Source of the DNA: Flavobacterium sp. TR2
GTDB lineage: Bacteria; Bacteroidota; Bacteroidia; Flavobacteriales; Flavobacteriaceae
Assembly: GCF_025252405.1 (NCBI RefSeq)
Contig: NZ_CP104307.1
Span: 1,364,001 to 1,428,000 of the forward strand
Reading direction: 5' to 3'
DNA: 64,000 nt
The notes beneath the pieces were generated by a model that saw only the letters and a program-made list of their open reading frames with translations, made no database searches and was not told where the DNA came from. Below, piece by piece: positions 1 to 64,000 of the stretch (position 1 is its first letter; each line of letters starts with the position of its first letter). A program made the translations under genes and the position numbers.

Positions 1-1365
1 ATTGACTTGAGAATTGACAATTAGAGCTCCGATAATAAAGAATGCCGCAATTCCGAATTGAAAAATAAGCATGGAATTTCGAATCCAGATGCCGCTTTTG
101 CTTCGTGAAAAATTTCCCTTCAAAACTTTTAAAGTTTCAAAATTTGAAATATAAATGGCAGGGAAGATACCCGCAAAAATGATTACTAATCCAAATATTA
201 AAACAAGCTGCAGGTAAAATTCGCCGCCATTTATAGTCAGTGTTTTGTTTAGGAAATTGTTATAGTACGGCAATGAAAGCTCCACAATTGCCAAAGCAAA
301 TAAAATAGCCAGCGTTACAATTATAGCCGTTTCAAAAATAAATTGAGCAATAATCTGATTTTTAGAAGCGCCTACAATTTTTCGCACTCCAACTTCTTTT
401 GCGCGTTTTATAGCCGATGCCGTTGCTAAATTGATGTAATTTACGAGTGATAAAACTAAAATTAAAACAGACAAACCTAGCATGATGTAAAGCAGTTTTA
501 GATTGCCATAGCCCTCAGGGAAGTTTTTACCGCCAGAACTTTTTGTGCCATGCAAACGAGATGTTTTCAGCTGATCTAAAATCACTTTTACTTCGCCATT
601 TTCTTTTACGTATTGCTCAACACTTTGTCCGCTTTCTTTAGCATCTTTTACTGTTCTGTTTACAAAAACGACATTTTGCATTTTTTTTACAACAAGAGCA
701 GGATCTACACCTTTTTTAATTTTGACCATCAAGCCATAATTGAAATTTCCCCAGCTGTTTAGGTCTCCTTCTCTTTTTACGCCGCTAAAAACGTAGGTAG
801 GCTCAATAGATGAAGGCTTAATTAAGCGATAAACCGACTTAACAGTATAAATGTTGTTCTTGTATGAAATAGATTTCCCGATAGGATCTTCATTCTTAAA
901 AAGCAGTTCGGCTTGTGCAGTAGAAATGGCTACGCTGTTTTTTTCTTTTAAAATATTCTGTTTAGCGCCTTTTACAATTTCGAAAGGAAAAAAATCGAAG
1001 AAATTTTCGTCAGAAACTAAAATGTTTTTAGTTAGCAATTTTTGATCTTTATATTTGATCACTTCTTCGTCGTACCAGTTGTTCATGAAGCATACTTTGT
1101 CAATTTCTGGTATGCTGGCTTTGCAGGTTTCTCCAAACGGAATCGAGTTGGAAGCCCAAATGTCTCCCGAACCAATTTTGTTAAGAACCAGATAAGAATT
1201 TTCTTTTTCCGGATTCCATTGATCGTAAGAGTGCTCATTATTCCAATAAAGGATGGCAAAAATGACAGCAGCAATTCCGATGCTTAGCCCCAGAACATTT
1301 AAAAACGAAAACAATTTGCTTTGCTTTAAATGATATATAAATATTTTAAACCAGTTAAAAATCAT
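1..1365 (-). CDS. ABC transporter permease, MacB/FtsX type (C-terminus cut by window edge)
   Basis: The frame is open from ATG at 1365 to the window edge (455 codons). A first membrane segment lies at about residues 19-40, followed by a periplasmic MacB-type core domain. An FtsX block follows, with a membrane segment near 290-312 and the family motif AKEVGVRKIVGAS just after it. The second FtsX repeat, usual in the ~800-residue Bacteroidota members, must lie outside the window. It is the last visible gene of an operon with the ATPase and adaptor upstream. Such permeases couple ATP hydrolysis to export or to extraction of lipoproteins, peptides or drugs from the periplasm; the substrate cannot be told here. 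Confidence 0.88.
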   Translation of the reverse strand, partial: MIFNWFKIFIYHLKQSKLFSFLNVLGLSIGIAAVIFAILYWNNEHSYDQWNPEKENSYLVLNKIGSGDIWASNSIPFGETCKASIPEIDKVCFMNNWYDEEVIKYKDQKLLTKNILVSDENFFDFFPFEIVKGAKQNILKEKNSVAISTAQAELLFKNEDPIGKSISYKNNIYTVKSVYRLIKPSSIEPTYVFSGVKREGDLNSWGNFNYGLMVKIKKGVDPALVVKKMQNVVFVNRTVKDAKESGQSVEQYVKENGEVKVILDQLKTSRLHGTKSSGGKNFPEGYGNLKLLYIMLGLSVLILVLSLVNYINLATASAIKRAKEVGVRKIVGASKNQIIAQFIFETAIIVTLAILFALAIVELSLPYYNNFLNKTLTINGGEFYLQLVLIFGLVIIFAGIFPAIYISNFETLKVLKGNFSRSKSGIWIRNSMLIFQFGIAAFFIIGALIVNSQVN

Positions 1366-1499
1366 TTTGATGTATATTTTTTATAGTTGATATGGCAGTT
1401 TTTTCGAAAACCTTTCGGTCTTAAATCGTAGTAAATATTTTGCAAACCAGTTCTACCAGAACTACAAGTGCAGTAACAATAATTTTAATCATCACTTTA

Positions 1500-2207
1500 T
1501 TATTTAGCGTCCATAAAAACATCAACATTTCGTTGATTTAACTTTTCAGAAAATATAACTCCATCTTTCATATGAATAGTTCTTTGAGAAAAAGAAGCAT
1601 CATAATCAGAGTGGGTAACCATCAAAATGGTAGCGCCTTTAGCGTGTAAATCGGTTAAAAGTTCCATTACTTCATTACCATTTTTACTATCTAAGTTTCC
1701 TGTTGGCTCATCGGCCAAAATTATTTTTGGATCATTTACCAAAGCTCTTGCAACGGCAACTCTCTGCTGCTGTCCTCCAGAAAGCTGTTGCGGAAAATGT
1801 TTCAGACGATGAGAAATATTTAGCTTCTCGGCAATAGCCTCAATTTTCTGTTTTCTTTCAGAAGCTTTTACGTTGTTGTAAAGCAATGGCAGTTCGATAT
1901 TGTCATAAACAGAAAGCTCGTCGATTAGGTTGAAGTTTTGAAAGATGAAACCAATGTTTTCTTTTCTTACCTGCGCTCTTCCTTTTTCTTTCAGCCCAAT
2001 CATTTCCTGACCCAATAAGGTATAGCTTCCGCCACTAGCACCGTCAAGAAGACCGATGATGTTTAGTAAAGTTGATTTTCCACAACCCGAAGGCCCCATG
2101 ATGGTTAGAAAATCTCCTTTTTTTATTTCTAGGTTGATACCGCTCAAAGCAGCAGTTTCGATTTCTTCAGTTCTAAAAACTTTGGTTAAATTCTGAATTG
2201 CGATCAT
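1500..2207 (-). CDS. ABC transporter ATP-binding protein (MacB/LolD family)
   Basis: This 235-residue ATPase has all the nucleotide-binding motifs: Walker A GPSGCGKST at 38-46, Q-loop Gln90, signature LSGGQQQR at 142-149, Walker B ending in DEP at 166-168, and the switch His199. Length and motif spacing fit the LolD/MacB/FtsE group that energises FtsX-type permeases. It lies between the HlyD adaptor and the permease on the same strand, with gaps of 172 and 134 bp, so the three probably form one tripartite export system. The 172-bp gap holds a heptamer-built palindrome. The start at 2207 gives the normal N-terminus MIAIQNLTKVF. Confidence 0.93.
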   Translation of the reverse strand: MIAIQNLTKVFRTEEIETAALSGINLEIKKGDFLTIMGPSGCGKSTLLNIIGLLDGASGGSYTLLGQEMIGLKEKGRAQVRKENIGFIFQNFNLIDELSVYDNIELPLLYNNVKASERKQKIEAIAEKLNISHRLKHFPQQLSGGQQQRVAVARALVNDPKIILADEPTGNLDSKNGNEVMELLTDLHAKGATILMVTHSDYDASFSQRTIHMKDGVIFSEKLNQRNVDVFMDAK

Positions 2208-2293
2208 AATTTTTTAAGGTTTTGAAATGTTGTTAAATACGTTTTTTGATTGATGATTGAAATGATGATTGTGTTTTGTTTTTGTTTTTGTTT

Positions 2294-2371
2294 GTTTCAG
2301 GTTTCAAGTTTCATGTTTTTTTTCGTTTGCATTAACCTGAAACCTGAAACTTGAAACCTGAAACCTGAAAC
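2294..2371. repeat. Heptamer tandem repeat forming a long palindrome
   Basis: The right half is five heptamers of the form TGAAACC/TGAAACT (2338-2371). The left half (2294-2313) is the exact reverse complement of 2345-2364, so a transcript could form a 20-bp stem with a loop of about 30 nt. It lies between the adaptor and ATPase genes, where it could stabilise or attenuate the message. Related heptamers occur at 58682 and, inside a gene, at 59949. Confidence 0.85.
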
Positions 2372-2379
2372 AAAACAAA

Positions 2380-3624
2380 TTATTCTTTATTTAGTGCAAG
2401 CTCTTCAATGTCTTTATAATCTGTGTAAGAAGAAGTAATTACAGATTCACCTTCCTGCAAGCCATCTAAGACTTCATAATAAGAAGGATTCTCTCGTCCT
2501 AATTTGATATTTCTTCTCACGGCTTTGTTTCCGTTTACTACAAAAATCCATTTTCCTGCCGCTTCCTGATTAAAAGCCCCTCTTGGAATAACTAAAGTTT
2601 TATTCTTTTCAGATAAAATAAGTTTTACGCCAAAACTAAGCCCGTCCTGAAGCACAATATTTTCTTTAGAAGCAAAAGCCAATTCTACAGTAAAACGTCC
2701 TCCTTTAACCTCAGGAATCACTTTAGTCACGATAACTTCAAGATTTTTGCCTTTAAATTCTACTTGACCTTTTAAGCCTTCTCTCAGTTTTTCCAGATAA
2801 AACTCATCAACTTCTGCTGTCAATTTGTATCCTTTGTTAGAATCGATTTTTCCGATGCTTGCGCCTGCCTGGAAAGTTTTTCCTAAAACAGGTTCAAAAG
2901 AAGTCAATCGTCCTGTTTCGGGCGCTGTGATTAAAAAGTTCTTTTTGTTGTTTCTAAGAATATCCAAACTCTTTTCCATAGTCTGAATCGAACGGTTTAT
3001 TTGCGAAATCTGAACCTGATTGCTTTGTTTTTCTTTTTGAATGCTCTGCTGAATTGTTCTTTTGCGTTCTTCTTGAAAACGAAGGCTTTCCTTAAAAGTA
3101 TTCCAGTCATTTTTAGAAATTACATCTTTCTCGTACAGCTTCGCATTCATGTCGTACAATCTTTTTGCATCGTTGTAATCATGTTCGATCAAAACTAAAT
3201 CTTTGTTTAAGTTTAGTTCCTGATTTCTGATGTTTAATTTCCCCGTATTCAAATTGTTGATTTGCTCAATAATAGCAGTCTCCTGAGTCAGGTAATTTAA
3301 TTCTGTATTCGGATTATACAAACGAGCCAGCGATTGCCCTTTGGTCACCATTGCGCCATTTTCTACAAAAATCTCTTTTACAGAACCGCCTTCGGTAACA
3401 TTTACCAGCATAACATTCAAAGGTTCTACTTTTGCTTGAAATACTACAAAGTCTTCAAAAAAAGCTTTTTCTGCTTTTTGAATTACCAATTCGTCTGCTT
3501 TTACATTTAAAGTTCTTTTGGTATTAAAAGCAAAAACCGAGATCGTCAGCAAAACTAAAAAAACAGCAATTGCTATTGCGAGATATCTAAATTTTTTATT
3601 TTTACGAGGAATTATCGTGTCCAT
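2380..3624 (-). CDS. HlyD/RND-type periplasmic adaptor of an ABC exporter
   Basis: Membrane-fusion adaptor of 414 residues. One N-terminal membrane anchor lies at about 14-33. A lipoyl half-motif follows, then a long coiled coil (about 100-230, rich in Asn, Lys, Gln, Glu), the second lipoyl half with ITAPETGRL, and a beta-barrel with the C-terminal LVIPRGAF region. The frame also runs upstream to a TTG at 3651, but the ATG at 3624 is preferred. It gives the usual Lys-rich N-terminus, and the candidate sigma-54 promoter lies at 3654-3669, which would place the transcript start near 3642. First gene of the operon with the ATPase and permease. Confidence 0.9.
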   Translation of the reverse strand: MDTIIPRKNKKFRYLAIAIAVFLVLLTISVFAFNTKRTLNVKADELVIQKAEKAFFEDFVVFQAKVEPLNVMLVNVTEGGSVKEIFVENGAMVTKGQSLARLYNPNTELNYLTQETAIIEQINNLNTGKLNIRNQELNLNKDLVLIEHDYNDAKRLYDMNAKLYEKDVISKNDWNTFKESLRFQEERKRTIQQSIQKEKQSNQVQISQINRSIQTMEKSLDILRNNKKNFLITAPETGRLTSFEPVLGKTFQAGASIGKIDSNKGYKLTAEVDEFYLEKLREGLKGQVEFKGKNLEVIVTKVIPEVKGGRFTVELAFASKENIVLQDGLSFGVKLILSEKNKTLVIPRGAFNQEAAGKWIFVVNGNKAVRRNIKLGRENPSYYEVLDGLQEGESVITSSYTDYKDIEELALNKE

Positions 3625-3653
3625 TTTTTTAAATATTTTACTGATAATCAATA

Positions 3654-3669
3654 GGTAAATACTGTGCCA
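3654..3669 (-). promoter_or_regulatory. Candidate sigma-54 (-24/-12) promoter
   Basis: On the minus strand the sequence reads TGGCACAGTATTTACC. It has the GG of the -24 element and, ten bases on, AC where the consensus has GC, so it is one base from the GG-N10-GC rule. It sits about 30 bp before the ATG of the adaptor gene, and a sigma-54 activator is encoded divergently 115 bp away. Context raises confidence; the -12 mismatch lowers it. Confidence 0.55.
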
Positions 3670-3732
3670 TAAAATTTATTTTCTGTAAAGCATTGATTTT
3701 AAAGAGGCTTTAAAAAACATCAAAAAAAGCAG

Positions 3733-3770
3733 TGTCCGATAATGAACAGTTGACCGTTCGGAAGCGGACA
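3733..3770. promoter_or_regulatory. Palindromic activator-binding site between divergent export and regulator genes
   Basis: TGTCCG at 3733-3738 is mirrored by CGGACA at 3765-3770, and GAAC at 3744-3747 by GTTC at 3756-3759. Both pairs share the same centre (3751.5), giving an imperfect 38-bp palindrome. The centre is about 95 bp upstream of the candidate sigma-54 promoter, a normal enhancer distance for NtrC-type proteins. It ends 13 bp before the regulator's own start codon, so binding could also repress the regulator. Confidence 0.65.
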
Positions 3771-3783
3771 GAAAAAATACCAC

Positions 3784-5148
3784 ATGAGAAAAAAACTAGC
3801 CCAAATATTAGTTGTCGACGATCAGGAAGAAATTCTTTTTTCTGCAAAAATGATTCTCAAAAAGCATTTTGAAACCATTTTTACAACTAATAGCCCTAAA
3901 AAAATCATTTCAATTTTAAGCGAAAATGAAATAAATGTGGTTTTGCTGGATATGAATTACCGAATTGGTTTTGAAGACGGACGCGAAGGAATTCATTGGC
4001 TGAAAGAAATCAAAACGCTTTCGCCACAGACCATTGTAATTTTGATGACGGCTTTTGGCAAAATTGAAACCGCTGTAGAAGGCATTAAAATTGGAGCTTT
4101 TGATTATGTCCTAAAGCCTTGGAACAACGAAAAATTGTTGGAAACAATAGATAAAGCTGTTGCTGAAAGCAGAAAAAATAGTAAAAAAGCAATTTCAGAA
4201 AAAGCAGAGAAGACCGAGAAGAAATATTTTGTCGGGACTTCACCAAAAATAAAACAAGCCTACTCTGTTGCCGAAAAAGTAGCCCGAACAGATGCTAATG
4301 TTTTGATTTTAGGCGAAAACGGAACAGGAAAATATGTTTTTGCAGCATTTATTCATCAGCATTCAGATAGAAAAAATCAGCCTTTTGTGCACGTCGATTT
4401 AGGTTCTCTAAGCGATAATCTGTTTGAAAGCGAGCTTTTTGGTTACGTCAAAGGTGCTTTTACAGATGCTAAAATAGATACTCCTGGGCGTTTTGAAAAT
4501 GCATCGAACGGAACTATTTTCTTAGACGAAATAGGAAATATTCCGTTGCATCTTCAAGCCAAACTGCTTCATGTTTTACAGACTAAAACGGTAACGCGTT
4601 TGGGCGAAAGCAAACCAAGGCCACTCAATGTTCGCGTTATTGCAGCAACAAATAGCGATATTAAAACCGAAGTAAAAAATAAGACTTTCCGTGAAGATTT
4701 ATTGTACAGAATTAATACAATGGAAATAAATCTTCCGTCTCTTCGCGAAAGAAAAGAGGATATTGTCCCAATGGCAAATTTTATTTTAGAACAGATTGCT
4801 GAAAAATACAATCATGGTTCCGAAAATTTGGGATGGCATTTTGAAGATAATGCGGCATCGTATCTGGAAAAATATCCTTGGAAGGGGAATGTCCGCGAAA
4901 TGGAAAACAAAATTGAACGCGCTTTAATTTTGGCTGAAAACAATACTATCTCTGTTATGGATTTGGATATTTTGGACTTTGAAGAAATTCAGGAAAATGA
5001 TGAAAATCCGTTATCGGAAATGGAAAAAGGTGCAATCGAAAAGGCGCTTTTCAAACATAATGGAAACATCAGTAAAACTGCAGAAGAACTTGGCTTGTCG
5101 CGCGCTGCGTTGTACAGGAGGATAGAAAAATACGATTTGAAAAATTAG
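3784..5148 (+). CDS. NtrC-family sigma-54-dependent response regulator
   Basis: A 454-residue protein with three domains. The receiver (1-120) has acidic residues DD12-13, the phosphoacceptor Asp56 and Lys111 in LKPW. The AAA+ sigma-54 activator domain (about 147-380) has Walker A GENGTGK, the loop written GAFTDA instead of GAFTGA, Walker B IFLDE and the RDDLLYR-like stretch REDLLYR. The C-terminus is a Fis-type helix-turn-helix (GNISKTAEELGLSRAALYRR). GAFTDA keeps the Phe and Thr that contact sigma-54, so it is read as functional. It probably works with the kinase downstream and activates the divergent exporter operon. Confidence 0.93.
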   Translation: MRKKLAQILVVDDQEEILFSAKMILKKHFETIFTTNSPKKIISILSENEINVVLLDMNYRIGFEDGREGIHWLKEIKTLSPQTIVILMTAFGKIETAVEGIKIGAFDYVLKPWNNEKLLETIDKAVAESRKNSKKAISEKAEKTEKKYFVGTSPKIKQAYSVAEKVARTDANVLILGENGTGKYVFAAFIHQHSDRKNQPFVHVDLGSLSDNLFESELFGYVKGAFTDAKIDTPGRFENASNGTIFLDEIGNIPLHLQAKLLHVLQTKTVTRLGESKPRPLNVRVIAATNSDIKTEVKNKTFREDLLYRINTMEINLPSLRERKEDIVPMANFILEQIAEKYNHGSENLGWHFEDNAASYLEKYPWKGNVREMENKIERALILAENNTISVMDLDILDFEEIQENDENPLSEMEKGAIEKALFKHNGNISKTAEELGLSRAALYRRIEKYDLKN

Positions 5149-5163
5149 AGAAAATGAATAGCG

Positions 5164-5277
5164 TCCAGCTTTAGCTGGATGACCATATTGAAATGAGGTT
5201 TTCGGCTTTAGCCAAACATAAAATTTTGGATAAAGCCTATTTCTATAAATAATTTATCTCTTCAGCTAAAGCTGAAG
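5164..5277. repeat. Cluster of short hairpins built on CTTTAGCTG
   Basis: The gap between regulator and kinase holds three small palindromes: TCCAGCTTTAGCTGGA (5164-5179), GGCTTTAGCC (5204-5213) and CTTCAGCTAAAGCTGAAG (5260-5277). All share the core AGCTTTAGC or its reverse, which suggests a dispersed intergenic repeat rather than a regulator site. They may shape processing or translation of the downstream kinase message. Confidence 0.7.
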
Positions 5278-5293
5278 GCAATTCAAAAAAATA

Positions 5294-6619
5294 ATGAAGA
5301 ATTGGAAGTTTTATAATGCGCTGTTCATAAGAGTTGTGTTTGTAATGGCGCTCTTTCTTTGCAGTGTGTTATTGTTTTACAAAGGATTTCGATTCAATGG
5401 TATTCTGGCAGGGGTTTTTGTTTTGATTTTTCTCTTCGAAATGTATTTTTTTGTCAAAAATCAATTGCTATTTTATGATAAAACCATAAACTCCATTTTG
5501 CACAACGATTTTTCTGCTCACTTTCCGGAAGAACATAAAAGAGATAATTTTAATAGTCTGTATCTTTTGTATGACACTTTAAAGGTTCAGAAACAAGAGC
5601 AGATTTCCAAAGAGTTAATCTACCGTTCGATTTTGAACAGTATTGACACCGCTGCTTTAATCTTAGAAAAAGAAAATGATAATTGGTCTGTTTTTATAAT
5701 GAATGACTGTTTTTCGAAGCTTTTCAAAGTGCCCAAAGTAAGCCATTGGCAGTACCTTAAAAACTATCTTCCGAGTTTGTGCAGTGAAATTGAAAGGGTT
5801 GGTTTTACAGAGCTCAAAACAGCTATTTCTATTAAAATTGAAGATCAAGACCTGCAGACTTTTATGCTGCAGACTTCGCATACTCAAACTTACAATAAAG
5901 AGTATTTTATCATTTTGCTGGACAGCATTCAGCGTGTAATCGAGAAAAAAGAAAAAGAAGCATGGATTAATTTAATGAAGATTATTTCGCATGAATTGAT
6001 GAATTCGTTAACGCCCATTCGCGCGCTTTCGCAGAATCTGCTTCATATTGTAGATCAGGAAGAATTGGAGGAAGATGATTTTGAAGACATCAAAAGCAGT
6101 ATTTCGACAATCATAAATAGAAGTGATCATTTACAGTTTTTTGTAGAGAATTATCGTAAGCTAGCAATGCTTCCAACGCCAAACAAGCAAATGACGCCAA
6201 TCAATGCTTTGTTTGAAGATTGTCTGCGAATTATGAGTCCAATCTTGAAAGAAGAAAGAATAGAATTGATTAATGAAATTCATAGTTCCCGTTCTATTTT
6301 GATCGATAAAAATCAGATGGAACAAGTGATTATCAATTTGATTACCAATAGTATTCATGCTTTAAAAGAAAAAGCAGAGAAGAAATTGTTAATCTCCAGT
6401 TATACCGAAAATAACCGCTTTTTTATTGTGATTGCTGATAACGGAAAAGGAGTTGATGCCGAGATTCGAGATAAAGTTTTTCTTCCGTTTTTCACCACCA
6501 GAAAAGACGGTGCGGGTATTGGATTAACGCTTTCTAAAAATATTATCGAAGCTCATGGAGGTTATCTAAGCTATCAAACCGACGAAGATAAGACGAGTTT
6601 TGTGATTTGTTTGATTTAA
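5294..6619 (+). CDS. Sensor histidine kinase (partner of the NtrC-type regulator)
   Basis: A 441-residue membrane kinase. Two membrane segments lie in residues 8-56 with almost no periplasmic loop, so it may sense a membrane or cytoplasmic signal. A PAS-like region (about 115-205) follows, then the HisKA box with phosphoacceptor His233 (SHELMNSLTPIR). The HATPase domain has N-box NLITNSIHAL, G1 DNGKG and G2 GAGIGLTL. It sits 145 bp after the regulator on the same strand and is its likely phosphodonor. No HAMP domain is seen. Confidence 0.92.
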   Translation: MKNWKFYNALFIRVVFVMALFLCSVLLFYKGFRFNGILAGVFVLIFLFEMYFFVKNQLLFYDKTINSILHNDFSAHFPEEHKRDNFNSLYLLYDTLKVQKQEQISKELIYRSILNSIDTAALILEKENDNWSVFIMNDCFSKLFKVPKVSHWQYLKNYLPSLCSEIERVGFTELKTAISIKIEDQDLQTFMLQTSHTQTYNKEYFIILLDSIQRVIEKKEKEAWINLMKIISHELMNSLTPIRALSQNLLHIVDQEELEEDDFEDIKSSISTIINRSDHLQFFVENYRKLAMLPTPNKQMTPINALFEDCLRIMSPILKEERIELINEIHSSRSILIDKNQMEQVIINLITNSIHALKEKAEKKLLISSYTENNRFFIVIADNGKGVDAEIRDKVFLPFFTTRKDGAGIGLTLSKNIIEAHGGYLSYQTDEDKTSFVICLI

Positions 6620-6642
6620 CTAGATGGGTAATGAAAAAACGT

Positions 6643-6707
6643 TGTCACCCTGAGCGAAGTCGAAGGGCTTATTACTTGAGTGGGCTTCGACTCCGCTCAG
6701 CCTGACA
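6643..6707. repeat. Dispersed inverted repeat, bidirectional terminator
   Basis: Arms at 6643-6667 (TGTCACCCTGAGCGAAGTCG and on) and 6682-6707 are near-perfect reverse complements and lie between convergent genes. The same element with few changes occurs inside hemW at 57873-57897. Its form is that of a dispersed Bacteroidota repeat; here it can act as a transcript end for both neighbours. Confidence 0.85.
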
Positions 6708-6725
6708 AATGAGACATGACTGTTT

Positions 6726-7052
6726 TTAAATTTCAACTTCAGGTTTCCAAAAATGCTTTTCAAAATCCACAATCTGATTGTTGACGACTTTTATGCCTTC
6801 GTTTTCTAAAAGCTGCTGCATTAAATTGGTTCCATCAAAATGATGTTTGCCTGTCAAGAGCCCTTTTTGATTTACCACCCTATGCGCAGGAACATCATCC
6901 ATATTATGGCACGCATTCATTGCCCAGCCCACCATTCTTGCAGAACGAGCTGTGCCCAATGCTTTTGCAATAGCACCATAAGAAGTTACTTTTCCAAACG
7001 GAATTTGTCTGGCGATTGCATAAACTTTTTCAAAAAAATTCTCTTCTGCCAT
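6726..7052 (-). CDS. Alkyltransferase-like protein (ATL; MGMT DNA-binding domain)
   Basis: A 108-residue protein with the DNA-binding fold of O6-methylguanine-DNA methyltransferase (IPFGKVTSYGAIAKALG, ARMVGWAM with Arg39 as the base-flipping finger). The active-site PCHRV motif reads PAHRVV (55-60), so the acceptor Cys is Ala56 and it cannot remove alkyl groups. Known ATL proteins bind O6-alkylguanine and flag it for nucleotide excision repair, which is the likely role here. It is encoded alone, convergent with the kinase gene. Confidence 0.88.
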   Translation of the reverse strand: MAEENFFEKVYAIARQIPFGKVTSYGAIAKALGTARSARMVGWAMNACHNMDDVPAHRVVNQKGLLTGKHHFDGTNLMQQLLENEGIKVVNNQIVDFEKHFWKPEVEI

Positions 7053-7187
7053 GATTATTTTGACGCAAATTAATTGAATTATGAGGATTTTAAAATTACT
7101 ATTTATCTGCTAAAATCTGCGGAATCTGCATGAAAAAATTTAAGAGCCACAGGGAAAGAATCCTTTTAATCAGTGGCTGAAAAAAAA

Positions 7188-7826
7188 TTAACCGAAATAG
7201 TAGTTTAAAATATTGAAAAGTGTTGCAACGGCAACTAAACCGGTAATTGTCCCGATAATAGTATTCATGTTTCGCATGAAGTAATCGGTTTTCTTTTCTA
7301 TTCTTCCAAAAAAAGCGATGTAACTGTACAAAATTCCAAAAGCGCCTAGAACAGAGCCTAATACAAATGTTAAGATAATGGAGTTTTCGAATATAAACAG
7401 TTTGTACGAAGCCAATGTTACGCTTACGACAACATAGTACGGAATTGGAAAGAAATTCAATCCAGAAAGCAGCATTCCGAGGAAGAAACGGCTTTTTTTG
7501 CTGCTCTTTTTGATTTTCGTTTTTTTCTTTGCTATCGGATCTTTAGCAAAAAACAAAAAATAAATGGTTAAGATCGAAAAAATGACAAAGCCAACTTCGC
7601 GCAATAGCGTTACAACATCTGGACGATTGTCTATTACACGTGCAAATAACACTGCGACATAAGCCTGAAAAAAAATAATCAAAACAGCACCGATTACAAA
7701 CCATAATGCGTTCTTTTTTCCTTCTTTCATTTTTATTTTAGCAGCTGTCATATTGAGTAATCCTGGCGGAATAGTCCCGATGGCTGCGGCAATAAAGCCC
7801 GAAAGTAAAGGAGTAAGGTAGGTCAT
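7188..7826 (-). CDS. LysE/RhtB-family transporter
   Basis: A 212-residue inner-membrane protein with about six membrane segments. The N-terminal GTIPPGLLNMTAAK block is typical of LysE-type amino-acid exporters. A Lys-rich cytoplasmic loop lies at about 96-113 (KKKTKIKKSSKKS). The exported substrate cannot be predicted. It lies 41 bp downstream of trmB on the same strand, so the two may be co-transcribed. Confidence 0.82.
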   Translation of the reverse strand: MTYLTPLLSGFIAAAIGTIPPGLLNMTAAKIKMKEGKKNALWFVIGAVLIIFFQAYVAVLFARVIDNRPDVVTLLREVGFVIFSILTIYFLFFAKDPIAKKKTKIKKSSKKSRFFLGMLLSGLNFFPIPYYVVVSVTLASYKLFIFENSIILTFVLGSVLGAFGILYSYIAFFGRIEKKTDYFMRNMNTIIGTITGLVAVATLFNILNYYFG

Positions 7827-7867
7827 TTAGCTATTAAATCGGTTAGATAAAGGTTCCAAAATTAAAG

Positions 7868-8566
7868 TTAGTCTTTAATTTTGAAACGAATATACGTAAT
7901 TGCCTTATTAATTTCTAAATATTGTTTTTCGTAAAAAGTCTGAATAGAAGTTACAACTTCAGGGCTTCCTTCGTTTTTATAAACATTATGATTTGCGTAC
8001 AAAACTTCGTGACCTTCACCATGAAGCAATCCAAGTGTGTAGCCGTGCATGAATTCGCTATCGGTTTTAAGGTTTACAACACCGTCTTTTTTCAGGATTT
8101 TTTTGTACAGTTTTAAGAACTCAGAATTAGTCATTCTATGTTTGGTTCTTTTGTATTTGATTTGCGGATCTGGGAAAGTAATCCAGATTTCGTCTACTTC
8201 GCCTTCAGCAAAAATATGATTGATCAATTCGATTTGAGTACGAACGAAAGCCACATTATGAAGTCCGTTTTCTACCGCAGTTTTAGCTCCACGCCAGAAA
8301 CGGGCACCTTTAATGTCAATTCCGATAAAATTTTTGTCTGGGTATTTCTCTGCTAATCCAACAGAGTATTCTCCCTTTCCGCATCCTAATTCTAAAACTA
8401 ATGGATTGTCATTTTTAAAGAAATCAGCATTCCATTTTCCTTTTAAAGGCATTAAATCACCTACAACTTCTTCTCTAGTTGGCTGAAAAACGTTTTGAAA
8501 TGTTTCGTTTTCTCTGAATCTTTTTAGTTTATTTTTACTTCCCACTTTTACAAAAATTTTCGGCAA
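7868..8566 (-). CDS. trmB: tRNA (guanine-N7-)-methyltransferase
   Basis: A 232-residue methyltransferase that makes m7G46 in the tRNA variable loop using S-adenosylmethionine. The SAM-binding motif LELGCGKGEY is at 58-67. The family motif FPDPQIKYKRTKHR follows the catalytic region, and the C-terminal VVTSIQTFYEKQYLE block is also typical. Length is normal for the family. The start at 8566 gives MPKIFVKVGSKNKLKRF, the usual Flavobacterium-type N-terminus. Confidence 0.95.
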   Translation of the reverse strand: MPKIFVKVGSKNKLKRFRENETFQNVFQPTREEVVGDLMPLKGKWNADFFKNDNPLVLELGCGKGEYSVGLAEKYPDKNFIGIDIKGARFWRGAKTAVENGLHNVAFVRTQIELINHIFAEGEVDEIWITFPDPQIKYKRTKHRMTNSEFLKLYKKILKKDGVVNLKTDSEFMHGYTLGLLHGEGHEVLYANHNVYKNEGSPEVVTSIQTFYEKQYLEINKAITYIRFKIKD

Positions 8567-8619
8567 AATTAAGGAATATAAACGAATGAAAATAGCGTAA
8601 TTAGATTTAAAAAGTTTTC

Positions 8620-8670
8620 CGCCACGAATTCACGAATTTTATTTTAAAAATAGTTTGTGAATTCGTGGCG
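8620..8670. repeat. Inverted repeat (CGCCACGAATTCAC) between convergently read genes
   Basis: A perfect 14-bp inverted repeat, CGCCACGAATTCAC at 8620-8633 and its reverse complement at 8657-8670, lies between amt and trmB. The related repeat at 18892-18958 uses the same CCACGAATTTCAC core. A dispersed hairpin that can end the amt transcript. Confidence 0.75.
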
Positions 8671-8684
8671 AAATAAAATATTCT

Positions 8685-10067
<1,383 letters not shown>

Positions 10068-10233
10068 TTTTAAAATACTTTGTTTAACCCTATTTTTTTT
10101 GGGGTCAAAGTTAGAAAAAAATAAAGATTCTTGTTTTAAAGGCTGTTAAAATAGAGGTGTGTGTTTTATTTTGATTGATTTTGTAAAATACAGCTTGTTT
10201 TTTTGACAGTATCTTATTCTAAAGTTGCAAAAA

Positions 10234-10280
10234 AGCGCTGTTTTTGCCGAATTAATTAAAATTAATCTGCGAACAGCGCT
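10234..10280 (-). terminator. Hairpin downstream of the NTF2-like gene
   Basis: AGCGCTGTT at 10234-10242 pairs perfectly with AACAGCGCT at 10272-10280. The inner ATTAATT/AATTAAT stretches can extend the stem, and A-rich sequence next to the left arm gives a T-run on the minus strand. It lies just past the stop of the gene at 10331 and is read as its terminator. The rest of 10068-10330 holds the amt leader and nothing else recognisable. Confidence 0.65.
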
Positions 10281-10330
10281 TCTAATGTGCTCAAAAAGTT
10301 ATGTTTATAATAAGAAAACAGTAAAATGTT

Positions 10331-10819
10331 TTATTTTTTCTGAAGTTTTGCAATCAAAGCGTCTTCGATTGGCGCTTTTATCTTGGTTACAGCATCAACT
10401 TCGTCATTCGGAATTGTCATTGATAGAACATAATGCTGAATTTTCCATTCTTTTCCTACTTTAACTAAAACTCCAGAACCACGACAAATTTTCATTTGTG
10501 TGTCTAGCAATTCATCAAACCAAGCAATTTTTCCGCTTTTATCAAAAAAGATATGACGTTCTAAGGCTTTAAAATTCCATGTAGTTCCTTTATCGAAAAA
10601 AGGTTTTGCCCAAATGGCAAATTCTTTTTTTGTCCAATTTTCGGTTGCATCGGTTCCAATGTAGATTGCGTCGTCTGCCAATACATTAAAGTAAGCGTCA
10701 TATTTTACTTCGCCAGCAGCTTTATGCCAAGCATCAAGAGTCTGATTAATTTTGTTTTTGTCGGTTTGTGCATTTGCAAAAGATGCCACAAATAGAAGAA
10801 GTAAAAGTGTTTTTTTCAT
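10331..10819 (-). CDS. Secreted NTF2-like/DUF4440 (SnoaL-type) protein
   Basis: A 162-residue protein with an N-terminal signal peptide (MKKTLLLLLFVASFANAQ). The rest is an NTF2-like cone fold, seen as YFNVLADDAIYIGTDATENW, FFDKGTTWNFKALER and the closing WKIQHYVLSMTIPND. Members of this group are enzymes or ligand binders of varied role; none can be assigned. It is a single gene with its own terminator. Confidence 0.78.
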   Translation of the reverse strand: MKKTLLLLLFVASFANAQTDKNKINQTLDAWHKAAGEVKYDAYFNVLADDAIYIGTDATENWTKKEFAIWAKPFFDKGTTWNFKALERHIFFDKSGKIAWFDELLDTQMKICRGSGVLVKVGKEWKIQHYVLSMTIPNDEVDAVTKIKAPIEDALIAKLQKK

Positions 10820-11049
10820 AAGATATGTTATTTGACTTTAAAGGTATAATTTTTTTGAACCATAAGCGATATAAGAAAACTAAAGAAAACCCAATTATTG
10901 CCACAAAGGCACCAAGGCGCAAAGTTTATTTTAAGATGCCTAATGACTATGTACCTTTGTTCCTCATTAAATTATCATTAACAATATTCATGTCATTTAA
11001 TCTCTCAAAAAACCACTATATTTGATTCATCAATACAAATACCCCATTC
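10820..11049. other. Divergent intergenic region with a CAAAG-type repeat
   Basis: This gap separates the divergent NTF2-like gene and the repeat lipoprotein. It holds GCCACAAAGGCACCAAGGCG (about 10902-10921), a copy of the dispersed CGCAAAG repeat group also seen at 28149, 28728 and 40673. No further gene is seen. Confidence 0.5.
11017..11024 (+). promoter_or_regulatory. Putative -7 box of the repeat lipoprotein gene
   Basis: TATATTTG matches the Bacteroidota -7 consensus TAnnTTTG and lies 26 bp before the ATG at 11050. A TTG element at the right distance upstream is not obvious, so the call is tentative. Confidence 0.45.
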
Positions 11050-11709
11050 ATGAAGGCAAAATTACTTATAAGTTCACTAGCTGTAACTTCTCTATTGTTC
11101 GTTTCCTGTAAAAAGGAATTAGAACCACAAGAAAGTACAGCAACTTCAGAATTAGTAAGGTTAGGACTTGCAAAAGATACGACTAAACCCGCTGCGCCAG
11201 TGGCGCAAGCCCCTGCGACAAACCCAAATACAGTTTTAAGCGATACAAAAGGAATTAACCCTGCTCACGGACAGCCGGGACACCGTTGCGATATTGCAGT
11301 TGGAGCGCCATTAAATTCTGCGCCAACACAGCAGGTGCAAGCAACTCAAGGGCAAACAGTACAGGTAAATCAGCCTCAGCAGAAAATGGTTACGACTACA
11401 ACTGTTGCGCCAGTTAAGGTGGCAAAAGGAATGAATCCGCCACATGGACAGCCAGGTCATAGATGCGATATTCCTGTTGGAGCGCCTTTAAATTCGCCTA
11501 AAGCGACAACAACTGCAACAACGACAAATACGGCTCAAAGCGGAACAGTTACCCAAAACTTTACGGTTTCTCCTCCAGCATCAAACCCAGTTCCTGCATT
11601 GTTAAGCACAGAAGGAAATGAGGCCACAGTTGCCGACGGAATGAATCCGCCGCACGGAAAACCGGGTCACCGCTGCGATATTGCAGTTGGAGCACCTTTA
11701 CCAAAATAA
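11050..11709 (+). CDS. Lipoprotein with three His/Cys repeats (GMNPPHGxPGHRCDI)
   Basis: A 219-residue predicted lipoprotein (lipobox Cys20 in LLFVSC). Three copies of a block of about 22 residues occur at 68-89, 127-148 and 197-218, each with core PHGQPGHRCDI followed by VGAPL. Linkers are Thr/Ala/Gln/Pro-rich and disordered. Each block keeps two His and one Cys, so a metal or haem ligand role is conceivable, but this is inference. No catalytic domain is present and the family is not one I can name. The last block runs to within four residues of the C-terminus. Confidence 0.8.
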   Translation: MKAKLLISSLAVTSLLFVSCKKELEPQESTATSELVRLGLAKDTTKPAAPVAQAPATNPNTVLSDTKGINPAHGQPGHRCDIAVGAPLNSAPTQQVQATQGQTVQVNQPQQKMVTTTTVAPVKVAKGMNPPHGQPGHRCDIPVGAPLNSPKATTTATTTNTAQSGTVTQNFTVSPPASNPVPALLSTEGNEATVADGMNPPHGKPGHRCDIAVGAPLPK

Positions 11710-11712
11710 TAG

Positions 11713-11926
11713 AAAAGTGACAAAGGTGCAAAGTAGCAAAGGTTCTAAGTTTTTTCCTTTGTCACTTTGTCACTTTGCACCTTTTGTCACTCTTTAAAAT
11801 ATAAGTGATATAAGTTAATTTAAGATTTTCACACAAAAAAAGCGAAGTACTAAAAGTGCTTCGCTTTTTTTTGTGATATCAAGTTTATCAGTAACTTAAA
11901 ATGAACTTACATCACTTATATGGTTT
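11713..11926. repeat. Nested inverted repeats around a terminator
   Basis: Two nested repeat pairs sit here. GTGACAAAGGTGCAAAG (about 11717-11733) is mirrored near 11771-11793. ATATAAGTGATATAAGTT within 11796-11824 is mirrored by AACTTACATCACTTATAT within 11895-11926. The second pair brackets the terminator at 11831-11875 and belongs to the family that forms the array at 60.8-61.4 kb. Confidence 0.75.
11831..11875. terminator. Bidirectional rho-independent terminator
   Basis: AAAAAAAGCGAAGTAC and GTGCTTCGCTTTTTTT form a strong stem with a five-base loop, with A- and T-runs on both sides. It lies between the convergent lipoprotein gene and hpf and can serve both. Confidence 0.9.
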
Positions 11927-11935
11927 AAAAAAAAA

Positions 11936-12250
11936 TTAATGTGCTTTTATTTTTTCGAAAGTGTTTGTCAACGATTTTTTGACTTTGGCCAATGCACCGC
12001 TAAAAGCTTTTTCAAGTGTTTCGGCGTGTTCTGTAACAGTAATTGGCTGTAATTTTACAGGACGGACTTCAATCACACATTTTTTGTCATGCAAGCTAAA
12101 CTTTTCTCCATTCTCGTCTCCAAAGTGAACTTCTACGCGAGTAATTTTATCTTGAAAACGATCTAAGCTTTTCTCTATTTCTCCAGAAAAATAGCTTTCT
12201 AATCTTGCACTTCCTTCAATGTTTTTGTCGGTGTTGATTTGTACTTTCAT
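11936..12250 (-). CDS. hpf: Ribosome hibernation promoting factor, short form (HPF/RaiA family)
   Basis: A 104-residue protein with the sigma-54-modulation/HPF N-terminal fold (MKVQINTDKNIEGSARLESY, later VEVHFGDENGEKFS and KCVIEVRPV). It lacks the C-terminal dimerisation domain of long HPF, so it is the short form. Family members bind the decoding centre of the 30S subunit in stationary phase and silence ribosomes. Monocistronic, with a good promoter at 12278-12308. Confidence 0.92.
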   Translation of the reverse strand: MKVQINTDKNIEGSARLESYFSGEIEKSLDRFQDKITRVEVHFGDENGEKFSLHDKKCVIEVRPVKLQPITVTEHAETLEKAFSGALAKVKKSLTNTFEKIKAH

Positions 12251-12277
12251 AACAAATAAAATTTAATGATTCATTCT

Positions 12278-12308
12278 CAAACTTATCCATTTTAGAGGAA
12301 AAAGACAA
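12278..12308 (-). promoter_or_regulatory. hpf promoter
   Basis: On the minus strand TTG (12306-12308) and TAAGTTTG (12285-12278) are 20 bp apart, matching the Bacteroidota TTG-N19-21-TAnnTTTG rule. The -7 box ends 28 bp before the hpf start codon. Confidence 0.7.
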
Positions 12309-12441
12309 GTGAGTTAAGGAAATATTATGAAATTTTAAACGATTTATTTTTCAATTTCGTAATTTCGATTTGGAGAAAATATACTTATAGTATTTTATTT
12401 TTAAAATAAAGAAAAAACTTACAATTTAATGTTTTGTTTCG

Positions 12442-12449
12442 TATGTTTG
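12442..12449 (+). promoter_or_regulatory. Putative -7 box before the small ORF
   Basis: TATGTTTG matches TAnnTTTG and lies 20 bp before the ATG at 12470, which would leave a leader of only a dozen bases. No TTG element at the ideal spacing is seen. Confidence 0.45.
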
Positions 12450-12469
12450 TAATTCTAAACTTTCAGATT

Positions 12470-12595
12470 ATGAACAAAACAAAACTTCTGCCCGCACGGT
12501 ATGCTGGCGGTATTGGAAACAGCCGCAACGCTCTGAAAGGCGTAGAGCAGCTAACCCATGCGGGTTTTATACTCTCTAAACTTTCAGACTTATGA
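12470..12595 (+). CDS. Possible small ORF (41 aa) overlapping a structured RNA segment
   Basis: ATG at 12470 opens 41 codons ending in TGA at 12593-12595, overlapping the ATG of the next gene (ATGA), which would couple their translation. The peptide (MNKTKLLPARYAGGIGN and on) matches nothing I know. Its middle is much richer in GC than the surroundings and folds well as RNA, so the reading frame may be incidental. Both this start and the next are preceded by the same stretch CTAAACTTTCAGA. Confidence 0.35.
   Translation: MNKTKLLPARYAGGIGNSRNALKGVEQLTHAGFILSKLSDL
12490..12565 (+). ncRNA. Candidate structured RNA or leader element (three-helix fold)
   Basis: GCCCGCACGG (12490-12499) pairs with CCATGCGGGT (12556-12565) in a ten-position helix with one mismatch. 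Inside it, GCGG/CCGC (12507-12510 with 12523-12526) and GCTCT/AGAGC (12530-12534 with 12544-12548) form two more hairpins. The closing helix is followed by TTTTAT. The layout is that of a three-way junction ending in a weak terminator-like U-run, 27 bp before the start at 12592. I cannot match it to a known riboswitch class. Confidence 0.4.
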
Positions 12596-12825
12596 GTACA
12601 AACACCCTTTCCAAAGAAACCGAATTGAGGTTAACTGAATTCTTCAACAATTCAATCGATTCTAAAAGTATGGCAAAAACCATTAGGCAAGTAAATTTCC
12701 TAATTGCATTAAATGCCATAAGAGAAGATGGATTTTTGCAACCAGAAAACATAAGCCTTGAAGATAGTTTCTATTGGTTGAATAAATTAGCAGAAATTCT
12801 TGATCCTTATTTGGGGATTGAGTAA
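12592..12825 (+). CDS. Small conserved-looking hypothetical protein (77 aa)
   Basis: A 77-residue, mainly helical, acidic protein (TELRLTEFFNNSIDSKSMAK, later WLNKLAEILDPYLGIE). No signal peptide, membrane segment or known motif. It follows the structured segment and is closed by a clear terminator at 12834, so it is likely expressed. Function unknown. Confidence 0.7.
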   Translation: MSTNTLSKETELRLTEFFNNSIDSKSMAKTIRQVNFLIALNAIREDGFLQPENISLEDSFYWLNKLAEILDPYLGIE

Positions 12826-12833
12826 GAAATGAG

Positions 12834-12862
12834 AAAAAGCCACTGGGAAAGTGGCTTTTTTG
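12834..12862 (+). terminator. Rho-independent terminator
   Basis: AAAAAGCCAC and GTGGCTTTTT form a ten-bp stem with loop TGGGAAA, followed by further T residues, nine bases after the stop of the 77-residue protein gene. Confidence 0.9.
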
Positions 12863-12874
12863 TTTGATTATATT

Positions 12875-13141
12875 TTATGGATTACTTTTTTGACGAATGG
12901 TGTTAAAATAGTTTTCGAAAGCTTTCGAAAGCAATTCTTTATCAATTTCTAATAATTTGTTTCTAACATCCCAATCTTTAATATACTCTTCATCTTCAAT
13001 GCAAATTTCTTCTCCTTCAAGTTTTCTGGTTAAAATATCACTTAGTAAAACATTATTACAGCTGGAGTATTCGGGATAATATTTCTCTATAAAAGCCCAG
13101 TAGTTAAATTGATCTTTTTCTTTCTTTTCTAGACATTCCAT
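12875..13141 (-). CDS. Hypothetical protein next to the restriction endonuclease (88 aa)
   Basis: An acidic, helical 88-residue protein (WAFIEKYYPEYSSCNNVLLS, then LEGEEICIEDEEYIKDWDV). It lies 20 bp downstream of the endonuclease gene on the same strand and may belong to the same transcript. No known domain is recognised. An accessory or immunity role to the restriction system is only a guess from position. Confidence 0.6.
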   Translation of the reverse strand: MECLEKKEKDQFNYWAFIEKYYPEYSSCNNVLLSDILTRKLEGEEICIEDEEYIKDWDVRNKLLEIDKELLSKAFENYFNTIRQKSNP

Positions 13142-13161
13142 TTTTTTAGATTATTGCGTTT

Positions 13162-14475
13162 TTATCCCATAAAGTTATCTTCATCCATCGGAACAGGTTC
13201 GTCTTTCATAAACAATTCAAAAGAGCCAATAGGAGCGAAGTCAATATTAATTACGGTATAATCATTTTTGTTTCGCCACAAACGAACAGAATCTGTTCCT
13301 TTCTTTTCTAACCATTTGCGAGTAACAGGTTCTCTTTCTTTAAGGCCTAAAACATCTACAAGTAGCCATTGGCCTAATGCAGATTGTCCAAATCTTTTTC
13401 CATTTTCATCTTTTAAAGTGTTGCTTCCAGATTGCAAACCTTTCATGTTGTCTTGGGTAACTAAAGCAGGAATTATTTTTCCATTTGGAAGTTTTAATGA
13501 AAAACGTACTTCAGGTTTTTCATCAGAAGGACCTTTGTAGTTTTCTTTAATTCTTTCAAATTCAAAAATATTGGATGTAAAAAAGTCAGGGTGCTTTTTA
13601 TGAAATTCTCTTGGAATAGGGACGTAAATTTCATTTAAAGGTCTAGGAATATTACTTCCTTTGCTTTTAGGCGCGGCGTTCCAAGCATTTAATCCAGATT
13701 TTTCTTCTACTTCTTTAGATTGATAAGAATATAATGGTAAGTAAGCTTCAATTATATCTGGCTCTGCAACTTTTGTCGTTTCAATAAGATTGAAATATGC
13801 TTGCAATAAAAATGAAAATGGATCCTCAATAATTTTGACATCAAATTTATTGAGTGTTATAGTATTGTATTTGTCAGAGTCAAATTTTTGCCATATTTGA
13901 GAATCAGCAAATGTATATCTATAATCTTTGTTTCCATCAGACCAAGATAAAGCGGATGATGTTGCATTAAAATCTTTAATTTTATGTACATCAATTAAAG
14001 GATATGCACATTCATTAATAGTAAAAACACCTTGATCACGTGTTATGTAATGATATATGTTTTTGTCTTCAGATAGTCCTAATCGTTCGTAATCACTTTG
14101 CATTCTCTGATTTTTAATCTCAGAAATTTTATATGCTAAGGAATGTAAGTCGCTACGATATTCATTAATATCATTTTGATAACGCTTAAGTTGCATAACT
14201 TTCTGAAAAGATGGCTTACTTCCCATCCAGGTCTTTAAGCCAATTCCGATACGTTCATCACCAAATACTGAAAGTACGTCATGCGGAGTATTTCCAATAT
14301 CAACATTTTGACTATTAAAAATTTTTGTAAAGACAGTTTCCTGAAATTTAGAATCAAGATACGGAATCAAATCTCCTTGCTTTTGGCGAAAGAGGTTTGA
14401 TAATGCTCCATAAACTTGTAAAAACTTTATGTACTCATTTTGTTGTTCGATGGAATATTTCTCCCAAATACTCAT
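13162..14475 (-). CDS. Type II restriction endonuclease (R-M system 1)
   Basis: A 437-residue protein overlapping the methyltransferase gene by 4 bp (ATGA). The N-terminal half is unlike families I can name. It has GIGLKTWMGSKPSFQKVMQLK near 77-97, which could be a nuclease core. The C-terminal part, from YVPIPREFHKKHPDFF through LPNGKIIPALVTQDNMKGLQ to QWLLVDVLGLKEREPVTRKW, resembles the B3-like DNA-recognition domain of NgoFVII/BfiI-type enzymes. Coupling to a C5 methyltransferase strongly supports the assignment; the target sequence is unknown. Confidence 0.78.
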   Translation of the reverse strand: MSIWEKYSIEQQNEYIKFLQVYGALSNLFRQKQGDLIPYLDSKFQETVFTKIFNSQNVDIGNTPHDVLSVFGDERIGIGLKTWMGSKPSFQKVMQLKRYQNDINEYRSDLHSLAYKISEIKNQRMQSDYERLGLSEDKNIYHYITRDQGVFTINECAYPLIDVHKIKDFNATSSALSWSDGNKDYRYTFADSQIWQKFDSDKYNTITLNKFDVKIIEDPFSFLLQAYFNLIETTKVAEPDIIEAYLPLYSYQSKEVEEKSGLNAWNAAPKSKGSNIPRPLNEIYVPIPREFHKKHPDFFTSNIFEFERIKENYKGPSDEKPEVRFSLKLPNGKIIPALVTQDNMKGLQSGSNTLKDENGKRFGQSALGQWLLVDVLGLKEREPVTRKWLEKKGTDSVRLWRNKNDYTVINIDFAPIGSFELFMKDEPVPMDEDNFMG

Positions 14476-15707
14476 GGGCGTAAAATCTTTATAATTTCTT
14501 GACTAATTCTTTCAATTAAAGGCGTAGTTACTGAATTCCCAGCCTGCATATATAATTTACTATTGGCAATATTTGGTAAAATATATTTATCCATTGGATA
14601 TCCTTGAAAAGCAAAACATTCTTTAGGTGTTAATTTTCTAATACCATAATCATCTAGAATTAAAGGCACATTATGTCCTCCTGTTCCCATATTAGCTGTT
14701 AAAGTTGGACAAACTTGGTTTTTGTTTTCTCTAACATAAACTCTCCTCCATTGATATATTGTATCTTTTGAAGTTATTGTTTTTTCTAATTCAGGATAAT
14801 ATTGGTGATCTTTTTTGTAATAAAGATTATCTGCCTGCTTTCCTTTTTCTAAAATATCATGGATTGTTCTAGTTAAAGGAATAGGCTCAGGAAATTTAAA
14901 ATCTCCATGATTTGGTACTTGCTCTTTGTCAAATGCTACAATAAAAATACGCTCTCTATTTTGCGGAACATTAGCGTGCGTAGAAGAATTTAAAACTTTA
15001 GTATATGCTTTGTAGCCAAGTTTTTCTTCTAATATTTCTAAGATTACTTTAAAAGTATTACCCTTATCATGAGAAACTAAATTTTTTACATTTTCTAAGA
15101 AAACTACTTTCGGTCTTTTGGCTTCAATAATTTTTTCTACATCAAAAAATAAAGTGCCTCTGGTATCTTGAAATCCTTTTCTATTTCCAGCAATAGAAAA
15201 AGCTTGACAAGGGAATCCCGCACATAAAATTTGAATATCCTCAGGAATGTAATTCTTGGTAACTTCTTTAGTAATATCTCCAAATGGAACTTCTCCAAAA
15301 TTAGTACGATATGTTTTTTGTGAATCTACATTCCATTCGCTTGTATAAACACATTTTCCCCCTACGTTCTGCAACGCAATTCTAAAACCACCAATTCCTG
15401 CAAAAAGGTCGATAAATTTAAAAGTGTAATTTTCGGGAGTAGGAAACGGGACATCTTCCACTTCAAAAAGTAATTGCTGTACAGCAGTATCTTCAAGTAT
15501 GTCTAATTTTTCTTCTTCGTTTTTATATTCAACGATTTGTTTTATGTATTGGGCAGCTTCTTCTTCAAAATGATCTTTAACGCCATTGTGATAATTGTGC
15601 AGATAATGTGTAACAACGGCTTTTCTATTATCGTCTTCTTCTGTAAAGCGATTTTTAAATTTTTTATTGTCAAATTCATCAATGTTGATCTTTTCTTCTC
15701 CCGTCAT
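14472..15707 (-). CDS. DNA (cytosine-5-)-methyltransferase (R-M system 1)
   Basis: A 411-residue C5 methyltransferase that protects the host against the overlapping endonuclease. Motif I FKFIDLFAGIGGFRIAL starts at 97, motif IV GFPCQAFS has the nucleophile Cys167, motif VI is ENV (205-207), motif VIII is QNRERI, and motif X is AGNSVTTPLIERI. A charged helical extension of about 95 residues precedes motif I; such extensions in some C5 enzymes carry autoregulatory DNA-binding activity, and no separate controller gene is seen. AsmA-like gene upstream on the same strand. Confidence 0.94.
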   Translation of the reverse strand: MTGEEKINIDEFDNKKFKNRFTEEDDNRKAVVTHYLHNYHNGVKDHFEEEAAQYIKQIVEYKNEEEKLDILEDTAVQQLLFEVEDVPFPTPENYTFKFIDLFAGIGGFRIALQNVGGKCVYTSEWNVDSQKTYRTNFGEVPFGDITKEVTKNYIPEDIQILCAGFPCQAFSIAGNRKGFQDTRGTLFFDVEKIIEAKRPKVVFLENVKNLVSHDKGNTFKVILEILEEKLGYKAYTKVLNSSTHANVPQNRERIFIVAFDKEQVPNHGDFKFPEPIPLTRTIHDILEKGKQADNLYYKKDHQYYPELEKTITSKDTIYQWRRVYVRENKNQVCPTLTANMGTGGHNVPLILDDYGIRKLTPKECFAFQGYPMDKYILPNIANSKLYMQAGNSVTTPLIERISQEIIKILRP

Positions 15708-15802
15708 TTTGCGCTAAAATTAGTAGTGCAATTTATGAATAATAATCCAAAACAAGGAATTAAGTTTTCCACAAGCAGGATTCGACTAAGACGATTATTT
15801 GC

Positions 15803-18274
15803 TTACGATTTATCCTTCTTCCCCCACTTAACCTTCATTTTTCCTTCGTTATCATAAGCAATCAAATGCAGGACGATTCCTTTTTCTCGAACGGCTTTTC
15901 GTTCTTCTTTGGTGGCGAGTTTGGCGTCGTTTTTAGAATTTCTTAGCGGAACTGTAAGTGCGAGATTGGTGCCTCGGCCGAAAGAATAAACGCCTTCAGC
16001 GTCTAGGTTAAGAACGCTGGAACTTATGGTGAGTTTATTGACATCGACCAGTTCTCCGCGGAGATTGAGCGAACCCGATAAATCGCTGAAAGTAATATTT
16101 TCTACATCGCGAAACGGAAAAGCAAATTTGCCGACTTTCATAATCGGTTCAAAATTGAGTAAAGCACCTTGATTAACATTAAAATCGAGTTTTCCTTTCA
16201 TCGAATTCATGATTAAATCGCCCGTGCTGCTCATTAAACCAGCAACATTGGCATTACTGGTTAATCGCCCTCGAATGTTTTTCGGACTAAAAGATTTGAT
16301 TCCGAAGTTATTGAAAGATCTTAAAAAGCTCGCAATATCTACACGGTTTACCTGTGCGTTTGAAGTAAAAACATACCGATTGCCACTTGGCTCAACAGAA
16401 CCGCTAAAGTTTATGCTTCCGCCAGAAGTTTGCAGTGTTCCGTTTTTAAGCAGAATCTTAGAATTTAGCATTTGCAGTGTAGCCTGCGTATTGGTTGCCG
16501 TAAGCGCGCCATACGTGATTTTATCAGCTTTAAGATTAATTACTGCCGTACATTTTTCAATTACTGATCTTAATTGGTTCGTAAAATTGACATTCTGTTT
16601 AACTGGTTTTTTCATTGCGACTTTTTGCTTCGGAGAATTTTTTAGAACCCCCAAAAACTGTTTTACGTCAATATTTGGGCAATAAATATTCCAATTTACG
16701 ACCATTTTTTCTGGTGCATCGTAATAGAGATTCAAGAAATTATCGATTTTTCCGTCAATGCGAATAATGTTCTTTTTGTGTTTGTAAGCTATTTTTTTAA
16801 TGTAAAGTGCCTCTTGCGTAAAAGACAATTGTACGGCAGTTTTTTCGGCATGAATGCTTTTCGGGATATAATCGAATGTAGCATCAGCAATATCAACATC
16901 GCCTGTAAATTTGGGTTTATTGATGTACAGATCGACAATATCAAACTGAAATTTTAAATTGGCTTGTGCATGACCGCTTTCAAAATGAAGCATTTTTTCA
17001 TTCATCAGTCCGTTCAGTTTCGAAATGTCAAAATCGGCATTTACAACTCCCGTAGCAATGGGTTTTTCTAGATTATTGATAACGGCCTGAGCAATTGTCA
17101 GCGGAATGCTTTGATATTCGGCTTTAAAATTGTTCAGAATAATAGCGGAGTTCGGATCGCTGGATTCCTTTTCGGGTTTAAAAGTGTTAGTAAAAATTCC
17201 TTTAAAACTGCAATTCGTAAACAAACCATCAGGTATCGTTAATTCGTTATCACGGATATCCGCCTGCACCACAATTTTCGGATCGCCTTCAACATTCAAA
17301 TCGCCTTTGATGTCGCAGTTTACCTTAATCGGTTTTTTGATGTCGAATTGGTTGAGTTTCGAACTGATATTTGCCGATAATAAATTGGAAGCATTTCGCC
17401 ATAAAATATCCGTTCCGATATTGATTCCGAACAGCGAATTGTTTTTTCCGATATTAAAGAAAGCGATAATATCAAAAGTATCAGAACCAATTTTAAGCCC
17501 TTTGGTTTTAATATCTATTTTCTGATTGGCTTCGGCATAAGAAATATCAAAATTGCCTTCAAGAATTTTTTCTTTGGCAAAACTTCCATGTACGGTATTA
17601 AAAGCGAGACTATTTATTTTGGTTTTCAAATAGAGATTGGTTTGCCAGCTGTCATCTTCATAATTTACTTTTGAGTCTAAACTCGCCACATCAAAATCAA
17701 ATAATTTATGTCCCAGATGATTGTCAATAATAACATGAACTTTGTTGAGATTTACTTCGTCAATTGTAGTCTCGGGTTTTTCTTTATCGGTTTGAGGCTT
17801 CTTTTTTTTAGGTTTAAAAATATTGGCATTAGAATAACCGTTTTCGGCTTTATAAATATAAATATCGGCGTCGTTAATTAAGATTTTATGAATATTGATT
17901 TCATGTTTCAATAAACTCAAAATGTTCAAACGCGCTTCTATTTCTTTGGCTCTCAGTAAAGTATGTTTATGGCTCTGCCATTGATTGTCTTTTATTTCGA
18001 CATCATTCAGCGCCAAAGTAAAGTTTGGGAAACCCGTTAGAAATTTATAATGAAAATCGCCAATATGAAATTTGCCATTTATATTCTCGTTGATTTTGGT
18101 ATTGACTTTAGCAATAATTTCGGTTTTATTTCGGTTGAAATATATCGACAGACCTCCGCAGGCAAGTAGAAGAATCGCGATTAAGCCAAGAATAAAATAA
18201 CCAAAGCGTTTGGCATATTTTTTAAAAGAATCAGATTGCAGAAAGGATTTTGTTTTAGATAAAGTTTCTTTCAT
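15803..18274 (-). CDS. AsmA-like envelope protein
   Basis: An 823-residue protein with one N-terminal membrane anchor (about 22-45) and a large periplasmic body. The N-terminal AsmA-type stretch begins INENINGKFHIGDFHYKFL. The C-terminal AsmA_2-type repeat includes SSTGDLIMNSMKGKLDFNVNQ near 715. The family belongs to the repeating beta-groove lipid-transfer proteins involved in outer-membrane phospholipid homeostasis; direct function here is not shown. Length is normal for Bacteroidota homologues. Confidence 0.85.
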   Translation of the reverse strand: MKETLSKTKSFLQSDSFKKYAKRFGYFILGLIAILLLACGGLSIYFNRNKTEIIAKVNTKINENINGKFHIGDFHYKFLTGFPNFTLALNDVEIKDNQWQSHKHTLLRAKEIEARLNILSLLKHEINIHKILINDADIYIYKAENGYSNANIFKPKKKKPQTDKEKPETTIDEVNLNKVHVIIDNHLGHKLFDFDVASLDSKVNYEDDSWQTNLYLKTKINSLAFNTVHGSFAKEKILEGNFDISYAEANQKIDIKTKGLKIGSDTFDIIAFFNIGKNNSLFGINIGTDILWRNASNLLSANISSKLNQFDIKKPIKVNCDIKGDLNVEGDPKIVVQADIRDNELTIPDGLFTNCSFKGIFTNTFKPEKESSDPNSAIILNNFKAEYQSIPLTIAQAVINNLEKPIATGVVNADFDISKLNGLMNEKMLHFESGHAQANLKFQFDIVDLYINKPKFTGDVDIADATFDYIPKSIHAEKTAVQLSFTQEALYIKKIAYKHKKNIIRIDGKIDNFLNLYYDAPEKMVVNWNIYCPNIDVKQFLGVLKNSPKQKVAMKKPVKQNVNFTNQLRSVIEKCTAVINLKADKITYGALTATNTQATLQMLNSKILLKNGTLQTSGGSINFSGSVEPSGNRYVFTSNAQVNRVDIASFLRSFNNFGIKSFSPKNIRGRLTSNANVAGLMSSTGDLIMNSMKGKLDFNVNQGALLNFEPIMKVGKFAFPFRDVENITFSDLSGSLNLRGELVDVNKLTISSSVLNLDAEGVYSFGRGTNLALTVPLRNSKNDAKLATKEERKAVREKGIVLHLIAYDNEGKMKVKWGKKDKS

Positions 18275-18506
18275 GTTAATCGTATTTTTGGATATACTAA
18301 AGATACTAAAAAAATGCTAAAAAGTTTATTGGTTTGATTTTCAAGTAAATAAATTGTAAATTTAGCGTTATACAGTTTATAATTATTGACAATACATTTA
18401 TAATGAAAACTAATTTAGTAATGGTGTTTGATTTATTTTAAATTTTTAAATTTGTACTGTAGTTTGAGAGTTAATATTTCAGACCTAATTTTAATCTTAA
18501 TATATT

Positions 18507-18824
18507 ATGGCATTAGCAATAACAGATGCTACTTTTGATGAAGTAGTTTTAAAATCAGATAAACCAGTAATGGTAGATTTTTGGGCAGCATGGTGTGGTC
18601 CTTGTAGAATGGTTGGTCCAATCATTGACCAATTAAGCGAAGAGTACGCTGGTAAAGTAGTTGTTGGTAAAGTAGATGTAGATGCTAACCAAGAATTTGC
18701 TGCAAAATATGGTGTGCGTAACATACCAACCGTTTTGGTGTTTCAAAATGGTGAAGTAGTAGGAAAACAAGTAGGAGTAGCTCCGAAACAAGCCTACGCA
18801 GATAGTTTAGACGCTTTATTGTAA
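18507..18824 (+). CDS. trxA: Thioredoxin
   Basis: A 105-residue cytoplasmic dithiol-disulphide reductant. The active site is WCGPC at 29-33, the cis-Pro lies in RNIPT, and the length is that of classic TrxA. A box TAAATTTG at 18447-18454 may be its -7 promoter element, though the TTG upstream is only 16 bp away. A strong terminator follows at 18845, so it is monocistronic. Confidence 0.97.
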
Positions 18825-18844
18825 TCTTAGATTACGATTAATAT

Positions 18845-18877
18845 AAAAAAGGTCCGACGAAAGTTGGACCTTTTTTA
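18845..18877 (+). terminator. Rho-independent terminator of trxA
   Basis: AAAAAAGGTCCGAC and GTTGGACCTTTTTT form a long stem with a short GAAA loop, 21 bp after the trxA stop codon. Confidence 0.93.
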
Positions 18878-18891
18878 TTGGGTTTGTTTTT

Positions 18892-18958
18892 TTCTGCCAC
18901 GAATTTCACAAATTTTCACAAATTTAATTCGTGTTAATTCGTGAAATTTGTGGCAGAA
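18892..18958. repeat. Inverted repeat of the CCACGAATTTCAC family
   Basis: TTCTGCCACGAATTTCAC (18892-18909) is mirrored with one mismatch at 18941-18958. Same family as 8620-8670. It lies between convergent genes and probably ends the transcript of the zinc-type operon. Confidence 0.8.
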
Positions 18959-18985
18959 AACCTTTTTATTTTGTTTTAAAATCAA

Positions 18986-20209
18986 TTAGTGGCTGTGAGT
19001 TTCGCTATTTTCATAACCCAAAACGGTAATCATATAAGGCGTGCTTGAAACTTTGGTCTTTTTGATCGCTAATGTAGCAAGGTTTACCAGTACTAATTCT
19101 CCCGTAGTTGGCGAAGTAATGTATGCAAAACGATCTGTAACTGCCATTTGAGGTTTTAATGTAGCGTCTGTAGCTGTTTCTGCAGTTGCTTTAGTTTCTT
19201 TCACCGCTTGCAAACTATTGATGTCATAAAGTTTGAACTCTCCAGAATGCAACAAAACAGCCAGTTTTTTACGATCGTAACTCGTTTTGCATTGCATAAT
19301 GGTTGTATTCGCAATAATTGGTTTTACGGTATTAGCCACAACATCAATTAAATAAGCGCCTTTTGCAGCTGTGTATCCAATAAATTTTCCAGCCGAAGCC
19401 GTTTCTAAAATAGTCCCAAACCAAGCTGTTCCAAAATCTTCTGGATGATCGATTAGTTTTTGGTTTCCGTTACTTTCTACAACCAAAATTCCGCTTGACG
19501 AACCAAAAACAGCATAAACGCCGTCTGAAGCATTTCCGTGGATTCCTTTTGTTGCAATTTTAGCATCAAAAAGCGTTTTTCCGGTATTGTCAATAATTTT
19601 TACTTTTTCAGGAAGCGTTCCCGCAACAGAATTATCTTTTACCGTAATCGCATAAGTTCCGTTTGCAAATGTGGCCATTGCGCCGTGATGCGCCAATAAG
19701 CCTGCATTTATCGTTTTGAAAGTTGCTCCAGCTTTGTTTACATCGGCTTCTTTACCAACAGAAAGAGTTCCATCGCCATCATTAAAAGTTAGGATTTCGC
19801 CAATTTTGCTTTTAAAATGGGTCGGTTTTAATGCGCTTGTCGCTAAAATTCCAAATTTCGGAACATTATCAATATCGATGTGATCGCCGTGCAATTCCAA
19901 TCCGCTGTCAAAAGTTTCTACAAAATTATTGTCTCTATGGACAATTCCTGCATAACGGCCAGATTCTGTTGTGTACAAAGAGGCTTTAGCAAATTTTGCC
20001 GTAAAAGAACTGATTTTATCTTCGTGCGGATCAAAAAGCGTTAACTCTGTAGTTTTTTCGTCAGAAAGCAATACTCGAACAAATGTATGTTCTTCGGTAG
20101 TGTCGTGATCATGATCGTGATCGTCGTGGTTGTCATCGTCGTTGCTGCACGAAACCGCAAAAAGCGATAAAGCAAATAAAAATAGCAGTTTGTAAAATTT
20201 GTTTTTCAT
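18986..20209 (-). CDS. His-rich beta-propeller lipoprotein, likely zinc-binding (AztD-like)
   Basis: A 407-residue predicted lipoprotein (lipobox Cys21 in AVSC). A metal-binding HDDHDHDHD run lies at 28-36, just after the lipid anchor. The rest looks like a beta-propeller of repeated strands; ESGRYAGIVHRDNN and LHGDHIDID recall the periplasmic zinc chaperone AztD. It is the last gene of an operon with a TonB receptor and two DUF4625 lipoproteins, which supports a role in metal handling at the cell surface or periplasm. AztD likeness is from memory of the family, not a search. Confidence 0.72.
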   Translation of the reverse strand: MKNKFYKLLFLFALSLFAVSCSNDDDNHDDHDHDHDTTEEHTFVRVLLSDEKTTELTLFDPHEDKISSFTAKFAKASLYTTESGRYAGIVHRDNNFVETFDSGLELHGDHIDIDNVPKFGILATSALKPTHFKSKIGEILTFNDGDGTLSVGKEADVNKAGATFKTINAGLLAHHGAMATFANGTYAITVKDNSVAGTLPEKVKIIDNTGKTLFDAKIATKGIHGNASDGVYAVFGSSSGILVVESNGNQKLIDHPEDFGTAWFGTILETASAGKFIGYTAAKGAYLIDVVANTVKPIIANTTIMQCKTSYDRKKLAVLLHSGEFKLYDINSLQAVKETKATAETATDATLKPQMAVTDRFAYITSPTTGELVLVNLATLAIKKTKVSSTPYMITVLGYENSETHSH

Positions 20210-20259
20210 TGTAATAAAGGATTTAAAATTTGTAAATAATTGATTTTTGAATGGTTTGC

Positions 20260-22464
20260 TTATCGTGAAATCAAAAACGGAATTTTCATAGAAACAATAA
20301 TATTGCGTCCCGCTTCAGGAAGTTCGATAAGCCGGTAAAAGCTGGTGTGATTTAAATATTTCGTATTGAATAAATTCTGAATCTGAATATTGATGCTGAT
20401 ATCCTGCTTTCCCGTTTTTACTTTTGAGCCAAAAGCCAGATTAAAAACATGGCTTTCAGCCGTTTTTTTCTCAGGCGGAACAATATTACTTTGCTGCGCC
20501 GTAAAACGATAATCAACAGAGAAATAAGGATTTTTCAGAAAAAGAATTTGAGGTTCATAATTCAATCCGAACAAAACAGAAGGCGGTGGAGAAAACGGAA
20601 GCGTATAGCCTTTTTTGCTTCCTGATTTTTGTTCCGAATAAAGATATTCGGCACCAATTTCTGCACTTAAAGATTTCAGGAAATAATAACGTGTCTGCAA
20701 TTCTGCGCCATAGCGAAAGACTTTGCTTTGCTCATACTCAAAAACCTGATTTCCTGCTCCGTAATAAATGTCATGAGCTGAGGTTGGATTCAGATAAATG
20801 AAATTTGGAAAATAATTCACAAACGGCGTCAGCTGAAAAGACCAGTTTTGCTGATTCCATTCCACTCCCAAATCCAATTGATACGAACGCTCAGCATCCA
20901 AATTCGGATTTCCTTTTTCGAATCTGAAATAATGATAATTTACACCATTTGACGCCAGTTCTTTGGCAATCGGCATTCTGAAACTTGAACCCAAATTGGC
21001 TTTTAACAAAAGATTTCCAAGATTATAATTGATTCCTGCAGACCACGTAAAACTGTTAAAAGTTTTGGTTAAATCTTGCGAACGCTGTAAATATTCCAAT
21101 TCCGTCTGATTGTTTTCAGTAACGGGACTTTGAAACCAATCGTAATACGATTTCATTTTAATTTTTCCGTAATCGTAACGAATAGCGCCATGCAGGAACC
21201 ATTTTTCATTCAGTTCCATTTTATCGTAAGCAAATAAACCAGCGTTGAATTGCGCGAAAGCTGGAATCAAGAAACTCCATCCGCCAATGGCATTTTCCTG
21301 CCCAACAATATTGGTTCCTACGGTAATCAGATGGCGATTCAATCGAAATTCATCTTTTGCAGAAAATGACCAAACATTTTTATCGTATTGGCGTTCCAAA
21401 TCTTTTGGGGCATACATATCTTCAGGATAAATAGGAGGCATATAGCCGTGATTTACATAATGGCTCCATTCTCTTCTAAAGTTGTTTTGAAAACCAATCT
21501 GCGTTTCAAAAGCATGATTTCCCAACGGAAAAGAAGTTGTGTTGCTAATTTTCAAATGATTGACTTGCTGATAGGGCATCAAAATATCACGATTCGATTT
21601 GTCGTGCAATTCCAGATCAACATTTCGGGGTTCAAGTCCGTGCGCATTCGCGAAAAAGCCACTTTTTGTATGCACATTGCTGAAATAAAAAACAGATTTT
21701 AGCTTTTCTCCCGAATAGCCTGTACTCAAATGAAAATCAAGTTCGCGTCCAGCCGTATTTCGCAAATGATTTTTGTACAGTGGAACAGCATAACTATACA
21801 CATGAACCACATCGGTCGGAACGCGATAATCGCCGTAATCCATTGTGGTAACGCGAGAATCAAAGAACCAGTTTTCGTTTCTTCCAAATAAATTAATCGA
21901 ACTTCCAAACAGCGCATTGTTGCTTTTTCCAGTAAGATCAACGCTTCCGCCAAAATTTTGAGATGGAAGCGGCAGCGGTTTAATATTTATCGCACCGCCT
22001 ACAGCATCAGATCCGTAGATGAATGAAGAAGGGCCTTTTATAATTTCTACCCGATTGACAGCATATTGATCGATTTCCAGTCCGTGATCGGCACCCCATT
22101 GCTGGCCTTCATGTTTCAAGCCGTTTTCGACCACAATAACCTGATTGAAACTCAAACCTCGAATAAGCGGTTTTGAGCCTCCAGAGCCAATCGAAATGGT
22201 TTTAACGCCAGGCAATTTCTGCAAAGACTGCATTAAACTTCCGCCAAGATTGCGCTGAATAAAACTGCTGTTGACTGTTTCAATATTCAGCGACTCTTCT
22301 TTTTTGCGTTTTTCACCAGAATTTCCGCGGACTAAAACTTCATCAAGTTCTTTAATTTCTGGTTTCTTTTCTGAAGACTTATTTTGCGAAAAAGCTTCTG
22401 CTGGAATCAATAAACTGAGGAGTAAAAAACAATATTTCCAATACATGGATAGGGCATTCTTCAT
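20260..22464 (-). CDS. TonB-dependent outer-membrane receptor, probably for zinc
   Basis: A 734-residue receptor with signal peptide (1-26) and plug domain at about 45-165. The plug has LQKLPGVKTISIGSGGSKP and VEIIKGPSSFIYGSDAVGGA; the 22-strand barrel ends in a short strand with Phe (MKIPFLISR). It lacks the carboxypeptidase-like N-terminal domain of SusC types and resembles metal or cobalamin receptors. The flanking His-rich lipoprotein and DUF4625 genes point to zinc. It starts 10 bp after the upstream DUF4625 gene. Confidence 0.88.
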   Translation of the reverse strand: MKNALSMYWKYCFLLLSLLIPAEAFSQNKSSEKKPEIKELDEVLVRGNSGEKRKKEESLNIETVNSSFIQRNLGGSLMQSLQKLPGVKTISIGSGGSKPLIRGLSFNQVIVVENGLKHEGQQWGADHGLEIDQYAVNRVEIIKGPSSFIYGSDAVGGAINIKPLPLPSQNFGGSVDLTGKSNNALFGSSINLFGRNENWFFDSRVTTMDYGDYRVPTDVVHVYSYAVPLYKNHLRNTAGRELDFHLSTGYSGEKLKSVFYFSNVHTKSGFFANAHGLEPRNVDLELHDKSNRDILMPYQQVNHLKISNTTSFPLGNHAFETQIGFQNNFRREWSHYVNHGYMPPIYPEDMYAPKDLERQYDKNVWSFSAKDEFRLNRHLITVGTNIVGQENAIGGWSFLIPAFAQFNAGLFAYDKMELNEKWFLHGAIRYDYGKIKMKSYYDWFQSPVTENNQTELEYLQRSQDLTKTFNSFTWSAGINYNLGNLLLKANLGSSFRMPIAKELASNGVNYHYFRFEKGNPNLDAERSYQLDLGVEWNQQNWSFQLTPFVNYFPNFIYLNPTSAHDIYYGAGNQVFEYEQSKVFRYGAELQTRYYFLKSLSAEIGAEYLYSEQKSGSKKGYTLPFSPPPSVLFGLNYEPQILFLKNPYFSVDYRFTAQQSNIVPPEKKTAESHVFNLAFGSKVKTGKQDISINIQIQNLFNTKYLNHTSFYRLIELPEAGRNIIVSMKIPFLISR

Positions 22465-22474
22465 TAATCTGATC

Positions 22475-22942
22475 TTATAAAATTTTAATACTTAAGCCTT
22501 TCAGCGTTTGCCAGCCTTCTTTATCCGTCAAGCGGATCATAAAATGATAATCTCCGGGATCAACATCGGTCGGAATAGTGATTTGTGCCGTAGCCTCATA
22601 ACTTTTCAAGCCGTTTGGAATAGTGTAATTGCTGATGAAAAGCATTGGTTTTACTGGGGTTTTTACCGCTTCGGTTTCGCAGGTATTGACTTCTGTGCTA
22701 TGCGTGTGATGGTCGAAATTGTGGTGAATGTCTAAACTATAAGAACCCAATTCGGCATTGTCATTAAAAGTAGCTTTGAAAGTAGAGGTCTGTCCGCGTT
22801 TAATTGTGCTGCATTGGATAGGAAAAGCATTTTGTGTTATGTCAATTACAGGATATTCAGTGTCGATTTCTGCATTATCGCTTGAGCAAGATGTTATAAA
22901 GGCAAGAGTCAAAACGCCTAATAGAAACTTTAGATTTTTCAT
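22475..22942 (-). CDS. DUF4625 lipoprotein (second copy)
   Basis: A 155-residue lipoprotein with lipobox Cys19 (FITSC). The domain is an Ig-like beta-sandwich of the DUF4625 type, with KRGQTSTFKATFNDNAELGS and a final DYHFMIRLTDKEGWQT. It carries the His-rich stretch IHHNFDHHTH (about 79-88), suited to metal binding. Overlaps the preceding DUF4625 gene by 4 bp (ATGA) and is followed 10 bp later by the TonB receptor. Confidence 0.8.
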   Translation of the reverse strand: MKNLKFLLGVLTLAFITSCSSDNAEIDTEYPVIDITQNAFPIQCSTIKRGQTSTFKATFNDNAELGSYSLDIHHNFDHHTHSTEVNTCETEAVKTPVKPMLFISNYTIPNGLKSYEATAQITIPTDVDPGDYHFMIRLTDKEGWQTLKGLSIKIL

Positions 22943-23370
22943 ATTTTCTGATTTATAATCGTTAGGTTTTTCTTTACTTCTAGCTTACTTCCGTTCTGAT
23001 CGTTTACGATAATAATGAAGTCGTATTTTCCTTCGGCAGCATCTTCTGGAATGTCAAAATGTTTGTGAACCGTTGCGTTTTTTGCACCTGCATATTGCGT
23101 CCAGGTAATTTCGTGTGACCAGTTTTTAGAATATGTTTCGGTGCTTTTCTGCACAATTTTTACTTGTACATTTTCGATTTTGTCAGCAGCAGTTACTTCA
23201 GCATTAAAGTGAAAATCTGCGCCAATAGTTGCCGTTTCGCTGTTGCTAAGACCCAGTTCAATTTTATCAACCTTAGGAGTAGTTTGTTTTTGTTCTGAGT
23301 CGTCATTACTGCAGCTTGTAAAAGCAATTGCAGCAAAGAGCGAAGCCAGAATGAGTTTTGTTGTTTTCAT
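22939..23370 (-). CDS. DUF4625 lipoprotein (first copy)
   Basis: The frame is open further upstream, but the ATG at 23370 starts a proper lipoprotein signal (MKTTKLILASLFAAIAFTSC, Cys20), so 143 residues are taken. The domain matches its neighbour: LGLSNSETATIGADFHFNAE early and YDFIIIVNDQNGSKLEVKK at the end. It lacks the clustered His of the second copy. First of three tightly spaced genes leading to the TonB receptor. Confidence 0.8.
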   Translation of the reverse strand: MKTTKLILASLFAAIAFTSCSNDDSEQKQTTPKVDKIELGLSNSETATIGADFHFNAEVTAADKIENVQVKIVQKSTETYSKNWSHEITWTQYAGAKNATVHKHFDIPEDAAEGKYDFIIIVNDQNGSKLEVKKNLTIINQKI

Positions 23371-23798
23371 TTTTTCTGATTTGATTTTGATCATTTTATA
23401 AAGGGTATTTGGGTTACGAAAGGGTATCGTGATTTCAATATTCAACTGCCAGCAAGACAGAATATTGGTGGGAAATTCGGCATTTGGCTAAGTACCAGAT
23501 GGACTAAATGTTTATAGAAAAGAATTTATGAGCTATACAAAAGCCTCAGAGAGGCGACATATATCTTTTCTCTAGCCAAACAGCATAGCAATAACTAGAA
23601 ACCTGAATAAGGATTTAGTGCTGAATGTGTTAATCGATAAAAATTTGGAAGTTTTTTTGTGTAGAAAAAGTTATTTCAATATTAATATGTTGCATTAAAT
23701 GCCTAAAATAAATGAAATAGCTTTTGAATGTTTTTAGATTTGAAATCATAAAAACAATTAAATAGCCGAATTGCAAAACAATCGGAAACACAAAAAAA
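23371..23798. other. Long gap inside the zinc-type gene cluster
   Basis: About 430 bp without a convincing gene. It holds the short palindrome GCCTCAGAGAGGC (23543-23555), which looks like a dispersed repeat. No Zur-like operator is seen here; those lie further upstream at 24192-24244, so either the transcript runs through this gap or a second promoter is present that I do not recognise. Confidence 0.5.
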
Positions 23799-24149
23799 TT
23801 AAAGTGAAAAAGGTGGCGCTCGAAGAGAAAATAAAGAGCCCTTAAAAAACGCAAAATGCGGTTTGCTATAAAAGCTAACGTGTTTTACAACAGGATTATT
23901 CTTGAAAAACTGAAAAGCATTGAATTCAAATGTACCAACCGCGCTAAATTTAAAATCGCAAATCGAACATTTATGAAAAGAATGAAGTTTTGCTTTGAAT
24001 TGTGGCTTTTCTGAAACCGAGAATTCAATTTTCTCTTTTGAATTGTGAGTATCCAGAATATGCTCATACGAATGGACAGCCGGAAAAAGTATTGCGAACA
24101 ATACGATCAAAGGCATCAAGAGATTTATAAATTTAAGTTTCTTTTTCAT
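23799..24149 (-). CDS. Small secreted or membrane protein at the head of the zinc-type operon
   Basis: A 116-residue protein with an N-terminal hydrophobic signal or anchor (residues 8-26). A HSFHKCSICDF stretch near 56-66 has clustered His and Cys that could bind metal. No named family is recognised. It faces the two Zur-like operators and is read in the same direction as the DUF4625 and TonB genes, so it may be the first gene of that regulon. Confidence 0.62.
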   Translation of the reverse strand: MKKKLKFINLLMPLIVLFAILFPAVHSYEHILDTHNSKEKIEFSVSEKPQFKAKLHSFHKCSICDFKFSAVGTFEFNAFQFFKNNPVVKHVSFYSKPHFAFFKGSLFSLRAPPFSL

Positions 24150-24191
24150 TCGTGAAGATTGACTTCTAGATGAGATTTTTTTACAGGTTAA

Positions 24192-24244
24192 TGCAATAGT
24201 GTTGCAAATATAGAAATCTTATTCTTAAATGCAATATTGTTGCA
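24192..24244. promoter_or_regulatory. Two Zur/Fur-like operators (TGCAA-N5-TTGCA)
   Basis: TGCAATAGTGTTGCA (24192-24206) and TGCAATATTGTTGCA (24230-24244) are near-identical 15-bp palindromes, 38 bp centre to centre. They lie between the divergent small-protein gene and the M1 peptidase gene. Size and form fit Fur-superfamily boxes, and the genes on the minus side fit a zinc regulon. Which regulator binds is inference. Confidence 0.65.
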
Positions 24245-24306
24245 GTAATTGTTTGTAAAAAATCGACGCATTTGTTATTTTAGCGAATCATATATCCCTT
24301 CAAAAA

Positions 24307-26883
24307 ATGAAAATTCTCTACACCTTTCTTGCTTTTTTTATGATGATTGCGATAGGATTTTCGCAATCAAAACCAAAAGGAAATCTTGTGTTGGAAGATG
24401 GTGTTTCAGAGCAATTGGCTCAGTTTAGAAAACACCAGATCTCTGCTGTCAATTACGAGCTTTCATTTGAGATCCCAAAGCAGAAAAACGAAGATATTGT
24501 TTCTAAATTGGTTTTAGAAGCGACTTTATTAGATATAAGCCAGCCTTTGTATTTAGATTTTAAAGAGAAATCCCAAAACATCAAAACAATTGAAGCAAAC
24601 GGAAAAAATAGTGCCATTGTTCATGAAAAAGGACACATCGTAATTCCCGCTGAAGATTTGATTTTAGGAAAAAATACAATCGGGATTTCATTCATTGCCG
24701 GAAATTTATCTTTAAATAGAAACGATGATTTTCTGTACACGCTTTTAGTTCCAGATCGGGCAAGTACTTTGTTTCCGTGTTTTGATCAGCCAGATTTGAA
24801 AGCAACCTATAAACTTCGTCTTTCTGTTCCTAAAGATTGGAAAGTTTTGGCTGGAGCCGATGTGAAAGAGAAAATTGAAAAAGCCGATTTTACTTGGTAT
24901 GCTTTCGGAGAATCTGATAAAATGAGCACGTATTTGTTTTCGTTTGTAGCGGGAAAATTCAACAGTGTGACGCAAAAGCCAGAAGATATGGAAATGACAA
25001 TGCTTTATCGTGAAAATGGCGCTGATAAAATAAAAGCAAGTGTCGATACAATTTTCAATTTACATCAGCAGTCGTTAAAATTTTTAGAAAAATATACCAA
25101 TTATAAATTCCCATTTCAAAAATTAGATTTCGCTTCAATTCCCGTTTTTCAATACGGCGGAATGGAGCACGTGGGTGCCATTCAGTACAGAGAATCGACT
25201 TTGTTTTTGGACAACAGCGCGACCGACAGCGAGAAATTAAACCGCGCCAAATTGATTGCTCACGAAACTTCGCATATGTGGTTTGGCGATTTGGTAACGA
25301 TGAAATGGTTTGATGATGTTTGGATGAAAGAGGTTTTTGCCAATTTCATGGCCGATAAAATCATGAATCCGATTTTTCCGAAAGTCAATCATAATCTGCA
25401 GTTTTTCACCGCGCATTATCCGAGCGCTTACGCGGAAGATCGATCTTTAGGGACGCATCCCATCAGACAGCATTTGGCAAATTTGAAAGATGCAGGATCG
25501 CTTTATGGCGCAATGATTTACAACAAAGCGCCAATTATGATGCGTCAGTTAGAAGCTTCAATGGGAAAAGAGCCTTTCCAAAAAGGAATCCAAAAATACA
25601 TTCAGAAATACGCCAATGACAATGCAGATTGGAATAATCTCGTAGAACTTCTGGATGCCGAAACGCCGTTCGACATGAAAAAATGGAGCGAAGTTTGGGT
25701 TAATAAATCTGGAAGAGCTATTTTCTCAGATAAAATCGAGTATGACGCTCAAAACCGAATTAAAAGTTTTGAAATTCAACAAAAAGCAGAAGATAAATCT
25801 AATAATGTTTGGCCTCAGGTTTTTCAGATTGGGCTAGTTTATGCCAATGATGTAAAAGTGATCATGGCAAATATTACCGATAAAAACTTAGTCATTAAGG
25901 AAGCAATCGGACTTGAAAAACCGTTGACAATCATTTATAATTACAATGGTTTTGGATACGGTGTTTTTCCGCTTGACGGCAATAATTTAAATTATATAGG
26001 AGGATTAAAAGATGAAGTGGCAAGAGCTTCGGCGTACAGCAATCTTTACGAAAATATGCTTATTGGAAAAATTTCGCCCGATGATGCATTTAGATGTTAT
26101 TTCAGAGGAATTCAACTAGAAGAAAATGAACTGGTTTTGAGAATGGCGGCCGGAAGTTTAAATGCTATTTATTGGAGGTTCTTGACTGAAAAACAGCAAA
26201 ATAAAGTTCAAAAACAGCTTGTAGGGATTTTGTATGAACGTTTGCAGGCTAATTTATCTTCCAATATTAAAAAGACATTGTTTGGATTGTTTAGTTCGGT
26301 TGCGTATTCAGATTCGGCAAAAGCCACTTTGTATAAAGTCTGGAACCGAGAAATTTCGATTCCGAATTTGAAATTAAACGAAGACGATTATACCAATATT
26401 GCTATGAATCTGGCTATTTTCAAACATCCAAAAGCCGATGAGATTTTGGAGAAAACCAGAACGTCAATCTCAAATCCAGACAAACAAAAGCGTTTTGAAT
26501 TTTTGCTTCCATCCTTGTCTAAAGAAGAATCGGTGCGAAATGCTTTTATAGAATCTTTAAAAGACGATGCAAATCGCGAAAAAGAATCTTGGGTTTCTGT
26601 TGGTTTGGCCAATGTAAATCATCCGCTTCGTCAGGAAAGTGCACAAAAGTATATCAGATTTTCATTAGATTTGGTAGAAGAAATCCAGCGCACAGGAGAT
26701 ATTTTCTTTCCGAAAGATTGGCTGGACAATACGATTGGGAAGTATTCTTCTAAATTTGCTTTTGATGAAGTGCAGCGATTCTTAAAAGAAAACCCTAATT
26801 TTAGTCCGATCTTGAAGCGCAAATTATTTATGGCGACAGATTTGCTTTATAAAGCGCAAAATATTAAAAAAGAAACCGAATGA
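24307..26883 (+). CDS. M1-family zinc aminopeptidase
   Basis: An 858-residue secreted metallopeptidase with signal peptide (about 1-20). The zinc site is HETSH (319-323) with the third ligand Glu342 in WMKEVF. The exopeptidase motif usually written GAMEN reads GGMEH at 284-288, which should still hold the substrate N-terminus but is a variant. The long C-terminal helical domain is complete. Its stop overlaps the DUF58 gene by 4 bp. It lies beside Zur-like operators, so expression could respond to zinc. Confidence 0.92.
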   Translation: MKILYTFLAFFMMIAIGFSQSKPKGNLVLEDGVSEQLAQFRKHQISAVNYELSFEIPKQKNEDIVSKLVLEATLLDISQPLYLDFKEKSQNIKTIEANGKNSAIVHEKGHIVIPAEDLILGKNTIGISFIAGNLSLNRNDDFLYTLLVPDRASTLFPCFDQPDLKATYKLRLSVPKDWKVLAGADVKEKIEKADFTWYAFGESDKMSTYLFSFVAGKFNSVTQKPEDMEMTMLYRENGADKIKASVDTIFNLHQQSLKFLEKYTNYKFPFQKLDFASIPVFQYGGMEHVGAIQYRESTLFLDNSATDSEKLNRAKLIAHETSHMWFGDLVTMKWFDDVWMKEVFANFMADKIMNPIFPKVNHNLQFFTAHYPSAYAEDRSLGTHPIRQHLANLKDAGSLYGAMIYNKAPIMMRQLEASMGKEPFQKGIQKYIQKYANDNADWNNLVELLDAETPFDMKKWSEVWVNKSGRAIFSDKIEYDAQNRIKSFEIQQKAEDKSNNVWPQVFQIGLVYANDVKVIMANITDKNLVIKEAIGLEKPLTIIYNYNGFGYGVFPLDGNNLNYIGGLKDEVARASAYSNLYENMLIGKISPDDAFRCYFRGIQLEENELVLRMAAGSLNAIYWRFLTEKQQNKVQKQLVGILYERLQANLSSNIKKTLFGLFSSVAYSDSAKATLYKVWNREISIPNLKLNEDDYTNIAMNLAIFKHPKADEILEKTRTSISNPDKQKRFEFLLPSLSKEESVRNAFIESLKDDANREKESWVSVGLANVNHPLRQESAQKYIRFSLDLVEEIQRTGDIFFPKDWLDNTIGKYSSKFAFDEVQRFLKENPNFSPILKRKLFMATDLLYKAQNIKKETE

Positions 26884-27806
26884 AAATTGAATCGGAAATA
26901 GAGAAAGTCTCCAGTTTTCAGCATCTTGAAATGCTGGCGAATCAGGTTGTGGAAGGTTTTATATCTGGAATGCACAAGAGTCCCTTTCATGGATTTTCGG
27001 CGGAATTTGCCGAGCATAAAGTCTATAACGCAGGAGAAAGCACCAAACATATCGACTGGAAATTATTTGCTAAAACAGATCGTTTGTATACCAAACGTTT
27101 TGAAGAAGAAACCAATCTGCGCTGCCATTTGATTGTAGATAATTCGTCATCGATGCATTATCCTGAATTAAAATCGAATCAGCCTTTTTATGAAAAGAAG
27201 ATTGGTTTTGCAGTTTTGGCTTCGGCAGTTTTGATGAATATTTTAAAGAAGCAGCGTGATGCCGTTGGGCTGAGCGTTTTTTCAGATAAATACGAATACT
27301 ACGCTCCAGAAAAGGGGAGCGACCGTCATCACAGAATGCTTTTAAACAAATTGGAAGAATTATTGGTTCAGCCAAAAGTCAAAAAAACGACAGATACGAT
27401 TACGTACCTGCATCAGATTGCCGAGAAAATGCACCGCCGTTCGATGATTATTTTGTTTACAGATATGTTTCAGACTGAAGACGATGAGAAACTATTCAGC
27501 GCGCTGCAGCATCTTAAGCACAATAAACACAAGGTAGTTTTGTTTCATGTAGTTGATAATGAAACCGAATTGAAATTTGATTTTGATAATTCGCCTCGAA
27601 AATTCATCGATTTAGAATCGGGGGATGAGGTTTCTATTTTTGCAGATAACGTAAAAGAGGAATACGAAAAGAGGGTGGAAGCTTATTTTAAAAACCTAGC
27701 TTTAACCTGTGCGAAGAACCAAATTAAGTACGTTTCGGTAAATGTGGGCGATAATTTTGAAAAAATATTGACTACATATTTAGTTGAAAAACAAAACTTT
27801 GGATAA
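26880..27806 (+). CDS. DUF58 domain protein (VWA-like)
   Basis: A 308-residue cytoplasmic protein. The DUF58 core reads YNAGESTKHIDWKLFAKTD (about 43-61), followed by a VWA-like segment with IVDNSSSMHYP resembling a MIDAS motif (DxSxS). DUF58 genes usually sit beside a MoxR-type ATPase gene; here the partner is an M1 peptidase gene with a 4-bp overlap and no MoxR is in the window. Role probably in assembly or chaperoning of an envelope complex, by family analogy. Confidence 0.85.
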   Translation: MKIESEIEKVSSFQHLEMLANQVVEGFISGMHKSPFHGFSAEFAEHKVYNAGESTKHIDWKLFAKTDRLYTKRFEEETNLRCHLIVDNSSSMHYPELKSNQPFYEKKIGFAVLASAVLMNILKKQRDAVGLSVFSDKYEYYAPEKGSDRHHRMLLNKLEELLVQPKVKKTTDTITYLHQIAEKMHRRSMIILFTDMFQTEDDEKLFSALQHLKHNKHKVVLFHVVDNETELKFDFDNSPRKFIDLESGDEVSIFADNVKEEYEKRVEAYFKNLALTCAKNQIKYVSVNVGDNFEKILTTYLVEKQNFG

Positions 27807-27844
27807 TATTTTAAAAAATAATTTCATTTTTTTTATAAAAACGC

Positions 27845-27874
27845 TTGCAGAAATGAAATTCTGTTATATCTTTG
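27845..27874 (+). promoter_or_regulatory. Promoter of tRNA-Asp copy 1
   Basis: TTG (27845-27847) and TATCTTTG (27867-27874) are 19 bp apart, an exact match to the Bacteroidota consensus. The -7 box ends 18 bp before the tRNA. Confidence 0.85.
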
Positions 27875-27892
27875 CAACCGCAATAACGCAGA

Positions 27893-27966
27893 GGTTTGGT
27901 AGTTCAGTTGGTTAGAATACATGCCTGTCACGCATGGGGTCGCGGGTTCGAGTCCCGTCCAGACCG
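27893..27966 (+). tRNA. tRNA-Asp (GTC), copy 1
   Basis: A 74-nt cloverleaf with acceptor stem GGTTTGG/CCAGACC, anticodon GTC in the loop CTGTCAC, T-arm GGGTTCGAGTCCC and discriminator G. The CCA end is not encoded. Copy 2 at 28598 is identical. Confidence 0.97.
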
Positions 27967-27976
27967 CAATATTGGG

Positions 27977-28006
27977 AAAAGCCTTTCTTAACAGAAAGGC
28001 TTTTTT
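27977..28006 (+). terminator. Terminator of tRNA-Asp copy 1
   Basis: AAAAGCCTTTCT and AGAAAGGCTTTTTT form a stem with loop TAAC, 10 bp past the tRNA. Confidence 0.9.
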
Positions 28007-28043
28007 GCCCAAAAACGGTATCTAAGATTAGTTGTGTTGTTTT

Positions 28044-28120
28044 GCTACGACTTTGTAACTCGTAGCTGGTTTAGTAGTTAGACCAATGAAAAGCTTTCCA
28101 CTTTTGTGGATGGCTTTTTT
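28044..28120 (+). ncRNA. Candidate small RNA: three hairpins ending in a terminator
   Basis: Three hairpins follow one another. GCTACGA/TCGTAGC (28044-28050, 28060-28066) and TGGTTTA/TAGACCA (28067-28073, 28079-28085) are contiguous. The third, AAAAGC..TCCAC with GTGGA..GCTTTTTT (28089-28120), is terminator-like. No gene ends here, so the terminator needs a transcript of its own or read-through from the tRNA. No good promoter is seen in the 37 bp after the tRNA terminator, which weakens the call. Confidence 0.42.
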
Positions 28121-28148
28121 GATTTAAGACTGTTTGGTTTTGCAATTA

Positions 28149-28212
28149 TTTTAACCGCAAAGCACGCAAAGATTTACGCAAAGTCCGCAAAGTTTTTTAA
28201 GCTTTGCGGGCT
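28149..28212. repeat. Inverted-repeat end related to the GxxExxY element
   Basis: TTAACCGCAAAGCACGCAAA followed by TTTACGCAAAG copies, with changes, the 35-bp end of the element at 56348-56889. The tail CCGCAAAG..CTTTGCGG plus TTTTTT makes a small hairpin. No gene is enclosed. Confidence 0.65.
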
Positions 28213-28348
28213 TTTTTGTTTTTTAAATTCTGATTCCAATGAACAGTTTGTCAATTTCGACAAAGGAGACTCGAGCGATAGGGAATAGGCGAAGCAAATC
28301 TCCGTAAGTAGTTCCAAAAAGATTTTTCGTCGTACATTAAAATATAGT

Positions 28349-28406
28349 CCGTGGTTTCAACCACGGGAGACCTATTATATTGTGTTCCCGTGGCTGAAAC
28401 CACGGG
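28349..28406. repeat. Paired GTGGTTTCAACCAC-type palindromes
   Basis: CCGTGGTTTCAACCACGGG (28349-28367) and CCCGTGGCTGAAACCACGGG (28387-28406) are two copies of one palindrome, 38 bp apart. They look like a dispersed intergenic repeat. The rest of 28213-28550 shows a stretch rich in GGAGACTCGAGCGATAGGGA-type sequence and no gene. Confidence 0.7.
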
Positions 28407-28550
28407 TTATATTTAATAAAAAACGTAAAGCTTATTGCTCTTCTCTGTTAAAAAGAAAGAAACTTCTTCTTTTTTAAAATTCTTGTCAATTTTTAAAATA
28501 TTGGAATTTAATCAATTAAAAATTTTTCAAATTTTATTTTAAAAAAATGC

Positions 28551-28580
28551 TTGCAGAAACGAAAATCTGTTGTACTTTTG
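28551..28580 (+). promoter_or_regulatory. Promoter of tRNA-Asp copy 2
   Basis: TTG (28551-28553) and TACTTTTG (28573-28580) are 19 bp apart. The whole promoter closely follows that of copy 1 (TTGCAGAAA and on), as expected from duplication. Confidence 0.85.
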
Positions 28581-28597
28581 CACTCGCAATAACGCAG

Positions 28598-28671
28598 GGT
28601 TTGGTAGTTCAGTTGGTTAGAATACATGCCTGTCACGCATGGGGTCGCGGGTTCGAGTCCCGTCCAGACCG
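28598..28671 (+). tRNA. tRNA-Asp (GTC), copy 2
   Basis: Identical over 74 nt to the tRNA at 27893-27966, with anticodon GTC and discriminator G; CCA not encoded. The two copies and their promoters and terminators form a duplicated block 705 bp apart, separated by repeat sequence. Confidence 0.97.
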
Positions 28672-28682
28672 CCTAAGTTGTT

Positions 28683-28712
28683 AAAAGCCTTTCTTAACGG
28701 AAAGGCTTTTTT
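28683..28712 (+). terminator. Terminator of tRNA-Asp copy 2
   Basis: AAAAGCCTTTC and GAAAGGCTTTTTT with loop TTAACG, 11 bp past the tRNA, near-identical to the copy-1 terminator. Confidence 0.9.
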
Positions 28713-28725
28713 GTTTTTAAATTTT

Positions 28726-28820
28726 ACCGCAAAGGCGCTAAGATTTTACGCAAAGTTCGCAAAGGTTTTATTTAATCTTTGCGAACTTTGTGCTTTTACC
28801 TTGCGTGCTTTGCGGTTAAA
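28726..28820. repeat. Gene-less palindrome of two CGCAAAG-type ends (MITE-like)
   Basis: Left arm TTTTACCGCAAAGGCGCTAA and right arm (read backwards) TTTAACCGCAAAGCACGCAA continue into TTCGCAAAG on both sides, meeting at a short AT loop. The arms resemble the two ends of the GxxExxY element at 56348-56889 joined without the gene. Confidence 0.7.
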
Positions 28821-28840
28821 TTTCTTCCTATCTTTATATT

Positions 28841-29662
28841 ATGGAACATTCTGGTCAAAAACTCGATAAATATTACATCAAAAAAGTAGATGCTGATAAA
28901 AAAAGCATTTATTGCCACCACGATTTGATGGGAGAGCTGTTTATTCCGCCACACAGGCACCAGAAAGCACAGCTTTTATACGCCGAAGGTGATGTTGTTT
29001 TTGTAACCACAGAAACCAAGACTTACTTTTTGCCAGCAAGGCACTTTATTTGGATTCCGAGTGGCGTGGAGCACAGCATTGAGCCGAAATCGGAAAGCGT
29101 GACGATGCGAAATTTGTATTTTCCGGTTGAAAAAGACGAAGACGACTTTTATAAAGCAGAAGGGATTTATCCTGTCAATAATTTACTCCTGCAAATGATG
29201 CTTTTTACCAATCGATGGAATGGTGATCTTAAAAAGGGGACTCCAAATTTTGCCATTGCCAAAGCGATAAAAGCGATACTGCCTCAAATTTGCACCAATA
29301 ATTTGCCTTTAGAACTGCCGCAGCCCAAAGACAAACGTCTCGGTAAAATTCTGCGCCATATTGAAAACAATCTTGGAGAAACAATTCTATTTGCCAATGT
29401 TGCGCATCAATTCGGTTTCAGCGAACGCTCCCTGTATCGCTTGTTTCAAAAAGATCTCAATATGTCTTTTATTCAATATTATACCATTAGAAGAATCTTA
29501 AAAGCAATTGAACTTTTGTTGGAAAGAAAACTTTCGGTAAAAGAGGTAGCCGAAGAAGTTGGTTATAATAGCGTACCGACTTTCAGTAACACATTCTTCA
29601 AGATTTTAGGCCAACGGCCTTCTGATTATCTAAATGGCGAAGAGATTTTGGAAAGAAGATAA
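28841..29662 (+). CDS. AraC-family transcriptional regulator
   Basis: A 273-residue regulator with an N-terminal cupin-like sensing domain (PPHRHQKAQLLYAEGDVVF, later WIPSGVEHSI) and a C-terminal double helix-turn-helix at about 185-268. The latter has ANVAHQFGFSERSLYRLFQ and VKEVAEEVGYNSVPTFSNTF, ending in the usual GQRPSDY. It lies just before the TolC-HlyD-MFS operon on the same strand, with direct repeats between them, and probably controls that operon. Confidence 0.92.
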   Translation: MEHSGQKLDKYYIKKVDADKKSIYCHHDLMGELFIPPHRHQKAQLLYAEGDVVFVTTETKTYFLPARHFIWIPSGVEHSIEPKSESVTMRNLYFPVEKDEDDFYKAEGIYPVNNLLLQMMLFTNRWNGDLKKGTPNFAIAKAIKAILPQICTNNLPLELPQPKDKRLGKILRHIENNLGETILFANVAHQFGFSERSLYRLFQKDLNMSFIQYYTIRRILKAIELLLERKLSVKEVAEEVGYNSVPTFSNTFFKILGQRPSDYLNGEEILERR

Positions 29663-29801
29663 TCTATTTTCTCACAGATTGAGCAGGTAATTAGTGTATT
29701 AAAGTAAAAATCTGCACAATCTGCGAAATCTACGAGAGAATTTAAAAAATAATCATAATACAAATCTGTTTTGTAATAAATTGTTTTTCAATATTTTAAT
29801 A

Positions 29802-29844
29802 TAACGTTTTCGGAAAATGAAATTTTAACGTTTGTCCGAAATGA
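29802..29844 (+). promoter_or_regulatory. Direct repeats, candidate AraC-regulator site
   Basis: TAACGTTTTCGGAAAATGA (29802-29820) and TAACGTTTGTCCGAAATGA (29826-29844) agree at 14 of 19 positions with a 24-bp period. AraC-type proteins bind such direct repeats about two helical turns apart. They lie 78 bp before the TolC start. The rest of the gap (29663-29801) holds a degenerate AATCTGC repeat. Confidence 0.5.
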
Positions 29845-29921
29845 ATATGTTGTTGGCTTTTTAGAATTATCAGTCACGAGAAAAATGAAGGAACTTTGCA
29901 GCATCAAATATTAATGTATTC

Positions 29922-31277
29922 ATGTTCCTTAAAACAACAAATTCTACAGACGATTGTTTTCCCAGAATCCTGCTGTTAATCTTAATAATGTTAGCATTCA
30001 ATGGCTTACAAGCGCAGGAAGTTCATACGGTTTCATTAAAAGAGGCTTTGAAACTGGCCAAAGAAAACAATAAAAAAATTCTTAGATCTCAATTGGAGGT
30101 CACGCTCGCAGAGCAAAACATTAAAGAAAGAAAAGAACTCCGACTGCCAGATGTGCAGCTAAACGGAATGTATTCGCGAATAACGAACATTACCGAATTC
30201 AAAGGAAGCGGATTTTTGAAAGACAAAGAAGTTACACCTGCAATTCCTGAAATTTATGAGGTTAATTCTACCTTTAAAATGCCAATTTATGCTGGTAATA
30301 AAATTAATAACGCCATCAAAATTGCGAATCAGGAAAACGAAATCGCTAAAATAAAAACCGAAAAGGCTGAAAATGATATCGAACTTGAAGTTGTAGCCAA
30401 TTATCTGGCGATTTACAAAATGATGGAGCTTCAGAAGATTTTTGAAGAAAATATCAAAGAAGAAAAAAGCCGACTGAAAGAAGTCCAATCGCTTCAAAAA
30501 CATGGAACGGTTACGAAAAACGAGGTTATTCGTGCCGAATTACAGCTTTCAGATCGCGAATTGAATGCGTTAACTAACTCCAAAAACATTAAAATCGCAC
30601 TTCACGATCTGAAAACGCTGATTCAAATTCCGGAAAACCAAGAAATTGAGATCGATACGACGTCAAGTCTTGACGAAATGAACGGTTTAGATCCGTATGA
30701 TTTTTATATGGCTAAAGCATTGCAGAATGAAGAAATGCGTATTGCAAGCCAGGAATTAAACATCAGCAAAACGGAACTTAAGTTGGTTAAAGGAAATTAT
30801 CTGCCAAGTGTTCATTTCTTTGGGAATTACGGTTTTTATTATCCAAACTATAAATTCTTTCCGCCAAATCCGTATTTGTACACCTTAGGGCAAGTCGGAA
30901 TTGAAGCTACTTTTGACCTTTCGTCTTTGTATAAAAATAAGACCAAAATGGAACAGGCGAATACCAAAATCAAATGGCAGGAAATGCAGAATGAAATTGT
31001 AAAAGAAGAAATTCAGGACAAGTTGTATAAAGAACATACTCAGTATCAGGAAATCCTTGAAAAGTTTGTAGTTGTTGACAAAGCGTTGGATTTGGCCAAT
31101 GAAAATTACCGAATCGTAAAACTCAAATATTTAAATCAGTTGGTTTTAATTACCGAAATGGTCGATGCAGATAATGCTTTGCTTCAAGCTAAATACAACA
31201 AAATTTCTACCCGACTGGATGCGGTTTTAAAACATTACGAACTGCTTCATACAGCGGGAATGCTTCCTCAAAGTTAG
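29922..31277 (+). CDS. TolC-family outer-membrane efflux protein
   Basis: A 451-residue outer-membrane channel of the OEP type. A signal peptide ends at about residue 32 (GLQAQ). Two repeats of long coiled-coil helices follow (about 45-230 and 245-440), each with an ALKLAKENNKKILRSQLEVT-like entry helix. It opens an efflux operon with an HlyD/EmrA adaptor and an MFS pump and would form the outer-membrane exit. Distance to the adaptor gene (161 bp) is large because of a tandem repeat. Confidence 0.9.
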   Translation: MFLKTTNSTDDCFPRILLLILIMLAFNGLQAQEVHTVSLKEALKLAKENNKKILRSQLEVTLAEQNIKERKELRLPDVQLNGMYSRITNITEFKGSGFLKDKEVTPAIPEIYEVNSTFKMPIYAGNKINNAIKIANQENEIAKIKTEKAENDIELEVVANYLAIYKMMELQKIFEENIKEEKSRLKEVQSLQKHGTVTKNEVIRAELQLSDRELNALTNSKNIKIALHDLKTLIQIPENQEIEIDTTSSLDEMNGLDPYDFYMAKALQNEEMRIASQELNISKTELKLVKGNYLPSVHFFGNYGFYYPNYKFFPPNPYLYTLGQVGIEATFDLSSLYKNKTKMEQANTKIKWQEMQNEIVKEEIQDKLYKEHTQYQEILEKFVVVDKALDLANENYRIVKLKYLNQLVLITEMVDADNALLQAKYNKISTRLDAVLKHYELLHTAGMLPQS

Positions 31278-31306
31278 GTGGTGAGAGATTAGGCTGAAGC
31301 CTTAAG

Positions 31307-31390
31307 AAGAAAGAAGCTAGAAGAAAGAAGCTAGAAGAAAGAAGCTAGAAGAAAGAAGCTAGAAGGAAGAAGCTAGAAGAAAGATACTTG
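31307..31390 (+). repeat. 14-bp tandem repeat, six units
   Basis: AAGAAAGAAGCTAG occurs at 31307, 31321, 31335 and 31349 without change, at 31363 with one change, and at 31377 in degenerate form. The purine-rich array lies between the TolC and adaptor genes of one operon. Copy number could vary by slippage. Confidence 0.95.
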
Positions 31391-31438
31391 AAGAAAAAGA
31401 TTTTTAGAAAGAACTAAGTTAAAGAGATTAGAAAAGAG

Positions 31439-32488
31439 ATGGTTAAGATTAAAAATGAAACTAGAAGAAACAAAACGTTTCATATACTAATAACGATTAT
31501 TGCGTGTACGCTTGTGATAAGCGGTGTTATTTTGGGAATTTGGTTTTACGTATTTAACCGAAATCACGAAGAGACCAATGACGCTCAGGTGGAGCAGTAT
31601 GTAACGCCAATTATGTCGAGAATTACGGGTTATGTGCAGGAAGTTCGTTTCAACGAAAACCAGTTTGTGCATAAAGGTGATACTTTGGTTGTAATTGATA
31701 ATAGAGAATATCAGTCAAAACTGAATGTGGCTCTTGCCGATGTTCAAAACGCGCAGCAAAATAGTGTTGTGGCTCAAAAAAATGCGATAAACACCGCAAG
31801 TGCAACAGCGATAAACGAAGCGCAGTTAGAGGCTTCAAAATCGAATCTTTGGAAAACCAAACTGGAATACGAAAGATACAAAGCTTTGGTAAGTGAAGAG
31901 GCGGCAACGTCTCAGCAATTAGAAAAAGTGAAAGCAGATTACGAATCAGCGCAGGCGCATTTTCAGGAGATGAAAAACAGAATCCGTACTTCAGCTTTGA
32001 GCACTTCTGTTGCTGAAGCAAATGTTCCGACAACGCAGACAAATATCGCGTCTAAACAAGCTGTTGCCGATAATGCAGCTTTATTTCTTTCATACACAAT
32101 AATTACAGCACCTTATGACGGCTGGGTTGGAAAACGAACTTTACAGCCAGGACAATTGGTAAAAGAAGGTCAGTCGTTGCTTTCTATTGTTAGCAAAGAA
32201 AAATGGATTACGGCCAATTTCAAAGAAACGCAATTGCAATATTTAACCGTTGGACAAGATGTCGAAATTAAAGCAGATGCTTTGAGCGATAAGACTTTTA
32301 CGGGAACAATTGCTTCTCTTTCTCCTGCGAGCGGGGCAAGATTCTCATTGCTTCCTCCTGACAATGCAACGGGTAACTTTGTGAAAATCGAACAAAGAAT
32401 CCCAGTTAGAATTCAGTTAAAAGATAGCGACAGGCAAGCCGACTTTTTGAGAGCGGGAATGAATATTACTGTGATCGCAGCACACTAA
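31439..32488 (+). CDS. HlyD/EmrA-type membrane fusion protein
   Basis: A 349-residue adaptor with one N-terminal membrane segment (about 14-36) and the EmrA-like opening HEETNDAQVEQYVTPIMSRI at about 43-62. A lipoyl domain and an Ala/Gln-rich coiled coil of about 110 residues follow, then the second lipoyl half TIITAPYDGWVGKRTLQPGQ. It links the MFS pump to the TolC channel. The MFS gene starts 1 bp after its stop. Confidence 0.92.
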   Translation: MVKIKNETRRNKTFHILITIIACTLVISGVILGIWFYVFNRNHEETNDAQVEQYVTPIMSRITGYVQEVRFNENQFVHKGDTLVVIDNREYQSKLNVALADVQNAQQNSVVAQKNAINTASATAINEAQLEASKSNLWKTKLEYERYKALVSEEAATSQQLEKVKADYESAQAHFQEMKNRIRTSALSTSVAEANVPTTQTNIASKQAVADNAALFLSYTIITAPYDGWVGKRTLQPGQLVKEGQSLLSIVSKEKWITANFKETQLQYLTVGQDVEIKADALSDKTFTGTIASLSPASGARFSLLPPDNATGNFVKIEQRIPVRIQLKDSDRQADFLRAGMNITVIAAH

Positions 32489-32489
32489 A

Positions 32490-34073
32490 ATGGAAGATAA
32501 AAGTATTTTTAAATCATGGGTTCCAAAATGGGCAACCATTACAATTTTGTTTGTCTGTCTGCTGCATTCCATGATTTTATTGGGGGTTTATACGTCAAAT
32601 GTAACGTACGCGGCAAGTTTTCTGGACATTGAGCCCGAAGATTTGCAGTATGCGATGTGCGTAACGTACGGAACTCTGCTGGCAACGATTCTCATAGAAA
32701 GCCGTTTTTCGAGTTTTTTTCCCGCCAAAAATTACCTTATGGGTGTTTATTCCTTAATTGGAGTTACGATTGTGGCGTCAGGTTATGTCGATAATTTTGC
32801 GGTTTTCTTGCTGTTGAGAGTTGCCGAAGGAATCTTAATGGCGCTTCCTGCCATTACCATAAGACAATTGCTTATTGAGCAGTTTGATTCTAAAAACGCC
32901 ATTATAATTGGTTTTTCCTTTTATTACGGTTCGTTACTGCTGTCAACGCCTTTTATTATGAATATTGCAGTTTGGTTTCTGGATCATTACGACTGGAAAT
33001 ATATGCTTTATGTTTCAGGCGGACTGCAAGTTTTAAATGTCTTTTTAATCTTGGTTACTTTTCGTGGGCACCGAATCACAAAGAAGATTCCGTTGTATCA
33101 AATCGACTGGGTGAGCTATTTTTTGGTTTTAACAGCTATTCTTTGCGGTGCCTACTTTTTTGTGTATGCCGAGAAAAAATATTGGTTCGAGTCTTCTCAA
33201 ATGGTTTTAATGCTTATTCTAGCGCTCGTTACGGGAGGTTTGTTCATCTTTAAAGAACTTTTGGTCAAAAGACCCACTTTTGATTTTGAAGTCTTTAAAT
33301 ACGCTAATCTGAGAATCGGATTTCTATTGTTCTTCCTGTTTTACATCAGCAGAGCAACTTTGAGTCTTTGCCATTCGGCGATGTATTCGATTTGGAACTG
33401 GGATCCGTCTAGAGTTGCGGGCGTGCAGTACATTAACGGACTCGGAAATGTAATTGGACTAATTTTGGCTGCTTACTTCCTAATGAAATCGCTTTCGACA
33501 AAAATCATTTTTCTAATTGGCTTTTCGCTAATTGCTTTATATCATTTTTGGTTTACGTTTCTTTTTGTGCCCGATGTGGCTTTATCAGATATTATTGTTC
33601 CGTACTTTTTGCAGGGTATCGGAGTTGGATTGTTATTTGTTCCGTTAATTCTCTTTACCACCTCTTCGGTTCCTGCAAATATGGCGGTTTCTTCGGGAAT
33701 TGTCGGTGTTTCTGGTCGTTTTTGGGGGAGCACGATTGGTTTTTGCGTGATGCAGAATGCAACCGTATTTTTAAACAAAAAACACTTTTTAAAACTCAGC
33801 CAATTTGTAACTGGCGAAAATCCAGAAGCGCAGCAAAACATCGCCAGCACAGCACAGAGTTTTGTCGCCAAAGGCTATTCTGTAGATAATGCCAATGTTT
33901 TAGCTATGAAAAAGATTTTTGGAAGCATTGCTAAACAATCGACTTTACTGGCCGATATGGAAATTTATACCATTGTAGGGTATGGTCTTTTGGTTTTGAT
34001 TGTTCTAATTGCGTGCAATCAGCATTTGAGACAGACAATGACGTTGGTTAAAAGTAAAATTTGGATTGGGTAA
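32490..34073 (+). CDS. MFS drug-export permease (DHA2/EmrB-like)
   Basis: A 527-residue permease with about 14 membrane segments, the number typical of the DHA2 drug:proton antiporters. The usual motif A is poorly kept (ESRFSSFFPAKNYLMG). The region LLRVAEGILMALPAITIRQL matches the motif B helix with its Arg, and GIVGVSGRFWGSTIGF resembles motif C. It follows the EmrA-like gene after 1 bp, forming a TolC-EmrA-EmrB type tripartite system. Substrate unknown. Confidence 0.88.
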   Translation: MEDKSIFKSWVPKWATITILFVCLLHSMILLGVYTSNVTYAASFLDIEPEDLQYAMCVTYGTLLATILIESRFSSFFPAKNYLMGVYSLIGVTIVASGYVDNFAVFLLLRVAEGILMALPAITIRQLLIEQFDSKNAIIIGFSFYYGSLLLSTPFIMNIAVWFLDHYDWKYMLYVSGGLQVLNVFLILVTFRGHRITKKIPLYQIDWVSYFLVLTAILCGAYFFVYAEKKYWFESSQMVLMLILALVTGGLFIFKELLVKRPTFDFEVFKYANLRIGFLLFFLFYISRATLSLCHSAMYSIWNWDPSRVAGVQYINGLGNVIGLILAAYFLMKSLSTKIIFLIGFSLIALYHFWFTFLFVPDVALSDIIVPYFLQGIGVGLLFVPLILFTTSSVPANMAVSSGIVGVSGRFWGSTIGFCVMQNATVFLNKKHFLKLSQFVTGENPEAQQNIASTAQSFVAKGYSVDNANVLAMKKIFGSIAKQSTLLADMEIYTIVGYGLLVLIVLIACNQHLRQTMTLVKSKIWIG

Positions 34074-34178
34074 AAAAGTTAAATTGTAGTTTTTTATTGG
34101 AATTAATGTTTTTTGAAAGATTATTCTATTAGTTTTGTTTTAACTAATTCAAAATCAAATCCAAAATCTTAAGAACCT

Positions 34179-35171
34179 ATGAAAAAAATGATCTTACTTT
34201 TATTGGCTGTTGCAGGTGTTTCCTGTTCGAGTGACTCAGAAGGAAGTAATTATACCACATACGGAACAGTCAGCACAATTGCAACAAATGTTTTTGCTAC
34301 CATGCAGTTTCCTTCGGCATTAACTATGGATGCAAACGGTAACATTTATGTTGCGAGTTTTGAATCTCGAATCATTAAAAAAACAGATAAAAATGGTATA
34401 GTGACTACTTTTGCCGGTTCTGGCAAATATGAAGATTCAGACGGTGTAGGCGAGACGGCTTCTTTTACAACAATTTCTGCCCTTTCAACAGATTCTCAAG
34501 GCAATGTTTATGTTATGGGGAATAATGATGGAGCCGTACGAAAAATAACTCCAAAAGGTGTTGTGAGTACATTTTTAAAAAAATCTGATATTGGTTATGG
34601 TACGATGGGAATTTTTATTGATAAAAATGACAATATGTATCTTTCTACAGGTCCAGGAATATTAAAACGTACCCCTGCAGGAGTGCTAACCCTTTTGGCA
34701 GGTGATCCTATTGATGCTTCAGGCGCGCGTGATGGTAAAGGAAAAGAGGCTCGATTCAGCTCTGCGGCGTTTATGGCTATGGATAGTAAAGGTGTTTTGT
34801 ATGTGAAAGAAAATATGGGCGCCAAAGGAATTCGAAAAGTAACACCCGATGGAGTAGTGACAACACTTACGGTTACTGTAAAAAAAGATGGGGTAGATGA
34901 AATCTATACTAATTTAGAAGATGCGCAAGGTATTGCTATTGACAAAAATGACAATATTTATGTGTCAACCGAAGAAAACAATATTTTGCAAATTACACCA
35001 GACGGAAAAGGAACTACTATGTTTGGAAATGAAAGAGGTTATAAAGATGGTCCTATTAAAGATGCTTTAATCAATGGAATTGGCAGAATAGAATTTGATA
35101 AAAATGAAGACCTCGTATTTATAGAAAACAGAGCAAATGGCATTAACATTCGTAAAATATCTCGAAAATAA
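34179..35171 (+). CDS. NHL-repeat lipoprotein
   Basis: A 330-residue lipoprotein (lipobox Cys16 in GVSC). The body is an NHL-type beta-propeller of about five or six blades, each with a strand such as ALTMDANGNIYVASFESRII, ALSTDSQGNVYVMGNNDGAV or GIAIDKNDNIYVSTEENNIL. Such surface or periplasmic propellers bind proteins or sugars; no function is assigned. It stands alone. Confidence 0.85.
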   Translation: MKKMILLLLAVAGVSCSSDSEGSNYTTYGTVSTIATNVFATMQFPSALTMDANGNIYVASFESRIIKKTDKNGIVTTFAGSGKYEDSDGVGETASFTTISALSTDSQGNVYVMGNNDGAVRKITPKGVVSTFLKKSDIGYGTMGIFIDKNDNMYLSTGPGILKRTPAGVLTLLAGDPIDASGARDGKGKEARFSSAAFMAMDSKGVLYVKENMGAKGIRKVTPDGVVTTLTVTVKKDGVDEIYTNLEDAQGIAIDKNDNIYVSTEENNILQITPDGKGTTMFGNERGYKDGPIKDALINGIGRIEFDKNEDLVFIENRANGINIRKISRK

Positions 35172-35288
35172 TAAATGCAGAAGTTCAATAGAAATATTTT
35201 CTTCTGATAGTTTCGGAGGAGGTCAATTAAACTTTGCGGTACACAACACTTATCAGTATCTTGCGAGCTGTAAAACAATAATAAAATT

Positions 35289-35948
35289 ATGAGCCAGCAA
35301 TGTGTAATTTTTGATATGGACGGCGTGATTTGCCACACCAATCCGCATCATGTAGTCGCTTTTGAGGAGTTTTTTAAAAAATACAATATTCCGTACACGC
35401 AAGAAGACTTCGAAGAGCATATGTACGGAAAACACAATAGTTATATCATGACACATTTTTTCAAACGTCCGATTGCGGGAGAGGAACTGATAAAATTAGA
35501 AGACGAAAAAGAAGGAATGTTCCGTGAGATCTATAAAGACAAAGTCGAAACGATTCCGCATTATATGGACTTTTTAAACGAATTAAAATCTTGCGGGTTT
35601 AAAACGGCTGTTGCTACATCTGCGCCTCGCGCGAATTTGGATTTAATTGTCAATTCCCTAAAACTAGGAGAAAAAATGGATTCGATGATGTCATCAGAAG
35701 ACGTTACATTTCATAAGCCAAATCCAGAAGTATATCTAAAATCGGCAGAACGAGTTGGAGTTTCTCCGTCTGATTGTGTGGTTTTCGAAGATTCTTTTTC
35801 AGGCATTACAGCAGGGTTAAGCGCCGGAATGAAAGTCGTAGGTGTTTTGAGCACGCATACAAAAGAAGAGCTTCCGCCATGCGATTTTTATATTAATGAT
35901 TATAGTGAGATTAACGTCGACAAAGTTTTGGAACTATTAAACAACTAA
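35289..35948 (+). CDS. HAD-superfamily hydrolase (beta-phosphoglucomutase-like)
   Basis: A 219-residue phosphatase or mutase. Catalytic Asp9 and Asp11 lie in VIFDMDGVICHTNPHH, motif II is the Thr/Ser in TAVATSAPRANL, motif III the Lys in FHKPNPEVYL, and motif IV is FEDSFSGI. A helical cap domain follows motif I. The set fits the subfamily of beta-phosphoglucomutase and sugar-phosphate phosphatases; substrate unknown. Confidence 0.9.
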   Translation: MSQQCVIFDMDGVICHTNPHHVVAFEEFFKKYNIPYTQEDFEEHMYGKHNSYIMTHFFKRPIAGEELIKLEDEKEGMFREIYKDKVETIPHYMDFLNELKSCGFKTAVATSAPRANLDLIVNSLKLGEKMDSMMSSEDVTFHKPNPEVYLKSAERVGVSPSDCVVFEDSFSGITAGLSAGMKVVGVLSTHTKEELPPCDFYINDYSEINVDKVLELLNN

Positions 35949-35955
35949 AATTTTT

Positions 35956-36035
35956 AAACCATATAAGAGATATAAGTTCATTTAGATAAATGAGCATAAT
36001 TTGATTTGCCTCCGGCTTTCGCTGGAGGTTTTTTT
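35956..36035 (+). terminator. Dispersed repeat half followed by a terminator
   Basis: AACCATATAAGAGATATAAG (from 35957) is a single arm of the family found at 11796-11926 and in the array at 60.8 kb. CCTCCGGCTTTCGCTGGAGG (36009-36028) followed by seven T is a rho-independent terminator for the HAD gene. The remaining bases to 36234 show no gene. Confidence 0.8.
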
Positions 36036-36234
36036 ATGTTTAAAAAGGAGGAAGGTCTGAGTAAGTTTTTGATTTGTAATGTTTTGCGTGTAATTTAATT
36101 CTCTTTAATTTGTATTTCAGATTTCGATGCTATTATGAAGTCAGTGAAAGAAAAAACGAATTTTTTGAACGGTTTAAATTTAATGGTAAAAACGCATTTC
36201 AAATTAATTATAAACCCATTATCGGTTAGGGTTC

Positions 36235-37602
36235 TTATGCCTGTTTTAATGTTTTTTCTGACAAGCTAATTTCAGTCATTAATTTTTCAAGTTGGATGTT
36301 CATTTTAATGTTTCTTTCGGCTTTGCGTCTTAAAATTCCTTTGCAAGCTTGAGGGCTTAAATAAAATTTTTCGGGAACATTATCAACTTGAATAATGTCT
36401 TTAATTGAGCTTTCAATAGGAGTATTTGGAATTGCCGAGCTGTTTAGATATAGTTTTTGATTTATTGAAATCACATTTTCAAGAAGAAATAGGTCTGCAT
36501 CTAAATTATTAAATGCCTTTTTGGTTGATTTGTACCAACAAGTTATTTCTTGATTTGATTTTTGGTTTAAAAAGTTGTTTATTTGACTGCCTATCCATTT
36601 TATAACTGGTATAGCCCAAGAGTTTCCAATTGCTTGATAACGATTTGTGTTGCTATTGCCATTTACTGAAGTGTAATTGTCAGGAAACCCCATTAATCTC
36701 TCACATTCTAAAGGTGTAAGTCTTCTAATTCTGTCTTCTTGTGCGATATATAAAGAGCCATTATATGCGGCTGCGTTGCCATTCCATTTTGTACCATATG
36801 CGGCATAAAGACAGTCTGTATATTCTCTGAAAAATTCAAACTTATTGTTGTTTTTGTAAAATACATTTTCAACAAGTTTTTCTTTTTTTGGATTGCTTTC
36901 AGAGAATAAATTAAAAACATTTTCGTTTGATTTTTCTTGTTTATTAGCTTTAATTTCCTTTACAATATTTTGAGTGTCAAATTCAAATAAAACTTGGTCA
37001 GGTCTAAAGTCTTTGCCGCCTGCAAGCACATATAATCGTTTTCTTTGCTGCGGTAAGCCGAAATATTTCGCGTCAATAACTCTCCAAGCAACATTTCTGC
37101 TTTTTCCTTCTAAATAACCTGATTTGGTCCATTTATTAACTTTAATTTCATCATCAAAGCCAGCAAGTCCTGCAATAAAATTCCCAAATGCATTTGTCTT
37201 ATCGTTTAAAACCCCTTCTACGTTCTCCCAAAGAACTATAGAGCGATCTTTTTTTTCCTTTTTTCTTATTTCATCAATTGCATTAGCAATTTCAATAAAT
37301 GTAATAGTAAGTTGTCCTCTTTTGTCTTCTAAGCCATTTTTCCAGCCTGCAAGTGAAAAAGCTTGGCATGGTGTGCCGCCGCAAAATAGATCTGGTGCTT
37401 GTACTTTTCCTTGCAATATCATTTCAGGAAGCTCGGTCATATTCCCTAAATTGGGAATATTAGGGTAGTGATGATTTAAAACTTTTGATGGAAATTCCGC
37501 AATTTCGGAACTCCACAATTGCTGATATCCAAAAGGAGAAAAAGCTAATTGAGAAGCTTCGATGCCTGAGCAAACGCTGCCAAAAGTTAATTTTTTTTTC
37601 AT
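36235..37602 (-). CDS. DNA (cytosine-5-)-methyltransferase (R-M system 2, phage-like tail)
   Basis: A 455-residue C5 methyltransferase. Motif I FGSVCSGIEASQLAF is at 7-21, motif IV GGTPCQAFSLAG has the nucleophile Cys79, motif VI is WENVEG (125-130), and motif VIII is PQQRKRL. The terminal part of the catalytic region is YQAIGNSWAIPVIKWIG. A tail of about 110 residues follows, ending with FYLSPQACKGILRRKAERN, a motif I associate with phage-encoded cytosine methyltransferases. It modifies the target of the adjacent endonuclease; specificity unknown. Confidence 0.93.
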   Translation of the reverse strand: MKKKLTFGSVCSGIEASQLAFSPFGYQQLWSSEIAEFPSKVLNHHYPNIPNLGNMTELPEMILQGKVQAPDLFCGGTPCQAFSLAGWKNGLEDKRGQLTITFIEIANAIDEIRKKEKKDRSIVLWENVEGVLNDKTNAFGNFIAGLAGFDDEIKVNKWTKSGYLEGKSRNVAWRVIDAKYFGLPQQRKRLYVLAGGKDFRPDQVLFEFDTQNIVKEIKANKQEKSNENVFNLFSESNPKKEKLVENVFYKNNNKFEFFREYTDCLYAAYGTKWNGNAAAYNGSLYIAQEDRIRRLTPLECERLMGFPDNYTSVNGNSNTNRYQAIGNSWAIPVIKWIGSQINNFLNQKSNQEITCWYKSTKKAFNNLDADLFLLENVISINQKLYLNSSAIPNTPIESSIKDIIQVDNVPEKFYLSPQACKGILRRKAERNIKMNIQLEKLMTEISLSEKTLKQA

Positions 37603-37645
37603 CGCTATTTATTTTTTCTCTTTTTGCAAAGATACTTAATGATAA

Positions 37646-38608
37646 TTATAGAGTATGGATTTCTTTAGTGTTTTTGCTCATAAATTCATTTAAACAATCT
37701 CTCCATTTTTGAATGTCATACCAGCCACAGCCAATACATCCTTTTTCTGCATCTTTTCCGACACGAGGAAATTCAGCAGACCAATTCTCATTGCCGTGGT
37801 AATAAAAATTTATCCCATATAGTTTTCCTCTTTGTCCTGTTTGAAAGCATTTTCTACAAACTTCTCTCTTTTGCTGGTTTCTTTGGTTGTCTATAAGTTG
37901 AAATTTTTCTTTTATTTCAATTTCAGACATCTCATCTGGATTTTCAGCTCTTGTTGCTTCGTCCCATCGAATTTCAGGAAATTTATGGTCAGGTAATAAG
38001 CCATTTTTGTTGGCAGAGCTTAATTCATAAACATTTACTGCTTTCAATGCAACTATTGCTTTTGCTTTAAAGGTAGGCGACATGACTTCATAGCCTCTTA
38101 CGCCTCCTTTTGGTAAAGGAATCAACTGAATGTGTGTATCAGTTTCGGACTTATCCTTAACAATTCTTCTTGTGTTAGTAGCTAGAGTGTATCCGAATTC
38201 TTTTATATCTTGAATTCTACGTGCAAAATTTCTATTAAGTGGTAAATCATGTTGTACGCTATTCCATTCGAGATTTAGAAGTTGGTCAAAAAAACCTTTT
38301 GTAGTTTCTTTACCGCTCATTTCATCATTCCATCTTTTCTTTTCAGTTGCAACAAAATCATCAATTGCTTTTTTTGAAAAAAAAGGATAAATGGTGTTTA
38401 GATAATCAATTAAATCTTCAGGAGTTTCAATAAATAAACCTGTTCTTCTATAAAAATAAGGAATTGAGCCTTTCCAAGAATAACCATCGTTTTGTACAAT
38501 AGTTACGTCAATATATTTTTCAGATGCTTTTGAATGGTTTCTAAAGCCTTCAACAATTATATATTTGTTGTTAAGTAATTCATTAAATGCTTCAATTGTT
38601 ATTTCCAT
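37646..38608 (-). CDS. HNH-type restriction endonuclease (R-M system 2)
   Basis: A 320-residue protein with a C-terminal zinc-stabilised HNH nuclease module. DHKFPEIRW at 207-215 supplies the first catalytic His, FQLIDNQRNQQKREVC at 236-251 the Asn and basic helix, and two CxxC pairs, CRKC (251-254) and CIGC (291-294), hold the structural zinc. The N-terminal part is probably for DNA recognition. It overlaps the controller gene by 17 bp and lies 43 bp before the methyltransferase, a common type II layout. Confidence 0.86.
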   Translation of the reverse strand: MEITIEAFNELLNNKYIIVEGFRNHSKASEKYIDVTIVQNDGYSWKGSIPYFYRRTGLFIETPEDLIDYLNTIYPFFSKKAIDDFVATEKKRWNDEMSGKETTKGFFDQLLNLEWNSVQHDLPLNRNFARRIQDIKEFGYTLATNTRRIVKDKSETDTHIQLIPLPKGGVRGYEVMSPTFKAKAIVALKAVNVYELSSANKNGLLPDHKFPEIRWDEATRAENPDEMSEIEIKEKFQLIDNQRNQQKREVCRKCFQTGQRGKLYGINFYYHGNENWSAEFPRVGKDAEKGCIGCGWYDIQKWRDCLNEFMSKNTKEIHTL

Positions 38609-38831
38609 TATTGCTGATTTTTAAAAGATCTTCAATGTTGACCCGTAAAGCGTTAGCAATTTTTTCCATATTAATGAGCGTGATATTTTTTTCTGCTCGT
38701 TCAATCATGCCGATATATGTTCTGTGAAGGTCCGCACGGTGTGCCAGCTCTTCTTGGGAAATATTGAGATGCCGTCTATGTTTTCTAACGTTCTCTCCAA
38801 AAATATTTAATATGTTGTGTTTTGAAATCAT
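38592..38831 (-). CDS. XRE-family controller protein (C protein) of R-M system 2
   Basis: A 79-residue helix-turn-helix protein (NVRKHRRHLNISQEELAHRA, then HRTYIGMIERAEKNITLINM). The TYIGMIERGxxNxT pattern is that of restriction-modification controller proteins, which switch on the endonuclease late to give the methylase time to act. It is the first gene of the operon. A three-box operator lies directly upstream. Confidence 0.92.
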   Translation of the reverse strand: MISKHNILNIFGENVRKHRRHLNISQEELAHRADLHRTYIGMIERAEKNITLINMEKIANALRVNIEDLLKISNNGNNN

Positions 38832-38832
38832 T

Positions 38833-38895
38833 GCTAACTAAAGTCTTCACAAAGCTAATTTTAGTATACAGTTTGCGCTACAGACTATAATTAGC
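38833..38895. promoter_or_regulatory. Three C-box-like operators before the controller gene
   Basis: GCTAACTAAAGTCT (38833-38846) and GCTAATTTTAGTAT (38854-38867) are direct repeats 21 bp apart. GCTAATTATAGTCT lies in inverse orientation at 38882-38895. The consensus GCTAAYTAWAGTCT starts 2 bp before the controller start codon on the plus-strand map. Number and position fit the multi-box operators of C proteins. Confidence 0.6.
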
Positions 38896-39044
38896 ATTTC
38901 TGTTAAAACCTCTTGTTGGTTCTGTATTTTTCTTAAAAAGTCATATTGTTAATAATGTAAGTAATGCGATAAAATATTTTTCAGAGTAGTAAAAAGAAGT
39001 TAGCTTATTGTAATTCTTTAAGAAATCATTAGTAAGCTTGAAAA

Positions 39045-39079
39045 ACAAAAAAGCTTCTGAAAAATCTTCAGAAGCTTTT
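39045..39079 (-). terminator. Terminator of tRNA-Leu
   Basis: AAAAAAGCTTCTGA and TCAGAAGCTTTT pair around a short AAAATC-type loop. On the minus strand the hairpin is followed by a T-run, 7 bp beyond the tRNA. Confidence 0.88.
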
Positions 39080-39085
39080 GTTAAG

Positions 39086-39167
39086 TGCGGATAATAGGAC
39101 TCGAACCTACACGCCTTGCGGCACCAGATCCTAAGTCTGGCACGTCTACCAATTTCGCCATATCCGC
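39086..39167 (-). tRNA. tRNA-Leu (TAG)
   Basis: An 82-nt tRNA with acceptor stem GCGGATA/TATCCGC, anticodon TAG in loop CTTAGGA, a long class II variable arm (TGCCGCAAGGCG) and T-arm GGTTCGAGTCC. CCA not encoded. Its 3' side faces the second R-M system, 255 bp away. Confidence 0.96.
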
Positions 39168-39277
39168 GGTAATTGTGGGTGCAAAGATAGGCATACTTTT
39201 GAATTATCAAAGCATTTTTTGAAAATTTTTTTTAATTCTCTTTTTTGTACTTTTGGATTTCTATAAAAATAATTTAA

Positions 39278-40666
39278 ATGGAAAATATTAAGTCCTACGT
39301 TCAACAACATAAAGATCGGTTTATCAACGAATTGATCGAATTATTAAAGATTCCGTCGGTTAGTGCCGACACTGCATATTCTCAAGATGTTATTGACACA
39401 GCAGAGGCTGTAAAAGAAAGTTTATCAAAAGCAGGGTGCGATTATGTCGAAACTTGCGACACTCCAGGTTACCCAATTATCTACGGAGAAAAAATTATAG
39501 ATCCAAATCTTCCAACGGTTTTAGTTTACGGCCACTACGACGTACAGCCGCCAGATCCATTAGAATTATGGACTTCGCCACCTTTTGAACCCGTTATTAA
39601 AACAACAGAGATTCACCCAGAAGGAGCTATCTTCGCGCGTGGAGCGTGTGACGACAAAGGTCAGATGTATATGCACGTAAAAGCGCTTGAATTAATGGTG
39701 CAAAGCAATACGTTGCCTTGTAATGTAAAATTCATGATTGAAGGTGAAGAAGAAGTTGGTTCGGCAAGTTTGGCTTGGTTCGTAGAGCGCAATCAGGAAA
39801 AACTGAAAAACGACGTGATCTTGATTTCAGATACAGGAATGATTTCAAACCAGCAGCCATCTATCACAACAGGTTTAAGAGGTTTGAGCTATGTTGAGGT
39901 AGAGGTTACAGGCCCAAATCGCGATTTGCATTCAGGTTTATACGGAGGAGCTGTGGCGAATCCAATTAATATTTTGGCTAAAATGATTGCTTCACTTCAC
40001 GACGAAAACAATCATATTACAATTCCGGGATTTTATGATAAAGTAGAAGAATTATCTGCAGAAGAAAGAGCAGAAATGGCAAAAGCGCCTTTCAGCTTAG
40101 AAAAATATAAAAATGCTTTGAATATTGCTGATGTTTACGGCGAAAAAGGATATGTGACCAACGAGCGCAACTCCATCCGTCCGACTTTAGACGTAAACGG
40201 AATCTGGGGCGGTTATACTGGCGAAGGTGCTAAAACGGTTATTGCGAGCAAAGCTTTCGCTAAAATTTCGATGCGTTTGGTTCCAAATCAGGAATGGGAA
40301 GAGATTACAGAACTTTTCACCAAACATTTTACAAGCCTTGCTCCAGCTGGAGTTACGGTAAAAGTTACGCCTCACCACGGTGGTCAAGGTTATGTAACGC
40401 CAATTGACAGTATTGGTTATCAGGCTGCCAATAAAGCATATACAGAAACGTTTGGAGTTCCTGCAATTCCGGTTCGTTCTGGAGGAAGTATTCCGATTGT
40501 AGCTTTGTTCGAAAAAGAATTAAAAAGCAAAACCATCCTAATGGGATTTGGTTTGGACAGCGATGCGATTCACTCGCCAAATGAACATTTCGGAATTTTT
40601 AATTACTTGAAAGGTATTGAGACTATTCCTTTGTTTTACAAGTATTTTGTGGAATTAAGCAAATAA
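39278..40666 (+). CDS. M20-family dipeptidase
   Basis: A 462-residue cytoplasmic zinc peptidase of the carnosinase/PepV-like group. Metal ligands are His86 (GHYDVQP), the bridging Asp125 (GACDDKGQ), Glu158 region (EGEEEVGS, 155-162) and the late His in SDAIHSPNEHF. The substrate-binding lid domain (about 200-385) is complete. Family members cleave dipeptides with broad specificity. A box TACTTTTG at 39248-39255 may be its -7 element. Confidence 0.94.
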   Translation: MENIKSYVQQHKDRFINELIELLKIPSVSADTAYSQDVIDTAEAVKESLSKAGCDYVETCDTPGYPIIYGEKIIDPNLPTVLVYGHYDVQPPDPLELWTSPPFEPVIKTTEIHPEGAIFARGACDDKGQMYMHVKALELMVQSNTLPCNVKFMIEGEEEVGSASLAWFVERNQEKLKNDVILISDTGMISNQQPSITTGLRGLSYVEVEVTGPNRDLHSGLYGGAVANPINILAKMIASLHDENNHITIPGFYDKVEELSAEERAEMAKAPFSLEKYKNALNIADVYGEKGYVTNERNSIRPTLDVNGIWGGYTGEGAKTVIASKAFAKISMRLVPNQEWEEITELFTKHFTSLAPAGVTVKVTPHHGGQGYVTPIDSIGYQAANKAYTETFGVPAIPVRSGGSIPIVALFEKELKSKTILMGFGLDSDAIHSPNEHFGIFNYLKGIETIPLFYKYFVELSK

Positions 40667-40672
40667 GGTGTT

Positions 40673-40880
40673 TTGCCACGAAGGCGCTAAGACACTAAGT
40701 TTTGTTGTGTTTTACTCGCAAAGACGCAAAGATTTTTTGATACTTTACCAAAGTTTTAAACTTTGACAAAGTTAATTCAGATACAAATCCGTTCAGATAT
40801 GAGCGGATTTTTTTGTTCACCATGTTTTAAGATTCAAAAGAAAAACCTTTGTCACTTTGTACCTCTGAACCTTTACATCA
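40673..40880. repeat. Repeat cluster upstream of the BlaI-type operon
   Basis: The gap holds GCCACGAAGGCGCTAAGACA (40674-40693), CTCGCAAAGACGCAAAG, the self-complementary CAAAGTTTTAAACTTTG plus ACAAAG (40749-40771), and CCTTTGTCACTTTGTACCTC near 40853. The 23-bp unit at 40749 recurs exactly at 44013-44035 on the other side of the operon. Confidence 0.8.
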
Positions 40881-40899
40881 AAAAAAAGAACGCTTTTTC

Positions 40900-40953
40900 T
40901 TGCATATTTAAAATTTAACTCTACATTTGTAGAAATAAATCTATAATTGTAGA
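40900..40953 (+). promoter_or_regulatory. Promoter with two BlaI/MecI-type operators
   Basis: TTG (40900-40902) and TACATTTG (40922-40929) are 19 bp apart, a full-consensus promoter. The palindrome TCTACATTTGTAGA (40920-40933) covers the -7 box, and TCTATAATTGTAGA (40940-40953) lies 20 bp downstream, so a dimer on each would block transcription. The TACA-N2-TGTA core is that of BlaI/MecI sites. The operon encodes a BlaI-type repressor at 42364. Confidence 0.82.
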
Positions 40954-40957
40954 GCAA

Positions 40958-41386
40958 ATGAATTTAAAAAACCTTTTTTTGTTATTGTTTTGCGGATCAA
41001 TGCTTTTAAACTGCAAGAGCAAACCGATTAATCAGAAGATCGATAAGAAAAAAGAAGGCGTTTGGATCGATGCATATTCGCAAGACGGAACCAATTACAA
41101 GTCGTATGAATATTATAAAAATGATCTTCCGGTAAAAAAGTGGAAAATGTATATTAATGGAAAAATCTATAAAACAGAAAAATATAAAAACGGAATCTGT
41201 ATTGTAAAAAGCTATTACGAAAACGGAAAATTAGAATCGAAAGGAAAAACTAAATTTGAAACTGATTCGATTCAGTCGCATTGGTTTTATTATGGCGAAT
41301 GGAAATTCTTTTTAGAAAATGGAAAGCTGAAAAATATCAAAAATTACGACAAAGGCGAATTAATCTCAGAACATACTATTAAATAA
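40958..41386 (+). CDS. Lipoprotein with MORN/YwqK-like repeats
   Basis: A 142-residue lipoprotein (lipobox Cys19 in LLNC). The mature part is made of short repeats of the toxin-antitoxin YwqK/MORN type: YKSYEYYKNDLPVKKWKMYI, IVKSYYENGKLESKGK and WKFFLENGKLKNIKNYDKGE. Such repeats form a beta-sheet ladder; function is unknown. It is the first gene after the BlaI-type operators and 18 bp before the next gene. Confidence 0.8.
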   Translation: MNLKNLFLLLFCGSMLLNCKSKPINQKIDKKKEGVWIDAYSQDGTNYKSYEYYKNDLPVKKWKMYINGKIYKTEKYKNGICIVKSYYENGKLESKGKTKFETDSIQSHWFYYGEWKFFLENGKLKNIKNYDKGELISEHTIK

Positions 41387-41404
41387 AGTAACCAACCTAA
41401 AACT

Positions 41405-42367
41405 ATGAAAAAAATAATTGCTTTCAGTTTTATTGTAATGAACTGTTTTTTTCTGCAAGCGCAAACCTATAAAGAATGGGTTCGTAAAGCAGACTCTTGC
41501 TATACGGCAAAAAATTATGAATTGTCTGTTTCGTATTATGAAAAAGCTTTTAAAATTGAACAGAAAGATTACCGAGATTTATATGATGCTGGCTGTTCTG
41601 CATCTATGGCAAAAATGAATAAAAAAGCATTTAAATGGCTGAATCTGTCTATCGATAACGGTTACGAAAATATTGCTCATATAAAAATTGACAACGATTT
41701 GAAGCCTTTGCACTCAGAAAAAGAATGGAATAAAACAATTGAAAAACTGCAGAAGAAATTAGATATTATTGGAGCAAATTATGATAAGGTGCTGGAGAAA
41801 GAACTTGCAGCAATTTATACCGATGATCAAGAGATTAGAGGGGAATTCATGAATGTTTATAGAGCCTCAAAACCTGATAAAAAGAAGATAGACAGCATTG
41901 GTAAAATTATGCAAAGAAAAGACAGTATCAATCTCATTAAGATTATGAAAATACTGGACGAAAGAGGCTGGCTAGGAAAAAATGTAGTAGGTACGCAAGG
42001 AAATCAGACTTTGTTTCTGGTGATTCAGCATGCCGATTTAAAGTATCAGCAAAAATATTTGCCTATGATGCGAGAGGCCGCTAAAAATGGCAATGCAAGT
42101 CCAGCAAATCTTGCGTATTTGGAAGATAGGGTGGCTTTGAGGGAAGGAAAAAAACAAATTTATGGCAGTCAGAGTTCGAAGAACAAAAAGACCAATAAAA
42201 TTTGCATAGCGCCGATGATAGATCCAGATAATGTCGATAAAAGACGTGCGGAAGTAGGATTGGGGACTATGGCTGAATATGCAGTCAAATTGAACATCGA
42301 ATGGAATTTGGAGGAATATAAAAAGGAATTAGCTGAAACAGAAAAACTTGAAAACACTAAGCAATGA
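41405..42367 (+). CDS. Secreted TPR protein with DUF6624 domain
   Basis: A 320-residue protein with signal peptide (1-20, ending LQAQ). A TPR-like region covers about 20-110 (YTAKNYELSVSYYEKAFKIE). A DUF6624 domain follows to about 300, with DERGWLGKNVVGTQGNQTLF and the conserved LAYLEDRVALREGKKQIYGS. DUF6624 is of unknown function and common in Bacteroidota. It overlaps the BlaI gene by 4 bp. Confidence 0.82.
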   Translation: MKKIIAFSFIVMNCFFLQAQTYKEWVRKADSCYTAKNYELSVSYYEKAFKIEQKDYRDLYDAGCSASMAKMNKKAFKWLNLSIDNGYENIAHIKIDNDLKPLHSEKEWNKTIEKLQKKLDIIGANYDKVLEKELAAIYTDDQEIRGEFMNVYRASKPDKKKIDSIGKIMQRKDSINLIKIMKILDERGWLGKNVVGTQGNQTLFLVIQHADLKYQQKYLPMMREAAKNGNASPANLAYLEDRVALREGKKQIYGSQSSKNKKTNKICIAPMIDPDNVDKRRAEVGLGTMAEYAVKLNIEWNLEEYKKELAETEKLENTKQ

Positions 42368-42738
42368 CACAATTATCAAACGCAGAAGAACAGTTAATGG
42401 AGCATTTATGGAAGCTTGAAAGAGCTTTTATGAAAGATTTGCTCGAAGCGTATTCGGAGCCAAAACCAGCAACAACAACTGTTGCGACACTTTTGAAACG
42501 CATGATCGACAAGAAATTTGTAGCGTACAACGAATTCGGAAATTCAAGGGAATATTACCCTTTGGTAAAAAAAACAGATTATTTTTCTAAGCACGTAAAA
42601 GGGCTTATCAGCAATTTTTTTAATAATTCGGCTTCACAGTTTGCTTCTTTTTTTACGACCGAAACTAACTTGTCGGCTTCAGAATTGGAAGATCTTAAGA
42701 AAATAATCGATTCAGAAATTCAAAAAAAGAAAAAATGA
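42364..42738 (+). CDS. BlaI/MecI-family transcriptional repressor
   Basis: A 124-residue winged-helix repressor. The DNA-binding half has LSNAEEQLMEHLWKLE and TTVATLLKRMIDKKFVAYNE; the C-terminal half is a dimerisation helix (ASELEDLKKIIDSEIQ). Known members are cleaved or released when a BlaR1-type sensor is activated. It overlaps genes on both sides by 4 bp (ATGA), so the whole operon is translationally coupled. Its likely operators are at 40920-40953. Confidence 0.93.
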   Translation: MTQLSNAEEQLMEHLWKLERAFMKDLLEAYSEPKPATTTVATLLKRMIDKKFVAYNEFGNSREYYPLVKKTDYFSKHVKGLISNFFNNSASQFASFFTTETNLSASELEDLKKIIDSEIQKKKK

Positions 42739-43958
42739 TAGCGTATCTTTTAAAATCAGGGTTACTGCTGGCTGTTTTTTATGCAGTATATAAATTGCTG
42801 TTGGAAAACGAAAGAATGTTTCGTTTTAACCGCGCGTATCTTCTCGGAAGTATTGTTTTTAGTTTACTAATTCCGCTGCAATTGTTTTCTATTGCGCCGC
42901 TTTTTCCGGCAAAAATTAAAACGATTCAATTAGATGAAATTATGATTGTGACTAATGAATCAATCTTAAATGAAGTTTCATATTATGAGATTTTGTTTTT
43001 CTTTTTAGCCACAGTTTATGTTCTTATTGCGGCAATTTTACTCATTCGATTTATTTTAAATGTATCTTCTTTTTTCTTGAAAATGAAAAAGAATTCGGTA
43101 GCATTTGTAGAAGATCAAAAATTTGTTTTAATGAAAGAAACAATTTTACCGCACTCTTTCTGGAATGCTATTTTTATCTCTAAAGAAGATTTTGCAAACG
43201 GAAGAATTCCTTCTGAATTAATCGCTCATGAAAAAGCGCATTTACAGCAAAAACATACTTTGGATATACTTTTTGCTGAGGTGCTGCAAATCCTATTTTG
43301 GTTTAATCCTTTATTTGTTTTGTTCGAAAAAGCTATAAAACTCAATCACGAATTTTTGGCAGATGAAGCAGTAAATAAGCAATTTGGAGAAATAAAAAAC
43401 TACCAGAATTTGCTGTTGGATTTTGCATCAAACCAACATACAGTTGCATTGGCAAGCAATATCAATTATTCAATAACCAAAAAACGTTTACTTATGATGA
43501 CAAAAAAAGAATCTATTGCAAAAGAAATTGGCAAAGTATTTATTGTTGAAGCGATTTGCAGTTTGTTATTATTTGCTTTTAATGCAGAGGCAGCATCGCA
43601 GCCAAATGCTAATTTGAGAGGCCAAAACGGCAATCCTATTAATTACGTATCTGCTAATACAAAAGAACCGCAGTTTCCTGGCGGAATAGAAAAGTTCTAT
43701 ATGTTTGTTGGCCAGAATTTTAAGATGCCAGAAGAATTTTCTAAACAGAAAATAGAAGGGAAGCTTTTTATTGAGTTTATGGTCGAAAAAGATGGAAGCC
43801 TTTCAGAGTTTAACGTAGTGAAAGATTTAGGATATGGAGCCGCAGATGAAGCAATAAGAGTTTTAAAACTTTCGCCAAAATGGATTCCAGCCACAGAAAA
43901 CGGAAAACCCGTGAGAGTGCTGTACAGCTTACCAATTACGCTTAAAAGTGATAAGTAA
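42735..43958 (+). CDS. BlaR1-type M56 metallopeptidase fused to a TonB C-terminal domain
   Basis: A 407-residue membrane protein. Three N-terminal membrane segments precede the M56 zinc peptidase motif HEKAH at 165-169, with the third ligand in NHEFLADEAV (about 211-220); a fourth membrane segment is at about 273-290. Instead of a penicillin-binding sensor it ends in a TonB-like domain (about 310-405, FPGGIEKFYMFVG, VEKDGSLSEFNVVKDLGYGA). It probably cleaves the BlaI repressor on an envelope signal other than beta-lactams. Confidence 0.9.
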   Translation: MIAYLLKSGLLLAVFYAVYKLLLENERMFRFNRAYLLGSIVFSLLIPLQLFSIAPLFPAKIKTIQLDEIMIVTNESILNEVSYYEILFFFLATVYVLIAAILLIRFILNVSSFFLKMKKNSVAFVEDQKFVLMKETILPHSFWNAIFISKEDFANGRIPSELIAHEKAHLQQKHTLDILFAEVLQILFWFNPLFVLFEKAIKLNHEFLADEAVNKQFGEIKNYQNLLLDFASNQHTVALASNINYSITKKRLLMMTKKESIAKEIGKVFIVEAICSLLLFAFNAEAASQPNANLRGQNGNPINYVSANTKEPQFPGGIEKFYMFVGQNFKMPEEFSKQKIEGKLFIEFMVEKDGSLSEFNVVKDLGYGAADEAIRVLKLSPKWIPATENGKPVRVLYSLPITLKSDK

Positions 43959-43965
43959 AGTTTTT

Positions 43966-44090
43966 TTCTTCTAAGCTTCTAAGATGCTTAGTTTCTAAGC
44001 TTTTTTCTTTGTCAAAGTTTTAAACTTTGACAAAGATTGAATTTGCGCAGAAACCTTTGTCCCTTTGAGTTTGCATCTTTGCACCTCAAA
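43966..44090. repeat. Repeat cluster downstream of the BlaI-type operon
   Basis: It contains CTTCTAAGCTTCTAAGATGC-type direct repeats (43968-44000), the 23-bp unit CAAAGTTTTAAACTTTG plus ACAAAG (44013-44035), and ACCTTTGTCCCTTTGAGTTT and on (about 44052). The second unit is an exact copy of 40749-40771 upstream of the operon. Confidence 0.8.
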
Positions 44091-44091
44091 A

Positions 44092-44135
44092 GAAAAAAAA
44101 ATCCGCTTCTTGATGGGAGAAGCGGATAAAATTAA
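44092..44135 (-). terminator. Terminator of the saccharopine dehydrogenase-type gene
   Basis: ATCCGCTTCT (44101-44110) pairs with AGAAGCGGAT (44118-44127). The A-run before the left arm gives a T-run on the minus strand, about 45 bp after the stop codon at 44176. Confidence 0.85.
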
Positions 44136-44175
44136 AAACTAATTAAAAAAAATTCTAAAAACATGCAGACCCAGA

Positions 44176-45540
44176 CTAAAACAAGTCTGGATTGTATCCA
44201 AAATAAGGTACATTCTGTTCGTTAAAAATGACCCCGTACTCTTCTAACTCTTTTAAAATAGGCTCGTAGACTTCTTTTTTAATTGGAAGCTGAACGCCTG
44301 GAGTGGTGATTTTTCCATTTAAGATTAATAAAGTAGCAATCGCGACCGGAAGTCCGACTGTTTTTGCCATAGCTGTATAAGTTTGGTCTTCGCCAATGCA
44401 AACCATTTTAGAATCGATCTGTTTCTTTTCTCCGTTCAATTCATAGCCAAACTTGTGATACATTACAATCATATCTTTGTCATCTGGTTCTAGAGCCCAG
44501 CTATCGGTCAAGATTTTTTCTAAAATTTGTGCTGGAGTAGCGTTTGGCAGATTTACCTTTTTGTTTGGGTTAAATAAATCCAGTTCCAAAAGCTTATCCC
44601 ACATAATATCGTCTTGATCAATTTTTAAAAGCAGTCGGGTTTTGATTTCAGCAGAATCGGTTGGATGATACGGAAGGAAAGAATTGATAAACTGGCGATA
44701 GCTCATGTCTTCAGAGCCCTCGATAATGTAACTGTCATCAGTCATTCCGAGCTGTACAAACATATTCCATGCTCTCGAAAAGCCAACTCTTCTTATTGTG
44801 CCTCTATATAAGGTAAGAACATCATCTAAACCATACACTGAACGATATTTAAGAGAATCACGATTAGAATACGCCTCAAACTTTCCGTAGCCTTCTACTT
44901 CTAAGAATTCGGTTCTGCGAAATAAAGCGCTGTACGGAATGTATTTGTAAGTGCCTTCCTGAATAAATTTTGCAGCGCCGCCTTGCCCGGCCAAAACTAC
45001 ATTTCGTGGTGCCCAAGTAAATTTGTAATTCCATAAATTATTGTCAGATTCAGGAGCTACTAATCCGCCGCAAAAAGACTCAAACAAAAGCATTTTTCCG
45101 CCTTTTGACCTGATTTCGTCAATGACTTTCATGGCACTCATGTGGTCGATGCCTGGATCAAGACCAATTTCGTTCATAAAAATCAGATTGTTTTTTACTG
45201 CTTCTGCATTCAATGCCTGCATTGCATCACTGATGTAAGAGGCTGTAACGAGATGTTTTTTAAATTCAAGACAATCTTTTGCAATTTCGATATGCAGATG
45301 CGCGGGAAGCATAGAAATTACTATCGACGCATTTGCAATGGCTTTTTTTCTTTCGTCAGCATTAAAAATATCTAAGGCAAGCGGAGTGGCATTTGGATGA
45401 TCTTGTGTTTTTGCTTTTGCAAGATTCAACGAAAGATCAGCTACAGTTAAATGCAGTTTTTCCTCATTAGATTTTGATAATAAATAACGGATCAAAGAAG
45501 ATGCAGATCTTCCTGCTCCAAATATTAAAATGTTTCTCAT
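44176..45540 (-). CDS. Saccharopine dehydrogenase-family oxidoreductase
   Basis: A 454-residue NAD(P)-dependent enzyme. The Rossmann motif is FGAGRSA (7-13). The NEIGLDPGIDHMSAMKVID block (about 138-156) and FCGGLVAPESDNN are typical of saccharopine reductases in lysine metabolism, as is the length. Substrate (saccharopine or a related aminoadipate compound) is not proven. Single gene with its own promoter and operator-like palindrome at 45558-45588. Confidence 0.87.
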   Translation of the reverse strand: MRNILIFGAGRSASSLIRYLLSKSNEEKLHLTVADLSLNLAKAKTQDHPNATPLALDIFNADERKKAIANASIVISMLPAHLHIEIAKDCLEFKKHLVTASYISDAMQALNAEAVKNNLIFMNEIGLDPGIDHMSAMKVIDEIRSKGGKMLLFESFCGGLVAPESDNNLWNYKFTWAPRNVVLAGQGGAAKFIQEGTYKYIPYSALFRRTEFLEVEGYGKFEAYSNRDSLKYRSVYGLDDVLTLYRGTIRRVGFSRAWNMFVQLGMTDDSYIIEGSEDMSYRQFINSFLPYHPTDSAEIKTRLLLKIDQDDIMWDKLLELDLFNPNKKVNLPNATPAQILEKILTDSWALEPDDKDMIVMYHKFGYELNGEKKQIDSKMVCIGEDQTYTAMAKTVGLPVAIATLLILNGKITTPGVQLPIKKEVYEPILKELEEYGVIFNEQNVPYFGYNPDLF

Positions 45541-45557
45541 GTCTTAAATATTTAACA

Positions 45558-45588
45558 CAAATATATTTAAATGTTATAAATATAACAA
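45558..45588 (-). promoter_or_regulatory. Promoter with overlapping palindrome
   Basis: On the minus strand TTG (45588-45586) and TATATTTG (45565-45558) are 20 bp apart, matching consensus. The palindrome TGTTATAAATATAACA (45572-45587) covers the TTG and spacer, a good place for a repressor. The -7 box ends 17 bp before the start codon. Confidence 0.65.
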
Positions 45589-45728
45589 TTCAAATTAAAG
45601 AAAATTAAATTATTTTTTTCGCAAAACCCGAAAAATAATTTGATTTTGTTCTAAATAATCTAAAAAGTAAAGCGATTTTTCGGTTCGTTTGAAGTATTTT
45701 TGTTTCAAATTTCAAAAGAGAATACATT

Positions 45729-46115
45729 ATGAAAAGAAGAATCGTTCTAACGGGAGCTTTTATTGGTATGCTGGCTATTATTTTGGGTGCTTTTGGTGCT
45801 CATTTATTAAAAAAATATCTTTCGGTTGATCAATTAAATACTTTTGAAGTTGGTGTTCGTTATCAAATGTATCACGCTCTATTTCTTCTTTTTTTATCGA
45901 CGCAAAAAGATATTGCAGAAAAGACCTTAAAAACGATCTACAATTTAGTAGTTGCAGGTGTTCTGCTTTTCAGCGGTTCAATCTATTTATTGGCAACAAA
46001 AGACTACACACTTTTCGAATCTAAAATTATCGTATTCGCAACACCTTTGGGTGGTTTCTTATTAATTATTGCTTGGATGCTGTTATTCTTTACGATTTTG
46101 AGGAAAAAATCATAA
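45729..46115 (+). CDS. DUF423 small membrane protein
   Basis: A 128-residue inner-membrane protein with four membrane segments. The family pattern is clear in AFIGMLAIILGAFGAHLLKK and FEVGVRYQMYHALFLL (GxxYQxxHA). DUF423 (YgdD-like) proteins are of unknown function. Monocistronic, with a terminator-like hairpin at 46160. Confidence 0.92.
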   Translation: MKRRIVLTGAFIGMLAIILGAFGAHLLKKYLSVDQLNTFEVGVRYQMYHALFLLFLSTQKDIAEKTLKTIYNLVVAGVLLFSGSIYLLATKDYTLFESKIIVFATPLGGFLLIIAWMLLFFTILRKKS

Positions 46116-46159
46116 AATCCCGAAAAAAAAATTCTGTCTAAGAATTAATCTTTAATTTT

Positions 46160-46200
46160 GTCACATAAATAACATATAACTTTATTTGTGTGACTTTTTT
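46160..46200 (+). terminator. Terminator-like hairpin after the DUF423 gene
   Basis: GTCACATAAATAA (from 46160) pairs imperfectly with TTTATTTGTGTGAC (46181-46194), followed by TTTTTT. The remaining AT-rich sequence to 46416 holds the pckA promoter and no gene. Confidence 0.7.
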
Positions 46201-46349
46201 GTATTTTCTATTGTTAAACAAAAATAATATAACAAATTCGCGTATAAGGTTGTAAATAAACAAATTAGAAGCGGTTATTTTTTTCTTTTTGTACTTTTAA
46301 AAGTAAAATTTCTCTTTTTTCGCATAAATCAAAGTGAAATTTAAGTATT

Positions 46350-46381
46350 TTGAAAGAAATAAAAATTAATCTGTAATTTTG
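46350..46381 (+). promoter_or_regulatory. pckA promoter
   Basis: TTG (46350-46352) and TAATTTTG (46374-46381) are 21 bp apart, within the Bacteroidota rule. The -7 box is 35 bp before the pckA start codon. Confidence 0.62.
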
Positions 46382-46416
46382 CTTTAAACAAAAAATCACA
46401 CACAACTTAAAAATTT

Positions 46417-48021
46417 ATGGACACTAATACAGTTTTGGCGCAATCGATTTCGTTAAAGGAGTTAGGGATTGAAAATGCAAAAGTTCGTTATCAACTATCT
46501 GCAAATGAGTTACATGAGATTACTTTGCAGTCAGGTCAAGGTGTTGAGAATTCTACTGGAGCATTAGCGATTAATACAGGAGAATTTACAGGTCGTTCTC
46601 CGCAAGATCGTTTTATCGTAAAAGACGATATTACAAAAGATCAAATTTGGTGGGGAAATGTAAATATCCCATTTGAGCCCCAAGCTTTTGAAAAGCTTTA
46701 TAATAAGGTAACAGCATTTTTATCAAACAAAGAAGTTTTTGTTCGTGATTCTTATGTGTGTTCTGATCCAAATTATAGATTAAATGTTCGTGTTGTAACA
46801 GAAACTGCTTGGTCAAACTTGTTTTGCTACAATATGTTCTTACGTCCAGAAGCTTCAGAACTGGCTAATTTTACTCCAGAATGGACAGTAGTTTGTGCTC
46901 CGAGTTTTATGGCAGATCCTGCTGTAGATGGAACACGCCAGTCTAATTTTGCTATCTTAGATTTTACTAAAAAAATTGCTTTAATTGGAGGAACTGGTTA
47001 CACAGGAGAAATGAAAAAAGGAATTTTTTCTGCATTAAACTTTATTCTTCCAGTTTTCAAAAATACACTTCCAATGCACTGTAGCGCCAATGTTGGTGAG
47101 GCAGGAGATACAGCAATCTTTTTCGGGTTGTCTGGTACTGGAAAAACGACTTTATCTGCAGATCCAGAGCGTAAATTAATCGGAGACGATGAGCACGGCT
47201 GGACAAACGAAAATACTGTTTTCAATTTTGAAGGCGGATGTTATGCAAAAGTGATCAATTTAACAGAAGAAAATGAACCAGACATTTTTAGAGCGATCAA
47301 AAAAGGAGCGCTTTTAGAAAATGTGGTTTTCAAAGCTGGAACAAATGTTGTTGATTTTGACGATGTTTCTATTACTCAAAATACTCGTGTAAGTTATCCT
47401 ATTACACATATTGATAATGTACAGCCAGGTTTGATTGGACACAATCCTAAAAATATATTTTTCTTAACGGCAGATTCTTTCGGAATTTTGCCTCCAATCT
47501 CAAGATTGACTCCAGGTCAGGCAGCTTACCACTTTATTTCTGGATATACGGCAAAAGTTGCTGGTACAGAAGCTGGTGTAACAGAACCGCAACCTAATTT
47601 CTCTGCTTGTTTTGGAGCTCCATTTATGCCTTTGCATCCAACGCGTTATGCTGAAATGTTAAGCAAAAAAATGAAAGATGCAGGAGTAAAAGTTTGGCTG
47701 ATCAATACAGGATGGACTGGAGGAGCTTACGGAACAGGAAGCCGTATGAAGCTTAAATATACTCGTGCTATGATTACTGCTGCATTAAAAGGAGAATTGA
47801 ATGATGTAGCGTTTAAAAACCATGAAGTATTTGGAATTGAAATTCCTCAAGATTGTCCAAATGTTCCTGTGGAAATTTTAAATCCTAGAAATACTTGGGA
47901 AGACAAAGATTTATACGATAAAAAAGCGTTAGAATTGGCACATAAATTCAAAGCTAATTTTGCCAAATTTGAAGAGTTTGCAAATGCTGAAATCTTAGCA
48001 GGCGCACCGATTACAGAATAA
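46417..48021 (+). CDS. pckA: Phosphoenolpyruvate carboxykinase (ATP)
   Basis: A 534-residue enzyme that converts oxaloacetate and ATP to phosphoenolpyruvate, ADP and CO2, the entry to gluconeogenesis. The kinase-1a P-loop GLSGTGKTT is at 237-245 and the kinase-2 region LIGDDEHGW follows. The substrate motif EFTGRSPQDRF lies near 53 and WLINTGWTGGAYGTG near 427. Length is normal. Strong promoter and terminator show a single-gene unit. Confidence 0.97.
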   Translation: MDTNTVLAQSISLKELGIENAKVRYQLSANELHEITLQSGQGVENSTGALAINTGEFTGRSPQDRFIVKDDITKDQIWWGNVNIPFEPQAFEKLYNKVTAFLSNKEVFVRDSYVCSDPNYRLNVRVVTETAWSNLFCYNMFLRPEASELANFTPEWTVVCAPSFMADPAVDGTRQSNFAILDFTKKIALIGGTGYTGEMKKGIFSALNFILPVFKNTLPMHCSANVGEAGDTAIFFGLSGTGKTTLSADPERKLIGDDEHGWTNENTVFNFEGGCYAKVINLTEENEPDIFRAIKKGALLENVVFKAGTNVVDFDDVSITQNTRVSYPITHIDNVQPGLIGHNPKNIFFLTADSFGILPPISRLTPGQAAYHFISGYTAKVAGTEAGVTEPQPNFSACFGAPFMPLHPTRYAEMLSKKMKDAGVKVWLINTGWTGGAYGTGSRMKLKYTRAMITAALKGELNDVAFKNHEVFGIEIPQDCPNVPVEILNPRNTWEDKDLYDKKALELAHKFKANFAKFEEFANAEILAGAPITE

Positions 48022-48044
48022 AAGGAATTATTTGATTCAAAAAT

Positions 48045-48077
48045 AAAAAAGCTGTTCAGAGATGAACAGCTTTTTTT
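48045..48077 (+). terminator. Rho-independent terminator of pckA
   Basis: AAAAAAGCTGTTCA and TGAACAGCTTTTTTT pair around GAGA, 24 bp past the pckA stop codon. Confidence 0.94.
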
Positions 48078-48144
48078 AGTTGGTTTCCAATCGCAGTAAA
48101 AAAATAGACACTGAACACAAACTGCGACTGAAAACCTTGAGACT

Positions 48145-49203
48145 TTATTTTTTAGACTCGTCTATACGTTTCTGGATTAGATCCCAAGCGTAATAGTGGA
48201 AAGTCATTCCGTTGCTCATTGCTACAAAAAGTCCGTTTTTATATTTTGGACCTAAGTTTACACTTGTCACATCTGCGCCATCACATTCAATTGTAGAAGT
48301 TGGAACTTCAGCTAACAATGGATGATTGTTTGGGTTTCCGTTTGCACCTTCTCTTGGGTAAACCATAAAAGAATTTGCCTGCTGGTTTGATACTAAAATA
48401 TATCCAGTAGAATCTGTTTTTTTGTAGATCGCAATTCCTTCATGATCTGCTTTGAAATCTTTCTGACCAAAGAAAGCCAATTCTTTATTGTCATTTAAAG
48501 CAGGATCTGCTTTGTATTTTCTAATTCCGGCCTGTTCGTCGCAATAGTAAACAAAACCTAATTCGTTATCGACAGCAATGGCTTCGATTTCTTTCTTTCC
48601 GCTATAAGTTCCGAATTTGCGAACCACTTTTGCTGCAGCAAATTTTCCGTTTCCAAAAAGTTCATACTGCCATAAATAACTTCCAGATGGGCCTGTTTTT
48701 CTTCCCACAATAGCAAAAATCTTTCCGTCGCTTGGGCGCGTATATAAAGCTACGCCCATAGGATCGCGTTGAGATTCTCCTTCAAAAACAGGAATTCCCC
48801 CATTGTCAATTGGTTCTAAATCAGGTAAACTAAAAATTCTGATTTTATTTTCTTCACGTTCTGTTGTAACTGCAACGTCTACTTTTTTTCCGTCTATAAT
48901 CAATCCGTAAGCGATATCGACATTGTTTGGACGTTTTAACGGAATTGATTTTTTAAGGATTTTTCCATTCAAATCAAAAGCATATAAACCTCCGTCGGTG
49001 TCTTTATCTGTGCCTACAATAATGCTTTTGGAAGCATCGGTTGGGTTAATCCAGATAGAAGGATCGTCTGTGTCGTGAGGCAGCGCTTCTGTAACTGCTG
49101 TTGGTTTTAAGGCATTTGGCTGAATCGGCGCTAATTTATCGTCTTTGCAAGAGGTAAAGGCAAGGTTTAAAAGTAAAAAAACGACTAAAGATTTATTTTT
49201 CAT
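48145..49203 (-). CDS. Beta-propeller phytase lipoprotein
   Basis: A 352-residue lipoprotein (lipobox Cys19 in AFTSC). The propeller-phytase opening is DTDDPSIWINPTDASKSIIV (about 45-64), with TDKDTDGGLYAFD after it. Further markers are KGKIF-type strands, DNELGFVYYCDEQAGIRKY, the calcium-site stretch DHEGIAIY, and a final ECDGADVTSVNLGP. These enzymes remove phosphate from phytate using calcium. It follows a TonB receptor on the same strand (73 bp), a likely phosphate-scavenging pair at the outer membrane. Confidence 0.9.
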   Translation of the reverse strand: MKNKSLVVFLLLNLAFTSCKDDKLAPIQPNALKPTAVTEALPHDTDDPSIWINPTDASKSIIVGTDKDTDGGLYAFDLNGKILKKSIPLKRPNNVDIAYGLIIDGKKVDVAVTTEREENKIRIFSLPDLEPIDNGGIPVFEGESQRDPMGVALYTRPSDGKIFAIVGRKTGPSGSYLWQYELFGNGKFAAAKVVRKFGTYSGKKEIEAIAVDNELGFVYYCDEQAGIRKYKADPALNDNKELAFFGQKDFKADHEGIAIYKKTDSTGYILVSNQQANSFMVYPREGANGNPNNHPLLAEVPTSTIECDGADVTSVNLGPKYKNGLFVAMSNGMTFHYYAWDLIQKRIDESKK

Positions 49204-49276
49204 TTGTGTTATATTTTAATGCAATTAGACAGAGCGCTAAACTCTGTCTAATTTAAGAATTTTAAAAAAGTTCAGG

Positions 49277-52087
49277 TTACAAGTCTAATTTCAATCCGAA
49301 ATTGTAACGCGGCTGATAATATTCAGCCTGTTTTGTATGAGCAGCAACTCCTTGGTAGTAGCGCAACGGCTGGTTTGTCAAGTTATTTGCTTCAGCAAAA
49401 ACACGCAATTGTTTCGTGATTTTATAAGAAGCATTTGCATCTAAGAAGAACTGCTTGTCATAGTAGCTGTCTTTGTAAGATTCAGAACCTAATTCATCTA
49501 AATAATCAGATGTAAAGTTGGTTGAGATTCTAGCAGAGAAACGTTTGTTTTCCCAAGATAAAGATCCGTTAAACATATGAGGAGTTGTTCCTGGGAGGCT
49601 AATGTCATTTCTTTCATTTCCGTCTTCGTCAGCAATTCCGCTTGCTTTAGATTTTGTGTAAGTATAGTTCAAATAAATGCCAAAACCTTTTAAGAATTTA
49701 CCAGGCAGGAAATCTAACTGACGCTGAAACGCCACTTCAAACCCGTAAACATCAACATTGTCTCCGTTTCTAGACTGTAAAAATGACCAGTTTTCTCCCG
49801 CTGGAATTGGATTTGCCTGATTTGGGAAATCGGCAGCAAATTTTTCAGCAGTATATTGGTTATCGCTATAATTATAAATGAAATCGTTTAATCTTTTGTA
49901 GAAAACGCCTCCAGAAATTAAACCAACAGATTTGAAATAATTCTCTGCCATGAAATCATAGTTGTATGAATAAGTAGCGTTAAGATCTGGATTTCCAGCT
50001 GTAATTTCTTTATCGGCAGCAATGTTGTTTACATAAGGTGCCAATGCGTAATAGTTTGGTCTTGCCAAAGCTGTTGTAGCAGCGGCTCTCAAAATCAAAT
50101 CTTTTGTAGCATTGTATTGCAATGAAATACTCGGCAATAAATTAGTGTAAGAGTTGGTGTTGTTGATTTTGCTTTCTAATTCTTCTTCGTCTAACACGCG
50201 GTTTCCTGTATAATCGATGTGCGTATTCTCAACACGAAAACCTAAAACCATAGAAAGTTTATCATTAAAATCCTGATCCCATCTTACATACGCAGCAGTA
50301 ATTCTTTCTTTAGCATTATAGTTTACTGCTAAATATTCTGCCGGGTCAGCCTCTTTTTCAAATAAAGTAGGATTATTTAAGTCTAAACTTCCTAAGAAAG
50401 AAGCTGAAGCAAAAGTTCCTGGCACATATTTGCTTCCTGGATTGAAATCTTTTCCGTCGAAATAAGAGGTCGGAACCTGAGATAATAATTCCATATCATC
50501 GTTAAGCGGAGTGTAAGAATAGAAATTATTGTTTCTTTCTTTTTCTTTTAAACGAAGTCTAAGACCAGTTCTCAATCTTCCTTTTTCGCCTGCAATTACA
50601 GAGAATGGAAAACGGATATTTACTTTTGCGCCAAATTCGCTTTCGCTAGTTTCGTCTGTATTTTCAGTAACCGAGTTAAATTTAAATTTGTCAACAGACT
50701 CGCCAACAGTTGTCATCAAAGGAAATCTGATGTCTGATAAATCTTCAAACATTTCTAAACCTTTCTGGCGGTATTCGATGTAACGCTCACCTGGGCGGTA
50801 TTCTCTTGCTTTTGCATAGTTGGCAGACCAGTCTAAATCTAATGTCGAGTTGATTAAGTGCTCTCCGCGAATAGAATAGTTTTGCACTCTCTGATCTTCT
50901 AACCTTCTGTTTTTGTTTCTATTATTGTCTAAACCGCCTTTTGTCTGACGTTTAACACGGCCTTCAAAACCAACAATTTCTTCACCATTATAAAGCGGTT
51001 CGATATCATCGTAAGTTGTTCTAAAACGGTTTTCTCTGTCATCTCTCCAGTTGTAAATTGCATTAGCAAAAATGGTATTGTTGTCATTAAATTTATAATC
51101 TAAAGCAACAGATGCACTTCGGCGAATACGTTGTACGTCGTATTTTCTAATTTCAGATGCTTGTAAATATTCATTTCCAAAATCATCTTTTACCCATTCG
51201 TTTTCGATGTTATCAGAACCATAATCGACGTTGTTGTAAGATCCGCTGAAAACTACTCCCAATTTATCATTAGCAAAACGGTTACCATAAACCAAACCAG
51301 CAGTGTAAGAAGCGTGGTCACGAATTGGCAAATATCCTCCTGCAAGAGTTGCCGAAATTCTTTCTCCATTTGGAGTTGCTCTTGTAATTAAGTTCACAGA
51401 ACCTCCAATTGCATCGGCATCCATGTCTGATGTAAGGGTTTTGTTTACTTCGATTGTAGAAATCATATCAGAAGGAATTAAGTCCATTTGTACGTTTCTG
51501 TTGTCTCCTTCAGCAGAAGGAATTCTATCGCCATTTAAAGTAACAGAGTTTAAAGATGGCGCCAAACCTCTAATAATAATGTTACGAGCTTCACCTTGAT
51601 CATTCTGCATCGTGATACCCGGAACACGTTTTAAAGCGTCTCCTACGTTAGCATCTGGAAAACGTCCCATTTGGTCTGATGAAATTACGTTTCCGATGTT
51701 TTTATTGTTTTTCTGTTGGTTCAATGCTTTTGCCTGACCTTTTAAGATGTCTCCAACAACAACCTCTTTCAGTTCATTTTCAGAAGCTTTAAGAGCAAAA
51801 TCAATTACGTTGTTTTTTCCCTGTTCAACTTTTATTTCTTGAGTTAATGCAGTATATCCAATATATTTTACTTCAACTTTGTAAGTTCCTTCGTTAATAT
51901 TTAATAGTTCGAAACGACCATTATAGTCAGAAACGGTGTATTTTTTTTCTCCCACAATTTGAACCATAGCTCCAGGAAGTGGCAGTTTGTCATCGGCGTC
52001 TAATATCTTTCCTGATATAATCGCTTTCTGAGCAAAACCTGTAAAGGCGAATAAAAAGAATGCTGTTAATAGATAAAATTTCTTCAT
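49277..52087 (-). CDS. TonB-dependent receptor with carboxypeptidase-like N-terminal domain
   Basis: A 936-residue outer-membrane receptor. After the signal peptide (1-19) comes a carboxypeptidase-regulatory-like domain (about 22-107, ISGKILDADDKLPLPGAMVQ). The plug (about 125-235) has GDALKRVPGITMQNDQGEAR and TLTSDMDADAIGGSVNL. The barrel ends in the strand PRYNFGLKLDL. This architecture belongs to the TonB receptors that take up larger ligands. With the phytase gene downstream it may import phytate or inositol phosphates; that is inferred from position. Confidence 0.9.
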   Translation of the reverse strand: MKKFYLLTAFFLFAFTGFAQKAIISGKILDADDKLPLPGAMVQIVGEKKYTVSDYNGRFELLNINEGTYKVEVKYIGYTALTQEIKVEQGKNNVIDFALKASENELKEVVVGDILKGQAKALNQQKNNKNIGNVISSDQMGRFPDANVGDALKRVPGITMQNDQGEARNIIIRGLAPSLNSVTLNGDRIPSAEGDNRNVQMDLIPSDMISTIEVNKTLTSDMDADAIGGSVNLITRATPNGERISATLAGGYLPIRDHASYTAGLVYGNRFANDKLGVVFSGSYNNVDYGSDNIENEWVKDDFGNEYLQASEIRKYDVQRIRRSASVALDYKFNDNNTIFANAIYNWRDDRENRFRTTYDDIEPLYNGEEIVGFEGRVKRQTKGGLDNNRNKNRRLEDQRVQNYSIRGEHLINSTLDLDWSANYAKAREYRPGERYIEYRQKGLEMFEDLSDIRFPLMTTVGESVDKFKFNSVTENTDETSESEFGAKVNIRFPFSVIAGEKGRLRTGLRLRLKEKERNNNFYSYTPLNDDMELLSQVPTSYFDGKDFNPGSKYVPGTFASASFLGSLDLNNPTLFEKEADPAEYLAVNYNAKERITAAYVRWDQDFNDKLSMVLGFRVENTHIDYTGNRVLDEEELESKINNTNSYTNLLPSISLQYNATKDLILRAAATTALARPNYYALAPYVNNIAADKEITAGNPDLNATYSYNYDFMAENYFKSVGLISGGVFYKRLNDFIYNYSDNQYTAEKFAADFPNQANPIPAGENWSFLQSRNGDNVDVYGFEVAFQRQLDFLPGKFLKGFGIYLNYTYTKSKASGIADEDGNERNDISLPGTTPHMFNGSLSWENKRFSARISTNFTSDYLDELGSESYKDSYYDKQFFLDANASYKITKQLRVFAEANNLTNQPLRYYQGVAAHTKQAEYYQPRYNFGLKLDL

Positions 52088-52286
52088 TGTGTGTGTTTAG
52101 TTTGATTTTGGTTGCGAAACTAAAACCCATATATTACTACAGCCTTGAAAAAAAATTAACATAGTGTTATGATTGTCTCTTAAAATTTGAAATCTATTAA
52201 TGTTTAAATAACACTTAAGCAGACAAATAATTGATTCACAATTAAAAAGAAAAAGAATAATTTGACCGTATTTGAAAATTTGGCGC

Positions 52287-52294
52287 TAAATTTG
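52287..52294 (+). promoter_or_regulatory. Putative -7 box of the DUF4407 gene
   Basis: TAAATTTG lies 29 bp before the ATG at 52324. The nearest suitable TTG (52262-52264) is 22 bp upstream, slightly too far, so confidence is low. Confidence 0.4.
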
Positions 52295-52323
52295 CCGTAT
52301 CAATCAATCAAAAATCATCAATC

Positions 52324-53424
52324 ATGTTAAAACAATTTTTTATCCTATGTTCAGGAGTCGACCGAGACATCCTGAAAGACTGTTCAGAAGGCGAACAAAC
52401 CAAATACGCAGGTATTGGAGCCACAGTATTTTTTACAGCAGTTATGGCTTTCTTGGCCAGCGCCTACGCACTTTTCACCGTTTTTGATTCTATTTATCCC
52501 GCTTTGATTTTTGGATTTGTATGGAGTTTATTGATTTTTAATTTAGACCGATTTATCGTTTCTACGATTAAGAAAAGAGATCGTTTTCTGGACGAATTCC
52601 TGCAGGCAACTCCTCGTATTGCATTGGCAATTATTATAGCAATTGTAATTTCGAAGCCTTTGGAAATTAAAATCTTCGAAAAAGAAATCAATACCGTTTT
52701 ATTGAAAGAGAAAAACGAAATGGAATTGGCCAATAAAAAACAAATTGGAACTTATTTCAAAACAGATTTAGATAAAAATAAAGCAGAAATTGCCGCGCTA
52801 AAAGCTGATATTGTAAAGAAAGAGAAAGAAGTAAACGATTTGTATTCGGTGTACATTACCGAAGCCGAAGGAACTGCCGGTACTAAAAAACTAGGAAAAG
52901 GTCCAGTTTATAAAGAGAAGCGAGAAAAACATGATGCAGCTTTAAAAGAATTTGAAACGCTTAAAAAAACAAACGAAGCTAAAATTGCTGAAAAAGAAAA
53001 AGCAGGGGTGCAGCTTCAAGCCGATTTAGACAAAAAAGTTTCGCAGACACAACCCATCATTGAAGGTTTCGACGGATTAATGGCTCGTATTAATGCATTG
53101 AACAAATTGCCTTGGCTGCCGTCATTTTTTATTATGCTGTTGTTTTTAGCAATCGAAACATCGCCAATTATTGCCAAATTATTAGCTCCAAAAGGGGAAT
53201 TTGATTTCAAACAAGAAGAAGCCGAAACGGCAATGAAAGCCACTTTGGCACAAAATAAATACCAAAGAGAATTATTGGTTAAAACAAGCGCCGAAATGCA
53301 CGATAAAGTCTACGCTGAGATTGCAGAAGATAGAGGGCTTTTTGATCTGCAGCGAAAAAACGCGAAGGAATTGTTGGAATTGCAATCGCATAAATTTGTA
53401 GAAAAACAGAAAGCTACGCTTTAG
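52324..53424 (+). CDS. DUF4407 membrane protein
   Basis: A 366-residue protein with membrane segments at about 30-52, 55-73, 90-110 and 258-280. A long charged coiled coil (about 125-235, rich in Lys and Glu) lies between the third and fourth. The start MLKQFFILCSGVDRDILKDC and FGFVWSLLIFNLDRFIVSTI are hallmarks of DUF4407. Function unknown. It ends in a very stable terminator. Confidence 0.9.
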   Translation: MLKQFFILCSGVDRDILKDCSEGEQTKYAGIGATVFFTAVMAFLASAYALFTVFDSIYPALIFGFVWSLLIFNLDRFIVSTIKKRDRFLDEFLQATPRIALAIIIAIVISKPLEIKIFEKEINTVLLKEKNEMELANKKQIGTYFKTDLDKNKAEIAALKADIVKKEKEVNDLYSVYITEAEGTAGTKKLGKGPVYKEKREKHDAALKEFETLKKTNEAKIAEKEKAGVQLQADLDKKVSQTQPIIEGFDGLMARINALNKLPWLPSFFIMLLFLAIETSPIIAKLLAPKGEFDFKQEEAETAMKATLAQNKYQRELLVKTSAEMHDKVYAEIAEDRGLFDLQRKNAKELLELQSHKFVEKQKATL

Positions 53425-53435
53425 TCTTAAAGTTG

Positions 53436-53604
53436 GAAAGTCAAAAGTCAAAAGTCGAAAGTCTTAAAGTTTTTGACTTTGTCTAAATAATAAAAGCCTG
53501 AAATAGAAAATTTCTATTTCAGGCTTTTTTTTAAGTCTCTATAATCGACTTTATGACTTTCGACTTTTGACTTTTGACTTTACGACTTTCGACTTTACGA
53601 CTTA
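53436..53604. repeat. AAAGTCR heptamer arrays flanking an 18-bp-stem terminator
   Basis: Heptamers AAAGTCA, AAAGTCA, AAAGTCG occur at 53437-53463, and their reverse form (GACTTTC, GACTTTT, GACTTTA) at 53547-53604, running into the stop codon of the next gene. Between them the perfect stem AAAAGCCTGAAATAGAAA (53492-53509) with its mirror and eight T is a bidirectional terminator for the convergent genes. Confidence 0.9.
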
Positions 53605-54303
53605 CATATAACTTAAAATCTCTTTTTTATAAGCATCATATTCTCCTTGCATGATCAAACCATTATCAAGAAGTTTTTTGTAGTTCTGTAATTTATCAAA
53701 AAGCTCTTCTTTAGATAGATCGCTTAATTTGCGCTCTCCTGCTGGCTGGGCTGGAAGCGGTTCATAAGTTTCGGTAACAGCTGGGGCAGCTGGTAAAATT
53801 TCTGCAAAGCTTGTTACTTCTTCTGTTTCAACTTCTTCAACTTCTTCAGCTTCTTCTTCAAAAACAGGCTCAGCAGCTTCTTGAACTGGTGTTGCTGTCT
53901 GAACAGGATTCTTCAATATATCTAATTGCTCTTTAGCGTAAGTATAAATTTTTCTAGCTTGAATTTTCGGAATATAATCAATAGAAATAGCTAAATCAGT
54001 TTTTGTTCCAAATGAGAATTCAGAACCTAAAATATTCTCTTTTACAAAAGTACTTGCAATATCATCCCAAGTATAATCGGTAAAATCCATAGAAAGACCT
54101 AAATTTTTAGGCTTACAGATAATAATACGTTTGTTAGTCAATACAATGCTGTCTGGAAAAACAGTGATGGCAGGTTTTTTTTGCACTGCGATGTATCCAA
54201 CTTCTTCGCCTTTCATCAATAAATCGTTAAGTTTCGAAGTGATTTTTTCAATCGCTTTTGGATCTTGTTCTTCGTTCAGAAATTTTTTAAATTGTTCTTT
54301 CAT
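53602..54303 (-). CDS. Bacterial PH-domain protein with C-terminal SHOCT motif
   Basis: A 233-residue cytoplasmic protein. The N-terminal half has a PH-like domain (about 32-128, IAVQKKPAITVFPDSIVLTN, KRIIICKPKNLG and WDDIASTFVKEN). A disordered linker rich in Glu and Pro follows (about 135-190). The C-terminus is a SHOCT helix pair (LSKEELFDKLQNYKKLLDNG, QGEYDAYKKEIL). SHOCT motifs mediate oligomerisation; the biological role is not known. Confidence 0.82.
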   Translation of the reverse strand: MKEQFKKFLNEEQDPKAIEKITSKLNDLLMKGEEVGYIAVQKKPAITVFPDSIVLTNKRIIICKPKNLGLSMDFTDYTWDDIASTFVKENILGSEFSFGTKTDLAISIDYIPKIQARKIYTYAKEQLDILKNPVQTATPVQEAAEPVFEEEAEEVEEVETEEVTSFAEILPAAPAVTETYEPLPAQPAGERKLSDLSKEELFDKLQNYKKLLDNGLIMQGEYDAYKKEILSYM

Positions 54304-54375
54304 GATTCTATAAATTGCTAATTTGCAAACTGATTCGGGTTTTTAAGTTTTGATCTTACCCTGCAAATGTAATGC

Positions 54376-54747
54376 CTAATTTTCTAATTGAGTAATTTCA
54401 TTTTGAATTTTCTTTGTCAAACTTTTGAAAACCAATTCATACGAATGGTCGATCAATTCTTTGACAAATTTTACGGGTAAATTTCCATTTAATGCCACCG
54501 TGTTCCAATGCACTTTGCTCATGTGATATCCAGGTTGAATTTCGTCATATTCTGCCCTGAGTTCTTGCGCGCGGTCTGGATCGCATTTTAAATTGACAGA
54601 CTGCTCATTTTTTTCCCATTGAGAGAGAGAAGACAAAGCAAACATTTTTCCGCCCACTTTAAAAACGAGCGTATTCTCATCAAAAGGGAAATGCTCGCTG
54701 ACCCCTTTTTTAGAAAGACAATATTCGTAAAACGTTTCTAAATTCAT
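54376..54747 (-). CDS. MmcQ/YjbR-family protein
   Basis: A 123-residue protein with the double-wing YjbR fold: YEYCLSKKGVSEHFPFDENT at the start, KVGGKMFALSSLSQW and LRAEYDEIQPGYHMSKVHWN in the middle. The family resembles DNA-binding proteins but has no settled function. It lies 7 bp after the DUF4260 gene in a run of small minus-strand genes. Confidence 0.9.
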   Translation of the reverse strand: MNLETFYEYCLSKKGVSEHFPFDENTLVFKVGGKMFALSSLSQWEKNEQSVNLKCDPDRAQELRAEYDEIQPGYHMSKVHWNTVALNGNLPVKFVKELIDHSYELVFKSLTKKIQNEITQLEN

Positions 54748-54753
54748 AACTGT

Positions 54754-55104
54754 TTATTTTCCAATTTCACCTAAATGTGTGTATTTAAAGCCTTTCTCGT
54801 ATTTCAGTCCGTAACCGAAAATTCTATCCATTGCCGAATGCGAAAATAAAATAATTCCTGTTAATTGAATGTTTTCAATGCTTAAATAATATCCAATTGC
54901 ATAAATTAAAAGTGCAATTCCTTTATGATGAAATAAATTATAAGCAAAAGCACCAATTTTGTTTCCGAAAACATATCCGATCATCGATAAATCAGGAGCC
55001 AAAATTAAAACCGGAAACCACCACCATTCATAATTTAAACGGTTAAAAAGAAATATTCCGAGAATAAATAAAGCCGCTTCTTCGAGTTTTATGATTGTTT
55101 TCAT
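54754..55104 (-). CDS. DUF4260 membrane protein
   Basis: A 116-residue inner-membrane protein with about four membrane segments. WWWFPVLILAPDLSMIGYVF and SHSAMDRIFGYGLKYEKGF are typical of DUF4260. Function unknown. Overlaps the acetyltransferase gene by 4 bp and is closely followed by the YjbR-type gene. Confidence 0.88.
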   Translation of the reverse strand: MKTIIKLEEAALFILGIFLFNRLNYEWWWFPVLILAPDLSMIGYVFGNKIGAFAYNLFHHKGIALLIYAIGYYLSIENIQLTGIILFSHSAMDRIFGYGLKYEKGFKYTHLGEIGK

Positions 55105-55502
55105 TTTACTATTTTTTCCATCATCTTTTCAGGATGATTCAGTTTTGTAAATCCGAATTTCTCGTATAAAAAGTGTGCATCAGTTGTAGCCAGTCGCCAA
55201 ATTTTGACTTCTTGCAATTGCGGTTCCTTCATCATGGCATCTATTAAAATCGACGAATATCCTTTTCCGCGATGTTCTTCGGCAATAAAAACATCCATTA
55301 AATAAGCAAAAACGACATAATCGGTTATCACGCGCGCAAACCCAATTTGGTTGCCATCCGAATAAATCCCAAAACAAACCGAAGCGTCAATCGTGCGTTG
55401 GACTTCTTCTATAGTTCGCCCCGCAGCCCAATATATGTCTTTTAAAAAGTGCTGTATAAATGGAACATCGAGCTTGGTTTTATCTGTAGAAACGGTAATC
55501 AT
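55101..55502 (-). CDS. GNAT-family N-acetyltransferase
   Basis: A 133-residue acetyltransferase. Acetyl-CoA motif A reads YLMDVFIAEEHRGKGYSSIL (about 68-87) with the RGKG loop. The end of motif B is ATTDAHFLYEKFGFTKLNHP. The substrate is not known. First gene of a three-gene run with DUF4260 and YjbR-type genes. Confidence 0.9.
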   Translation of the reverse strand: MITVSTDKTKLDVPFIQHFLKDIYWAAGRTIEEVQRTIDASVCFGIYSDGNQIGFARVITDYVVFAYLMDVFIAEEHRGKGYSSILIDAMMKEPQLQEVKIWRLATTDAHFLYEKFGFTKLNHPEKMMEKIVK

Positions 55503-55554
55503 TTAGTTTTAGATTTTAGAGTTCAGATTTAAGATTTTTTGCAGGAATAGAAAT

Positions 55555-56346
55555 CTAAACCCTATTTAAAATCTTAAATAATAAAGGTTTGCTCGGACTT
55601 GCATCATTTTCAAACGAAGCAATTTGAAGATTTAGTATGTAATCTCCATCTTCAATTTCGTCTGAAACATAAATCATTTCTGTAATTGTGGCGTTTAATC
55701 TTGCATCAGGATTTAGATTATGCGTGTCTTTTACGTTCCAAAATGCTTTGTGAGCCAATAATTTCCCTTCGTCATGTTCTCGATCAACACTCGGAAGATC
55801 AATCAACAAATGCTGAATTTCGCTTTCGCGGATGAAAATCGCAGCGTCTTCAGCTAAATATGGCGGATTGGTATTCGAATATTTTCGAGACTTTTTTTCC
55901 AGCTGATTTGGAAGTGTTCTAATAATCAAAGCTCCGTTTGTCACGCTCAGCGATCCCGAAGTTTGGGGAGAAGCGCTCAACGCTTTCTGAACTTGCTCTT
56001 TCGTAATCACAAAATCATCATCAATCTTCTCAGGCTCAACCGTAATCAATTTAGCAAAAAAGAAAAACTGTTTCAACGATTGATTAATACTGTAAAAATC
56101 ATTTGTAATATGCCCTAAGCATTCCGTATGCGTACCATGCCCATGCGGATTGAAGAAAATATTATTAAAATTCGTAGATGATTTTCCTTCCGAAACTTTT
56201 CCAATCCAGTCGCCAAAAACAACAGGCTCGATTTCAGGTTTTTCAATATACCACGCAATCGGGTTTTCGTCGGTATTTGTCAATGGAATGGAAATATCAA
56301 TAGGTTTTGATAAGTCGATTTCGAAGTTGTTGATTTTTGCTATCAT
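55555..56346 (-). CDS. Cyclase/kynurenine formamidase-like hydrolase
   Basis: A 263-residue metal-dependent hydrolase. The cyclase motif reads HGHGTHTECLGH (about 70-81), with Glu in place of the usual Asp of HxGTHxD. The second site is VDREHDEGKLLAHKAFW, where the family has a metal-binding or catalytic His/Glu pair. Related enzymes hydrolyse N-formylkynurenine; the actual substrate is unknown. Its start codon lies 2 bp from the end of the mobile element at 56348, whose terminal repeat forms its leader. Confidence 0.82.
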   Translation of the reverse strand: MIAKINNFEIDLSKPIDISIPLTNTDENPIAWYIEKPEIEPVVFGDWIGKVSEGKSSTNFNNIFFNPHGHGTHTECLGHITNDFYSINQSLKQFFFFAKLITVEPEKIDDDFVITKEQVQKALSASPQTSGSLSVTNGALIIRTLPNQLEKKSRKYSNTNPPYLAEDAAIFIRESEIQHLLIDLPSVDREHDEGKLLAHKAFWNVKDTHNLNPDARLNATITEMIYVSDEIEDGDYILNLQIASFENDASPSKPLLFKILNRV

Positions 56347-56347
56347 A

Positions 56348-56382
56348 ATTTAACCGCAAGGTTCGCTAAGGTTTACGCAAAG
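56348..56382 (+). repeat. Left terminal inverted repeat
   Basis: Starts ATTTAACCGCAAGG and ends TTTACGCAAAG; exact 35-bp mirror of 56855-56889. Inside it the CGC(A/T)AAG motif is repeated three times. Confidence 0.92.
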
Positions 56383-56397
56383 GGCGCAAGGATTTTA

Positions 56398-56775
56398 TTA
56401 AAGATTATTTGCTATTCTTTTAACTCCATGTTTTAGTAGGGCAACATTAAAATTTATTAATAATCCTAGTTTGCAATTTGTTAATTTTAAATAAGTCAAT
56501 AGTTGCGCAAAGTGAACTTCATTTAAGCAATCTACAGACTTTATTTCCAAAATTAGTTTATTTTCTACTAAAATATCTAGTCGATAGCCAATATCTAATT
56601 TTACTTCTTCATAAACTAACGGTAAGGCCTTTTGTTTTTCAACTGAAAGTCCCAATTTCCTTAATTCATAAAATAAGCATTCTTCATAAGCACTTTCTAA
56701 AAGTCCTGGGCCTAAAGTTTGATGAACTTTTAGTGCAGAATTAAATACAATTCGGGATAAATCATTCTCTGTCAT
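56398..56775 (-). CDS. GxxExxY protein (PD-(D/E)XK_3 family)
   Basis: A 125-residue protein taken from the ATG at 56775 (MTENDLSRIVFNSAL), the usual family start; a TTG further up at 56796 overlaps a TATATTTG box (56794-56801). The naming motif GLLESAY is followed by CLFYELRKLGLSVEKQK. The nuclease-like core reads RLDILVENKLILEIKSVD, with Asp and ExK as expected for PD-(D/E)XK. The biochemical role of the family is not established. It lies alone inside a pair of perfect inverted repeats. Confidence 0.9.
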   Translation of the reverse strand: MTENDLSRIVFNSALKVHQTLGPGLLESAYEECLFYELRKLGLSVEKQKALPLVYEEVKLDIGYRLDILVENKLILEIKSVDCLNEVHFAQLLTYLKLTNCKLGLLINFNVALLKHGVKRIANNL

Positions 56776-56854
56776 AAAATCAATATTAAGTCTCAAATAT
56801 AATATTTGAAATCTTAAAACATAATTTTATTCTTACAAAAAATAAAATAGCGTT

Positions 56855-56889
56855 CTTTGCGTAAACCTTAGCGAACCTTGCGGTTAAAT
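56855..56889 (-). repeat. Right terminal inverted repeat
   Basis: Exact reverse complement of 56348-56382. The hemW stop codon (56884-56886) and its last Ile codon (56887-56889) lie inside it. Confidence 0.92.
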
Positions 56890-58029
56890 CTCAGCATCTA
56901 CATAAAACAAATCACTCGCAATTCCATCCGTTAAAAATTTTCCTTTAATGGTTGGTTTCAGAATGTTGTTTTCAATAGAAAGAAGATCGTCGTTTAAGAA
57001 TTTTTTAGATTGTTCTAATAAATAATTCAAATATTCTGTCCCAAATTCATTTTCAATTCGGTTTAGAGAAACGCCCCAAATGGTTCGCAATCCCGTCATG
57101 ATATATTCGTTATAACGATCTGAAATGGTTAGAATCTCAGTTTCAATTGGGAGTTCATCGTTTTGAATTGCTTTTAAATACAACGAATTATTGGCAATAT
57201 TCCAGCCTCTTTTTTCGCCGTCATAACTGTGAGCCGAAGGCCCGATTCCGATATATTTTTTCCCTAACCAATAAGCAGAATTGTTTTTGGAGAAATAATT
57301 CTCTTTTCCAAAATTTGACAATTCATAGTGAATAAACCCGTTTTTCTGAAGCATTTCAACCAAAATCATAAAATGGTTGGAAGCTGCTTCGTCTTGAGGT
57401 TCAGCAATTTTTCCTGTTTGAATTAATTTGCTTAAAGCGGTTTTTGGTTCAACCGTCAAAGCGTAACTCGAAATATGAGGAACGCCAAAATCTAAAGCAG
57501 TCTGAATATTCTGTCTCCACATTTCGTCGCTCATTCCCGGAATTCCGTAAATCAAATCGAGTGAAATATTGTCGAAATATTTGGTTGCTTCTTCCAAACA
57601 TTTTTTGGCTTCCGCCGAATTATGAGCGCGATTCATCATCTTCAAATCATCTTCATAAAAAGACTGAATTCCGATACTCAGACGATTTATCGGACTTTTA
57701 GATAATTCTAAAATTCTTTCGACAGACAAATCATCTGGATTGGCTTCAAGCGTAATTTCTGGATTTTCGACAACATTATAATTTTTATAAACTTCTGAAA
57801 TTAAAAAGTTTATTTCGTCATTTGATAAAACCGAAGGAGTTCCACCACCAAAATAAATAGTTTCAATGATATTGTCATCCTGAGCGGAGTCGAAGGGTTT
57901 ACGCATAGCAATTTCTTTGGCTAATGCTAAAACCATTTCATCTTTCTTTTTCATCGAAGTCGAAAAATGAAAATCGCAGTAATGGCAAGCCTGTTTGCAG
58001 AATGGTATGTGAATATAGATTCCCGACAT
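56884..58029 (-). CDS. hemW: Radical SAM heme chaperone HemW (with repeat-encoded insertion)
   Basis: A 381-residue HemW. The iron-sulphur cluster motif is CKQACHYCDF (Cys11, 15, 18), with a glycine-rich SAM site YFGGGTPSVL and the family block NRLSIGIQSF. HemW inserts or carries heme for respiratory enzymes; it was long misnamed as coproporphyrinogen oxidase. Residues 45-52 (PFDSAQDD) are encoded by a dispersed DNA repeat at 57873-57897 and look foreign to the family. The last codon and stop come from the end of the element next door. Confidence 0.93.
   Translation of the reverse strand: MSGIYIHIPFCKQACHYCDFHFSTSMKKKDEMVLALAKEIAMRKPFDSAQDDNIIETIYFGGGTPSVLSNDEINFLISEVYKNYNVVENPEITLEANPDDLSVERILELSKSPINRLSIGIQSFYEDDLKMMNRAHNSAEAKKCLEEATKYFDNISLDLIYGIPGMSDEMWRQNIQTALDFGVPHISSYALTVEPKTALSKLIQTGKIAEPQDEAASNHFMILVEMLQKNGFIHYELSNFGKENYFSKNNSAYWLGKKYIGIGPSAHSYDGEKRGWNIANNSLYLKAIQNDELPIETEILTISDRYNEYIMTGLRTIWGVSLNRIENEFGTEYLNYLLEQSKKFLNDDLLSIENNILKPTIKGKFLTDGIASDLFYVDAEI
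57873..57897. repeat. Dispersed repeat inserted in the hemW coding sequence
   Basis: TGTCATCCTGAGCGGAGTCG plus AAGGG is a copy of the intergenic repeat arm at 6643-6667. Read on the minus strand in the hemW frame it gives PFDSAQDD. The frame is kept on both sides. Confidence 0.9.
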
Positions 58030-58118
58030 TTTTAATTAGATAATTTAGATAATTAGTCAATTAGATAATTTATTCGTTGTCTACAGAATTATCTAATTAT
58101 CAAATTGCCATATTTGAC

Positions 58119-58673
58119 TCATTTTTTAACCCGATCCTCATTTTGTTTCACAAAAGCATCCCAGCCTGAATAACTCTTTCCAGCGACGACTTTTCCAGAA
58201 TTGAAGTGATGGCAAACGGCAGCCGCCAAACCGTCTGTTGAATCGAGATTTTTGGGCAATTCTTTTAATCCTAAAAGCTGTTGCAGCATTTTGGCAACCT
58301 GTTCTTTGCTTGCATTTCCGTTTCCGGTAATGGCCATTTTTATCTTTTTAGGTTCGTATTCAGTAATCGGAATGCCTCTTGAAAGTCCTGCTGCCATCGC
58401 AACCCCTTGTGCACGACCAAGTTTTAACATCGATTGCACGTTCTTGCCAAAGAAAGGCGCTTCAATCGCAATTTCGTCTGGACAATGCGTTTCGATTAAT
58501 TCGATGGTTCTTTCAAAAATGATTCTTAGTTTTTGGTAATGATTATCGTATTTGGAAAGCTGTAATTCGTTCAATTGCAGAAATTCCATTTTTTTATTGG
58601 TTACTTTAATCAATCCAAAACCCATAATTGTGGTTCCAGGGTCAATGCCTAATATGATGCGTTCTTGTGTCAA
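58119..58673 (-). CDS. ruvC: Holliday junction resolvase RuvC
   Basis: A 184-residue endonuclease that cuts four-way DNA junctions with RuvAB. Catalytic acids are Asp11 (LGIDPGTTIMG), Glu71 (EIAIEAPFFG) and Asp144/Asp147 (NLDSTDGLAAAVCHH). Length is normal for the Bacteroidota form. It lies 89 bp upstream of hemW on the same strand. Confidence 0.96.
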   Translation of the reverse strand: MTQERIILGIDPGTTIMGFGLIKVTNKKMEFLQLNELQLSKYDNHYQKLRIIFERTIELIETHCPDEIAIEAPFFGKNVQSMLKLGRAQGVAMAAGLSRGIPITEYEPKKIKMAITGNGNASKEQVAKMLQQLLGLKELPKNLDSTDGLAAAVCHHFNSGKVVAGKSYSGWDAFVKQNEDRVKK

Positions 58674-58681
58674 GAGATTGT

Positions 58682-58708
58682 GGTTTCAAGTTTAAGGTTT
58701 CAAGTTTA
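58682..58708. repeat. Short heptamer array (GGTTTCA/AGTTTAA)
   Basis: GGTTTCA, AGTTTAA, GGTTTCA, AGTTTA follow each other between ruvC and the divergent flippase-like gene. Same heptamer family as 2294-2371 and 59949-59983. Confidence 0.8.
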
Positions 58709-58763
58709 GAAAATTGACTCATTTTCTAATTTTCTAATTGCCACATTTGATTACTTTTGCGGC

Positions 58764-59708
58764 ATGATTTCAATTCCTCACAAAGCTAAGCAATTCCTAG
58801 TTCTTCTGGCCAAACTTTTGATTGTTGGCGGAGCATTTTATTTTATCTACAATCAGCTGGCTAACAATGACAAATTAGACTGGAATAAGTTTATTGTTTT
58901 GTTCAAGAAAAATCAGTCGGTTTTAGGGATTTCGTTTATTCTTCTTTTGAGTGTTTTGAATCGTTATTTCGAGATTTTAAAATGGCAGAATCTGGCGCAG
59001 GTTATTCATAAAATATCGGTTTACGAAGCTACAAAACAGGTTCTAGCCGCTCTGACCGCTGGAATTTTTACGCCAAATGGAGTAGGAGAGTACGCAGGAA
59101 AAGCATTGTATTATTCTAAATCTGAAGCCAAAAAAGTTGTTTTCTTGAATTTGATCTGCAACGGAATCCAAATGATTCTAACCATCATTTTTGGAATTTT
59201 CGGATTATTGTATTTTAACGCTGAATTCAATGTAATTACAACTAAAACAGTTCTGATTCTTTTTGGCGGATTTATGATGATTTTGATTCTTTTATTTTCA
59301 ATTAAAAAAATAAAAGTAAAAGGCTATTCGATTGAAAAATTGATTCATAAAATCAACGAAATTCCGAAATCGGTTCATCAGAAAAATATCTTTTTAGGAA
59401 TCTGCCGTTATCTGGTTTTTTCGCATCAGTATTATTTTTTGTTTTTAGGCTTTGATGTCGATTTGCCTTATTTAACCTTAATGGCCGCGATTACATCGGT
59501 TTACTTTTTGGCTTCGTCTTTACCCACTTTTCAGTTTTTAGATTTTGCTGTAAAGGGAAGCGTAGCAATATATTTCTTCGGAATTTTAGGGGTAAACGAA
59601 TGGATTGTAATTTTCATCAGCACTTTAATGTGGTTTTTGAACGTCGTTCTGCCAGTAGTTTTAGGAAGCTATTTTGTGTTGAATTTTAAAACCAAAACGA
59701 CAGAATGA
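58764..59708 (+). CDS. Lysylphosphatidylglycerol synthase-type (MprF/UPF0104) membrane protein
   Basis: A 314-residue inner-membrane protein with about eight membrane segments. The family motif is LTAGIFTPNGVGEYAGKALY (about 92-111), with FLASSLPTFQFLDFAVKGSV near 250. It has only the flippase-like integral domain, without the synthase half of MprF. Such proteins may flip lipids or glycolipids. It overlaps a glycosyltransferase gene by 4 bp, so the two may act on one lipid or polysaccharide. Confidence 0.87.
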   Translation: MISIPHKAKQFLVLLAKLLIVGGAFYFIYNQLANNDKLDWNKFIVLFKKNQSVLGISFILLLSVLNRYFEILKWQNLAQVIHKISVYEATKQVLAALTAGIFTPNGVGEYAGKALYYSKSEAKKVVFLNLICNGIQMILTIIFGIFGLLYFNAEFNVITTKTVLILFGGFMMILILLFSIKKIKVKGYSIEKLIHKINEIPKSVHQKNIFLGICRYLVFSHQYYFLFLGFDVDLPYLTLMAAITSVYFLASSLPTFQFLDFAVKGSVAIYFFGILGVNEWIVIFISTLMWFLNVVLPVVLGSYFVLNFKTKTTE

Positions 59709-60808
59709 TTTTGATATTATTCAGCATATTAGCCATTTATATTGTGAGCATTTCTTTGCTGATTTATGGTTTTTTTAAAGTGCGACAATATCAGAAAACA
59801 GATTTAAAACCGCAGACGAGTTTTACGATTATAGTTCCGTTTCGAAATGAAGAAGAAAATCTGCCGATACTTTTAGAAAGTTTTTCAAATTTAAATTATC
59901 CGACAGATTTGTTTGAAGTGATTTTGGTTGATGATTCTTCAAATGAGGAGTTTCAGCTTTCAAGTTTCAGCTTTCAAGTTTCGATAATAGATAACATTAG
60001 GGTTTCGAATTCTCCTAAAAAAGATGCCATTACAGCCGCAATACAGCACGTAAATACCGATTGGGTCATCACGACCGATGCCGATTGTGTCGTTCCTGTG
60101 AACTGGCTTTTGAATTTTGATAATTATATTCAGGAAAACAAAGTTTCAATGCTAGCGGGTGCGGTTACATACAGGTGCGAAAACTCATTTTTAGATCATT
60201 TTCAGCAATTAGATTTAACGAGTCTGCAAGGCGCGACGATTGGGAGTTTTGGTTTGAATAAAGGTTTTATGTGCAACGGAGCCAATTTTGCGTACACAAA
60301 ATCATTGTTTGAAAAACTGAATGGTTTTGATGGAAACAATAAAATTGCCAGCGGAGATGATGTTTTTTTATTGCAGAAAGCAGTCGAAAAGTTTCCTGAT
60401 ACAGTTCATTATTTAAAAGCTGATAAGGCCATTGTCTCTACAAAACCAACCGAAAACTGGAAAGCATTATTTCATCAGCGAGTGCGCTGGGCGGCAAAAA
60501 CAAGCTCATATAAAAGCGCTTTTGGTAAATTTCTGGGTCTGATTGTTTTCTTTGGAAATTTGAGTTTTGTAATTGGATTTTTTCTTCTTCTTTTCGGAAT
60601 TTGGGCGTATCCGATTTTTGTGCTTTTCGCTTTTTTTAAGTTTGCAATCGATTATGTTTTGCTTTCAATGACAAATCAGTTTTTGACTAAAACGAGAATA
60701 AAAAGTCTTTTGCTAAGCAGTCTGCTGTATCCGTTTTTTAGCTCGACAGTCGCTTTGTACAGTTTGTTTGGTTCTTATGAGTGGAAGGACCGACGTTTTT
60801 CTCAGTAA
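59705..60808 (+). CDS. Family 2 glycosyltransferase (with heptamer insertion)
   Basis: A 367-residue membrane glycosyltransferase. An N-terminal membrane segment (1-24) is followed by the GT-A domain with IIVPFRNEEENLPILLESF (42-60), VDDSS (75-79), the metal motif DAD (125-127) and the acceptor motif QRVRW-like HQRVRWAAK. Two or three membrane segments close the protein. Residues 82-93 (EFQLSSFSFQVS), just after the DDSS loop, are encoded by a heptamer array and are probably an insertion. Donor and acceptor are unknown. Confidence 0.9.
   Translation: MILILFSILAIYIVSISLLIYGFFKVRQYQKTDLKPQTSFTIIVPFRNEEENLPILLESFSNLNYPTDLFEVILVDDSSNEEFQLSSFSFQVSIIDNIRVSNSPKKDAITAAIQHVNTDWVITTDADCVVPVNWLLNFDNYIQENKVSMLAGAVTYRCENSFLDHFQQLDLTSLQGATIGSFGLNKGFMCNGANFAYTKSLFEKLNGFDGNNKIASGDDVFLLQKAVEKFPDTVHYLKADKAIVSTKPTENWKALFHQRVRWAAKTSSYKSAFGKFLGLIVFFGNLSFVIGFFLLLFGIWAYPIFVLFAFFKFAIDYVLLSMTNQFLTKTRIKSLLLSSLLYPFFSSTVALYSLFGSYEWKDRRFSQ
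59949..59983 (+). repeat. Heptamer array inside the glycosyltransferase gene
   Basis: AGTTTCA, GCTTTCA, AGTTTCA, GCTTTCA, AGTTTCG: five heptamers in a row within an open reading frame. The same kind of array is intergenic at 2294 and 58682. Confidence 0.9.
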
Positions 60809-60811
60809 ATT

Positions 60812-61371
60812 AAACCATATAAGTTATATAAGAGATTTAAGTCGGACGTATCACTTCAGCATTCTAATTCTGAATGAATTTACCTCACTGATATGATGAA
60901 AATATATTAAACTTTATCAGTCAATATAAGAGATTTGAGTTAAGCGAATCACTAAACATCCCCATTTAAACGAACTTACATCACTTATTGTGGTGCAATA
61001 TATTAAATTGTATAAGCTAATATAATAGATTTGAATTAAGCGAATCACTAACACATCCCCATTTAAGTGAACTTGCATCACTTATATGGTGAAATATGTT
61101 AAACTATGTAAGTATAATAGATTTGAGTTAAGCGAACAGTAATACACTCCAATTTAAATGAACTTACATCACTTATATGGTGAAATATATAAACTGTATA
61201 AGCTAATATAGGAGATTGAGTTAAGCGAATCAGTAATACACTCCAATTTGAATGAATTTACATCACTTATATGGTGAAATCTATTAAACTATGTAAGTAT
61301 AATAGATTTGAGTTAAGCGAATCAGTAATACATTCCAATTTAAATGAACTTACATCACTTATATGGTTAGA
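60812..61371. repeat. Array of six 94-bp tandem repeats
   Basis: The core GAACTTACATCACTTATATGG, or a near copy, begins at 60876, 60972, 61069, 61160, 61254 and 61346, spacing 91-97 bp. Between cores the units share GAGTTAAGCGAATCA and CACTCCAATTTAAAT. The whole unit is conserved, so this is not a CRISPR. Each unit can fold, as the core pairs with the following TATGTAAGTATAATAGATTT-type stretch. The array fills the 567-bp gap between convergent genes; no ORF of note is seen. Confidence 0.9.
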
Positions 61372-61376
61372 AAAAA

Positions 61377-61862
61377 CTATTTCTCGTCTTTTGCTTTTAT
61401 AATTACTGGCAGAATAAATTGTGTTTTTACTGGAATACCTCGTTTTATGGCCGGATTTACTTTCGGGAAATCGACTAAGCGGGCGTGCAGAATACTGTCA
61501 ATTTTTATGGTGTCATAAGCTACGGAATCTTTAGGGAACTGCGGTTCAAATTTCATAGTCGAATTTGGAAAAACAGTAACTTTTACCTCAATTGTATCCA
61601 ATTCTGGATACAATATAGACAATGTATCGACATTTAGTTTTTCTTCTATTAGGTTTGACATGACTTCAAAAAAGCACTGCTGGCGAAGTTTTTTATCAGC
61701 AATTTTTTCGCAGTTAGGAACAGAAGGATATTCGTCAACTTCTTTCCAATTGATCGATTTTAACTCTTTTTGAAGTAATTCTTTTTCAGAGGGAACCTGC
61801 TTCTCAAAATATTGACAAGAATTGAAAAGAATGCAAATAAAAAAAGGGAAAAACTGCCTCAA
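61377..61862 (-). CDS. Lipoprotein with TonB C-terminal-like domain
   Basis: A 161-residue lipoprotein (lipobox Cys16 in LFNSC). The C-terminal half (about 85-157) resembles the TonB/energy-transducer C-terminal fold: YPELDTIEVKVTVFPNSTMK and NPAIKRGIPVKTQFILPVII. There is no membrane segment to ExbBD and no Pro-rich region, so it is not a TonB protein itself. Second of two small secreted-protein genes on this strand. Confidence 0.68.
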   Translation of the reverse strand: MRQFFPFFICILFNSCQYFEKQVPSEKELLQKELKSINWKEVDEYPSVPNCEKIADKKLRQQCFFEVMSNLIEEKLNVDTLSILYPELDTIEVKVTVFPNSTMKFEPQFPKDSVAYDTIKIDSILHARLVDFPKVNPAIKRGIPVKTQFILPVIIKAKDEK

Positions 61863-61896
61863 AGTTTTAGAATTGAATGAATGAACAAAAATACGA

Positions 61897-62280
61897 TTAT
61901 TTTTTTTGGGATGCTTTGTATTCTAAATAATCTTCATAGTTTTCAGATAGCCAATTTTGTTTATTTTTTTCTGCAACTTCCTTTTGATCAGGATATAATT
62001 TGACAAGTCTGTCTGAGAAAGCTGCTATTTGAACAGTATAAGTATAAAACTCCGATTTTGTTAAAATAATATCAGGATCGTTTTTTTTATTGAAAAATTC
62101 GAAAAACAAGTTATCAAAGTCTTTCAGAGAAAAATTTACTACTTTTTTCTTATTATTGTTGTAAAGACTGTCTTGCAGCACTCGGTCGTCTGCAGAAAGT
62201 TTCTTAGATTGAGCTAACGTATTTTCGCAAATGGAGAATGCGAAAAAAAGAATAAAAACTATTTTAACAAAAGTTTGCAT
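61897..62280 (-). CDS. Secreted hypothetical protein (127 aa)
   Basis: A 127-residue protein with a signal peptide (about 1-23, ending TLAQ). The rest is charged and helical (KKVVNFSLKDFDNLFFEFFN, later LYPDQKEVAEKNKQNWLSEN). No family is recognised. It lies 34 bp upstream of the TonB-like lipoprotein gene and probably shares its transcript. Confidence 0.65.
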   Translation of the reverse strand: MQTFVKIVFILFFAFSICENTLAQSKKLSADDRVLQDSLYNNNKKKVVNFSLKDFDNLFFEFFNKKNDPDIILTKSEFYTYTVQIAAFSDRLVKLYPDQKEVAEKNKQNWLSENYEDYLEYKASQKK

Positions 62281-62326
62281 ATTATTAAAATATCTTAAAT
62301 TGTAAGCACAAATTTACAAAAAAATT

Positions 62327-62833
62327 ATGGATTTACTTTTAGTGCTGTTGGGCTTTATATGTGTAATTGTAGGTGTTTTTGGCAGTTTTCTGCCTGTTTT
62401 GCCCGGATTGTCAAGCTGTTGGGTAGGGCTGCTGCTGCTGTATCTGACAAAAGCAGTAGAAAATAATTACTGGATTCTTGGAATCACATTTGTTGTAATG
62501 GTAACAATCACAATTTTGGATTACGTAATTCCATCTAAAGGAACCAAAAAGTTTGGAGGAAGCTCTTATGGGGTTTGGGGAACTAATATTGGTTTGATTG
62601 TCGGGATTCTGGCACCCATTCCGTTTGGAGTCATTATTGGTCCGTTTGTTGGGGCGCTTGTTGGCGAACTGTTGTACGATTCTCAAAATCATAAGCGCGC
62701 TTTAAAAGCAGCAACAGGTTCTGTCCTCGGATTCTTGGCTTCTAGTTTTGTGAACTTCTTTTTTTCAGTAATTTATCTCGGGATTTTTCTGACTATCCTC
62801 TGGCAAAATAGAGGCTTATTTTCTAAATGGTAA
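62327..62833 (+). CDS. DUF456 membrane protein
   Basis: A 168-residue protein with about four or five membrane segments and a Gly-rich pattern. GVFGSFLPVLPGLSSCWVGL near 17-36 and GPFVGALVGELLYDSQNHKR near 105-124 are the DUF456 signature. Function unknown; single gene, divergent from the pair of secreted proteins. Confidence 0.9.
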   Translation: MDLLLVLLGFICVIVGVFGSFLPVLPGLSSCWVGLLLLYLTKAVENNYWILGITFVVMVTITILDYVIPSKGTKKFGGSSYGVWGTNIGLIVGILAPIPFGVIIGPFVGALVGELLYDSQNHKRALKAATGSVLGFLASSFVNFFFSVIYLGIFLTILWQNRGLFSKW

Positions 62834-63104
62834 TTTTGACCTTAAGCTTTTTCCTATATTTTTAATTTTTTGAAAAAAACTCTTAAAATTTTAAATATAA
62901 TTTTTGTATTGTAGGACTTGCGCCAAGCTTTATGTTTGCTCATTTCCTGTTTTTTTGAGGCTAAATGCTTGAAAATATACGACCTAAATTTTTAACTTAA
63001 TTTTTGGAAATGTTAAAATATTTTATATTTTTATCACGATAATCGATAAAAAGCCTCACTTTGTCGGTTATTTTAAATAAGTATAAATAATCATTTTTTA
63101 AGTT
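62834..63104. other. AT-rich leader of the DUF937-like gene
   Basis: No gene is seen. TTATCACGATAATCGATAA at 63031-63049 is an imperfect palindrome with the exact core CGATAATCG and could be an operator. The rest is AT-rich leader sequence. Confidence 0.4.
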
Positions 63105-63713
63105 ATGAGTATGACCCCAAACCTACAAATTGAACTTAGACGCTTTATTTCTTCTAATGTTGTCTCCAAGTTAAACAAGTTTTATTTTGAGAATGATGCA
63201 CTTTTAATAAAGGGAATAGACGTCTCGATTGGCACAATTTTAATGGGACTCTACAACAAAGCCGAAGAATCTGATTTTTACTCCGAAATTGTTTCCCTAA
63301 TCCAAGAAGATTCCACTTTTTACCAAGAAGTAGATTTTAATGCAGGCAGAATTTTATCAGTCGACGACTGTTACCGCTTAGAAGGAAATATATTGCTGAA
63401 AGAATTATTTTCTAATAAAAAAGGCAGAATTTCAGAAATGGTTTCAAACGAAGTGGGTATAAAAAGCGAAACAGCCCGCGAAATACTTAACTTTTCAGCA
63501 TTACTTGTAATGTCTTACTTAAGATACAATCTTCAATTAATAGAAAGTTTAAAACTTCTTTTAGACGATCAAAAAAGAGATATTTTAAACAGCATTCCTC
63601 CCGGAATCAAAATCATCCTAGGTTTTTCATCTTACGAAACAGTCGAAGACAAAAATCAATCAATCGGAAGATCTATTTTTACTCTTTTCGGACATAATTT
63701 CTTTAGTTTCTAA
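63105..63713 (+). CDS. DUF937-like hypothetical protein
   Basis: A 202-residue helical cytoplasmic protein. GILMGLYNKAEESDFYSEI-like packing and LLKELFSNKKGRISEMVSNE with GIKSETAREILNFSALLVMS resemble DUF937/YidB-type proteins (residues about 105-150). The family has no settled function. It stands alone with a weak hairpin after its stop. Confidence 0.6.
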   Translation: MSMTPNLQIELRRFISSNVVSKLNKFYFENDALLIKGIDVSIGTILMGLYNKAEESDFYSEIVSLIQEDSTFYQEVDFNAGRILSVDDCYRLEGNILLKELFSNKKGRISEMVSNEVGIKSETAREILNFSALLVMSYLRYNLQLIESLKLLLDDQKRDILNSIPPGIKIILGFSSYETVEDKNQSIGRSIFTLFGHNFFSF

Positions 63714-63718
63714 AACAA

Positions 63719-63750
63719 AAAATCCCGTTCTCAAAGAAAACAGGATTTAT
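63719..63750. terminator. Weak terminator between convergent genes
   Basis: AAATCCCGTT (63719-63728) pairs imperfectly with AAACAGGATTT (63739-63749), with A- and T-rich sequence on both sides. Confidence 0.6.
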
Positions 63751-63773
63751 TTATAGGTTAATTTGAAAAGTAA

Positions 63774-64000
63774 TTACATATTTTTCAAATTGATAATTTC
63801 TTGATCGGTCAAAAAGCGCCAGTTTCCGCGAGGAAGATTCTTTTTGGTCAGTCCAGCAAATGAAACACGGTCAATACGCAATACATTATATTCGAAAGAT
63901 TCAAAAATAGCACGCACCACTTTTACGTTAGCAGTACGCAATTTAAGGCCGACTTCGTTTTTTGGCTCACCATCTATATAGCTTACTTCTTCAACAAAAA
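63774..64000 (-). CDS. rRNA pseudouridine synthase, RsuA/RluB family (C-terminal part)
   Basis: The last 75 codons are visible, ending at the TAA at 63774-63776; the start is beyond the window. ANVKVVRAIFESFEYNVLRI followed by DRVSFAGLTKKNLPRGNWRF and LTDQE is the C-terminal pattern of RsuA/RluB/RluE/RluF-type enzymes. These turn specific uridines of ribosomal RNA into pseudouridine. The catalytic Asp and S4 domain are not in view, so the subtype is open. Confidence 0.85.
   Translation of the reverse strand, partial: FVEEVSYIDGEPKNEVGLKLRTANVKVVRAIFESFEYNVLRIDRVSFAGLTKKNLPRGNWRFLTDQEIINLKNM

Follow-up and report, generated by a model that had tools for sequence, protein, structure and literature searches.

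RAYT genes are flanked by copies of their own dispersed repeat and are inherited vertically, the hairpins being more numerous in genomes that hold the gene, and their gene-less inverted REP pairs form intergenic hairpins that occur in clusters, as described in the accessible portions of PMC8049555 and PMC3116915. For the TnpA-REP genes of Bacteroidetes, the accessible portion of PMC6006769 describes atypical flanking structures with copies elsewhere. Judged by analogy, RAYTs with their REPINs are the nearest known arrangement to the one analysed here, a GxxExxY gene between inverted arms, and the likeness is one of arrangement and inheritance. As in RAYT and TnpA-REP systems, copies of its own dispersed repeat lie on both sides of the GxxExxY gene; inverted pairs without a gene lie clustered in intergenic regions and are more numerous where the gene is present, as in those parts of the RAYT-REPIN literature; and inheritance is vertical, with no IS-like multiplication among the copies fetched. 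In contrast to the HUH/Y1 enzyme of RAYTs, the GxxExxY enzyme is of the PD-(D/E)XK type, the arms differ from REPs in being runs of degenerate heptads, and genomes of the genus hold up to nine GxxExxY genes among the matches listed, whereas RAYTs are given as single-copy in the accessible portion of PMC8049555. The initial annotation had likened the protein to RAYTs acting on REP sequences; that analogy fits well in arrangement and inheritance but does not extend to membership, since the protein has no HUH/Y1 domain and matches PF13366 only.

The unit spans 542 bp within the window, by which we mean the whole 64,000-nucleotide stretch of DNA that was analysed. Its two arms (56348-56387 and 56850-56889) are 95% complementary over 40 nt and perfectly so over 35 nt (56348-56382 with 56855-56889), and the only gene that they enclose is the GxxExxY gene, just as had been proposed when exact 35-bp mirrored ends were described around that gene alone. 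The left arm reads inward and is of the heptad type ACCGCAAGG-TT-CGCTAAGG-TTTA-CGCAAAG; the right arm is its reverse complement. The left arm starts 1 nt from the start codon of the downstream neighbour, a cyclase-family gene (PF04199; 55555-56346, minus strand), and the right arm contains the stop codon and one further codon of the upstream neighbour, hemW (56884-58029, minus strand), so that the unit fills the intergenic gap between them; the coordinates thereby bear out the earlier description of ends that overlap the hemW stop and touch the cyclase leader. A search of the 64-kb window for the 19-nt end sequence, with up to three mismatches allowed, finds the two arm sites only, and in 100 shuffles it finds nothing.

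The gene lies on the minus strand and more likely begins at an ATG (56398-56775, 125 aa) than at the TTG at 56796 (56398-56796, 132 aa). By its profile scores the product is a clear member of the GxxExxY / PDDEXK_3 family, with 148 bits against TIGR04256 (curated cut-off 35) and 142 bits against PF13366 (curated cut-off 22), its only Pfam match. The AlphaFold2 model has a mean pLDDT of 96.9 and the fold appears to be Cas4/RecB-like PD-(D/E)XK; Foldseek with the window protein returned no match below E 0.001, and a sequence search for relatives of solved structure returned none up to E 1. In an alignment of 69 stop-free sequences E27, D67, E77, K79, Q91 and Y95 are invariant and the PD-(D/E)XK catalytic positions are intact; among 75 translated matches of the species-wide set described below, seven have an in-frame stop within the matched stretch (L200, L205, L213, L215, L236, L254 and L255). 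Nucleases of the Cas4/RecB type carry a QxxxY motif, and Cas4 has a four-Cys iron-sulphur cluster, which the window protein lacks since it has only three Cys; a further difference is that the GxxExxY gene stands alone between hemW and the cyclase gene. Rpn and PD-(D/E)XK family transposases are, like GxxExxY, small stand-alone PD-(D/E)XK proteins that appear in mobile-element annotation, but they belong to other Pfam families, and we know of no cognate repeat family for them. A role in defence was considered and dropped, since the hits from PADLOC were weak and to Cas4 only, and none from PHROGs fell below E 0.008. The best named protein matches, among those listed, come from Flavobacterium species at 92-94% identity, and the organism's own 5.1-Mb genome holds five PF13366 genes. 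In the accessible portions of two papers GxxExxY appears as a virus gene (PMC12085832) and as a gene called cas4 by one program and GxxExxY by another (PMC8934634), a double naming that agrees with the fold result. A role for GxxExxY, or an association with a repeat, was not found in the literature set searched, outside which most subscription journals fall.

The arms prove to be a property of the family. We examined 192 distinct GxxExxY genes from three sets, one from the genus, one from the phylum, and a species-wide set made up of the best 80 loci among the matches listed when one genome from each of 84,980 species was scanned. The genus loci are the top-scoring among the matches listed, not a random draw, and 60 further places were taken in listed order, minus some near contig ends. 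From 204 loci, 199 had a usable ORF and 196 flanks of sufficient length, and removal of four genes present twice (L033/L187, L045/L190, L042/L183 and L082/L249) left 192; duplicates were retained in the control of 425 neighbouring genes. The motif, a degenerate heptad CRCRRAK (for example CGCAAAG, CACAGAG or CGCAGAT), was derived from the genus sample. Inward runs of it lie in both flanks of 145 of the 192 genes as against 10 of the 425 neighbours, and in at least one flank of 183 as against 109; 47 genes have no such motif on one or both sides, and wrong-way heptads occur in both flanks of 19. Most GxxExxY genes thus have such ends, as the initial annotation had anticipated, although many sequence types occur besides ACCGCAAAG. 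An inverted-repeat (IR) score of at least 14 was reached by 129 of the 192 genes, compared with 1 of 181 shifted positions and 7 of 425 neighbouring genes; when flanks were paired across loci, 38 of 460 pairs reached that score, and in direct orientation 10 of 92 did. In the genus sample inward motifs number 12.6 and 21.5 per kb within 75 bp of the two gene ends and drop to 0.5-0.7 per kb beyond 600 bp. In the sets added after the motif had been defined, both flanks carried it in 25 of 29 phylum genes and 45 of 71 distinct species-wide genes, with wrong-way heptads in 13 of 75 loci of the latter set.

These figures depend in part on where the gene edges are placed. The edges were at first set 12 aa before the HMM match and, after the data had been seen, were moved to the HMM match itself because the first edges cut into the upstream arm. 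With the first edges, 65 of 92 genus genes had an IR score of at least 14 and 72 of 94 (220-bp flanks) or 67 of 94 (150 bp) had inward heptads on both sides, the phylum set giving 6 of 31 and 13 of 31, respectively; with the later edges and before duplicates were removed, 148 of 196 genes had inward heptads in both flanks and 133 of 196 an IR score of at least 14. In the organism's own genome clear inverted repeats of differing sequence enclose four of the five GxxExxY genes, the same number that pass with the later edges: the arms are of CGCAAAG type at the window gene, CACAAAG/CGCAAAG type at L002, AACACATAGAAACATAG at L003 and CACGAATT type at L004, while the fifth gene (L005) has CACGAATT repeats upstream and, across the gene, only a short imperfect pair with an IR score of 10.5, below the threshold. 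A few GxxExxY genes carry another motif (ATTAAG, ACATAG or CATATAAGG), and GAT-type arms at L046, L054, L090, L280 and L288 contain an extra inner palindrome of the kind TTCGCTATCGCGAA. Outside Bacteroidota, heptads are found in both flanks at all four cyanobacterial loci (L225, L234, L235 and L251), 1 of 1 in Chloroflexota, 1 of 1 in Planctomycetota, 2 of 3 in Ignavibacteriota and 2 of 2 in Balneolota, and in one flank only at the single Acidobacteriota and the single Chlorobiota locus; several of these loci come from metagenome bins and may bear a wrong phylum label. One locus, L184, on a contig labelled Rhizobium sp. MAG, encodes a 77% identical GxxExxY protein between CGCAAAG-type arms and is probably a misbinned Bacteroidota contig.

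The type of arm follows the protein. On a tree of 94 proteins the heptad class AG requires 5 changes, compared with 31.2 after shuffling, and the class GAT 11 compared with 23.9; none of 500 shuffles did as well in either case. Since orthologues at the same site inherit their arms by descent, pairs without a shared flanking gene are the better test, and among them the share with an arm score of at least 17 is 1.5% at 40-49% protein identity, increases with rising identity to 4%, 20% and 42%, and reaches 92% (12 of 13) at 80-89%. Arm similarity therefore rises with protein identity at unrelated sites, which argues that arms follow the protein and not the place.

The repeat of the 542-bp unit is not private to it. 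Chance, or a one-off repeat, was rejected as an explanation, given the looser copies found genome-wide, the absence of the end sequence from 100 shuffles and the arms of the wider family. With up to three mismatches, a longer form of the repeat pattern occurs at 26 places in the genome, and the heptad-pair pattern CRCARAGNNCRCARAG has 99 matches there and 0 in a reversed control. The 99 copies fall into 39 clusters, 14 of them single, and include tandem arrays of four to nine copies; among neighbouring copies within 200 bp, 12 face each other and 1 faces away, and all 63 copies within fetched loci lie outside ORFs of at least 120 aa (both results from hand-copied tables). Only one of the 99 is beside a GxxExxY gene (at L002). 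The traits of REPINs are thus present: inverted pairs with a short spacer that are extragenic, clustered and hairpin-forming, the last from one fold-tested copy. Gene-less heptad copies occupy two places in the window. One, at 28724-28822 between a tRNA gene and an AraC-like gene, is a 99-nt hairpin that shares its heptad type with the arms and folds far better than its shuffles (z -7.2; the sole copy so tested), and a second unit lies at 28146-28215 after another copy of the same tRNA gene. Among six relatives with the gene next to the 28724 hairpin, one (G006) carries the hairpin together with a small insert, two (G015 and G008) have partial or other heptads, and three (G004, G011 and G024) have none. 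A palindrome family, CCGTGGTTTCAACCACGGG, also occurs beside heptad repeats, at 28340-28420 in the window and at 1327-1410 in L023, and looks like a separate REP.

Repeat numbers go with the presence of the gene and, in part, with its type. The counts by genome include the arms of the genes themselves, and those for the genus, the phylum and the Y1 contrast come from hand-copied tables. In raw counts that ignore kinship, the median repeat number in the genus is 7 with the gene (n 78) and 0 without (n 23), and among 247 genomes of the phylum, again with kinship ignored, an excess over control of at least 5 is seen in 69 of the 122 that hold the gene and in 10 of the 125 that lack it. Gene and repeat are also linked by type, still with kinship ignored: the median number of ATTAAG repeats is 18 (n 15) in genomes with a gene at least 63% identical to L110, 2 (n 63) in genomes with other GxxExxY genes and 0 (n 23) in those without any, while repeats of CGCAAAG type do not distinguish L110-type from other-GxxExxY genomes (p 0.65). 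There are exceptions on both sides. Two genomes without the gene hold 12 (G094) and 6 (G002) copies, ATTAAG repeats occur in 42 of 86 genomes without an L110-type gene (32 each in G051 and G029), and 5 of 78 genus genomes have the gene and no AG-type repeats.

Y1 genes were scored for heptads because of the Bacteroidetes TnpA-REP structures described in the accessible portion of PMC6006769. They are present in 68 of 101 genomes; 29 of 30 loci were scored, for some of which the chosen ORF is short, and heptads lay in both flanks of 0 of 29 and in one flank of 4. Several have repeats of their own, such as CCCGTAGGGA, and L308, L309, L317 and other Y1 loci are flanked by ATCCCGTAGGGAT with GGTAGAA, a family different from the heptads. 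One genome (G004), in which Y1 had no match, holds 138 heptad copies. Repeats are most numerous where both genes are present (median 8), and the median is 4 with GxxExxY and no Y1 (n 19) as against 2 with Y1 and no GxxExxY (n 9; p 0.10), a weak contrast. A Y1/RAYT enzyme as partner of the heptads is unsupported by these Y1 loci.

Among the copies compared, whole elements do not behave in an IS-like way. All five copies in the organism's own genome are at most 61.9% identical, none being near-identical as the copies of an insertion sequence would be, although the unit shares with such elements its terminal inverted repeats. Among the copies fetched, which for most other genomes are only some of those present, no two from the same genome exceed 62% identity in 23 of 25 genomes (71 and 84% in the others), whereas the closest match from another genome is 87% identical in the median. 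Both flanks are shared by all 38 pairs at least 90% identical. Median dN/dS is 0.05-0.10 at four sites, rough values since median dS is 0.8-1.3; only pairs with a defined dS between 0.05 and 1.5 were kept, namely 15 of 15, 9 of 28, 9 of 36 and 10 of 10. On these sequence comparisons the gene is under strong purifying selection. Conversely, 78 pairs at least 72% identical lack flank homology at E 1e-3; in the first 30, which were inspected, homology is for the most part limited to the element, with additional matches to adjacent repeats in some pairs, and in the examples shown the homology at unrelated sites often begins at a stop codon. Carriage as plasmid or phage cargo was rejected: at E 1e-5 a relative turned up in 8 of 72,556 records of plasmids and in 0 of 50,697 of phages. 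Paired GxxExxY genes about 0.5-1.5 kb apart occur at L291 (G005:C24) and, by coordinates, in G190:C4 and G296:C1; G005 also holds the most similar within-genome pair among those compared (84%).

The hemW-cyclase gap is not fixed in content. In 30 relatives read, it holds the gene in 10 and other heptad repeats in 16, the latter gaps measuring 61-92 bp with heptads that face each other; in G035 (L142) it is a plain 26 bp, and in three it holds something else. These states are interleaved on a cyclase tree that is poorly resolved, with 13 of 27 inner branches open, and across the gaps (L122-L149) the heptad types differ by species, as if replaced at a fixed place. A clean empty site, excision or target duplication of the whole element was found neither in this gap nor at 28724 nor in the same-site groups. 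Insertions of 45-320 bp in 17 such groups gave seven candidates, three with heptads; all three adjoin element arms (L102/L116, L075/L095 and L062/L043, the last two with 9- and 8-bp overlaps) and could reflect array slippage. The close orthologues at fixed sites, the purifying selection and the varied gap contents together suggest that the gene is kept and its sites are stable while the small repeats turn over. The proposal that the unit is a small element that itself jumps is not upheld: the copies compared within genomes are diverged, close orthologues occupy conserved sites and the gene is selectively maintained, whereas it is the repeat without a gene that is scattered.

How the gene and the repeat are connected can be read in several ways. 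We consider it somewhat probable, a little better than an even call, that the nuclease, whose gene is bounded by arms of its own heptad family, recognises those arms and would copy or maintain gene-less hairpins of that type around the genome in the manner of RAYTs. An unlikely alternative is that the arms are host hairpins, serving as bidirectional terminators, mRNA ends or operators for self-control, beside a vertically inherited nuclease that moves nothing. Such a role would suit repeats that directly follow stop codons at the hemW site and lie outside ORFs in the organism's own genome, as well as close orthologues that stay at one site with a dN/dS of 0.05-0.10. It sits poorly with the 98 of 99 own-genome copies that are away from any GxxExxY gene, with repeat numbers that track the presence and type of the gene, and with arms that still track the protein at unrelated sites; nor does termination need tandem arrays of four to nine copies. 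We consider it distinctly unlikely that the hairpins are spread by a different enzyme, either a Y1 RAYT or an IS, with GxxExxY having been caught between two hairpins or doing no more than trim or resolve cruciforms. Although Y1 genes are widespread (68 of 101 genomes) and repeats most numerous where both genes occur, no scored Y1 gene has heptads on both sides, several carry repeats of their own, 138 copies exist in a genome with no Y1 match, and capture leaves the type-specific covariation unexplained.

Least probable is an autonomous, IS-like transposon in which the 542-bp unit would move as a whole by its terminal inverted repeats, with GxxExxY as the transposase, a reading that is already weakened. 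The defined unit with its inverted ends, the similar pairs without flank homology (mostly element-confined in the 30 examined) and the in-frame stops in 7 of 75 species-wide matches count in its favour, but the low within-genome identity of fetched copies relative to the cross-genome median, the common flanks of all 38 closest pairs and the scarcity of plasmid and phage relatives speak against it. The absence of both-flank heptads from the Y1 genes scored, together with the many copies in G004, leads us to regard the heptad hairpins as a likely target of their own GxxExxY protein, which would copy or maintain them, as judged from covariation only. The initial annotation had also offered the protein as a factor acting on the repeats; gene-repeat and arm-protein covariation favour this part of the proposal, although neither cutting nor excision nor a duplicated target came to light.

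Cas4-like nucleases act on single strands, and the GxxExxY enzyme may bind its own arms as extruded or single-stranded hairpins and nick them, after which repair or replication could copy a hairpin into another intergenic gap. The gene would by now be mostly domesticated, so that hairpins move and the whole element does so rarely. A broader proposition, which we hold to be evenly balanced, is that GxxExxY nucleases are the engines of REPIN-like heptad repeats in Bacteroidota and at single loci in Cyanobacteria, Chloroflexota, Ignavibacteriota and Balneolota, that each type of enzyme evolves jointly with its type of repeat, and that a genome often houses several such systems; this would be the first repeat-mobilising system of a stand-alone PD-(D/E)XK nuclease.

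A common gene family without an assigned role thus gains a concrete partner, its own repeat. If the proposed connection is true, it would be a new means, distinct from RAYTs, by which a family of bacterial repeats is run, and would account for the heptad-type intergenic repeats (CACAGAG, CGCAAAG, CGCAGAT) in many genomes. It would also mean that the RAYT-REPIN lifestyle, in which a domesticated enzyme accompanies very small hairpins that persist as a population over long times, has evolved anew around a nuclease of unrelated origin.
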